32,685 bases of DNA from positions 1 through 32,685 of the IMG/VR virus record IMGVR_UViG_3300043409_000032. One strand, given 5' to 3'. Within the stretch, counting starts at the first letter, position 1; every line of letters starts with the position of its first letter. The notes under the pieces were generated by a model, which was given only the letters and a program-made list of their open reading frames with translations, was not told where the DNA came from and did not search any database. Origin of the DNA: a virus. The position numbers were made by a program, and so were the translations under genes. Of this stretch, positions 1 through 32,685 are shown piece after piece.

Positions 1-158
1 TTCAAGGACTGCGAAGCCAAAGAGTGGATACTCAGATACAACCAAAAGAAATTGACGATTGGCTCAAGCAAAGCGTTGCTCTGGTGGCAGGGTGTGTGCG
101 TGGACTTGGAACGAATCAGAGGAAAGTCAGATACTTTGCTTTTGAGGGACAGAATGAC
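1..158. repeat. Direct terminal repeat, left copy
   Basis: Bases 1-158 match bases 32528-32685 with one difference, T at 32 against G at 32559. A long direct repeat exactly at both ends is what an assembler leaves when it closes a circular or terminally redundant phage genome. Collapsing it gives a unit of about 32,527 bp. The mismatch may be population variation or an assembly error. Real short terminal repeats of the T7 kind cannot be excluded. Confidence 0.93.
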
Positions 159-173
159 GAGGTTACGAAATGA
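1..173 (+). CDS. 3' part of a junction-spanning small phage protein (begins at 32479)
   Basis: This is the C-terminal part of a 73-residue protein whose ATG lies at 32479 near the other end; the genome must be joined to read it. It ends ...FEGQNDEVTK with TGA at 171-173. That stop overlaps the next gene's ATG (170) as ATGA, and its start overlaps the previous gene's stop the same way. I do not recognise the family; there is no signal peptide or membrane segment. The +1 frame (ATG at 32504) is also open and gives a 71-residue basic protein rich in Trp/Arg/Lys. I prefer the first frame because it has GC-rich first codon positions like its neighbour (about 58% by hand count, against about 42% in the other frame) and because the repeat mismatch is silent in it (ACT/ACG, Thr). 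Confidence 0.6.
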   Translation, partial: QGLRSQRVDTQIQPKEIDDWLKQSVALVAGCVRGLGTNQRKVRYFAFEGQNDEVTK

Positions 174-436
174 GGAGAGCAGCAAGAGTTGATGCTAACC
201 AAGACCAGATAGTTTCTGCCTTGCGTGGCGCAGGTGCATACGTCTGGATTATTGGCTTACCAGTTGACCTTTTGGTTGGCTACAAGGGTCACACCTTTCT
301 GGTGGAGATTAAAACGGACTCTAAAAAGCGTTTAACGAAGCTACAAGCCGACTTTTTCGAGAATTGGTCTGGTAGTACCTTGGCGAGAATAGATTGCCCA
401 GAAGCGGCTCTACGAATGATTGGAGTAGTTAAGTGA
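170..436 (+). CDS. VRR-NUC-type PD-(D/E)XK nuclease
   Basis: An 88-residue stand-alone nuclease domain. The PD-(D/E)XK signature is visible: Asp33 in GLPVDLLV, Glu46-x-Lys48 in FLVEIKT, and Gln59 in KLQADFF, the order found in VRR-NUC proteins, which cut branched or flap DNA such as Holliday junctions using a divalent metal. Phages commonly carry such small domains for recombination or processing of replicating DNA. A GAGG Shine-Dalgarno at 159-162 lies seven bases before the ATG. The start overlaps the upstream stop (ATGA) and the stop overlaps the next gene's GTG. The fold call is good; the substrate is inferred from the family only. Confidence 0.8.
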   Translation: MRRAARVDANQDQIVSALRGAGAYVWIIGLPVDLLVGYKGHTFLVEIKTDSKKRLTKLQADFFENWSGSTLARIDCPEAALRMIGVVK

Positions 437-765
437 AAGCACCTTACAAAGCGATTGAGTTCATCATAGAAAACTCAGCAAAATTTGCCGAGGCTAAAGC
501 GCAAAGAATCTACCTTGAGGAGTTTCGCAAAACTAAGAAGGCTCTACTAATGAAGGATGCTTTAGCCAGAGGGATAGATTCTGCGGTTGCCCAAGAGCGT
601 GAAGCCTATGCTCACATTGAGTATGCTGATTTACTTAGGGGTTTGATGGTGGCAATTGAGAAGGAAGAAACCTTGAAATGGATGCTGACGGCTGCCCAGA
701 TGAAAGCTGACATTTGGAGAAGTGAGCAAGCAAGTGAAAGACTTGGCGTAAAAACTACGGAGTAG
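433..765 (+). CDS. Conserved-looking helical phage protein, function unknown
   Basis: A 110-residue protein that should be almost wholly alpha-helical (repeated Ala/Glu/Lys/Arg, only one proline, no cysteine), with no membrane segment. It starts with GTG at 433, overlapping the nuclease stop as GTGA, so the two are probably translationally coupled. Residues 20-65 (KAQRIYLEEFRKTKKALLMK onwards) form charged amphipathic helices. Lying directly after a VRR-NUC nuclease in the early operon, it could be a DNA-metabolism accessory factor, but that is positional inference. I do not recognise the family. Confidence 0.75.
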   Translation: MKAPYKAIEFIIENSAKFAEAKAQRIYLEEFRKTKKALLMKDALARGIDSAVAQEREAYAHIEYADLLRGLMVAIEKEETLKWMLTAAQMKADIWRSEQASERLGVKTTE

Positions 766-787
766 GGAAAATACTTAGATATATTTT

Positions 788-802
788 TCAACAAACTGTT
801 GA
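788..802. promoter_or_regulatory. Dyad TCAACA-aac-TGTTGA in early intergenic region
   Basis: The 98-base gap 766-863 contains a perfect 6-bp inverted repeat, TCAACA and TGTTGA, separated by AAC. A -10-like TATACA follows at 809-814. TGTTGA and TTAACA half-sites also occur in the proposed Cro operator at 29492-29521, but there they point the other way. It may be an operator or promoter region for the small-gene cluster starting at 864; no good -35 is visible. Confidence 0.3.
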
Positions 803-863
803 GAAAACTATACAATCAAGTCAGCCCAAGCAATCCGCAAGGGTACTTTTAAGGACTAAGAAA

Positions 864-1019
864 ATGAGCAAATACTTTACTTGTATTGAGTTTCGTAAAG
901 GTTTTGATGCGGCTGCATCTTGCGAGACTTGCGATAAAACAAAATCTAAAAATTGGATTGATGGCTGGAATCACTATCAAGACAAGATGGACGCTAGTGA
1001 ATTGGCTTGCTACTTTTAA
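864..1019 (+). CDS. Small Cys-containing protein (51 aa), unknown
   Basis: A 51-residue ORF with a good AAGGA Shine-Dalgarno (851-855) before the ATG at 864, read MSKYFTCIEFRKGFD... It has a CETC pair at residues 20-23 plus Cys7 and Cys49, which could bind one metal ion, and is rich in Trp/Asp/Lys with no hydrophobic segment. The next gene starts 11 bases after its TAA, whose bases also form part of that gene's ribosome site. Spacing and strand fit the early operon. No family is recognised; the call rests on ribosome site, packing and an intact frame. Confidence 0.65.
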   Translation: MSKYFTCIEFRKGFDAAASCETCDKTKSKNWIDGWNHYQDKMDASELACYF

Positions 1020-1029
1020 GGAACACAAA

Positions 1030-1281
1030 ATGAAATACGAATTTGACACAACTGTTGGTGAAGGCTCTGTAATCGTTACTGTTGTCATGGCATACGAGAC
1101 AGACGAAGAAGGCACTTACAACGAGAACATTGATGAAGTATGGTTTGAGGGACGCAATGTCATGGGCATCTTTACTGACGCACAGTTTAAAGAACTTGAG
1201 ATGGAAGGCACAATGAGACTGACTAGCCATTTACTTGAAGAATCTGACCATGCAAAAATTATTGCTTATGAGTGTGACTAA
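1030..1281 (+). CDS. Small acidic protein (83 aa), unknown
   Basis: I place the start at ATG 1030, giving 83 residues, because AAGGA at 1018-1022 lies seven bases upstream. The longer in-frame reading from 886 would overlap the preceding gene throughout. The product, MKYEFDTTVGEGSVIVTVVM..., is strongly acidic and probably mixed alpha/beta: the first 25 residues look like two beta strands and the C-terminal half like helix. Phages often make small acidic early proteins that inhibit host enzymes, but nothing here identifies a target. It overlaps a tiny membrane-protein ORF at its 3' end. Confidence 0.7.
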   Translation: MKYEFDTTVGEGSVIVTVVMAYETDEEGTYNENIDEVWFEGRNVMGIFTDAQFKELEMEGTMRLTSHLLEESDHAKIIAYECD

Positions 1282-1360
1282 TGCTTGGAAGCTGATTGTT
1301 GTGGGACTAGCGGCTTTTTGGTCGCTAGTGGTTTACTTTGTAAGGGCTTTGTATGACTGA
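1268..1360 (+). CDS. Tiny single-pass membrane protein (30 aa)
   Basis: A 30-codon ORF, MSVTNAWKLIVVGLAAFWSL onward, starting at ATG 1268 and ending at TGA 1358-1360. It overlaps the upstream gene by 14 bases and the downstream gene by 8. Residues 8-24 form one hydrophobic segment preceded by a Lys and followed by an Arg, so it should span the membrane once. No strong Shine-Dalgarno is visible; translation would depend on coupling to the gene before it. It fills what would otherwise be a 71-base gap in a tightly packed operon. Function unknown. Confidence 0.5.
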   Translation: MSVTNAWKLIVVGLAAFWSLVVYFVRALYD

Positions 1361-1562
1361 ACTAAACATTTTTGAAAAAGCAATGGGCTGGCGCAAGCGT
1401 CAAATGGTCAAAACCCAAGTGAATAGAAATGAAGTTGCTGAAAAAATTAGAAACGACACTCTTGAAGAAGTGGCTTTAGAGTTTGAGAAACTTAAATCCT
1501 TTGGCGATACAGCACATAGTTTTGCTACTTTTGTAAGAGGAATGAAGAATGAATCCACTTAG
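1353..1562 (+). CDS. Small helical protein (69 aa), unknown
   Basis: A 69-residue, mostly helical, charged protein (MTELNIFEKAMGWRKRQMVK...) without cysteines or a membrane segment. AAGGG at 1342-1346 lies six bases before the ATG. Its 3' end overlaps the next ORF by 14 bases. The N-terminal half is basic and the middle (EEVALEFEKLKSF) is a likely amphipathic helix. It sits among the small early genes that end at the terminator near 2100. I do not recognise it. Confidence 0.65.
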   Translation: MTELNIFEKAMGWRKRQMVKTQVNRNEVAEKIRNDTLEEVALEFEKLKSFGDTAHSFATFVRGMKNEST

Positions 1563-1788
1563 AAAAGAGTTCCTTTGTCCTTGTTGCGATGGTGCTGGAG
1601 TTCAAAAAGATAAGTTTGCTTGTCAAGCGTATAGAAGCCCAACATGGTCAGGAAAGGTTCGACAATGCAACATAGAGGGTAGATATGATTTGGATGGAGT
1701 TCATTACTGTGGCAGCCATTTAAAACAGGCACTAAGGAAACAAAATAGGCTTGATGAATTTCCTAAGTTGATGGGTTGGCATGAATAA
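1549..1788 (+). CDS. Small zinc-binding-type protein (79 aa)
   Basis: A 79-residue basic protein with paired metal-ligand candidates: Cys10-x-Cys12-Cys13 near the N-terminus, Cys25, Cys40, and Cys54-x2-His57 in HYCGSHLKQ. This pattern suggests one or two zinc-stabilised loops, as in many small phage nucleic-acid-binding proteins. Its ATG lies inside the 3' end of the preceding gene and its end overlaps the HNH-type gene by eight bases, so it is probably co-translated with that nuclease. Whether it helps the nuclease cannot be told from sequence. Confidence 0.68.
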   Translation: MNPLRKEFLCPCCDGAGVQKDKFACQAYRSPTWSGKVRQCNIEGRYDLDGVHYCGSHLKQALRKQNRLDEFPKLMGWHE

Positions 1789-2038
1789 CAGACCCAATAA
1801 CAGGGAAAGACTCCACTTGGCAAAGGTTAAAGAAATGCCTTGTGGGGTCTGTAACGCTTCTCCTCCAAGCGATGCACACCATATTGTTCAGCATAACCAA
1901 TACTTATGTATTCCTTTATGTAAGGATTGCCATCAGGGTAGCTTCAATGGGATACATGGACAGGCTAGGATTTGGAAGGTAGAGAAGCTAGACGAGATGA
2001 GCGTTTTAAATCTAACGCTTGCAAAACTATTTGGTTAG
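1781..2038 (+). CDS. Small HNH nuclease, Ref-like (RecA-dependent nuclease type)
   Basis: An 85-residue zinc/HNH-type domain: Cys21-x2-Cys24, then His33-His34 in SDAHHI, then Cys47-x2-Cys50-His51 and a second histidine at 59 in GIHG. The layout (CxxC, HH, PLCxxCH, GIHG) matches the phage proteins related to P1 Ref, a RecA-dependent nuclease that can cut at a displaced loop, as I remember the family. It lacks the long basic N-terminal arm of P1 Ref. It closes the early operon: a strong terminator follows 35 bases after its stop. With VRR-NUC, the annealing protein and the SSB-like protein, it fits a recombination toolkit. Confidence 0.72.
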   Translation: MNNRPNNRERLHLAKVKEMPCGVCNASPPSDAHHIVQHNQYLCIPLCKDCHQGSFNGIHGQARIWKVEKLDEMSVLNLTLAKLFG

Positions 2039-2073
2039 CGCACAATGGACGCACTCAGTTGCCATTGAGTTTT

Positions 2074-2101
2074 TAGAGGGACTTGTTCCCTCTATTTTTT
2101 T
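2074..2101 (+). terminator. Rho-independent terminator ending the early operon
   Basis: An 8-bp perfect stem (TAGAGGGA at 2074-2081 and TCCCTCTA at 2087-2094) with a five-base loop is followed at once by seven T residues. A second small inverted repeat, ACTCA/TGAGT (2053-2070), precedes it. It separates the early/middle genes from the structural genes. Confidence 0.9.
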
Positions 2102-2111
2102 ATGTGATAAT
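2083..2111 (+). promoter_or_regulatory. Candidate late promoter overlapping the terminator
   Basis: GATAAT at 2106-2111 (five of six to the -10 consensus) lies 17 bases after TTGTTC at 2083-2088 (three of six to -35). It sits inside the terminator and 24 bases before the first late ATG. It is the only reasonable sigma-70-like site in the gap, but the -35 is poor and an activator may be needed. Confidence 0.35.
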
Positions 2112-2134
2112 GATACAAACTCCTAGGGACACCT

Positions 2135-2641
2135 ATGTCTGGATTATTAGAGCCATCCGTAAAAATTGAGATTGAGATACAAAGCCAAGAGAAAAAGGGC
2201 GAAGCGTGTCCAGTTGCCACAGGTGACGTAGAAGTCAATCTTGAGTGTCGCCAAAAGGCTATCGACAAGGCTAACTATGGCCCAATGAACCCCAATGAGC
2301 CGAACATGGATTATTGGCGTGATATCTCTAAGGCTTGGAGAATTTCACCTGCACAGGCTAAAAAGTCTCGTTGCGGAAACTGCGCTGCTTTTATCCAAAC
2401 CCCTAAGATGCTTGCTTGCATTGAGAGTGGCTTAGAGATGAACGGCACAGAGATGGATGCTTGGGAAGTCATAGATGCTGGCGACTTAGGCTATTGCGAA
2501 GTGTTTGATTTTAAGTGTGCTTCCAAGAGGACTTGTGAGGCATGGATTAGTGGTGGGCCAATAACCGAGGATGAATATGATGGGAACGACAAACCAACAA
2601 GCGATGGAAATGATGCAGAAGTATTTGCAGAAGAAGACTAA
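2135..2641 (+). CDS. Six-cysteine phage protein at the head of the late operon
   Basis: A 168-residue acidic protein with a compact cysteine core: Cys80-x2-Cys83, Cys95, Cys121, Cys128 and Cys134 (KSRCGNCAAF ... GYCEVFDFKCASKRTCEAW). Six regularly spaced cysteines suggest a metal or iron-sulphur site rather than disulphides, given the cytoplasmic phage context. The first 45 and last 30 residues are acidic and probably disordered. I recall similar proteins next to packaging genes of other podoviruses but cannot give a tested function. It is the first gene after the terminator, so it likely heads the late transcript. Confidence 0.72.
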   Translation: MSGLLEPSVKIEIEIQSQEKKGEACPVATGDVEVNLECRQKAIDKANYGPMNPNEPNMDYWRDISKAWRISPAQAKKSRCGNCAAFIQTPKMLACIESGLEMNGTEMDAWEVIDAGDLGYCEVFDFKCASKRTCEAWISGGPITEDEYDGNDKPTSDGNDAEVFAEED

Positions 2642-2702
2642 GCCCATGCCCGAGCGTGGTGAGCGTACTGCAAAGAACAAAGCAAAGAAGCCTAAAAAAT
2701 GA
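2577..2702 (+). CDS. Small very basic protein (41 aa)
   Basis: A 41-residue ORF, MMGTTNQQAMEMMQKYLQKK..., with a highly basic Lys/Arg tail. I choose ATG 2577 because GAGG at 2567-2570 is six bases upstream; in-frame ATGs at 2571, 2604 and 2610 are alternatives. It overlaps the 3' end of the six-cysteine gene by 65 bases in another frame and ends with ATGA onto the next gene. It is the first of four consecutive small lysine-rich proteins before the terminase. Function unknown; nucleic-acid binding or virion-packaged basic peptide are possibilities. Confidence 0.55.
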   Translation: MMGTTNQQAMEMMQKYLQKKTKPMPERGERTAKNKAKKPKK

Positions 2703-2857
2703 TGGGCTTGTACGCAAATATCGCTGCGAAGAAGAAACGCATCGAATCACAAAAGGCTGCTGGTAAAACTCCAGAGCGTATGCGTAAGGTAGGTAGCAAG
2801 GGTGCGCCTACTGCTGATGCTTTTAAACAAGCGGCTAAGACTGCTAAAAAGAAGTGA
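2699..2857 (+). CDS. Small basic protein (52 aa)
   Basis: A 52-residue Lys/Ala-rich protein (MMGLYANIAAKKKRIESQKA...) beginning with ATGATG at 2699, overlapping the previous stop as ATGA, and ending in GTGA onto the next gene. The motif ERMRKVGSKGAPTADAFKQA resembles short lysine-rich proteins encoded before terminase genes in other podoviruses; that is recollection, not a search. No cysteines or membrane segments. It is probably helical at both ends with a flexible Gly/Pro centre. Confidence 0.62.
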   Translation: MMGLYANIAAKKKRIESQKAAGKTPERMRKVGSKGAPTADAFKQAAKTAKKK

Positions 2858-3126
2858 TTAAGCGTGGGTCAGAGCAGTTCTCTGGATTTAATAAGCCCAA
2901 GGCTACTCCTAACCATCCCACTAAGTCTCATGCTGTTTTGGCAAAGAGTGGTGAGGATGTAAAGCTAATTCGCTTTGGTCAACAAGGTGTAAAGGGTTCA
3001 CCAAAGAAAGCTGGTGAATCTGAGGCTGACAAGAATCGTAGAGAAAGTTTTATGGCTCGTCATGCTAAAAATATTGCAAAAGGCAAGATGAGTGCTGCTT
3101 ACTGGTCTGCCAAGGAAAAATGGTGA
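2854..3126 (+). CDS. Basic phage protein (90 aa), conserved pre-terminase type
   Basis: A 90-residue basic protein starting with GTG at 2854 (GTGA overlap). The N-terminal half contains KLIRFGQQGVKGSP and the C-terminus is RHAKNIAKGKMSAAYWSAKEKW-like, a combination I recall from many uncultured podovirus genomes next to the terminase. It has no cysteine or hydrophobic segment and a net positive charge. Location and charge suggest a DNA-associated or virion protein. The function is undefined, so I give only the positional description. Confidence 0.72.
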   Translation: MIKRGSEQFSGFNKPKATPNHPTKSHAVLAKSGEDVKLIRFGQQGVKGSPKKAGESEADKNRRESFMARHAKNIAKGKMSAAYWSAKEKW

Positions 3127-3130
3127 GTTT

Positions 3131-3298
3131 ATGAAAATGACAAAAGCTGGTCAAAAGAAAGTTGGCAAGGTCATGGGTGAGTACAAAGAAGGTACTCTGC
3201 ACTCAGGTAAAGGCGGTAAAGTGGTTTCCAACCCTAAACAAGCAGTTGCCATTGCTCTTAGTTCTGCTAAAAAAGTAATGAAGAAAAAAGGCAAGTGA
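3131..3298 (+). CDS. Small Lys/Gly-rich protein, DUF6496-like
   Basis: A 55-residue protein with the core MGEYKEGTLHSGKGGKVV and NPKQAVAIALSSAKK, which I recognise as the DUF6496-type pattern found as short stand-alone proteins in phages and bacteria. ATG 3131 is chosen; ATG 3137 is possible. The C-terminus is a run of lysines. It is the last of four basic small proteins before a 63-base intergenic region and the terminase genes. No function is established for the family as far as I know. Confidence 0.72.
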   Translation: MKMTKAGQKKVGKVMGEYKEGTLHSGKGGKVVSNPKQAVAIALSSAKKVMKKKGK

Positions 3299-3299
3299 T

Positions 3300-3334
3300 A
3301 TACTAACTCTACTCGTTGTGAGTAGATACTAACT
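3300..3334. repeat. Hairpin flanked by 9-bp direct repeats upstream of small terminase
   Basis: ATACTAACT at 3300-3308 is repeated exactly at 3326-3334. Between them, with no spare base, lies the hairpin CTACTC (3309-3314), loop GTTGT, GAGTAG (3320-3325). It sits in the only gap between the small late genes and the terminase, 28 bases before the terS-like ATG. It could be a packaging recognition site or a transcript-processing or attenuating hairpin; there is no T-tract for termination. Confidence 0.6.
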
Positions 3335-3361
3335 TGACCAACCCTAGAGGAGTCAAACAAA

Positions 3362-3628
3362 ATGATTGAAAAACAATCTAACATTTCATATCGTGGTGGA
3401 GCACGAGAAGGCGCAGGAAGACCGAAGGGAAGTCTTGATAAGGGCAATGCTGTTCTTAGAGAGATGATACTAGAGGCACTAGAGGGCGCAGGTGGCGTTG
3501 CTTATCTCGTAGAGAAGGCAGAGACACACCCACAGGCTTTTATGGGACTAATCGGTAAGGTCTTACCACTACAGGTAACTGGAGAAGAAGGTAAAGACAT
3601 TCAGATAAGCGTCCAATGGCAGAAGTAA
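3362..3628 (+). CDS. Putative small terminase subunit
   Basis: An 88-residue protein with the N-terminal motif RGGAREGAGRPKGS (DUF5681-like, AT-hook-type Gly-Arg-Pro core) followed by helices (residues 25-65). Its 3' end overlaps the large terminase by 13 bases. In phages with this gene order the small DNA-binding protein just before TerL is the small terminase, which recognises the packaging site and loads the motor. It is short for a TerS and has no canonical helix-turn-helix that I can see, so the call rests on position and the basic N-terminus. AGAGGAG at 3347-3353 is a strong ribosome site. Confidence 0.6.
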   Translation: MIEKQSNISYRGGAREGAGRPKGSLDKGNAVLREMILEALEGAGGVAYLVEKAETHPQAFMGLIGKVLPLQVTGEEGKDIQISVQWQK

Positions 3629-4878
3629 TCGAGATAGCCTACAAACCTAGAGAACAACAACTTGCTATCCATGAGTTAATGGATGAGAAGCGTTTTGGCG
3701 TTGTTGTTGCTCATAGGCGCATGGGCAAGACAGTCTCTGCGATTAACCACTTAATTAAAGATGCTTTGCTCAACCAAAAGGAAGCCCCTAGATACGCCTA
3801 CATAGCCCCTACATACGGACAAGCTAAAAGGGTGGCATGGGACTACCTTGTGAAGTATGCAGAGCCTCTGGGTGGCACTAGCAACATTTCAGAGTTAAGG
3901 GTGGACTTCTGGGGTAGACGAATCCAGTTGTATGGGTCAGACAATCCAGAAACTCTCCGTGGACAATATTTCGATGGGGTCATTCTTGATGAAATTGGTG
4001 ACCAAAACCCTAAGATATGGACAGACATCGTAAGACCTGCATTGGCTGACCGCAGGGGTTGGTGTATGTTTATTGGTACACCAAAGGGACACAACCACTT
4101 TAAAGAACTGCGAGACAGGGCTATAAAAGAGGAGGGGTGGGGCTTGCTAGAGTTCAAAGCCTCTGAGACAAATGTAGTAGATGAGGTAGAACTGAAGGCT
4201 GCCAAGAATGAGATGGGGGAAGATAAGTACCGCCAAGAGTTTGAATGTAGCTTTGACGCTGCTGTAGAAGGCTCTTACTTTGGGCAAATCCTCAATGAAC
4301 TAGAAGAAAAGAAGCATATGCAAGAGATTCCTAGAGAGGAGTTGAGCAGAACTTTTACTGCTTGGGACTTGGGAATGGGTGACTCAACGTCTATCTGGGT
4401 GGCTCAGTTGGTAGGCTCTGAGGTCAGATTACTGGACTATTACGAGAATCATGGCGTAGGACTAGACCACTATGTGAAGTGGATTAAGGACAACGACTAT
4501 CTCAAAGCACAGCATATATTGCCCCATGACGTTAGGGTCAGAGAGTTAGGCACAGGTAAGAGCCGACTTGAGATGCTTGAGGAATCAGGGCTAGAGGTCA
4601 AGATTGCTCCCAGAATGGGACTAGACGATGGCATCCAAGCTGTGAGAAGGTTGCTTCCAAGATGTTGGTTTAACGTGCCAAAGGTGCAGATAGGGCTGAA
4701 CTGCCTGAGAAACTACCGCAGAGACTACGATGAGAAGCGTAAGATTTTCTATGAAAGACCACTACACGATTGGTCTAGTCATGGCTCTGATTCGTTCCGT
4801 TACTTAGCCCTTGGATTGGATGAAGGACATTCAACTTGGGATAAGCCTATTAACCAAATGCCGAAATGGATTGTCTGA
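3616..4878 (+). CDS. terL: Terminase large subunit (packaging ATPase-nuclease)
   Basis: A 420-residue packaging motor. The ATPase domain shows a Walker A-type motif AHRRMGKT (residues 32-39), Walker B GVILDE (121-126, with Asp125-Glu126) and a motif III FIGTPKGHNHF near residue 155. The RNase-H-like nuclease domain begins at about residue 247 with TAWDLGMGDST, whose Asp is the first catalytic acid; a further acid lies in HGSDSFRYLALG near the C-terminus. Length and motifs fit the T4/P22-like Terminase_3/6 families. It translocates DNA into proheads through the portal and cuts the concatemer. The start overlaps terS and the stop overlaps the next gene as TGATG. Confidence 0.95.
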   Translation: MAEVIEIAYKPREQQLAIHELMDEKRFGVVVAHRRMGKTVSAINHLIKDALLNQKEAPRYAYIAPTYGQAKRVAWDYLVKYAEPLGGTSNISELRVDFWGRRIQLYGSDNPETLRGQYFDGVILDEIGDQNPKIWTDIVRPALADRRGWCMFIGTPKGHNHFKELRDRAIKEEGWGLLEFKASETNVVDEVELKAAKNEMGEDKYRQEFECSFDAAVEGSYFGQILNELEEKKHMQEIPREELSRTFTAWDLGMGDSTSIWVAQLVGSEVRLLDYYENHGVGLDHYVKWIKDNDYLKAQHILPHDVRVRELGTGKSRLEMLEESGLEVKIAPRMGLDDGIQAVRRLLPRCWFNVPKVQIGLNCLRNYRRDYDEKRKIFYERPLHDWSSHGSDSFRYLALGLDEGHSTWDKPINQMPKWIV

Positions 4879-5057
4879 TGTATGTATCAATGCAGGGTGC
4901 AAATTTAGCCCCTAAAGTAAAAGAACTTGAAAAGCGTCTTGAAATGTTGGAAAATGTGGTAAAAGCATTACAATTGGACAAACCCCGAATGGGTCGCCCT
5001 CCAAAGGACAAACATGGAACAGAACGAACTGAAGTCAATACTACAGGCAGAGATTGA
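4878..5057 (+). CDS. Small coiled-coil protein with AT-hook-like tail, between terL and portal
   Basis: A 59-residue protein from ATG 4878 (TGATG overlap with the terL stop). Residues 13-36 are a heptad-like coiled coil (KVKELEKRLEMLENVVKALQ) and residues 40-48 read RMGRPPKDK, an AT-hook-like Gly-Arg-Pro core. Its last 44 bases overlap the portal gene in another frame. Coiled-coil plus DNA-hook suggests a small oligomeric DNA-binding protein. Wedged between terL and portal it might assist packaging or be the true small terminase; this is inference. Confidence 0.68.
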   Translation: MYVSMQGANLAPKVKELEKRLEMLENVVKALQLDKPRMGRPPKDKHGTERTEVNTTGRD

Positions 5058-7146
5058 TGACGCTATTGGCTTTATTGAAAGTGAAACTGTTGAACAACGC
5101 AAACAGGCTTTGGAGGCTTATCTACGACAGCCATATGGTAATGAGGTTGAGGGTAAATCTCAAATCGTTACTGGAGAAGTGGCAGAAGCGATAGATGGTG
5201 CGCTGCCTAGCCTAGTTCGTATCTTTACAGGCTCAGACAATATCGTAGTCTTTGAGCCACAAGGCCCAAGGGATGAAGCCTCTGCCAAGCAAGCTACTGA
5301 TTATTGCAACTGGGTATTCAACAGGGATAACGAAGGCGTAGCCATTCTGCATGATTGGTTCAAAGATGCCTTGATGCAAAAGAACGGCATTGTTAAGGCT
5401 TATTGGGAAGACAAAGAAGACATTACCAAAGAGCGTTACTTTGACTTGTCTGATGACGAGTTAGCAATGCTGATGAGTGATGAGACTATGGAGATTGTCG
5501 AGCAAGATACGACAGAGTTCCCAATATTTGACCCAATGGGACAGCCAGTTGTAGACCCTATGGGTATGCCTGTGATGGGTGCTACACACAATGTTGTGGT
5601 GCAGCAAAAGAAGAAATCAGGCAAAGTAACGATTGAGAACGTACCCCCAGAGGAGTTCTTGATTAGCAAGAAGGCTAGAACTATTGCTGACTCACCTTTC
5701 GTAGCCCATCGTCAGATGTTAACTCGTAGCACCTTAATTGCTATGGGCTTTAACAAGAAGCAAGTAGAAGGCTTGCAGATGGGTGATGCTTTAGCGTACA
5801 CACCAGAGCGTGTGGCTCGTTACGCAGCAGGTGAGCAACCTTACCAAACGCAGACTGATGACCCTGCGATGCAAGAGATTGAAGTCTTTGAGTGCTACGT
5901 CAAGACCGACTTAGATGGCAAAGGCATTGCTGCATTGGTTCAAGTGTTCTACGCTTCAAACGAGATTCTTGAGGATGCCAAGGGTAAGGAAATGGTTGAG
6001 GAGGTTGACTATGTTCCTTTCCACTCAATCTGTCCTATTCCAATTCCGCACAAGTTCTTTGGTAACTCGTTGGCTGACAGAACAGTTGACCTACAGTTAA
6101 TCAAGACTACTATTACTCGTCAGATGTTGGATAACTTATATCTGACAAACAATGCTCGTGTGGTTGCCATCGAAGGACAGGTCAACATTGACGATTTGTT
6201 GACTTCTACAGCAGGTGGTGTTATTCGTGCCAAGTCTCCTAATGCTGTTCAACAGTTAGTTGTTCAAAACGTGGCTTCTCAGGCTTTCCCAATGCTTCAA
6301 TACTTGGACACAATCCAGTCTAAGCGTACAGGCGTGTCTGATGCCTCACAAGGGCTAGACCCATCTGTTTTACAGAACGTGACAGCAGCAGCAGTAGCTT
6401 CTATGCAACAAGCTGGCGCAGGTAAGATTGAACTAATGGCTCGAATCTTTGCTGAGACAGGCGTTAAGTCTTTGTTTAAGGGTATCTTGCATCTCTTGTG
6501 CAAGTACCAAGACAAGGCTCGTTTGGTGCGTATGCGTGGTGAGTTCGTAGAGTTTGACCCTAGAACATGGGCTAACCAATACGATGTTTCCATAAACGTG
6601 GGATTAGGCGCAGGGAATCGTCAAGAGCAGATGGCTATGTTGTCTATGGTTCTTGCTAAACAAGAGCAGTTGATTGGTCAGTACGGCCCTGCTAATCCTT
6701 ACGTTTCTCCTGCTCAGTATCGTGGCACATTGGGACGCATGGTTGAGATTGCAGGGTTCAAAGATAGTGCTGAGTTCTACAAAGCGATTACGCCAGAGCA
6801 AGACCAGATGCTTTCTAATCCTCCTCCACAGCAACAGCAGATGCCCCCAGAAGTACAGGCATTGATGGCTAGAACACAGGCTGAGATACAAGCTAACCAA
6901 GCTAAAGCACAAGCTGATATGCAGATGCAACAACAGCAGATGCAGATTGACATGGAGATGGCGCAACAGAAGGCGGCTCTTGAGATGCAGTTATTGCGTG
7001 AAAAAGAAGGTGCTAAGTTGCAACTAGAGCGTGAGAAACAACAGGCTTACTTTGCATTGAAGCAACAAGAGTTTGAAGCAGAAGCACAATTGAAAGCAAT
7101 GAAGATTGGTGCTGGCATTACATCCAACGTAGAGATTAGAGGTTAA
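5014..7146 (+). CDS. Portal protein, P22-like
   Basis: A 710-residue portal. The N-terminal region (EAYLRQPYGNEVEGKSQIVTGEVAEAIDGALPSLVRIF... at residues 29-67) and the mid-domain PPEEFLISKKA and FHSICPIPIPHKFFGNSLAD match the P22-type portal family, and 710 residues is close to P22 gp1 (725). Residues 590-695 are a Gln/Met/Ala-rich coiled coil, equivalent to the helical barrel of the P22 portal that reaches into the DNA. The protein forms the dodecameric vertex used for packaging and ejection. It follows terL as usual and is spaced two bases from the next gene. An Asp/Met/Pro-rich insertion lies at about residues 170-190. Confidence 0.92.
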   Translation: MEQNELKSILQAEIDDAIGFIESETVEQRKQALEAYLRQPYGNEVEGKSQIVTGEVAEAIDGALPSLVRIFTGSDNIVVFEPQGPRDEASAKQATDYCNWVFNRDNEGVAILHDWFKDALMQKNGIVKAYWEDKEDITKERYFDLSDDELAMLMSDETMEIVEQDTTEFPIFDPMGQPVVDPMGMPVMGATHNVVVQQKKKSGKVTIENVPPEEFLISKKARTIADSPFVAHRQMLTRSTLIAMGFNKKQVEGLQMGDALAYTPERVARYAAGEQPYQTQTDDPAMQEIEVFECYVKTDLDGKGIAALVQVFYASNEILEDAKGKEMVEEVDYVPFHSICPIPIPHKFFGNSLADRTVDLQLIKTTITRQMLDNLYLTNNARVVAIEGQVNIDDLLTSTAGGVIRAKSPNAVQQLVVQNVASQAFPMLQYLDTIQSKRTGVSDASQGLDPSVLQNVTAAAVASMQQAGAGKIELMARIFAETGVKSLFKGILHLLCKYQDKARLVRMRGEFVEFDPRTWANQYDVSINVGLGAGNRQEQMAMLSMVLAKQEQLIGQYGPANPYVSPAQYRGTLGRMVEIAGFKDSAEFYKAITPEQDQMLSNPPPQQQQMPPEVQALMARTQAEIQANQAKAQADMQMQQQQMQIDMEMAQQKAALEMQLLREKEGAKLQLEREKQQAYFALKQQEFEAEAQLKAMKIGAGITSNVEIRG

Positions 7147-7148
7147 TC

Positions 7149-7880
7149 ATGGCTACTACACCTGCATATTTTTTAAATAACCCAGATGTCGCTAATGCGT
7201 ATAAAGTAAATACGTATGGCTTAACTCCACAAGAGTTTGCTGATACTCACTTTGCTCTTTATGGTGGAGGAGAACAAAGGGCTGCGCCCTCTTTTGTTGA
7301 AGCTATTACTAGCGGTAATCTCTCTACATTGCCAGCATACTTTAAACAAAACCAAGATGTATCACAAGGTTATTTAAAAAATACTTATGGTTTAACACCT
7401 GAAGAATTTGCAGCGGCTCACTATGCAAAATTTGGTGGCCCACTAGAGCAAAGAGCAAGCCCAACTGTAGTTACGGCAATTACAAGTGGTGATTTATCTT
7501 CATTGCCAAAATACTTCCAAGACAATCCTGATGTTGCAACAAGTTATTTAAATAATACGTATGGCTTAACTCCACAAGAGTTTGCAGATACACATTACAC
7601 AAAATTTGGTCAGTATGAACAACGTATTTCACCAACAGGTGCGCCAGCAATAATTCCGCCAGCAACAACTACGACAACAGCAGTACCTGTGGGTCAGTTT
7701 AGAGAGTTGTTTCCTGCGTTCTCTGAATCTAAGCGTTTGGCTGGTGAGATGGTTGCTAATCGTCCATCTATGGAAAGCATTATTGCAATGTTGCAAGGTC
7801 AAGGTCAGCAAACTCCAGCCGCAGTAGCAGGTCAAGCTACACCTAGTCTGTCTAATGTCTTAAACACAATTAGCAGGTAA
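7149..7880 (+). CDS. Triple-repeat structural-module protein
   Basis: A 243-residue protein with three copies of a 57-58-residue repeat at residues 6-44, 63-102 and 121-159, each reading xYFxxNxDVxxxYxxNTYGLTPxEFAxxHyxxFG...EQR, linked by AITSGxLSxLP. The C-terminal third is Thr/Pro-rich then helical. The GLTPxEFAxxHY unit recurs in phage and bacterial surface proteins of the DUF4214-like kind, as I recall, but no function is assigned. Between portal and scaffold, it could be a minor virion protein. Repeats 1 and 3 share a 32-base identical stretch while repeat 2 has diverged. Confidence 0.75.
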   Translation: MATTPAYFLNNPDVANAYKVNTYGLTPQEFADTHFALYGGGEQRAAPSFVEAITSGNLSTLPAYFKQNQDVSQGYLKNTYGLTPEEFAAAHYAKFGGPLEQRASPTVVTAITSGDLSSLPKYFQDNPDVATSYLNNTYGLTPQEFADTHYTKFGQYEQRISPTGAPAIIPPATTTTTAVPVGQFRELFPAFSESKRLAGEMVANRPSMESIIAMLQGQGQQTPAAVAGQATPSLSNVLNTISR

Positions 7881-7887
7881 TATTTAT

Positions 7888-8886
7888 ATGAAATACGAAG
7901 AACTAATGAGTTTAGTAGGTGGAGGCAATCCACAAAGTGCTTCATACCAAGATATTATTTCTGGAATACAAAGCCAGTATCGTCCACAGACACAGTTTGC
8001 GCCTACTACTTCATTGTTGGATACGCTTGGTGAGCAACTTCCAGAACAACGTGGCGTGGCTTATGGTGCGTTGTTACAAGCACAGGGGCCAAGAAAGATA
8101 ACCCCAATTGATATATCTAAGTACACAACTGCCCCAGATTCAACTGGTTTATCTGGCTTTGATTTAGGTGGTGGTGTGGGTGGAGATTCTGCTCCCTCTG
8201 CTTCAATTGGTGGCACAGGTTTTTCAATCAATGAAAATGGTGTAGCAGTTGCAAATACAGTAAGCCAAGCATTAGCTATTGCTTTTGGTATTGCTACAAA
8301 TACACCTACAAGTTTAGCTGCACAAGTAATTAACTCACATAATGTAGCCGCAGCAGCAGCCGCCAACGCCGCCATAGCCGCAGCCAATGCAGATAGCATA
8401 GCTACTGGTGGCGCAACTGCTACATCAGGAGTTAGTGGGACAGGAGTTTCAGCCGCAGCCGCAGGAACAGCCGCTGCCGCAGCCGCTAGTGCATCGGGTG
8501 CATCAGATGCCGCAGCGGGAGCAGCGGGTCAAGCAGCCGCTGATGCAGTAGTTGGTGGTGCTTCAGCATCTGATGCCGCAGCCGCAGGTGCTGCCGCAGC
8601 CGCAGCCGCAGATAGTGGTGGTGGCGGTGGTGGTGATAGTGGTGGTGGTGGCGGTGGTGATAGTGGTAGTGCGGGCGTTGGTGTCGGTGAATTTGCCAAT
8701 GGCGGTCTAGTCACTATGAACAGATTGATGGGTTCTAACCCAATTGGTCAAGACGATGGATATGCCTCATTGCAATCTGGTGAATACGTTATTAAGAAAA
8801 ACGCTGTAGATAAGTATGGTGAGGATTTCCTTGGGTTACTTAACTCTGGAAAACTTACAAAGAAGCAAATTAACTCTCTTTTATGA
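7888..8886 (+). CDS. Ala/Gly-rich low-complexity protein with tape-measure-like C-terminal motif
   Basis: A 332-residue protein in three parts: an ordinary N-terminus (1-95), a low-complexity centre (about 150-265) of polyalanine and DSGGGGGG repeats, and a C-terminal domain, GQDDGYASLQSGEYVIKKNA to the end. Its 'G..V/N G.. D.. A.LQSGEYVI' pattern resembles the C-terminal motif of many tail tape-measure and internal virion proteins. No signal peptide or clear membrane helix is present. Position between the triple-repeat protein and scaffold suggests a minor capsid or ejected protein. The centre may act as a flexible spacer. Its stop overlaps the next ATG (ATGA). Confidence 0.7.
   Translation: MKYEELMSLVGGGNPQSASYQDIISGIQSQYRPQTQFAPTTSLLDTLGEQLPEQRGVAYGALLQAQGPRKITPIDISKYTTAPDSTGLSGFDLGGGVGGDSAPSASIGGTGFSINENGVAVANTVSQALAIAFGIATNTPTSLAAQVINSHNVAAAAAANAAIAAANADSIATGGATATSGVSGTGVSAAAAGTAAAAAASASGASDAAAGAAGQAAADAVVGGASASDAAAAGAAAAAAADSGGGGGGDSGGGGGGDSGSAGVGVGEFANGGLVTMNRLMGSNPIGQDDGYASLQSGEYVIKKNAVDKYGEDFLGLLNSGKLTKKQINSLL
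8611..8658 (+). repeat. Tandem 24-bp repeat encoding DSGGGGGG twice
   Basis: Two consecutive 24-base units (8611-8634 and 8635-8658) each encode Asp-Ser-Gly6, followed by a partial third (GATAGTGGT). They differ only in which glycine codon is GGC. The block follows a GCC/GCA polyalanine stretch (8346-8610). Such tracts expand and contract by slippage. Confidence 0.85.
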
Positions 8887-9125
8887 CCGATAAAGCAATC
8901 TTGGCGCAATGGGCTAAAAACCTATTAAATGATGATTTCTTTAAAGAAGTCATAGATAACTTGAAAAAAGAACAGATTAGTGTAATAATTAACACAAGTG
9001 CAGAAGAATGTGATAAGCGTGAAGATGCTTATCGGCACATCAAATCTATTGAACTAATTACAGGACACCTAGAAGGCATAGCCTCGGAAACTGTGATTAA
9101 AGAGAAGAAGTGGAAGATTCTTTAG
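8883..9125 (+). CDS. Small helical phage protein (80 aa), unknown
   Basis: An 80-residue charged, helical protein (MTDKAILAQWAKNLLNDDFF...) overlapping the previous stop as ATGA. The sequence AKNLLNDDFFKEVIDNLKKE and the second helix EDAYRHIKSIELITGHLEGI look like a short helical hairpin. I recall similar 80-90-residue proteins just before scaffold genes in podoviruses of this type, without known function. It ends at the first of two small hairpins that precede the scaffold gene. Confidence 0.7.
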   Translation: MTDKAILAQWAKNLLNDDFFKEVIDNLKKEQISVIINTSAEECDKREDAYRHIKSIELITGHLEGIASETVIKEKKWKIL

Positions 9126-9160
9126 GGTTTACCCTAACCTCCGTCCAGAAGGTTTCTGGC
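9122..9160. other. Two small hairpins ahead of the scaffold gene
   Basis: TTAGGGT at 9122-9128 pairs with ACCCTAA at 9131-9137 and includes the preceding stop codon. A few bases on, CCAGA pairs with TCTGG (about 9145-9160). There is no T-tract, so they are not standard terminators. They could protect the mRNA 5' of the scaffold-capsid segment after processing. Confidence 0.45.
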
Positions 9161-9177
9161 GATTATTGAGATGACAA

Positions 9178-10101
9178 ATGGAAAACACCAACCCTAATGG
9201 GAGTGAAAGCCTAGATGTAAACCAAGCCGCTTCAGCGTTTGAAAGTCTGATGGGTGATTCTGAGGAAGCTGACAACAGCCAAGCCGAGGGTCAAACAGAG
9301 GAAGTTCAAGAGACTGACGAAGTTGAGTATTCAGAGGAATCTGATGAGCCTAAGCCAAGATATAAAGTCAAGGCATCTGGTGAGGAAGTCGAAGTAGAAC
9401 TAGACGAACTTATCAAGGGTTATCAACAAGGTACGGACTACACTAAGAAGTCTCAGGCTCTAGCTGAACAGCGTAAGGCGATTGAAGCTGAACGTGGTCA
9501 TTTAGAGCAAGTGAAACAAGAGCGACAGGCATACGCCCAGAAGTTGCAAGCGTTGGATAGCTTCCTTACGCAGCAACATCAGGGTGTGGACTTAGAAGTT
9601 TTAAAGGAAACAGACCCTATCGGTTATGCGGTAGCGGTGGCTGACCAGAGTCAACGTGAGAAACAGTTAGCAGTAGTCAGGAATGAACAGCAACGCATTG
9701 CCCAACAGCAACAAGCCGAGCAACAATCCCAACTGCAAAACCATCTCCGTCAAGAATCTGAGAAGCTAGTTAGTCTGATTCCTGAGTTAGCGACACCACA
9801 GGGTGATGCGGTTCGGAAACAAATCCGTGACTATGCGAAATCTGTAGGGTGGACTGACCAAGAACTTAGTTCCGTGTATGACAGTCGTGCTGTGAATACC
9901 TTGTATAAGGCAATGAAGTATGAGCAACTTCAAAAGAGCAAACCAGAGTTGAATAAAAAACTTCAGTCTGCTCCTAAGATGATGCGTTCTGGTACTTCAG
10001 TTCCCCAAGCTAAGTCTTCACAAGACAAACAGGTAATGCAAAGGTTGCGTGAGACAGGAAAAGTTACTGACGCAGCAAAAGCATTTGAACGATTTTTATA
10101 A
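9178..10101 (+). CDS. Capsid scaffolding protein
   Basis: A 307-residue acidic-then-helical protein immediately before the capsid gene, the classic scaffold position. Residues 1-60 are strongly acidic and disordered (SEEADNSQAEG, EESDEP), followed by a small YKVKASGEEVEVELDELIKG segment seen in podovirus scaffolds. Residues 95-195 are a Gln/Glu/Arg-rich coiled coil, and the C-terminus is basic. Scaffolds co-assemble with the capsid protein and leave or are cleaved before packaging. No protease motif is visible, so it is probably a pure scaffold. Confidence 0.85.
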   Translation: MENTNPNGSESLDVNQAASAFESLMGDSEEADNSQAEGQTEEVQETDEVEYSEESDEPKPRYKVKASGEEVEVELDELIKGYQQGTDYTKKSQALAEQRKAIEAERGHLEQVKQERQAYAQKLQALDSFLTQQHQGVDLEVLKETDPIGYAVAVADQSQREKQLAVVRNEQQRIAQQQQAEQQSQLQNHLRQESEKLVSLIPELATPQGDAVRKQIRDYAKSVGWTDQELSSVYDSRAVNTLYKAMKYEQLQKSKPELNKKLQSAPKMMRSGTSVPQAKSSQDKQVMQRLRETGKVTDAAKAFERFL

Positions 10102-10119
10102 ATTTTGGAGTATTAAATT

Positions 10120-11070
10120 ATGGCTACCTATCAAACATATACCGCAATCGGTATGAGAGAAGACCTTTCGGATGTTATCTACTCGATTTCACCAACAGAT
10201 GTTCCATTTATGTCGTCTATCGGCAAGACTAAGGCAACTGCTGTTTTGCACGAGTGGCAGACAGACAGCTTGGCTGCTGCAACTTTAGACAACTTCACAG
10301 TTGAGGGCGCAACAGCATCTGACGCTACTATGTCTCCAACAACTCGTGTTGGCAACCGCACCCAGATTGCACAGAAAACTATCAAGATTTCTGGCACTTT
10401 GCAGTCAGTTGACAAGGCTGGCCGCAAATCAGAAAAAGCCTATCAACTGGCTAAAGCATCCAGCGAAATTAAGCGGGACATGGAAACTACCTTGTTGAGC
10501 AATCAAGTTGCTGCCAACGGCAATTCTTCTACTGCTCGTAAATTGGGTGGTCTGCAAGCATGGTTGAATTCTAACTATGATGGCGGTACTTCTGGTGTTG
10601 CTGGCGACTTGGGTACTACTGCTCGTACAGATGGTACAAACCGCACTTTCACAGAGGCAATCTTGCAAACTGTTGTTAAAGAAGTTTACGCTTCTGGTGG
10701 CAATCCTAAAGTATTGATGGTTAACCCTGCTCACAAGCAGTTGGTTTCTGCCTTTACTGGTATTGCTGCACAGCGTTTCATGGCCCCAAGCAATGCGCCT
10801 ACAACCATAATTTCGGCTGCGGACGTTTACCTGTCAGATTTCGGTGCAATCTCAATTGTTCCCAACCGTTTTATGACCTCCACTAACTCATGTGGCGAAA
10901 CAGCGTTTATCCTTGACCCTGACATGGCTGCTATCGCTTATCTGCGTCCTTTCCAGACCAACGAGTTGGCTGTTACTGGCGACAATGAGTCTACACAGTT
11001 GTTGGCTGAGTACACCTTGGAAGTAAAAAACCAAGCTGCTCACGGCATTTTGGCTGACTTGACACCTTAA
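10120..11070 (+). CDS. Major capsid protein, SU10-type (DUF5309)
   Basis: A 316-residue capsid protein. The N-terminus MATYQTYTAIGMREDLSDVI followed by ISPTDVPFMSSIGK, and the middle GNRTQIAQKTIKISGTLQ, are typical of the DUF5309/SU10 capsid family with an HK97 fold. The region ALVKxLMVNPAHKQLVSAF-like (about 200-215) would be the A-domain and the end is a beta-rich ELxxxGDNESTQLLAEYTLE stretch. GGAG lies ten bases before the ATG and the gene is followed by its own strong terminator, consistent with high expression. No separate decoration gene is obvious unless it is the next ORF. Confidence 0.93.
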   Translation: MATYQTYTAIGMREDLSDVIYSISPTDVPFMSSIGKTKATAVLHEWQTDSLAAATLDNFTVEGATASDATMSPTTRVGNRTQIAQKTIKISGTLQSVDKAGRKSEKAYQLAKASSEIKRDMETTLLSNQVAANGNSSTARKLGGLQAWLNSNYDGGTSGVAGDLGTTARTDGTNRTFTEAILQTVVKEVYASGGNPKVLMVNPAHKQLVSAFTGIAAQRFMAPSNAPTTIISAADVYLSDFGAISIVPNRFMTSTNSCGETAFILDPDMAAIAYLRPFQTNELAVTGDNESTQLLAEYTLEVKNQAAHGILADLTP

Positions 11071-11084
11071 TCTAAGGTAACTCT

Positions 11085-11122
11085 AAAATGCCTCAGACTT
11101 AAACCTCTGGGGCATTTTCTTT
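11085..11122 (+). terminator. Rho-independent terminator after the capsid gene
   Basis: A 13-bp stem with one G-T pair: AAAATGCCTCAGA at 11085-11097 pairs with TCTGGGGCATTTT at 11106-11118, with an eight-base loop, followed by CTTTTCT. It lies 15 bases after the capsid stop codon and should reduce transcription into the head-tail genes. Confidence 0.9.
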
Positions 11123-11148
11123 TCTACTCAAACTGATAGAATTAGGCT

Positions 11149-11463
11149 ATGCAAAACCCTAACAACTTTCGTGAAACTGCTGTCCATGCTGATGGTGAGG
11201 GCGGTATCGTTATTCAAACTCGTCAGGATGTTACTGACATTGTTGAGCAGAATAAAAAAGAATATAACTCGTATGACGAGAGAGCAAGATGGTCTGACCA
11301 ATTGTTTGGCAATAAGGTTGCATCTATTCCTATGACAGTCATTGATGACTTGAACAAAGCTGGAATCATGCGTGGGTTTGCTGTTCTTGATGACAAGCGT
11401 TTTGCTGCTTGGTTAAATGACCCAATGAATCGTGCATGGCGCACTAGAACAGGAGTTGTATGA
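11149..11463 (+). CDS. Head/connector-associated protein (104 aa)
   Basis: A 104-residue protein between capsid and adaptor. The segment KKEYNSYDERARWSD, then VASIPMTVIDDLNKAGI and RFAAWLNDPMNRAWRTRTG, is a pattern I recall in small virion-module proteins of many podoviruses in exactly this position. It is soluble, mixed charge, without cysteines. Its ATG has only a weak ribosome site (TTAGGCT). Its 3' end overlaps the adaptor start as ATGA, so the two are coupled. It may be a head-completion or minor capsid protein; no biochemical role is known to me. Confidence 0.75.
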   Translation: MQNPNNFRETAVHADGEGGIVIQTRQDVTDIVEQNKKEYNSYDERARWSDQLFGNKVASIPMTVIDDLNKAGIMRGFAVLDDKRFAAWLNDPMNRAWRTRTGVV

Positions 11464-12080
11464 GTTTTACTACCTATGCTGAACTACAGACAACTATTGC
11501 AGAATACTTGGCTCGTACAGACCTAACGACTCAGATTCCAGACTTTATCCGTTTGGCAGAAGTGCGCTTACGCAGAGACTTGCGTATTCGCCAGATGTTA
11601 ACTTCTACAACGCTGACCTGCACATCAGGAACAGCTACAGTTACTATCCCATCTGACTTCTTAGAAATAAAAGATTTTGTGGTTGCAGGTAATCCAGTAT
11701 TTCCATTGAACTATGAATCTCCGTCTTTGTTCTCTCGTAACTCACGAAGCATGGACGCAGGTAAGCCATTGGATTACACAGTCTTGTCTACCACATTTAA
11801 GTTAGCACCTATTCCTGATAGCAACTACACATTAAACCTTGTGTATTCTGCTGCGCCTACGTTCTTGAGTACATCGAATACAAGCAATACATTTTTGACT
11901 GTTTGTCCTGATTTGCTTTTGTACTCTGCTTTGCTTGAGGCAGAGCCTTACTTGATGAATGATGCTCGTATTAACACATGGGGAACTATGTTTGATAGGG
12001 CTATGAGTTCATTGACTCGCTCTGACGAGAAGGGTCAATTCTCTGGCGTTCCAATAGCAATGCGTAACACATACATCTGA
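11460..12080 (+). CDS. Head-tail adaptor protein (SU10/P22 gp4-like)
   Basis: A 206-residue protein with the typical adaptor N-terminus SFTTYAELQTTIAEYLARTDL, then IPDFIRLAEVRLRRDLRIRQ, helical, followed by a beta-rich centre TIPSDFLEIKDFVV and a C-terminal helix ending in PIAMRNTYI. This order matches phage adaptor proteins that ring the portal (SU10 adaptor, P22 gp4 role) and receive the nozzle. The P22 gp4 muramidase activity cannot be inferred here. It lies between the connector ORF and the nozzle gene. Confidence 0.82.
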   Translation: MSFTTYAELQTTIAEYLARTDLTTQIPDFIRLAEVRLRRDLRIRQMLTSTTLTCTSGTATVTIPSDFLEIKDFVVAGNPVFPLNYESPSLFSRNSRSMDAGKPLDYTVLSTTFKLAPIPDSNYTLNLVYSAAPTFLSTSNTSNTFLTVCPDLLLYSALLEAEPYLMNDARINTWGTMFDRAMSSLTRSDEKGQFSGVPIAMRNTYI

Positions 12081-12081
12081 T

Positions 12082-13518
12082 ATGCCTACACAAAGAATAC
12101 AACTAGGTGAGTGGATGCCTGACCAATCAGGTATTACTGGCGCATTGACTGACGCTAAAAATGTAGTGTCTCAGGCTGTGGGTTATGGCCCTTTCCCTAG
12201 TCCTGTAGCGTTTACTAGTACTGCTACCGAAGACCTAGTGTCTTTGTACGCTGCCAAGAATCCAGACTCGACAACCCAATTGTTTACTTCTGGCGCATCT
12301 AAGATTTTTACAGTAGATGGCGTAGGCGCATTGACTCAAGTCAAGACAGGGATGACTACTGGAATTAACGATAGGGTTAGATTTACTCAGTTTGGTAAAC
12401 GAGTAATTACTACAAACAATGCTGATGTATTGCAATCATGGACGTTAGGAACTTCTACTTCATTTGCTAATTTAAGTGCATCTGCACCGATAGCTAAATT
12501 TATTACTGTGGTGCGTGACTTTGTTGTTTGCGCTAATACGTTAGAAACGACACAACAGCAGTATCGTGTCAGATGGTCTGCAATCAATGATGAGACAGAT
12601 TGGGTAGAGAATGTAAACACACAGTCTGATTATCAGGACATTCCTGATGGTGGGCAGATTGTGGGAATCCGTGGTGGTGAGTTTGGCTTGGTGTTCTTAG
12701 AAAGAGCCATTAGCCGAATGACCTATGTTGGGACTCCTTTCATATTTCAGTTTGACAACATCTCTCGTAATAAGGGATGTATGGTTGCGGGTTCTATTGC
12801 TCAGTACCAAGGCGTTACATTCTTCCTATCGGATGATGGTTTCTATTTGTGTGATGGTCAGACTGTTCAGTCAATTGGTAGCGAGAAGGTTGACCGATTC
12901 TTTATTGATGACGCATCAGAATCTGACTATGGAACTATGTCTGCTGCCGTTGACCCTATTCGCAAACTGGTTATTTGGAACTATGTAGCTACAGACGGAA
13001 ATCGTAAACTAATCATTTACAACTTTGCTACAAAAAGATGGACTTATGCAGACGCAGGTACTGACTACTTGTCTGAGGCATCTACGACTGCTGTAACTTT
13101 AGAACAATTGGATAGCATTAACGCATCTATTGACGCATTGACAACAAGTCTTGACTCACGCCTTTATGTGGGGGGTAAGTATTTCCTTGGAGGTACGCTA
13201 GGCGCAAAGGTTTACACATACACAGGTCAGCCCCTTACAGGCGTAATTTCTACTGGGGACATTGATTTGGGTGGGCCATCCGTGGTCACTTTGGCTCGTC
13301 CATTGGTAGACAATGGTTCTGCAACAGTTGCTATAGCTTCTCGCACATTGTTAAGCCAAGACGTTACCTTTGGTACTGCGGTGGCTGCTGACTCAGACAA
13401 CAGGGTTTCTTTGCGTAGCGCAGGGCGTTACCATCGTATCCAAGTTGTTCCTACTGGTGCAGATTGGAAGAACGCTGTAGCCGTGGATGTTGACGTTGTT
13501 GGTCAAGGGGTTCGCTAA
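12082..13518 (+). CDS. Tail nozzle / stabilisation protein (P22 gp10-like)
   Basis: A 478-residue beta-rich protein, close in length to P22 gp10 (472). The N-terminus RIQLGEWMPDQSG...LTDAKNVVSQAVGYGPFP is typical of nozzle proteins, and the centre has beta-propeller-like repeats (FTQFGKRVITTNN, VGIRGGEFGLVFLERAISRM, ISRNKGCMVAGSIAQYQGVT, YLCDGQTVQSIGSEKVDRFF). Nozzle proteins sit under the adaptor, close the channel and hold the DNA in before ejection. The C-terminal 110 residues form a separate beta domain. Its TAA overlaps the next gene's ATG. Confidence 0.82.
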   Translation: MPTQRIQLGEWMPDQSGITGALTDAKNVVSQAVGYGPFPSPVAFTSTATEDLVSLYAAKNPDSTTQLFTSGASKIFTVDGVGALTQVKTGMTTGINDRVRFTQFGKRVITTNNADVLQSWTLGTSTSFANLSASAPIAKFITVVRDFVVCANTLETTQQQYRVRWSAINDETDWVENVNTQSDYQDIPDGGQIVGIRGGEFGLVFLERAISRMTYVGTPFIFQFDNISRNKGCMVAGSIAQYQGVTFFLSDDGFYLCDGQTVQSIGSEKVDRFFIDDASESDYGTMSAAVDPIRKLVIWNYVATDGNRKLIIYNFATKRWTYADAGTDYLSEASTTAVTLEQLDSINASIDALTTSLDSRLYVGGKYFLGGTLGAKVYTYTGQPLTGVISTGDIDLGGPSVVTLARPLVDNGSATVAIASRTLLSQDVTFGTAVAADSDNRVSLRSAGRYHRIQVVPTGADWKNAVAVDVDVVGQGVR

Positions 13519-14300
13519 TGTTTAGAAGTCTCCCTGCTTTTGGTGGTGACCAGAGGGCTGTGGCTGAAGTTGTCCGTGGAATCATGGATGGCAAGACCAA
13601 TAACACAGGGACTTTGACGTTAGCGACAGGTGGTGCTTTAACTACCACTTTGACAGACAGAAGGATAGGCCCAGACAGCGTAATCATTTTTGTCCCTGCC
13701 TCTGCTGCGGCTAATGCTGACTATGCACCATATGGGGCTTTTCAAGACGGAACAGACCAGACTGTAGCTAATACAACGACTGCCTATCCTATTACCTTTG
13801 ATACAACCGATTACTCTAATGGGGTTACTTTATCAAATAGTTCTAGGTTAAATGTAAAAGTAGCAGGGTTATATAACATACAGTTTAGTATTCAATTAAA
13901 AAACACTACTAATGACTCACAAGATGCAGATATTTGGTTCAGAAAGAACGGAACAGATATAGCTGCTTCTAACAGTAGGTTTGGTTTAGCACAGAGAAAA
14001 GCATCTGGTGACCCATATCACTTAATTGGGGCAATGAACTTCTTTGTAGATTTGGCGGCTAATGACTATATCCAGTTAATGTGGAGAGCGTCAGATACTG
14101 GTGTAATTATTGAGCATTATGTTGCTGGAACAAGCCCTACTAGACCATCTACGCCCTCTGTGATAGCGACTGTTAACTTAGTGTCACTTGCTGCCTCAAC
14201 AAACATCTATGCTAGTTCCCAAGGACAAGGTACGGCTACGATTACCCACTTTGCAAATTCAACGGCTAATAAGACGTATAAATATGCAATTATTGGTTGA
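13518..14300 (+). CDS. Tail/fibre protein with C1q/TNF-like C-terminal domain
   Basis: A 260-residue protein. Residues 1-75 (AEVVRGIMDGKTNNTGTLTL... TDRRIGPDSVIIFVPASAAA) form a short module often found on phage tail-tip proteins. Residues 80-210 carry a C1q/TNF-like jelly-roll pattern: VKVAGLYNIQFSIQL, an AxIWFRKNGTDI strand, and AANDYIQLMWRASDTGVIIE. Such domains trimerise and bind cell surfaces in tail-spike tips. It is coupled to the nozzle gene by overlap, so it may be the tail-tip or fibre-attachment protein. The family call is moderate. Confidence 0.72.
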   Translation: MFRSLPAFGGDQRAVAEVVRGIMDGKTNNTGTLTLATGGALTTTLTDRRIGPDSVIIFVPASAAANADYAPYGAFQDGTDQTVANTTTAYPITFDTTDYSNGVTLSNSSRLNVKVAGLYNIQFSIQLKNTTNDSQDADIWFRKNGTDIAASNSRFGLAQRKASGDPYHLIGAMNFFVDLAANDYIQLMWRASDTGVIIEHYVAGTSPTRPSTPSVIATVNLVSLAASTNIYASSQGQGTATITHFANSTANKTYKYAIIG

Positions 14301-14321
14301 TTTTAATAATTTATGTATAAT
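14293..14321 (+). promoter_or_regulatory. Candidate promoter for the ejection-protein block
   Basis: A perfect -10 TATAAT at 14316-14321 lies 17 bases after TTGGTT (14293-14298, three of six to -35) in the only gap of this stretch. The start point would fall in or just before the long hairpin at 14322-14351, 50 bases before the next ATG. Confidence 0.45.
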
Positions 14322-14351
14322 GGATTCCGTGGATGACCCATCTTGGAATCC
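14322..14351. other. Extended hairpin in the leader of the ejection-protein block
   Basis: GGATTCC at 14322-14328 pairs with GGAATCC at 14345-14351, and inside it GATG (14332-14335) pairs with CATC (14339-14342). It follows the TATAAT and precedes a strong AGGAG ribosome site. There is no T-tract. It could stabilise the mRNA 5' end or be an operator. Confidence 0.5.
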
Positions 14352-14370
14352 GAAACTCTAGGAGTAAAAG

Positions 14371-15267
14371 ATGGTAACTGAAACCAGAAATTTAGTTGAC
14401 CCCACAATTGCACCATATCTGACATATGGTTTAGAACAAGCGTCTGGACTATACGCAGGTGGTGGGCCACAGTACTACACGGGTGAAACCTTTGTAGCAC
14501 CCTCACAAACTACGCAAGCAGGGCTACAGGCTCTGGAAAGTCGTGCTTTAGCGGGTAATCCTCTAACTGGTGAGGCTCAACAGCAACTGCGTGGAACTAT
14601 TGGTGGTGCTTATCTAGGTGGAAACCCTTTCTTCCAAGGTGCATTTGCCCCTGCTGCACAAGCAGCGCAACAACAGTTTCAAACAACATTAGGCGACATT
14701 GGCTCTAAAGCAAGCCTAGCAGGGCGTTATGGCTCTGGTGCTATGGGTAACCTAGAGAATCGTGCATCAGGTCAATATGCACAAGCCTTGACTAACACAG
14801 CAGGTCAATTGGCTTATCAGAACTATGAGGCAGAGCGTCAGCGTCAGCAACAAGCTACTGGTTTAGCCCCTCAAATGGCTATGACTGATTACCAAGATAT
14901 TAACCAATTATTGCAAGCAGGTCAGTTGCGTGAAGGTTATACAGGTCAACAGTTGGGTGCGGATATTACTCGTTTTAACTTCTTGCAAAACCAACCACAA
15001 CAGAACTTACAAAACTATATGTCTCTTGTCTATGGTAGCCCATTAGGACGAGTTGGAACATCTACGGCAAGTGGTTCTGCTGATACTTCTGCCCTCCAGA
15101 AGTTTTTAGGTACTGCTGCTACTGCTGGTGGCTTGTATAAGAATCTAGGTGGCTCTGCTGGCATTAGTAACCTTTTTAATAGTGGTTCTAATTTTCTAAG
15201 TGGTGGCTCTAACATGGGAACTATTGATGCTAATTACCCTGCTCTTGGCTCTAACTGGTGGGATTAA
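14371..15267 (+). CDS. Internal virion / DNA-ejection-type protein 1
   Basis: A 298-residue Gln/Ala/Gly-rich protein, the first of three in a row in the place of the P22 gp7-gp20-gp16 ejection proteins. It has the N-terminal motif LVDPTIAPYLTYGLEQASGL, long amphipathic helices (QAAQQQFQTTLGDIGSKASL, QYAQALTNTAGQLAYQNYEA) and a Gly/Ser-rich tail ending in WWD. Proteins of this sort are carried in the capsid and injected to form a conduit through the cell envelope. No catalytic motif is seen. AGGAG at 14360-14364 is a good ribosome site. Confidence 0.7.
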   Translation: MVTETRNLVDPTIAPYLTYGLEQASGLYAGGGPQYYTGETFVAPSQTTQAGLQALESRALAGNPLTGEAQQQLRGTIGGAYLGGNPFFQGAFAPAAQAAQQQFQTTLGDIGSKASLAGRYGSGAMGNLENRASGQYAQALTNTAGQLAYQNYEAERQRQQQATGLAPQMAMTDYQDINQLLQAGQLREGYTGQQLGADITRFNFLQNQPQQNLQNYMSLVYGSPLGRVGTSTASGSADTSALQKFLGTAATAGGLYKNLGGSAGISNLFNSGSNFLSGGSNMGTIDANYPALGSNWWD

Positions 15268-15270
15268 ATC

Positions 15271-16518
15271 ATGGCTGGACTATTAGACATTTTTGGTACT
15301 AGCGGTGCAGACACAATGGGTCTGTTGGGTATGTCACCTACTGACATTGCCCGTAATCGTGATGATGCACAAGCACAAGCCTTGTATGCCCTAGCAGGGC
15401 GTTTATTCCAAGGTGGGAATACTGGTGCTTCAATTGCTGAAGGCTTGCAAGCTGGTCAAAAGGCTTACAGAGGTGGTATGCAAGACACATTGCAAAGCCA
15501 GTTACAGAATGTTCAGTTAGCTGACATGGTTCGTAAGCGTAAGTTAGAGCAACAAGCATTAGCTGAACAGCAACGAATTCAAGGTGTTATCCAAGGTGCT
15601 GTAACCAAGCCTCAAGAGATTTATGGCGAGGACATAATGGGTCAGCGTCAAGGTGAAGGCATAACTGAGCCTAGATTTGATTTGGCTCGTGCTGCGCCAC
15701 AACTTGTAGGTTCTGCTGAAGGCAGAAAAATACTTAAAGATTTGCAACCAGAATACAAAGAAGTTAATGGTGCGCTTTATGAGATTTCTGCTGGTATGCC
15801 TCCTAAATTAGTTGCTGGAAATAAGAAGCGTGATACTGTAACTGTTGGCAATGTTGTTCTTGATAAAGACAATATGAGCGTTCTTTATACAGCACCTGAT
15901 GCAGATGCTAGTTCAATTAAAGAGTTCAAAGACTTTAATAAATTAACTCCAAAAGAACAAAAAGCATATCTTGTTTTACAAGAGCAAAAGCGTCCCGTTA
16001 CAAATGTAAATGTGTCATCAGAAAGTGAACGTAAAGCAAGTTTGTTCCAAGAGCAAATGAAAGGTGCGTCTGATACGATTTCATCGCTTGGCCCTGTTGA
16101 TATGGCAAATAGAACAAATCAGGCTCAATTTATGGGTGCTGGTGGCATGGGTAATATTGTTATTGACCCTAAGATTCAACAATATAAGCAAGCAGCAAAC
16201 CAATGGTCTGAATCTTACTTGCGTGTTAAAACTGGTGCTGCTGCAACACTCCCTGAAGTTGAACTTAATAACAAAACATTCTTCCCTGTGTTCGGCGATG
16301 ATGCGGCTACTGTAAAACTTAAAGAACGAGCAAGAAAAAAAGCTGAACAAGATTTGGGAATTATGGCTGGTCGTGCTGAAGTTAAAGGCTCTAAAACAGC
16401 ACCAATGCCTGAGCCAGTTGCACCTAAGCAACAAACTGAAACATCTCCATTCCAATATGCACCTGATAAAGAGCAGAGATATAAAAATTGGCTTACCCAA
16501 CAAGGTAATAAGGGCTAA
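15271..16518 (+). CDS. Internal virion / DNA-ejection-type protein 2
   Basis: A 415-residue, mostly helical protein. The N-terminus has a glycine-rich amphipathic stretch (LYALAGRLFQGGNTGASIAE) followed by a coiled coil at residues 75-110 (VRKRKLEQQALAEQQRIQGV). A C-terminal segment, SYLRVKTGAAATLPEVELNN then TFFPVFGDDAATVKLKERAR, is the pattern seen in ejection proteins of many podoviruses. There is no lysozyme or transglycosylase motif. It starts four bases after its neighbour and is followed by another ejection-type gene. Confidence 0.7.
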   Translation: MAGLLDIFGTSGADTMGLLGMSPTDIARNRDDAQAQALYALAGRLFQGGNTGASIAEGLQAGQKAYRGGMQDTLQSQLQNVQLADMVRKRKLEQQALAEQQRIQGVIQGAVTKPQEIYGEDIMGQRQGEGITEPRFDLARAAPQLVGSAEGRKILKDLQPEYKEVNGALYEISAGMPPKLVAGNKKRDTVTVGNVVLDKDNMSVLYTAPDADASSIKEFKDFNKLTPKEQKAYLVLQEQKRPVTNVNVSSESERKASLFQEQMKGASDTISSLGPVDMANRTNQAQFMGAGGMGNIVIDPKIQQYKQAANQWSESYLRVKTGAAATLPEVELNNKTFFPVFGDDAATVKLKERARKKAEQDLGIMAGRAEVKGSKTAPMPEPVAPKQQTETSPFQYAPDKEQRYKNWLTQQGNKG

Positions 16519-16520
16519 TC

Positions 16521-18038
16521 ATGGATGAAACAGAAGAATTTGAATTTAGACGTAGGTATGAGTTAGAAAATGCTCAACCAAAATCTCCGACTCTTAAAGA
16601 ATCATTTGAGCGTGGTGCAGGTTTAGTCTATCGTGCTGTAGCACCAACATTGGCTGGCGCAGGTATTGGCTCGTATGGAGGCCCATTGGGTGCTCTTGCT
16701 GGTTCAATAGCTGTTCCTGCTGCTGATGCTGTAAATGCACTATTAAATGTAATTGCTTCTCCATTTACTGATAAGCGTCTTATTCCAGCATCTCAAGCTA
16801 TTCAAAACTTGATGACACAAGCTGGTGTTCCTGCTGCGCCAGAGACACAAACACCAACTGAGCGAGTTGTTGGTGGTGGATTAGAAGCAATGACAGGAGT
16901 TGCTAGAACTATCCCTGCATTGATTAAAGCATCTACAACTGCTGCATCTCCTGTGACTCGTGCAGTTACAGAGCAACTAGCTGTTGCGCCTAAGACTCAA
17001 GCAATTGTGTCTCCTACGGCTGTAATGACAGGTCAAACAGTTACAGAAGCTACTGGAAATCCTTTATATGGCGCAGCTACAACATTGGCTACAGGTGCTG
17101 CTGGTGGCGTTAAGCGTCCTCAAAAACAAGAGGCTTTATCTACTCAAGCACTAGACAGAATTGCAACAGACAGATATGACCAACTTCAAAGGTCTGGTGT
17201 TCAGTTAAAAACTGATGAGTTTGTTAATGCAATGGATGATATTGCCAAGGGTTTGAGGCAAGAAGGATATACGCCTAAAGCATTTCCAAAAGTTGCTGGT
17301 GCTATTGAAGAACTTACATCTACTGCTCAACCTAAAGATTGGACTGAACTTCAAGCATTGCGTAAGATGATTCGTTCTGGTCAAAAGAGTATTGAGCCAG
17401 AAGAAAGACGAATGGCATCTATTCTTTTGGATGACTACGATAACTACTTAATGACTGTCCCTAAAGAATCAATTGCTTCTGGGGATATGAAAAACGCAGG
17501 TCAGTTGTGGTCTGAGGCTCGTAACGCTTATTCAAAGATGAAGAAGTCTGAAGTCTTTGAGGATATGCTTAACGAAGCTAAACTAGATAAGAGTAAATTT
17601 ACTCAGTCTGGTGAAGAAAACTCACTTGCTAAACAATTGCGTCAACTTGCCAAGAATGACAAGAAAATGCGATTGTTTACCAAGGATGAACAAGATGCTA
17701 TTGAGAAAGCTGCCAAGGGTGGTAATGTTCAAAATATGCTGAAGTTCTTTGGTCGCTTTGCGCCCACTGGTGTAGTTCCAGTTGGTCTTAGTGTTGGAAC
17801 TACCGCACTAGCACCTATGATTGGAATTCCTTTGACTCTTGGTGCTGCTGGTTCTCGTGGATTAGCTACCAATATGCGTAGAGGTAGCGTAGAGGACTTG
17901 ACTAACATGATGCGTACTGGTGGAGTTCCGCAAACAATTGGTAGTCCATTTAGGGCTGTTACACCAACAACAGCTAGGGGTCTATTGTCTATTGAAGACT
18001 TAGACCAAGAACAGCGTAATCTTTTGGGTATCCAATAA
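16521..18038 (+). CDS. Internal virion / DNA-ejection-type protein 3
   Basis: A 505-residue protein with hydrophobic helices: residues 43-70 ([20 protein letters not shown]...) and a C-terminal pair near 410-440 ([20 protein letters not shown] followed by [12 protein letters not shown]). Between them lies a soluble helical region with charged repeats ([38 protein letters not shown]). Hydrophobic ends around a soluble middle fit a protein inserted into the host membrane during ejection. It ends near AAGGA at 18037, which serves the fibre gene. No enzymatic motif is visible. Confidence 0.7.
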
Positions 18039-18046
18039 GGACTAAC

Positions 18047-20497
18047 ATGGCAAAGACCAAGATTTCAGAATACAGCAGTACCGCTAATAGCAATACTGAC
18101 ATTAACAGTATTAACTTAGCGGAGGGCATGGCTCCGAGTTTAGTCAACAACGCTATCCGTCAATTGATGGCTCAGTTAAAGAACTTTCAAGATGGCTCTG
18201 CTGCTGACAACGTAACTGTAGGTGGTAACTTAGCTGTTACTGGTACGTCTACCATGACAGGTACTGTGACAGGTACTGCTGGCTTCTCAGGCCCACTTAC
18301 ATCAGCGTCTGCCACTATTACTGGGGGTACGATAAATGGTGCTGTGATTGGTGGCTCATCTGCCCAAGCTATCACAGGAACGACAGTAACTGCCTCCACA
18401 GGTTTTGTAGGTGGTTTAACAGGCGCAGTAACTGGTAACACAGCAGGGGTTCACACAGGTGCGGTTACAGGTAATGTCACAGGTAACTTGACAGGTAATG
18501 TTACTGGTAACGTAACTGCTGCCTCTGGGACTTCTACGTTCAACAATGTAACCATCTCTGGTGCATTGGATATGGATAGTGGTACATCGGCTACTATTAC
18601 TGGTCTTGCTACACCTACCAATTCCTCAGACGCTGCTACCAAAGGTTATGTAGATACAGCAGATGCTTTGAAGCTGAATCTAACTGGTGGCACTCTGTCT
18701 GGTGCTTTAGCTATGGGTACAAACAAGATTACAGGTCTTGGCACTCCTACGGCTGATGCTGATGCAGTAACCAAGTCTTATGTAGACGCTATTGCCCAAG
18801 GTATTGATGCTAAAGCCTCGGTGGTTGCTGCTTCTACTGCAAACCTTACGTTATCTGGCGCACAGACCATTGATGGTATATCTGTTATCGCAGGTGACCG
18901 AGTATTGGTTAAAGACCAGACTACAACTGCTAACAATGGTATTTACTTGTGTGCTTCTGGTTCATGGACTAGAACAACGGACGCTGACACATACGCTGAG
19001 TTGGTAGCTGCTTACACCTTTGTTGAAGGCGGTACAGTAAACGCTAATAACGGCTTTATTTGTACTATTCCAACAAGCGGTACTTTAGGTAGTACATCAA
19101 TTACGTTTGCTCAATTCTCAGGTGCAGGTCAGGTTACTGCTGGCACAGGCATGAGCAAGACAGGTAACACGCTTAACGTGAATACGGCATCGTCTTCACG
19201 AATTGTTGTTGGTGCTGACGAGATTGACTTGGCTGCAACTGGCGTTACTGCTAGTACATATAAGTCTGTAACTGTTGACATTTATGGACGTATCACTTCT
19301 GGTACGAATCCAACGACTATCTCTGGTTTCGGTATTACAGATGCTTACACAAAGACTGAAGTTGATACTTCTTTAAGTGGTAAGTTATCTACTACTGGTG
19401 GCACGATGTCTGGTGCTATTGCAATGGGTACGTCTAAGATTACTGGATTGGGTGACCCTACCAATAACCAAGACGCTGCCACTAAGACTTATGTTGATGG
19501 CATCTTAGGAAGTGCAACTTCTGCTGCGACAAGTGCTGCTGCTGCTGCGACTTCTGCATCCAACGCTTCAACGAGTGCATCCAATGCCTCTACAAGCGCA
19601 GGAAATGCGTCTACAAGCGCAACAGCATCTGCGGCTAGTGCTACTGATGCTGCTAACACTTACGATGCCTTTGATGACCGATACTTAGGAAGCAAGTCAA
19701 CTGCACCTACTGTAGACAACGATGGTAATACTTTGCTCACAGGTGCTTTGTACTGGAATACAGCTACTAATAATTTGTTCGTGTGGACAGGCTCAACATG
19801 GACTAGCGCAGCGTTTACAGCAGGTTCTTTTGCTACTTTGACAGGCACAGAAACCCTGACAAACAAGACTCTGACAAGCCCTGTCCTGACAACTCCTCAG
19901 TTGGGAACACCATCTAGTGGCACTTTAACCAATGCTACTGGTCTTCCTTTAACTACTGGTGTAACTGGAACACTTCCTATTGCCAATGGTGGTACTGGTG
20001 CATCTACTCTAGCAGGGGCTAATATTCCTGTTACCAATGTTGCCAATTCTTTTACTGGAACACAAACATTCTCAGGCACTTCATCAGCTACAGCCATTGT
20101 CCTAAACGATGCGGCAGAGGTAGCTACAGTATCAGCAACTGCGGCTACTGGAACGATTAACTACGACATTACAACTCAGTCTGTCTTGTATTACACAAGT
20201 AACGCAAGTGCTAACTGGACAGTTAACTTCAGAGCCTCTAGCGGTACTTCATTGAATACTTTGATGAGTACAGGTCAATCAATGACTGTGGCTTTCTTGG
20301 TTACTCAAGGCTCTACTGCTTACTACAACTCTGCTGTGCAAGTTGATGGCACTACATCTGGAGTTACGACTAGGTGGCTAGGTGGTGCGCCTACTGCGGG
20401 TAATGCTAGTGGAATAGACAGTTACCGCTATCTCGTAATTAAAACGGGTAGTGCGACTTTCACAGTCTTGGCAAGCAACACACAATTTAAGGCTTAA
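18047..20497 (+). CDS. Large tail-fibre protein
   Basis: An 816-residue fibre built of modules. Residues 1-45 form an N-terminal attachment segment ([20 protein letters not shown]). Residues 60-185 are beta-repeats of [15 protein letters not shown] type. Three copies of a '[21 protein letters not shown]..DAxTKxYVD' unit follow (about 186-245 and 440-485), with an Ala/Ser/Thr stalk at 487-535. Then come [17 protein letters not shown]..., a [18 protein letters not shown] repeat region, and a C-terminal [18 protein letters not shown] domain common in aquatic-phage fibres. It should trimerise and contact the host surface. It starts eight bases after the ejection block with AAGGA. Confidence 0.88.
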
Positions 20498-20500
20498 ACC

Positions 20501-22465
20501 ATGCCATTACAAGCTACAAGCGGTGCTGCAAGCTACGATGGTTTCGGAGGAGGAGTTGTTGCCGAGCCAAATTATATAGAGTCGTGTTTCAGCACATACG
20601 TTTACACAAACGATATATATCCGTCAAACCTTACCATAACAAACGGCATTGACTTGTCGGGTAAGGGTGGATTGGTTTGGATGAAAAATAGAAGTTTAGT
20701 CCGCAACCACAATCTTTACGACACAGCCCGAGGTGCACTCAAGCAATTACGCTCTGACTCAACTGGCGCAGAGATTACAAGAGCTAGTGGCTATGGATTG
20801 ACTGCGTTTAATGCAAATGGTTTTAGTCTTGGTACAGACATTGATGGGGAGAACGTTAGCAATGTAGCCTCATGGACATTCCGCAAGCAACCAAAGTTTT
20901 TTGATGTTGTAACGTGGACAGGCACAGGTGCGGCAACACAAACTATTTCTCACAATCTTGGCTCTGCTCCCGGGTGCATCATTGCAAAATCAACATCTGC
21001 TGCTGATAGCTGGTTTGTTTACCATCGTGCATCTTCTGGTACACCACTTCAAGACTACCTTAGATTGAATTTAACAAATGGCGTAGGCAATGCTGGTGCT
21101 GATGTATGGGGTTCTACAAGTACAACTATTACTGTTGATGCCAATTTGAATCAAACAACCAGTGGTCGTACATACGTTGCCTACCTATTCGCCCATGACG
21201 CAGGAGGCTTTGGCCTAACTGGTACAGACAATGTGATTTCGTGTGGGAGTTTTGTAACAGATGGCTCTGGTTATGGTACGGCAAATCTTGGATGGGAGCC
21301 GCAATGGTTCATGGTAAAAAATACTTCAGGAGCTGGTGATTGGTTTATCTTAGATTCAATGCGAGGATTCTCCATAGGCCAAGAAGTTAGTACAAATTCT
21401 AAATGGCTTAAGGCTAATGTCTCAGATGCTGAGACTGCAAGTTATGGCGCTGGACTTACTTCAACAACTTCTACAGGATTATTGTTTGGAGGCTCAGCTT
21501 CCTCTACCTACATCTACATAGCCATACGTAGAGGCCCAATGAAAGTGCCGGTGAGTGGCAGTAGCGTGTTTGCGCCTGTAACAGATACTGGAACATCGGC
21601 TGCAAAAAGCATTTCTGCTGGACTTACTGTTGATGCAGGTATTCGTATGGACAGACAAAAACTTGCATGGAGTCCAAACACTATTTACGATAGGTTGCAA
21701 GGTGCTTCAGTTTATATGAACACAACTGGAACTGCTGGAAACAACGACTTCACGCCATTTTTTACATCGTTTGACCAAAATGGAATTACGTTAACAAACA
21801 GTGGTTTTAACTCAAACACCACGGACTACATAAATTATTTCTTTAAACGTGCGCCATCCGTATTTGATGTGGTTTGCTATACAGGCACAGGAGCTAACAC
21901 TACTCAAACGCATAATTTGGGTGTTGTACCTGAGTTAATAATAGTAAAACGTAGAAACGCATTGACAGATTGGGATACTTATTCATCTGCGCTTGCAAAT
22001 ACTGAGTATCTTGTTGTAAACACTACTGCGGCTAAAGCAACAGGTGCGACAAGATGGAACAGCACAACCCCAACATCATCTGTATTTAGCGTTGGTACAA
22101 GCACTACAACAAATGCTAGTGCGGCTACTTACGTTGCTTATCTATTTGCAACCTGCGCTGGTGTTTCTAAAGTAGGAAGCTACACAGGTACAGCCACTAC
22201 ACTTCAAATTGATTGTGGCTTTACAGGCGGTGCTAGGTTTGTTCTCATTAAACGCACAGACTCAACTGGTGCTTGGTATGTATGGGATACAGCCCGTGGC
22301 ATTATTGCTGGTAATGACAGCTACCTTTTGCTAAACTCTACTGCGGCAGAGGTTACAAACACAGACTATATTGACACCTATTCTGCTGGCTTTGAAATCA
22401 GTAGTACAGCCCCTGCCGCAATCAATGCTTCGGGCGGTTCATTCATCTTTTTTGCGGTGGCCTGA
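20501..22465 (+). CDS. Second tail-fibre/receptor-binding-type protein with duplicated domain
   Basis: A 654-residue beta-rich protein with an internally duplicated domain. One copy begins FFDVVTWTGTGAATQTISHN (around residue 135) and the other VFDVVCYTGTGANTTQTHNL (around 455); each contains an LG..P..IIxK...D.WxxY segment and ends in an A.YVAYLFA motif. The repeat resembles the DUF7483 unit of phage fibre proteins, as I recall. The first 130 residues carry the same features in degenerate form (TYVYTNDIYPSNLTITNGID). It follows the main fibre by three bases and probably forms the receptor-binding appendage. Confidence 0.75.
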   Translation: MPLQATSGAASYDGFGGGVVAEPNYIESCFSTYVYTNDIYPSNLTITNGIDLSGKGGLVWMKNRSLVRNHNLYDTARGALKQLRSDSTGAEITRASGYGLTAFNANGFSLGTDIDGENVSNVASWTFRKQPKFFDVVTWTGTGAATQTISHNLGSAPGCIIAKSTSAADSWFVYHRASSGTPLQDYLRLNLTNGVGNAGADVWGSTSTTITVDANLNQTTSGRTYVAYLFAHDAGGFGLTGTDNVISCGSFVTDGSGYGTANLGWEPQWFMVKNTSGAGDWFILDSMRGFSIGQEVSTNSKWLKANVSDAETASYGAGLTSTTSTGLLFGGSASSTYIYIAIRRGPMKVPVSGSSVFAPVTDTGTSAAKSISAGLTVDAGIRMDRQKLAWSPNTIYDRLQGASVYMNTTGTAGNNDFTPFFTSFDQNGITLTNSGFNSNTTDYINYFFKRAPSVFDVVCYTGTGANTTQTHNLGVVPELIIVKRRNALTDWDTYSSALANTEYLVVNTTAAKATGATRWNSTTPTSSVFSVGTSTTTNASAATYVAYLFATCAGVSKVGSYTGTATTLQIDCGFTGGARFVLIKRTDSTGAWYVWDTARGIIAGNDSYLLLNSTAAEVTNTDYIDTYSAGFEISSTAPAAINASGGSFIFFAVA

Positions 22466-22466
22466 T

Positions 22467-22943
22467 ATGACTAAAGATAAATTCAGAAAATGCTACACGC
22501 AAAGCAAGACTGATGCTAAGTGTCGAGGTATTGACTTTCTGTTTACTTTTGAAGAATGGAAAGATTGGTGGGTTTCTACTGGCAAGTGGGATAAGCGTGG
22601 CAGAACTTCTGGTTGCTACCAAATGTGCAGAACTAATGATGTTGGCCCATATTCTTTAGGCAATGTTTACTGCGATACCATTGAAGCAAACAGTGGGCTT
22701 CCTCATGCTGGCGTTACTAGACCATTGGAGTGGTCAGCAAAGATAGCAAATTCTTTAAAAGGAAAAGCTAAGTCTGCTTCTCACGCTAAGTCTTTGGCAT
22801 TTGCAATGCTTGGCAAACAGTACAAAACACCTTCTGGTGTATTTCAGACTTCAGCAGAATGTGAACAAGCAACTGGTGTTAAACGAGCAACTGTCATGTG
22901 GCGTTGCAAGAATAATTACCAAGGTCATTGGTCTTACGCATAA
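22467..22943 (+). CDS. HNH-type homing endonuclease with C-terminal NUMOD-like helix
   Basis: A 158-residue protein. I start at ATG 22467, one base after the previous stop; the long upstream reading runs through the fibre gene. The core FRKCYTQSKTDAKCRGIDFL, GCYQMCRTNDVGPYSLGNV and NSGLP resembles the phage HNH family whose metal site uses G.YxxxR..D.GxY...NV...N. The end, SGVFQTSAECEQATGVKRAT, resembles NUMOD1/IENR DNA-binding repeats. Such genes are selfish elements that insert between or inside phage genes. It separates the fibre gene from its likely assembly factor. Confidence 0.75.
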   Translation: MTKDKFRKCYTQSKTDAKCRGIDFLFTFEEWKDWWVSTGKWDKRGRTSGCYQMCRTNDVGPYSLGNVYCDTIEANSGLPHAGVTRPLEWSAKIANSLKGKAKSASHAKSLAFAMLGKQYKTPSGVFQTSAECEQATGVKRATVMWRCKNNYQGHWSYA

Positions 22944-22952
22944 GGAACAACC

Positions 22953-23450
22953 ATGCAAATCAGAACACAATCAGGCGCAGTTATGTACGAAGCAGAATTT
23001 CGTGCATACACAAAAGCCAATGGTGGCCCATCATGGGATACAACAACAACTGAAGTATTAACTGCTTTAGGTGCTGATGTAGTCTTTGAAGGCGCACAAG
23101 CAACTGGTGGTACTGTTTACCAATACTCTCAAGCCTCTGGCGTTGAGCAAGTAGATGGTAAGTGGTACACCAAATATATCCTTGGCCCTGTGTTTACCGA
23201 TACACCTGCCACAGACGAAGCCCCTGCTAAAACAGCGGCTGAGAATGAAGCGGCTTATAAGGCTACTAAAGATGCTGAACAGGCTAAGAGTGTTCGTGCT
23301 TCTAGGGACACTAAGTTGTCTGATACTGATTGGAGATTTCGTAGTGATATGACTCCATCACAGGCATGGAAAGACTACTGCCAAGCATTGAGAGATGTGC
23401 CTACTCAGGAAGGCTTCCCTTGGACTATTACTTGGCCTGACGCACCATGA
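22953..23450 (+). CDS. Tail-fibre assembly-type protein
   Basis: A 165-residue protein. The N-terminal 60 residues are an unknown module, then comes an acidic linker (ATDEAPAKTAAENEAAYK). The C-terminal part ASRDTKLSDTDWRFRSDM, followed by AWKDYCQALRDVPTQEGFP and WPDAP, is the hallmark of fibre-assembly and DUF4376/XkdW-type proteins. These help fold or attach fibres. Its place just after the fibre genes, apart from the homing endonuclease insertion, fits. AAGGA at 22944-22948 precedes the ATG. The stop overlaps the holin-like gene (ATGA). Confidence 0.75.
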   Translation: MQIRTQSGAVMYEAEFRAYTKANGGPSWDTTTTEVLTALGADVVFEGAQATGGTVYQYSQASGVEQVDGKWYTKYILGPVFTDTPATDEAPAKTAAENEAAYKATKDAEQAKSVRASRDTKLSDTDWRFRSDMTPSQAWKDYCQALRDVPTQEGFPWTITWPDAP

Positions 23451-23659
23451 CAAACGAGGCTGTTATCACAAAAGCAGCATCAGCAGCTACTTATGGCGGC
23501 TCTGGTGTAGCGGTTATCTTTGGTCTAACAGCCAATGAGTTTGCTGCTGTTTCTGGTGTAGTGATTGCTTTGATTGGCTTATTTGTAAACATTTACTTTA
23601 AGCACCAACATTTAAAGATTGCAAAAGCATCAGCCAAATCTGACGAGCAAGAAAAATGA
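23447..23659 (+). CDS. Holin candidate 1 (class II, two transmembrane segments)
   Basis: A 70-residue protein with two predicted membrane segments, residues 12-27 (AATYGGSGVAVIFGL) and 30-51 (NEFAAVSGVVIALIGLFVNI), then a charged C-terminal tail (KHQHLKIAKASAKSDEQEK). GLTANEFAAVSGVVIALIGL resembles the second segment of small phage class II holins. Holins gather in the inner membrane and form holes at a set time so that the lysozyme can reach the cell wall. It opens a chain of overlapping lysis-region genes; its TGA lies in the ATGA of the next small gene. Confidence 0.75.
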   Translation: MTNEAVITKAASAATYGGSGVAVIFGLTANEFAAVSGVVIALIGLFVNIYFKHQHLKIAKASAKSDEQEK

Positions 23660-23748
23660 AAGATTGGACTGTAGCTGTTACTAGCGCAGTCTTGTTTTGC
23701 ATTACTGTTGTTTGGTGTTTTTACATCATTGTTTGGGCTATGTCGTGA
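23656..23748 (+). CDS. Tiny membrane protein (30 aa)
   Basis: A 30-codon gene starting in ATGA with the holin-like gene and ending in GTGA with the next. The product, MKDWTVAVTSAVLFCITVVW..., is one hydrophobic span (residues 7-29) with two cysteines and only two charged residues, both near the N-terminus. Double overlap with both neighbours argues that it is real. It lies within the lysis region and could modulate the holin, but there is no family evidence. Confidence 0.62.
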   Translation: MKDWTVAVTSAVLFCITVVWCFYIIVWAMS

Positions 23749-23897
23749 AATGGCTACTGGTGCTTTCAATGTTGTTTACATTGGTGGCATCTAGTAAAGA
23801 AAAAACTGAATATCGTTGTGTCAGGTGGGCATGGACAGGCGATGTTTACAACCGAAAGGTAGTATGCCTTGAGTGGCAAAAGGTTGAGAAAAAATGA
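23745..23897 (+). CDS. Small secreted protein (50 aa) with signal peptide
   Basis: I choose GTG 23745 because it overlaps the previous stop as GTGA; a TTG at 23697 would give a longer form that covers the upstream gene. Residues 1-17 (VKWLLVLSMLFTLVASS) look like a Sec signal peptide. The mature part is about 33 residues, rich in Trp and charge, with two cysteines (RCVRWAWTGD ... VVCLEW) that could form a disulphide in the periplasm. No lipobox cysteine follows the signal, so it is not a typical Rz1-like spanin. The stop overlaps the next ATG (ATGA). Function unknown. Confidence 0.65.
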   Translation: MKWLLVLSMLFTLVASSKEKTEYRCVRWAWTGDVYNRKVVCLEWQKVEKK

Positions 23898-24397
23898 TTC
23901 CCATCGACCCATTAACAGCCCTAGCTGGCATACAGTCAGCAATCAGCATGGTCAAGAAGGCAGCAGGTGTTGCCAAAGACCTAAGTTCACTTGCGCCCAT
24001 GATTGGGAAGTTATTTGACGCAAAGTCTGTAGCTACAAAAGCAATGCTTCAAGCCAAGCAGTCTGGCAAAGGCTCAAACATGGGGACTGCCCTCCAGATT
24101 GAGATGGCACTAGACCAAGCTAAAGTCTTTGAAGAAGAACTAAAAATGCTCTTTATGCAGACAGGCAAGATTGACGTATGGCAGAAGATTAAAGCTAGGC
24201 AAGCCGAGATGGACTTGGCAGATGCCAAAGAGATAAGTGCATTAAAAGCCGCAGACAAGAAAGCCAAAGAAAAAGAACAAGAACAACTAGAGATTGGTTT
24301 GGCAGTAGGTGCGGTGTTCTTTGTCTTGTTTCTAGTGTTTGTTGGCGTGAATGAAATGATGGATTTCTGCGCAACTACTCGTAGATGTGGCAGATGA
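23894..24397 (+). CDS. Coiled-coil protein with C-terminal membrane anchor
   Basis: A 167-residue protein. Residues 1-65 are Ala/Gly/Lys-rich and helical, residues 66-130 are a charged coiled coil (ALDQAKVFEEELKMLF, ALKAADKKAKEKEQEQ) and residues 134-152 are one clear transmembrane helix (IGLAVGAVFFVLFLVFVGV), with a short Cys-containing tail (CATTRRCGR). Topology suggests a tail-anchored protein with a large cytoplasmic part. Its place between lysis genes fits a lysis regulator or a spanin-like role, but a spanin would be N-terminally anchored. I do not recognise the family. Confidence 0.68.
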   Translation: MIPIDPLTALAGIQSAISMVKKAAGVAKDLSSLAPMIGKLFDAKSVATKAMLQAKQSGKGSNMGTALQIEMALDQAKVFEEELKMLFMQTGKIDVWQKIKARQAEMDLADAKEISALKAADKKAKEKEQEQLEIGLAVGAVFFVLFLVFVGVNEMMDFCATTRRCGR

Positions 24398-24543
24398 ATG
24401 AGTATCAGAAGACCTTTGACCTATGCCTCAAGATATTTGTCTATGGGGTAGTGGCACTTTATTTCTTAGGTTTTCTGAAGTTCTTACCTAACGACTTGTC
24501 AGACAAAATTGTTAATTTACTACTTGGAAAGATTGGACTGTAA
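24394..24543 (+). CDS. Tiny membrane protein (49 aa)
   Basis: A 49-codon gene from ATG 24394 to TAA 24541-24543, starting in the ATGA overlap with the upstream gene and ending in TAATG with the downstream holin. The product, MNEYQKTFDLCLKIFVYGVV..., has one hydrophobic span (residues 10-30) followed by a polar turn (LPNDLSDK) and a second weaker hydrophobic stretch (IVNLLLGKIGL). Overlap on both sides supports translation. Possibly a holin partner or antiholin; inferred only from position. Confidence 0.65.
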   Translation: MNEYQKTFDLCLKIFVYGVVALYFLGFLKFLPNDLSDKIVNLLLGKIGL

Positions 24544-25046
24544 TGCTCTCACTATTTTCTACACTTGGTGGTTTGTTAATCTCTGGACTACCCAAACTTC
24601 TTGATTACTTCCAAAATAAAGCAGACCAAGCGCATGAGTTAAAACTTGCACAGGTTCAAACTGAGCGTGAACTGCAACTAGCGGCACAGGGTTTTATTGC
24701 CCAACAAAAGGTTGAGGAAATCCGCACAGACCAAATTGCTATGCAAACAGATGCTCAGATGACTGAGGCGGCTCTAAAGCACGATGAGAAGGTACTTGAG
24801 AACGCTAGTACATGGGTGGTTAACTTTGTGGGTACTGTTCGCCCCATAGTGACCTACATCTTTGTTTTAGAGTTATGTGCTATCAACGCATGGATTGCCT
24901 ACTACGTTTACTCACGACCTAACCTAGTGTCTAACATGGATGACCTAATCCGAATTACTGACATTATTTTCTCTGCTGATGAGATGGCTATGCTCGGAGG
25001 AATTATCGGGTTTTGGTTTGGCTCACGTTCATGGTCTAAGAAATGA
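24543..25046 (+). CDS. Holin candidate 2 (3-TM holin, GTA-type)
   Basis: A 167-residue membrane protein resembling the 'holin of 3 TMs, for gene-transfer release' family (PF11351). It has an N-terminal amphipathic/hydrophobic segment (LSLFSTLGGLLISGLPKLLD), a Gln/Glu-rich coiled middle (25-80), transmembrane segments around residues 88-125 (VVNFVGTVRPIVTYIFVLEL, CAINAWIAYYVYS) and a C-terminal MLGGIIGFWFGSRSWSKK that is typical of the family. Its stop overlaps the lysozyme's ATG, so holin and lysozyme are coupled. With the class II-type protein at 23447 the phage has two holin candidates. Confidence 0.82.
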   Translation: MLSLFSTLGGLLISGLPKLLDYFQNKADQAHELKLAQVQTERELQLAAQGFIAQQKVEEIRTDQIAMQTDAQMTEAALKHDEKVLENASTWVVNFVGTVRPIVTYIFVLELCAINAWIAYYVYSRPNLVSNMDDLIRITDIIFSADEMAMLGGIIGFWFGSRSWSKK

Positions 25047-25546
25047 AAGTCAGCAAAGCTGGTGAGGACTTGATGCACTTCTTTGAAGGCTACAGGAATC
25101 GCCCATATCGGTGTAGTGCTGCGATTTGGACAATAGGTTGGGGTCACGCTATGTATGGCGACCAATTAGCCTTGCCAAACGTCCGTAAAGAGGGTTACAC
25201 AGGGCTTATCAGGTCTGACTATCAACTTAAAGAAGGAGATGCCCGTGTTTGGTCTAAAGATGAACTGGTCGAATTGTTCAAGGTTGACATCAATACTTTT
25301 GAGCGTGGTGTTCTTCGACTTTCTCCTAATCTTGCTAGTCATCAAAGCAAATTCGACTCTGTTGTCTCTTTTGCGTACAACGCAGGGCTAGGCAATTACC
25401 AACGCTCTACCATTCGCATAAAGGTCAATCGTGGGGATTGGGATGGGGCAGCAGAGGCTTTTATGTCGTGGACTAAGGCTGGTGGCAAAGAGGTTTCTGG
25501 GCTTGTCAAAAGACGCAAGGCTGAAGTTGCTTTGTTTTTATCTTAA
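25043..25546 (+). CDS. Endolysin, T4-type lysozyme (GH24)
   Basis: A 167-residue muramidase, close in size to T4 lysozyme (164). The catalytic triad pattern E-x8-(D/C)-x5-T is present as Glu15, Cys24 and Thr30 (FFEGYRNRPYRCSAAIWTIG), with Cys in place of the T4 Asp20, as in P1 Lyz. Downstream motifs SFAYNAGLGNY and VSGLVKRRKAEVALF are also typical. No signal peptide or SAR anchor is visible, so export needs a holin. It cuts the glycan strands of peptidoglycan. It overlaps the holin stop. Confidence 0.93.
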   Translation: MKVSKAGEDLMHFFEGYRNRPYRCSAAIWTIGWGHAMYGDQLALPNVRKEGYTGLIRSDYQLKEGDARVWSKDELVELFKVDINTFERGVLRLSPNLASHQSKFDSVVSFAYNAGLGNYQRSTIRIKVNRGDWDGAAEAFMSWTKAGGKEVSGLVKRRKAEVALFLS

Positions 25547-25567
25547 ATTAAAATGTCATAATAATGC

Positions 25568-25576
25568 TATAAGGTG
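25568..25576 (+). promoter_or_regulatory. TGCTATAAG extended -10-like motif and ribosome site
   Basis: In the 35-base gap after the lysozyme, TGC followed by TATAAG (25568-25573) looks like an extended -10. It overlaps AAGGTG (25571-25576), the Shine-Dalgarno five bases before ATG 25582. A similar TGCTATAAC lies before the HNH gene at 27083. The dual reading makes a promoter uncertain; the ribosome site is firmer. Confidence 0.4.
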
Positions 25577-25581
25577 TTGTA

Positions 25582-25956
25582 ATGTCTAACATTCCTACGC
25601 CAGAACATGCAGAACTGTTCGCACAAAGTGTCAGAAAATGGCAGCAAGTGCTTAGTTTGGGTGATTGGAGGATAGAGAAGGGCATGAAGCCAGCCAAGGC
25701 AGCAATGGCTTCTGTGGAGTTTACTCCTGCTGCAAGACTTGCTGTTTATCGTTTAGGTGACTTTGGTGCTGAAAAGATAACACCTGATTCACTAGATAAA
25801 ACAGCATTACACGAGTTGTTACACATCTTTTTGTATGACTTGCTATGTACGGCTACCGATGTGAAATCGTCAGATGATGACAGAGAAATGCAAGAGCATC
25901 GAATAATTAACACGCTGGAGCGTCTTCTCTCTAAGGATTCCAATGGGCAGTTATAA
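25582..25956 (+). CDS. Zinc metallopeptidase-like protein (HELLH)
   Basis: A 124-residue protein with an HExxH zinc site, His77-Glu78-x-x-His81 (TALHELLHIF), and a candidate third ligand, Glu105, in QEHRIINTLERLL. The N-terminal LGDWRIEKG followed by an AxLAVYRLGDFG strand matches small phage gluzincin-like proteases with an edge-strand W-x-I. In phages these occur near lysis or late genes and might act on envelope or virion proteins; the substrate is unknown. It overlaps the metallophosphoesterase start by 14 bases. The metal motif is clear, the function inferred. Confidence 0.75.
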   Translation: MSNIPTPEHAELFAQSVRKWQQVLSLGDWRIEKGMKPAKAAMASVEFTPAARLAVYRLGDFGAEKITPDSLDKTALHELLHIFLYDLLCTATDVKSSDDDREMQEHRIINTLERLLSKDSNGQL

Positions 25957-26929
25957 CGAAACGTGTACCGATACCGAGTTTATCCAACTATGGGGTCAAC
26001 TTCAGTCTGCACAAAGAGTGGCTGAACATCTTGGAATACACACTAGAGCCGTTCATTTGCGTAGAAGGTGGATTGAAAAGCAATACAACATGGCACTTAT
26101 TGCAAGTGACCACAGAGGCGCACAATACGATAAGAATAGACCCAAATCCTTTTCTCCCCTAAAACAGATAGAACTTGGGATGCTAGATGGCACTGTGATT
26201 GTCTTCTCAGATGCCCACTTCATTCCAAGTCAGCGCACAACAGCGTTTAAAGGGCTTCTATGGGCTATCCAAGAGTTTAAACCCAAGGCGGTGATATGTA
26301 ATGGTGATGCGTTTGATGGGTCTACCATAAGCCGCCATGACGTTACTGACCAACCACAGACTTCTGTTATCCAAGAGTTAAAAGCTACGCAAGGTGCGTT
26401 GGGTGAGATAGAAGAAGTAGCCAAAGCAGCAAGGCACAATGTAAAGCTACTGTTTACATGGGGTAATCACGATATTCGGTTTGGCAATAGATTAGCCCAA
26501 CACGCACCCCAATTTAAAGAAGTTCAAGGGTTTAAACTGACAGACCATATCCCAAATTGGGACTTCTGTTGGGCAGTATGGCCTACCGAGCAATGTATCA
26601 TCAAGCACCGATACAAAGGTGGAATACACGCTACACACAACAATACTGTCAATGCAGGTGTGTCAATCGTTACTGGACACTTGCACTCGTTAAAAGTGAC
26701 CCCATTTTCAGATTTTAATGGCGTGAGATATGGTATTGATACCGGAACATTGGCTGAGACTGATGGCCCACAATTCACCTATGCTGAACTAAATCCTAAC
26801 AATCACAGGTCAGGATTTGCGGTGCTAAACTTTTTTAATGGACATTTGTTGCTGCCAGAGATAGCACAGAAATATAGCGAAAATCTCATCCAGTTCAGGG
26901 GTGAGGTAATTGACGTAACTGAGTTTTAA
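25943..26929 (+). CDS. Calcineurin-like metallophosphoesterase with N-terminal helix-turn-helix
   Basis: A 328-residue enzyme with the five calcineurin-type blocks in order: Asp90-x-His92 (FSDAHF), GD (residues 121-122, CNGDAFDG), GNHD in FTWGNHDIRF, His in GIHATHNN and GHLH in VTGHLHSLKV. These residues hold two metal ions and hydrolyse phosphoesters. An N-terminal helix-turn-helix (residues 22-46, SAQRVAEHLGIHTRAVHLRR) precedes it, as in other phage forms I recall. Location after lysis genes suggests degradation of nucleic acid or phosphorylated signals late in infection; the substrate cannot be read. The stop overlaps the next ATG. Confidence 0.85.
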   Translation: MGSYNETCTDTEFIQLWGQLQSAQRVAEHLGIHTRAVHLRRRWIEKQYNMALIASDHRGAQYDKNRPKSFSPLKQIELGMLDGTVIVFSDAHFIPSQRTTAFKGLLWAIQEFKPKAVICNGDAFDGSTISRHDVTDQPQTSVIQELKATQGALGEIEEVAKAARHNVKLLFTWGNHDIRFGNRLAQHAPQFKEVQGFKLTDHIPNWDFCWAVWPTEQCIIKHRYKGGIHATHNNTVNAGVSIVTGHLHSLKVTPFSDFNGVRYGIDTGTLAETDGPQFTYAELNPNNHRSGFAVLNFFNGHLLLPEIAQKYSENLIQFRGEVIDVTEF

Positions 26930-27072
26930 TGAGTGCTTGGTTAATTATCTTAACTGGTGGCATCTACGCCTACATTGCTGGTGAACAGCTATGGAAAGAT
27001 AACCCGCACATGGCTATTGTGTACGCAGGGTACAGTTTCAGCAATTTGGGTCTTTACTTGCTTGCTAAATAA
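26929..27072 (+). CDS. Tiny two-span membrane protein (47 aa)
   Basis: A 47-codon gene from ATG 26929 (TAATG with the metallophosphoesterase) to TAA 27070-27072. The sequence has two short hydrophobic spans, residues 3-18 (AWLIILTGGIYAYIAG) and 29-46 (MAIVYAGYSFSNLGLYLL), joined by a charged loop (EQLWKDNPH). It lies at the end of the late block, before the HNH gene. It may be a membrane-active accessory lysis protein; that is position-based. I do not recognise a family. Confidence 0.6.
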   Translation: MSAWLIILTGGIYAYIAGEQLWKDNPHMAIVYAGYSFSNLGLYLLAK

Positions 27073-27079
27073 GTGGATA

Positions 27080-27088
27080 TGCTATAAC
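27080..27088 (+). promoter_or_regulatory. Extended -10 (TGCTATAAC) before the HNH endonuclease
   Basis: TGC immediately before TATAAC (27083-27088) forms an extended -10 of TGnTATAAx type, which needs little -35. It lies 20 bases before the ATG at 27109, and a strong CGGAGG ribosome site (27099-27104) follows. This fits a self-contained homing-endonuclease cassette. Confidence 0.5.
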
Positions 27089-27108
27089 ATAGAACCATCG
27101 GAGGCTCT

Positions 27109-27594
27109 ATGATTACTTATGAAGAAGCGCACGAATTGTTTGAATACTTACCTACAGGGCAGCTTGTAAGAAAAGTTACAAGAAGCAATAACGCCAAAAA
27201 AGGTCAAATTGTTGGGTGCTTGACTCCCAATAATTATTATGTTGTACGCATAAACAACAAGTTAATTGGGGTGCATCGTTTAATTTATTTTATGCACACA
27301 AAAGAGTGGGCTAAAGAAGTTGACCACATTGATGGTAATCCATCAAATAACAAGATTGAGAATTTAAGAAGTTGCTCTCATAAAGAAAACATACGCAACA
27401 GCCCAAACTTTTCACATAATACTTCTGGCACTAAAGGTGTTAGTTGGCAACCAGACAGAAAGAAATGGTACGCATATATCATGGTTGATAGAAAACAGAT
27501 AAATCTTGGAAGACATGATAAGTTTGAAGATGCAAAAGAAGCGGCTATAAATGCACGTAAACAAGCATTTGGTGAGTTTTATAGACCGCTTTAA
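27109..27594 (+). CDS. HNH endonuclease with AP2-type DNA-binding domain
   Basis: A 161-residue homing-type endonuclease. The HNH part is in the first 100 residues: VHRLIYFMHTKEW, EVDHIDGNPSNNKIENLRSC (the Asp-His and Asn of HNH) and SHKENIRN. The C-terminus, NTSGTKGVSWQPDRKKWYAY then NLGRHDKFEDAKEAAINARK, is an AP2-like domain, the usual DNA-binding partner in phage HNH proteins. It carries its own ribosome site and possible promoter and stands between the late block and the convergent leftward operon, suggesting a recent, self-spreading insertion. Confidence 0.93.
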   Translation: MITYEEAHELFEYLPTGQLVRKVTRSNNAKKGQIVGCLTPNNYYVVRINNKLIGVHRLIYFMHTKEWAKEVDHIDGNPSNNKIENLRSCSHKENIRNSPNFSHNTSGTKGVSWQPDRKKWYAYIMVDRKQINLGRHDKFEDAKEAAINARKQAFGEFYRPL

Positions 27595-27618
27595 CGTAGG
27601 ACTGTATCTTCTAGCTAA

Positions 27619-27634
27619 GTAGCTTTTAAGCTAC
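27619..27634. other. Perfect palindrome between convergent genes
   Basis: GTAGCTTTTAAGCTAC is a 16-base perfect palindrome (7-bp arms, 2-base centre). It overlaps the stop codon of the leftward gene and lies 24 bases past the rightward HNH stop. There is no T-tract on either strand, so bidirectional termination would be weak; it may block read-through or stabilise 3' ends. Confidence 0.5.
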
Positions 27635-27813
27635 CGCACTCTCCTTAAAGGCTCTTGGTACTTCTCAGGTGGTGGTGGCAGCATCTTTTCTGAGGGTGGA
27701 ATCCATCCATGCTTTCTCCAGATAGCTTGAACGTCTGAGCCAGAAGACCATTTAAAGTCTTTGTTTGGCACAGAGGGATAACTAATCTTTGAATAAGGTG
27801 GTTTTTCTAACAT
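27631..27813 (-). CDS. Small proline-rich protein (60 aa), unknown
   Basis: A 60-residue protein ending the leftward operon. Its ATG overlaps the upstream winged-helix stop (TAATG), which supports it. The sequence, MLEKPPYSKISYPSVPNKDF..., has many prolines (including PPPPEKYQEP), four lysine-rich patches and WRKHGW in the middle. There is no hydrophobic span or cysteine. It may be an extended adaptor that binds another protein. I do not recognise it; coupling to the winged-helix protein suggests the same pathway. Confidence 0.62.
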   Translation of the reverse strand: MLEKPPYSKISYPSVPNKDFKWSSGSDVQAIWRKHGWIPPSEKMLPPPPEKYQEPLRRVR

Positions 27814-28142
27814 TATTTACATTTCATAATTCGTTGATTTCTGCCAAATTTGCCACGTTTGACACCCGACACTTCAATTAAATCCTTGTCTAACAAAGCA
27901 CGATACCTTGCTGTTATAGAGGAATATGGATAGTTTGGATACATCTCTAGTATCTCGTCTGAGATACACCCATCAGGGAAGCCTTTAATGGCCTCGTAGA
28001 CCATTCTTTCTAGCTTGGTGGTATCTACCCCTTGAGCCGCCTGATGGCTCGTTGTAGGGTCTTGGTTTCTTACCAACTTAAAAGGCTCAGTACCAAAGAA
28101 CCTCTCCATTGATTCTCTCATGTTGCCAAAAATCTCTTTCAT
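27813..28142 (-). CDS. Winged-helix DNA-binding protein (109 aa)
   Basis: A 109-residue protein. The first 25 residues are amphipathic (MKEIFGNMRESMERFFGTEP). The rest is a winged-helix domain: RNQDPTTSHQAAQGVDTTKL, then MVYEAIKGFPDGCISDEILE, PYSSITARYRALLDKDLIEV and GKFGRNQRIMKCK, with the third helix and a basic wing. This is a common phage domain in replication/recombination operons. AAGGAG (28149-28154 on the minus strand) gives a strong ribosome site. It may regulate the operon or bind replication DNA. Confidence 0.78.
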   Translation of the reverse strand: MKEIFGNMRESMERFFGTEPFKLVRNQDPTTSHQAAQGVDTTKLERMVYEAIKGFPDGCISDEILEMYPNYPYSSITARYRALLDKDLIEVSGVKRGKFGRNQRIMKCK

Positions 28143-28222
28143 TATTTTCTCCTTGGGGTGGGGGTACTAACCACTCGTCTGCAAGCTAGAAAAAGCCTTT
28201 GCGTAGCGTTCCCCCCGTTAAC

Positions 28223-28474
28223 TTAAAAAGGAATGTCCGAATCGTTAAAAAATTCTTTAGGTCTAACAGGTTTTTTATCCAATGAAGCATCTGCGTTTTT
28301 ATTCTTGATAGACAAAGACATAAACTTCTGCCCATCCTTGCTTAATTTAAGCCAAGCAGAGAGCCAGTATTCAACCCCATCTACATTTAAGCTGCCTTTA
28401 TAATCGGGGTATTTGGCATCGTCTTTCCTGTCGTTCTTGAACAAAGAACCCCTGTTTGTATTATCGTATTCCAT
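28223..28474 (-). CDS. Single-strand-DNA-binding-like protein with DIPF tip
   Basis: An 83-residue protein; I start at ATG 28474 because it lies one base after the annealing-protein stop and has an AAGG ribosome site, rather than at the longer 28489 start. It begins MEYDNTNRGSLFKNDRKDDA, has a beta-strand core (VEYWLSAWLKLSKDGQKFMS) and ends FNDSDIPF, like the acidic tip by which SSB recruits partner enzymes. The fold resembles small DUF736-like ssDNA-binding phage proteins. The adjacent Sak-type annealing protein fits a pair in single-strand annealing recombination. Confidence 0.72.
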   Translation of the reverse strand: MEYDNTNRGSLFKNDRKDDAKYPDYKGSLNVDGVEYWLSAWLKLSKDGQKFMSLSIKNKNADASLDKKPVRPKEFFNDSDIPF

Positions 28475-28475
28475 A

Positions 28476-29138
28476 TCAACCTTTCGCATTTTTTAATGCA
28501 CTTCTTACTTTACTAGGAAGCAACGTCCATAGAGCAACTTTTTGTTCGCTGTCTAAGTTCTCTGCTTCCAACTTCACCCAAGCAGTCTTAGGTTCTTCTT
28601 TCTCACAGATAGCAATTAACTCCATTGCTAACTCTCTGAGATAATTCTGTTCATCCTCTGGGATGGTTTCCATTGCACCCTGTGTAGGGGTAATGATAAT
28701 CTTTTCTGGTGGGCTATCTTCATCTGGCAAATCCTGACCAGCGTAGATGTATAACCCGAGTCCATGCAATCCAAGTGCTTTGGTCATGCAGCGCATGATG
28801 GCTGTGTTAACCGCAAACGCATCACACTCAACTCGATACTCTTTGCCATACTTAGAGACTGCTGTATAGCCCTTTAGAGGGATTGCTTTGTTTCCTGAGT
28901 CCATAACTGGTAACTGGCAAGTCATTGGCTTGTCAAACATTGTGACTGTCACCCAGACCATTGCTGTGCCATTGATTTCCATGTAGCACTTACCATCAAA
29001 CATTTCTACCTTGAAGGTAGCTTTAGGGTCTGCTTTAAGTGCTTCAGCCCATGCCCATGCCCACGATAGGTAGGTTAGGTTGGCTTTCTTTTCTGTGTGT
29101 TCATTGACGTTAGTCTTGAGTAGTAATTCAATTGACAT
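28476..29138 (-). CDS. DUF1071/Sak-type single-strand annealing protein
   Basis: A 220-residue recombinase. The N-terminal KANLTYLSWAWAWAEALK with FxVEMFDGKCYMEINGTAMV and KYGKEYRVECDAFAVNTAIM, then CMTKALGLHGLGLYIYAGQD, are the hallmarks of the DUF1071 (Sak-like, Rad52-related) annealing family. The C-terminal 70 residues are variable and acidic (TIPEDEQNYLRELA). The protein would anneal complementary single strands in recombination and genome repair, aided by the SSB-like neighbour one base downstream. AAGGAAA precedes the ATG by about five bases. Confidence 0.9.
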   Translation of the reverse strand: MSIELLLKTNVNEHTEKKANLTYLSWAWAWAEALKADPKATFKVEMFDGKCYMEINGTAMVWVTVTMFDKPMTCQLPVMDSGNKAIPLKGYTAVSKYGKEYRVECDAFAVNTAIMRCMTKALGLHGLGLYIYAGQDLPDEDSPPEKIIITPTQGAMETIPEDEQNYLRELAMELIAICEKEEPKTAWVKLEAENLDSEQKVALWTLLPSKVRSALKNAKG

Positions 29139-29139
29139 C

Positions 29140-29313
29140 TTAATTTCCTTTACTTAAATATTCTTCAATCATTGCGTCTTTGTCTTCATCGTATAAATCC
29201 TCAAAAGGTACGAAGTGATTTTCTCCACAGCATGAGCCAGTTGTTTTAGGCTCAGTACAGTAGCAGCAGTAGTCGCCATGCGACAAGTCTTTGATTGCGT
29301 CTTGGCGTGTCAT
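29140..29313 (-). CDS. Small cysteine-rich protein (57 aa)
   Basis: A 57-residue protein from ATG 29313; a TTG four codons upstream is part of its GGAGAGG ribosome site and is not the start. MTRQDAIKDLSHGDYCCYCT..., with Cys16, 17, 19, 28 and 29 around Tyr-Cys-Cys-Tyr-Cys and SCCGENH, suggests a zinc knuckle. The acidic tail is DLYDEDKDAMIEEYLSKGN. The start overlaps the stop of the tiny membrane protein (TAATG) and it ends one base before the annealing protein. Role unknown, possibly regulatory. Confidence 0.68.
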   Translation of the reverse strand: MTRQDAIKDLSHGDYCCYCTEPKTTGSCCGENHFVPFEDLYDEDKDAMIEEYLSKGN

Positions 29314-29405
29314 TAGCCTCTCCAAGCCAGTAGTACACCGATACCGCCAAAGATGACGATGGCTAATATGCCCTCAATAATGAACGTAATTATTTTGCTT
29401 ATCAT
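29313..29405 (-). CDS. Tiny membrane protein (30 aa), first gene of leftward operon
   Basis: A 30-codon gene beginning at ATG 29405 with AAGGA about seven bases upstream. The product, MISKIITFIIEGILAIVIFG..., is one hydrophobic span (residues 5-27) ending in AWRG. The stop overlaps the next gene's ATG, which supports translation. Early phage membrane peptides can act in superinfection exclusion or on host membrane processes, but nothing here proves that. It is transcribed leftward from the divergent control region. Confidence 0.65.
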   Translation of the reverse strand: MISKIITFIIEGILAIVIFGGIGVLLAWRG

Positions 29406-29454
29406 TTGCTTTTCCTTAAAAAGACCCACTTACGAATTGTTGCGGGCTGATGTG

Positions 29455-29484
29455 AGTATAACGCAAATCAACGAAATGTTTAAA
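29455..29484 (-). promoter_or_regulatory. Candidate leftward promoter
   Basis: On the minus strand, TATACT (29460-29455; five of six to -10) lies 18 bases downstream of TTTAAA (29484-29479; four of six to -35). It would start the recombination operon about 45 bases before the first ATG. The proposed Cro operator lies just upstream of it. Confidence 0.5.
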
Positions 29485-29491
29485 TTATTTT

Positions 29492-29521
29492 CACAAAGTG
29501 TTGAAAATTTAACAAATTGTG
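29492..29521. promoter_or_regulatory. Candidate operator: 30-bp imperfect palindrome
   Basis: CACAA at 29492-29496 and TTGTG at 29517-29521 bound a palindrome with inner half-sites TGTTGA (29499-29504) and TTAACA (29509-29514). Of 15 base pairs per half, 11 are symmetric. It covers the -35 of the cro-like promoter and lies beside the leftward promoter. It fits binding of a dimeric Cro/CI-like repressor. Confidence 0.6.
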
Positions 29522-29529
29522 GTTAAGAT
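29501..29529 (+). promoter_or_regulatory. Rightward early promoter (cro-like gene)
   Basis: TTGAAA at 29501-29506 (five of six to -35), a 17-base spacer, then TAAGAT at 29524-29529 (four of six to -10). A start six or seven bases on would be at the A of the ATG at 29536, giving a leaderless mRNA. The gene has no Shine-Dalgarno. Confidence 0.62.
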
Positions 29530-29535
29530 GCAACT

Positions 29536-29712
29536 ATGAACACACTAACCGATAAAGAACTAATTACCTTGCTTGGTGGGCCAACAGTCCTATCTAAGAA
29601 ACTAGGTTTCTCCTCTGCACAGAGGGTACATAACTGGGTATATAGGGGGATACCCGCATCTGTCAAATTAGCCTTTCCAAAACTTTTCTTAAACAAAAGG
29701 ATTAAGAAATGA
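29536..29712 (+). CDS. Cro/YdaS-like repressor (58 aa)
   Basis: A 58-residue helix-turn-helix protein: MNTLTDKELITLLGGPTVLS, with GPTVLSKKLGFSSAQRVHNW as the DNA-binding core, then YRGIPASVKLAFPKLFL and a basic tail. The LGG-xx-xx-LSKKLGF and R(V)HNWxxRGIP pattern is typical of phage Cro/YdaS-type repressors. It should bind the palindromic site just upstream and control both divergent promoters. There is no Shine-Dalgarno, so translation may start from a leaderless mRNA. The next gene overlaps by ATGA. No CI-like partner is seen on the minus strand. Confidence 0.82.
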   Translation: MNTLTDKELITLLGGPTVLSKKLGFSSAQRVHNWVYRGIPASVKLAFPKLFLNKRIKK

Positions 29713-30023
29713 GTAAATTGTGCGCTGATTGCAATCAAGAAATTACTGGCAGAGAGCAAAGTGCTAAATTCTGTTGGTCATGTTGTGATTTAAGACCTAG
29801 AAAGAATGGACAAGCACAAGCTGCCGCCAAAGTAAACCAAGCAGTAAAAAAAGGTATCTTGCCTCACGTTTCAACTTTAATTTGTGTAGATTGTGGAAAA
29901 ATTGCACAATGTTATGAACACAGAGACTACAACAAACCATTAGAAGTTGAGCCTACTTGCAAGGGTTGCAATATCCGCAGAGGCCCAGCTATTCCATTAA
30001 AGAAAGAAGAAGTTACAGAATGA
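29709..30023 (+). CDS. Double zinc-ribbon protein (104 aa)
   Basis: A 104-residue basic protein with two four-cysteine metal sites: Cys5/Cys8/Cys22/Cys25, and Cys59/Cys62/Cys84/Cys87 with a nearby Cys68 and His71. The linker (NGQAQAAAKVNQAVKKG) is helical. Phage zinc-ribbon proteins of this type often bind DNA or act as transcription or replication accessories. It lies between the repressor and a winged-helix gene, with four-base overlaps on both sides, so it is an early product. I cannot assign a precise role. Confidence 0.78.
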   Translation: MSKLCADCNQEITGREQSAKFCWSCCDLRPRKNGQAQAAAKVNQAVKKGILPHVSTLICVDCGKIAQCYEHRDYNKPLEVEPTCKGCNIRRGPAIPLKKEEVTE

Positions 30024-30394
30024 CCCAAGAAGCAATCATCAAATGTCTCCAAAACGGCTCTCTTACGTCTTACGACATGGAGAACTTAACTGGCATACCC
30101 CGAACATCTATCGTGGCTGCTTGCAAGAAGCTGTTTAACAAGAAGCAAGTAACGACTGAGAAAATCAAGGTAGGACGTTCTTGGGTCACAAAATACACCT
30201 TGGTTGACCACATGATTGAATCTAAGAATCCCACACCAGAAAAGCCTTGGGACAAGCTAAATCCTTTTGACATACGCAATGCCAAGGGTATCTTTACCAA
30301 GTCTGAATACGCTGTAATGAACGCACAGGCTAGAAACTTCTACAAGGGCAATCCTAATTTCACCAAAGAAATTACAAATAATCAGTTTATTTGA
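30020..30394 (+). CDS. Winged-helix DNA-binding protein (124 aa)
   Basis: A 124-residue protein from ATG 30020 (ATGA overlap); the longer 29957 reading lies inside the previous gene. Residues 1-60 form a winged helix: EAIIKCLQNGSLTSYDMENL, GIPRTSIVAACKKLFNKKQV and a basic wing with VGRSWVTKYTLV. The remainder is Pro/Asn/Lys-rich with a KGNPNF end. It is probably a regulator or accessory of replication, being just upstream of the DUF1376 gene. A weak promoter-like TACAAT overlaps its stop region. Confidence 0.72.
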   Translation: MTQEAIIKCLQNGSLTSYDMENLTGIPRTSIVAACKKLFNKKQVTTEKIKVGRSWVTKYTLVDHMIESKNPTPEKPWDKLNPFDIRNAKGIFTKSEYAVMNAQARNFYKGNPNFTKEITNNQFI

Positions 30395-30498
30395 TACAAT
30401 GTTTTGAAACACGGCTAGGTGGGGGGTAGCTACCCCATCGAAAAGAGAACTCCCCTCCTGCCGATTGTTTCTTTCTGGGAGATTTGCGGAGAAGTGCC
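30395..30498 (+). promoter_or_regulatory. Structured leader before the replication gene
   Basis: The 104-base gap contains a perfect 14-bp palindrome (GGGGTAGCTACCCC, 30423-30436). CTCCCC at 30450-30455 can pair with GGGAG (30477-30481), and CTCC at 30455-30458 can pair with the Shine-Dalgarno GGAG (30488-30491) of the next gene. A weak promoter, TTACAA (30372-30377) and TACAAT (30395-30400) 17 bases apart, would start transcription here. No T-tract is present. Confidence 0.45.
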
Positions 30499-31266
30499 AT
30501 GCACTATTACAAATTTAACATTGCGGATTATCGTAAAGATACAGGTCATTTATCAACCATTGAACATGGTATCTACCGCCAGTTGATTGATTGGTATTAC
30601 CTTGATGAACAACCCATTCCAGATGAAACCCAAGTGGTTATTAGGCGGTTACGTTTGGGTTCTGATGAGGTTGTGTTTCTTAAAAATGTGTTGTCAGATT
30701 TCTTTGTTTTAGGCAAAAATGGATATGAACACAAGCGCATTGAAGTAGAGATTCAAGATTATCAAGAGCAAGTAGAGAAAAACAAGAACAATGGGAAGCT
30801 AGGTGGTAGGCCAAAGAAAACCCAAGTGGTTATTTCTGGGTTTCCAGATGAAAGCCAAAATAACCCTAACCATAAACCACTAACCATTAACCATAAACCA
30901 ATTAAAGAGAACAAGAGAGGCTCACGCCTCACTCAAGACTGGTTTCTTACAAAATCAATGGGAGATTGGGCTTTACAGGAAAGACCAGATTTAGATGTAC
31001 GTCAGGTTGCTGAACAGTTCAAAGATTATTGGGTTGCCCAAGCAGGTCAAAAAGGTGTGAAGTTGGATTGGGATGCAACATGGCGTAATTGGGTTAGAAA
31101 TACCAAAGCTGTTAAACCAAATCCATATGATGTTGTAAGGCTCACAGTTCCGATGAAAAATGAGCCTGACCCTACATTGGAAAAGATTAAAGCTGACGAC
31201 AAGAAAGCAGTTCCTCCATCATTAGAAATTTTGGCAAAGATGGCTGAGTTGCGGAGAAAAGCATGA
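30499..31266 (+). CDS. DUF1376 (YdaU-like) replication protein
   Basis: A 255-residue protein; I choose ATG 30499 because GGAG lies seven bases before it and the DUF1376 motif starts there (MHYYKFNIADYRKDTGHLST, then EHGIYRQLIDWYYLDEQPIP). A TTG at 30484 is less likely. Family members occupy the place of lambda O in many prophages and carry a disordered linker after the N-terminal domain. Here that linker (residues 105-140, NPNHKPLTINHKPIKENKR) is encoded by iteron-like DNA. A second domain (DWALQERPDLDVRQVAEQFK, YWVAQAGQKGVKLDW) follows. It probably recruits host replication proteins at an origin. Confidence 0.85.
   Translation: MHYYKFNIADYRKDTGHLSTIEHGIYRQLIDWYYLDEQPIPDETQVVIRRLRLGSDEVVFLKNVLSDFFVLGKNGYEHKRIEVEIQDYQEQVEKNKNNGKLGGRPKKTQVVISGFPDESQNNPNHKPLTINHKPIKENKRGSRLTQDWFLTKSMGDWALQERPDLDVRQVAEQFKDYWVAQAGQKGVKLDWDATWRNWVRNTKAVKPNPYDVVRLTVPMKNEPDPTLEKIKADDKKAVPPSLEILAKMAELRRKA
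30867..30908 (+). repeat. Iteron-like 21-bp repeats inside the replication gene (candidate origin)
   Basis: TAACCATAAACCA occurs at 30867-30879 and again at 30888-30900, a 21-base period; TAACC occurs four times from 30861. The plus strand has no G from about 30857 to 30905 and is AT-rich. In lambda the origin iterons lie inside the O gene. By analogy this is the best origin candidate. Confidence 0.55.
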
Positions 31267-31919
31267 AAGTTCTACCGATTAACAATTTTGAAGTTGAGCC
31301 TTGGTTACTTGAAAAACATTATGCCAAGCGTATGCCACAAATTATGTTTGCGTTTGGTCTTTACAAGGATGATATTCTTGTTGTTGTAGCAACTTATGGA
31401 ATCCCTGCGTCACCATCTCTTTGCATGGGTATTTGTGGAAAAGAATATACAGACAAAGTTTTAGAACTAAACCGAGTTTGTTTATTGGACAACCACAAAA
31501 ACGAAGCATCATTTCTTGTTGCGAATTCAATCAAGTTATTGCCTAAACCTAGCATTGTGGTTTCTTATGCTGATACAAGCAAAGGCCATGTGGGTTATGT
31601 TTATCAAGCGACAAACTTTCTTTACACAGGACTTTCAGCAAACAGAGTTGATTGGACAATTAAGGGACAAGAGCATAAACATTCAAAAACAATTAGTGAT
31701 GGTTTGACGCTAGATGAAATAAAAGAGTTACATGGTGATGATTTTTATTACACAGAGCGTTCAAGAAAACATAGATACATTTTGTTTCATGGCTCTAAGA
31801 CTGACAAAAAAGTTTTGCGTTCTAAGTTGAAATACGAAGTATTGCCATACCCAAAGGGAGATTCTGAAAGATATGACTCTGGAACAACTGTAAAAACCCA
31901 ACAACTTTTATTTGTATGA
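31263..31919 (+). CDS. Mom-like adenine-modification protein
   Basis: A 218-residue protein resembling the Mom family, which converts adenine in phage DNA to N6-(carbamoylmethyl)adenine and blocks restriction. Visible family blocks are EPWLLEKHYAKRMPQIMFAF (12-31), VLELNRVCL (66-74), SIKLLPKPSIVVSYAD (89-104), GYVYQATNFLYTG (111-123), RKHRYILFHGS and LPYPKGDSERYD near the C-terminus. Mu Mom has a GNAT-like fold. The start overlaps the DUF1376 stop and the end overlaps the GNAT gene (ATGA). The match rests on family recollection of these motifs. No Com-like gene is recognised nearby. Confidence 0.85.
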   Translation: MKVLPINNFEVEPWLLEKHYAKRMPQIMFAFGLYKDDILVVVATYGIPASPSLCMGICGKEYTDKVLELNRVCLLDNHKNEASFLVANSIKLLPKPSIVVSYADTSKGHVGYVYQATNFLYTGLSANRVDWTIKGQEHKHSKTISDGLTLDEIKELHGDDFYYTERSRKHRYILFHGSKTDKKVLRSKLKYEVLPYPKGDSERYDSGTTVKTQQLLFV

Positions 31920-32482
31920 GCCACTACGAATTAAAGACTGTTGAAGTTTCTGATGATTTAGGTAATGTAAGATTTGCCAAACTTGAAGATATGCCTTACA
32001 TCATTTCCTTGTCAAAAAAGGAAAGTGTAAGTTTAGGTTTTATTCCAAAAATGGCATACGAAGCTGCAATCACAGGAATTAAAACTGGCGACAGATGGAG
32101 TAATGTTTGCAATGACAAACTATTTGTAATTGAATGCAATGGTGACTTAGTTGGTTTTTGTTTAGCAAGTTTTGGAATACCAAACGCTATCAGTAAAAAA
32201 GGAAAGATTGCTCAGATTTGTTTACAGACAGATGCAAGGAAGTTATTGCGTGGCAGATTGCTCTTGGATACTGTGGTTGATTATGGCAAGACGCAAGGCA
32301 CTATGGCTTTTAGCGCAGGGTGTGCAGATGACCTTGAATCAAACATTTTTTGGAAAGCAATGGGTTGGATTTGTATTGCACAAAGAATGGGCATTTCACA
32401 CAAAAATACTTGGAAACAAACTAGCAAACGTGTAATCAATGTTTACCGCTATGACCCTAGCGACTTTTTAATTTTATTATGA
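31916..32482 (+). CDS. GNAT-family acetyltransferase
   Basis: A 188-residue acyltransferase with the GNAT layout: an N-terminal strand-helix (VRFAKLEDMPYIISLSKKES), a central strand pair (DKLFVIECNGDLVGFCLASF), the acetyl-CoA region IAQICLQTDARKLLRGRLLL (residues 98-117, a variant of R/Q-x-x-G-x-G/A), and a C-terminal block (ESNIFWKAMGWICIAQRMGI). It overlaps the Mom-like gene by four bases and is followed by the junction gene by the same kind of overlap. Coupling suggests that it works with or modifies the Mom product; the substrate is unknown. Confidence 0.82.
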   Translation: MSHYELKTVEVSDDLGNVRFAKLEDMPYIISLSKKESVSLGFIPKMAYEAAITGIKTGDRWSNVCNDKLFVIECNGDLVGFCLASFGIPNAISKKGKIAQICLQTDARKLLRGRLLLDTVVDYGKTQGTMAFSAGCADDLESNIFWKAMGWICIAQRMGISHKNTWKQTSKRVINVYRYDPSDFLILL

Positions 32483-32685
32483 CTAATTTTCAATGGCCTA
32501 TAAATGACTCCAGCAGAATTGGAACACTTCAAGGACTGCGAAGCCAAAGAGTGGATACGCAGATACAACCAAAAGAAATTGACGATTGGCTCAAGCAAAG
32601 CGTTGCTCTGGTGGCAGGGTGTGTGCGTGGACTTGGAACGAATCAGAGGAAAGTCAGATACTTTGCTTTTGAGGGACAGAATGAC
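32479..32685 (+). CDS. 5' part of the junction-spanning small protein (ends at 173 after circle closure)
   Basis: This part starts at ATG 32479, overlapping the GNAT stop as ATGA, and begins MTNFQWPINDSSRIGTLQGL. It runs to the end of the window and continues to TGA 171-173 when the ends are joined at the repeat, giving 73 residues in all. The +1 frame starting at ATG 32504 (MTPAELEHFKDCEAKEWIRR...) is also open over the junction for 71 codons and ends inside the VRR-NUC gene. Neither start has a clear Shine-Dalgarno. Reasons for preferring the first frame are given under its 3' part. Confidence 0.6.
   Translation, partial: MTNFQWPINDSSRIGTLQGLRSQRVDTQIQPKEIDDWLKQSVALVAGCVRGLGTNQRKVRYFAFEGQND
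32528..32685. repeat. Direct terminal repeat, right copy
   Basis: It is identical to 1-158 except for G at 32559 where the left copy has T at 32. See the left copy for interpretation. Because the sequence continues smoothly through the repeat as coding sequence, circular closure looks correct. Confidence 0.93.

Follow-up and report, generated by a model that had tools for sequence, protein, structure and literature searches.

Two overlapping genes stand at the right-hand end of a linear IMG/VR virus record (IMGVR_UViG_3300043409_000032, 32,685 bases, analysed over its full length and hereafter called the window), one encoding a protein of the Mom family of DNA adenine modification enzymes and the other a GNAT-family acyltransferase. 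The question raised by this locus is whether the two form a two-step DNA hypermodification cassette, as the initial annotation had proposed, or are separate genes that share a neighbourhood.

The rightward operon and its regulation

The + strand of the window carries terminase, portal, scaffold and virion genes, and a minus-strand block encodes a Sak-type annealing protein. A rightward operon starts at about 29.5 kb, at a divergent junction, and comprises (in this order) genes for a YdaS/Cro-like, a small Cys-rich, an HTH-like and a DUF1376/primosomal protein, followed by Mom, GNAT and a gene that is cut. The features on which the argument rests are:

29536..29712, + strand: YdaS/Cro-like DNA-binding protein (phrog_8008, E 1.9e-17; YdaS_toxin below cut-off), which probably opens the rightward early operon
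30484..31266, + strand: DUF1376/primosomal replication-type gene (PF07120, E 2.1e-23; PHROG primosomal proteins, E to 2.4e-41)
31263..31919, + strand: Mom-family DNA adenine modification gene, 218 aa, ATG start (PF25680, phrog_1384, PDB 8bv8)
31916..32482, + strand: GNAT-family acyltransferase gene, 188 aa, ATG start, an optional accessory (PF00583; AlphaFold, Foldseek)
32479..32685, + strand: downstream gene, truncated by the contig end, which directly follows Mom in sister phages without the GNAT

The initial annotation had described two coupled, overlapping reading frames beside a replication gene, and all of this was recovered: the frames 31263-31919 and 31916-32482 have in common a 4-base ATGA (31916-31919, Mom stop and GNAT start), and the DUF1376/primosomal gene runs into Mom through another (31263-31266). 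As a third ATGA joins the GNAT stop to the start of the next gene (32479-32482), the overlaps are successive, and translational coupling therefore belongs to the whole stretch of the operon and not to Mom and GNAT alone. We infer that both genes lie in an early operon because the gene order after the divergent junction near 29.5 kb (Cro/YdaS-like, HTH-like, replication gene) points to such a placement.

The reported absence of Com and Dam was upheld by profile searches of the record, in which neither Com (PF10122) nor a Dam-type protein (PF02086) found a match. The Mu mom switch needs Dam methylation of GATC; the 32,685-base contig holds no GATC at all, against about 73-122 expected by different models and a minimum of 53 in Markov simulations (n=60). 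A Mu-type Dam/GATC switch therefore cannot operate inside the window sequence, and Mu-type mom control is excluded within the contig. Window positions 29709-30023 encode a 104-aa protein with several CxxC motifs, which gave no Com match and a weak one to a phage endonuclease family (phrog_2340, E 3e-4).

The tetranucleotide CGCG is likewise missing from the entire contig (0 vs about 28-36 expected), and the absence of both sites suggests long exposure to restriction at them. The fetched stretches of seven close relatives (L002-L004, L006, L019, L082 and L083) are free of GATC whether or not the GNAT is present, and the loci recovered with the HNH gene (L254-L328) contain as a group 110 GATC sites vs 953 expected, with none in 60 of the 75. 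Neither Mom nor the GNAT was accepted as the cause of the GATC avoidance, since the close relatives of the window are without GATC regardless of the GNAT, and other Mom phages show no avoidance.

Mom and its place beside replication genes

The proposed Mom homology was confirmed at the level of both sequence and fold. The product of ORF 31263-31919 matched Pfam PF25680 with E 1.5e-35 (123.1 bits, cut-off 27.1) over profile positions 15-202 of 202, and PHROG 1384 with E 1.2e-53; a profile including Mu Mom had PDB 8bv8 as its top hit (E 3.6e-70), and the only Foldseek hits of the AlphaFold model (pLDDT 80.9) at E <= 0.001 were two chains of the same entry (1.9e-10 and 2.0e-9). PDB 8bv8 is the crystal structure of Mu Mom, and its title names it as an inactive mutant, S124A. 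S83 of the window Mom, the predicted catalytic serine, aligns with S124 of Mu Mom by phmmer as well as in alignments A2 and A4, and is invariant in the latter two (a check limited to S124, the one Mom residue comparable with a known inactive mutant). ORF 31263-31919 thus encodes a true Mom-family enzyme, an ordinary member of a known family, which probably disguises the phage DNA from host restriction enzymes; the adenine modification expected of the family is of the carbamoylmethyl/methylcarbamoyl type. A tblastn search with this Mom matched 280 phage records, every one at <60% identity.

Members of the window's Mom subfamily are usually coupled to a replication gene: a DUF1376-type gene lies <=60 bp from Mom in 36 of the 54 unique Mom contexts for which upstream sequence was available, and touches it in 28. 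Among sequenced phages, Mom stands beside or near a DNA polymerase in Cassita and PMBT2, DnaB/SSB/ParB in Appa, ParB and the sliding clamp in Zartrosa, a helicase and VRR-nuclease in CRP-902, and a DnaD/DNA replication protein in vB_EauM-23, and thus its position in the window is not unusual. Mom coupled to early replication genes occurs widely among uncultivated phages, and one pattern scan yielded 244 relatives. A second acetyltransferase was annotated beside Mom in none of the 11 sequenced-phage neighbourhoods read.

The GNAT family and its association with Mom

That ORF 31916-32482 is of GNAT type, as first annotated, is borne out by PF00583 (Acetyltransf_1; 22.3 bits, just over the cut-off of 20.7), which was also matched by 26 of 29 homologues, and by the GNAT fold of an AlphaFold model (pLDDT 80.4), for which Foldseek returned 589 PDB hits at E <= 0.001; among these, the top ones listed are acetyltransferases, with CBU0801, ArsN, YncA, RimI and SpeG-type enzymes in the lead. 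Kinship with Mom beyond the fold was not detectable by profile (hhalign probability 1.7%). The family members in alignment A1 are 67-97% identical to the window protein, and the 150 GNAT loci reduce to 60 distinct contexts. The family had no match in an isolate phage collection (50,697 phage records) and a single one in 84,980 genomes; a host drawn from bacterial genomes was rejected, this sole match being one MAG contig in a phage-like context. More distant relatives exist, as shown by a predicted structure of uncultured-phage origin with 30% identity. Taken as a whole, the family appears to be phage-borne and undescribed so far, and it is highly conserved across very different phage contexts.

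Mom is found next to the GNAT above background: it lies <=120 bp away in 11 of 49 GNAT contexts vs 1 of 104 control contexts, the latter seeded on three neighbouring gene families (HNH, RusA and a 109-aa gene), and <=400 bp away in 16 of 60 GNAT contexts. By record, Mom exceeded the cut-off in 13 of 43 with the GNAT (a lower bound on presence, the records being partly fragments) vs 3 of 50 controls (Fisher p 0.0024), and in 6 of 30 when only GNAT records >=10 kb were considered (p 0.07), both p-values being indicative only, as some contexts are related and GNAT-bearing loci supplied the control seeds. The adjacency exceeds a chance neighbourhood, though many contexts are related to one another. 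While this part of the co-occurrence survey favours an association, the pair is rarely adjacent in relatives, which goes largely against the initial proposal. The GNAT was present in the fetched flank of 5 of 56 and 2 of 24 unique Mom contexts (two Mom searches; 7 of 80 deduplicated), and 30 of 43 GNAT records show no Mom anywhere; a conserved linkage of the two genes was not found in these contexts and records.

On a tree of the 60 GNATs, adjacency to Mom needs 8 changes, 7 of which are forced by starred branches, and the pairings fall into about six arrangements:

Arrangement 1: window type
Arrangement 2: Mom then GNAT, in a different replication context (L094)
Arrangement 3: Mom, small gene, GNAT (L104, L108)
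Arrangement 4: NinB-like gene, Mom, GNAT (L148)
Arrangement 5: GNAT then Mom, order reversed (L222)
Arrangement 6: Mom, Mom, GNAT (L250)

The tandem Mom genes of the last arrangement (L250:39-2162) overlap, encode 307 and 215 aa, are both above the Pfam cut-off and are directly followed by the GNAT. In L222, a 182-aa gene 5' of the GNAT has an NPPF motif and no Pfam match, and was not counted as a confirmed methyltransferase.

The exchange of the two genes can be followed among the nearest relatives. L002 and L003 possess Mom genes 99 and 98% identical to that of the window and no GNAT, with a clean ATGA junction at which TTTGTATGA is directly succeeded by ACTTTCAATGG; where the GNAT is present, TTTGTATGA is succeeded by the GNAT and then by ...TTATGACTAATTTTCAATGG. 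The Mom of L004 (96% identical) is also without a GNAT. Conversely, L082, L083 and L087 have GNATs 96-99% identical to that of the window beside a Mom only 63-68% identical, and L095/L227 have a full-length Mom with no full-length GNAT frame beside it. We therefore consider that Mom and the GNAT have been exchanged and lost separately, and the occurrence of near-identical Mom genes without the GNAT speaks, together with the counts above, against the proposed cassette.

Readings of the locus and comparison with known systems

We favour, with a probability of roughly two in three, a reading in which an ordinary Mom in an early replication operon is accompanied by a separate accessory GNAT. The locus would belong to a tailed phage and form an early replication operon, in which Mom, being translationally coupled to the replication protein, would mark the adenines of the phage's own DNA while it is copied, and DNA so marked may resist host restriction. 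The GNAT would be an exchangeable gene, cleanly present or absent between Mom and the next gene, which probably acetylates a protein or small molecule and not the Mom-modified base, and which most likely serves counter-defence or host takeover. The best explanation thus has two forms.

In the first, which we hold tentatively, the GNAT would be an independent anti-defence factor that tends to travel with DNA-modification genes and occupies a shared counter-defence slot. Its neighbours include, besides Mom, an N4/N6 methyltransferase (L092) and an ABC-ATPase-GNAT (L113, L229), and in L136 the GNAT, a methyltransferase and Mom are found together; many GNAT contexts, however, have no known modification gene nearby, and the idea that the GNAT is drawn to DNA methyltransferases in general was rejected, as the N4/N6 type is unenriched (6 of 43 GNAT vs 9 of 50 control records). 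The proximity of Mom above background keeps a shared counter-defence role plausible, and a loose link between the two genes is possible, more likely through that role than through two-step base chemistry. Within L136 (3965-7897), the GNAT, an HNH gene, the methyltransferase and a divergent Mom all lie inside 4 kb. The ABC-ATPase-GNAT-like fusion, beside or near the GNAT in L113:2913-4534 and L229:2179-4540, resembles a class predicted to modify DNA bases (PMC7824862).

In the second form, which is possible but rather doubtful, the GNAT would acetylate a host protein, by analogy with phage Rac, which is reported to act on RNA polymerase (described in PMC7824862). Consistent with this form are the generic protein-GNAT fold, whose best hits include RimI and other N-acetyltransferases, and the location of the gene inside the predicted early region.

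A two-step cassette, in which Mom would modify adenine and the GNAT further acylate the product or prepare the acyl donor (yielding a new hypermodification), is improbable, for the above-background adjacency, the recurrence in several arrangements (Mom diverged to 51-56%, GNAT to 64-65% identity) and the coupling of translation by the 4-base overlap are set against near-identical Moms without the GNAT, GNATs mostly without Mom, independent exchange with many neighbourhood changes, the L095/L227 loci and a GNAT fold resembling protein/small-molecule acetyltransferases and not Mom. It is similarly unlikely that the GNAT assists Mom-type modification as an accessory enzyme in a minority of phages, where it would alter the Mom adduct or the acyl donor; the resulting larger adenine modification would then defeat enzymes that can cut Mom-modified DNA, with gains and losses of the GNAT following changes in the host nucleases. 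The distribution of the genes does not predict a dedicated two-step DNA hypermodification. On the favoured reading of an ordinary Mom with a separate accessory GNAT, Mom and the GNAT do not look like parts of a single obligatory machine, and the tempting pair is an optional neighbourhood.

Like the enzymes of the GNAT superfamily (RimI, ArsN/PAT, SpeG and CBU0801), the window GNAT has the common fold and the Acetyltransf_1 profile, but it is only 10-18% identical to them and, unlike them, belongs to a tight phage family; this family conserves NTWxQTSxR as a C-terminal motif and is without a match in the collection that holds the sequenced phages with Mom-like genes. The window Mom is akin to Mu Mom (PDB 8bv8, PF25680) in family over nearly the full protein, in fold, in the serine (S124/S83) and in other invariant residues, at an identity of about 31%. 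Whereas Mu mom sits after an invertase gene and its system has Com, the window Mom is coupled to a replication gene, in a contig with no Com gene and no GATC. Closer counterparts are the Mom-like proteins of Listeria LP-114, Acinetobacter JeffCo, Roseobacter CRP-902, Exiguobacterium vB_EauM-23 and others, which are 40-44% identical to that of the window; several of the Mom-like genes of sequenced phages lie, as the window Mom does, beside or near replication genes.
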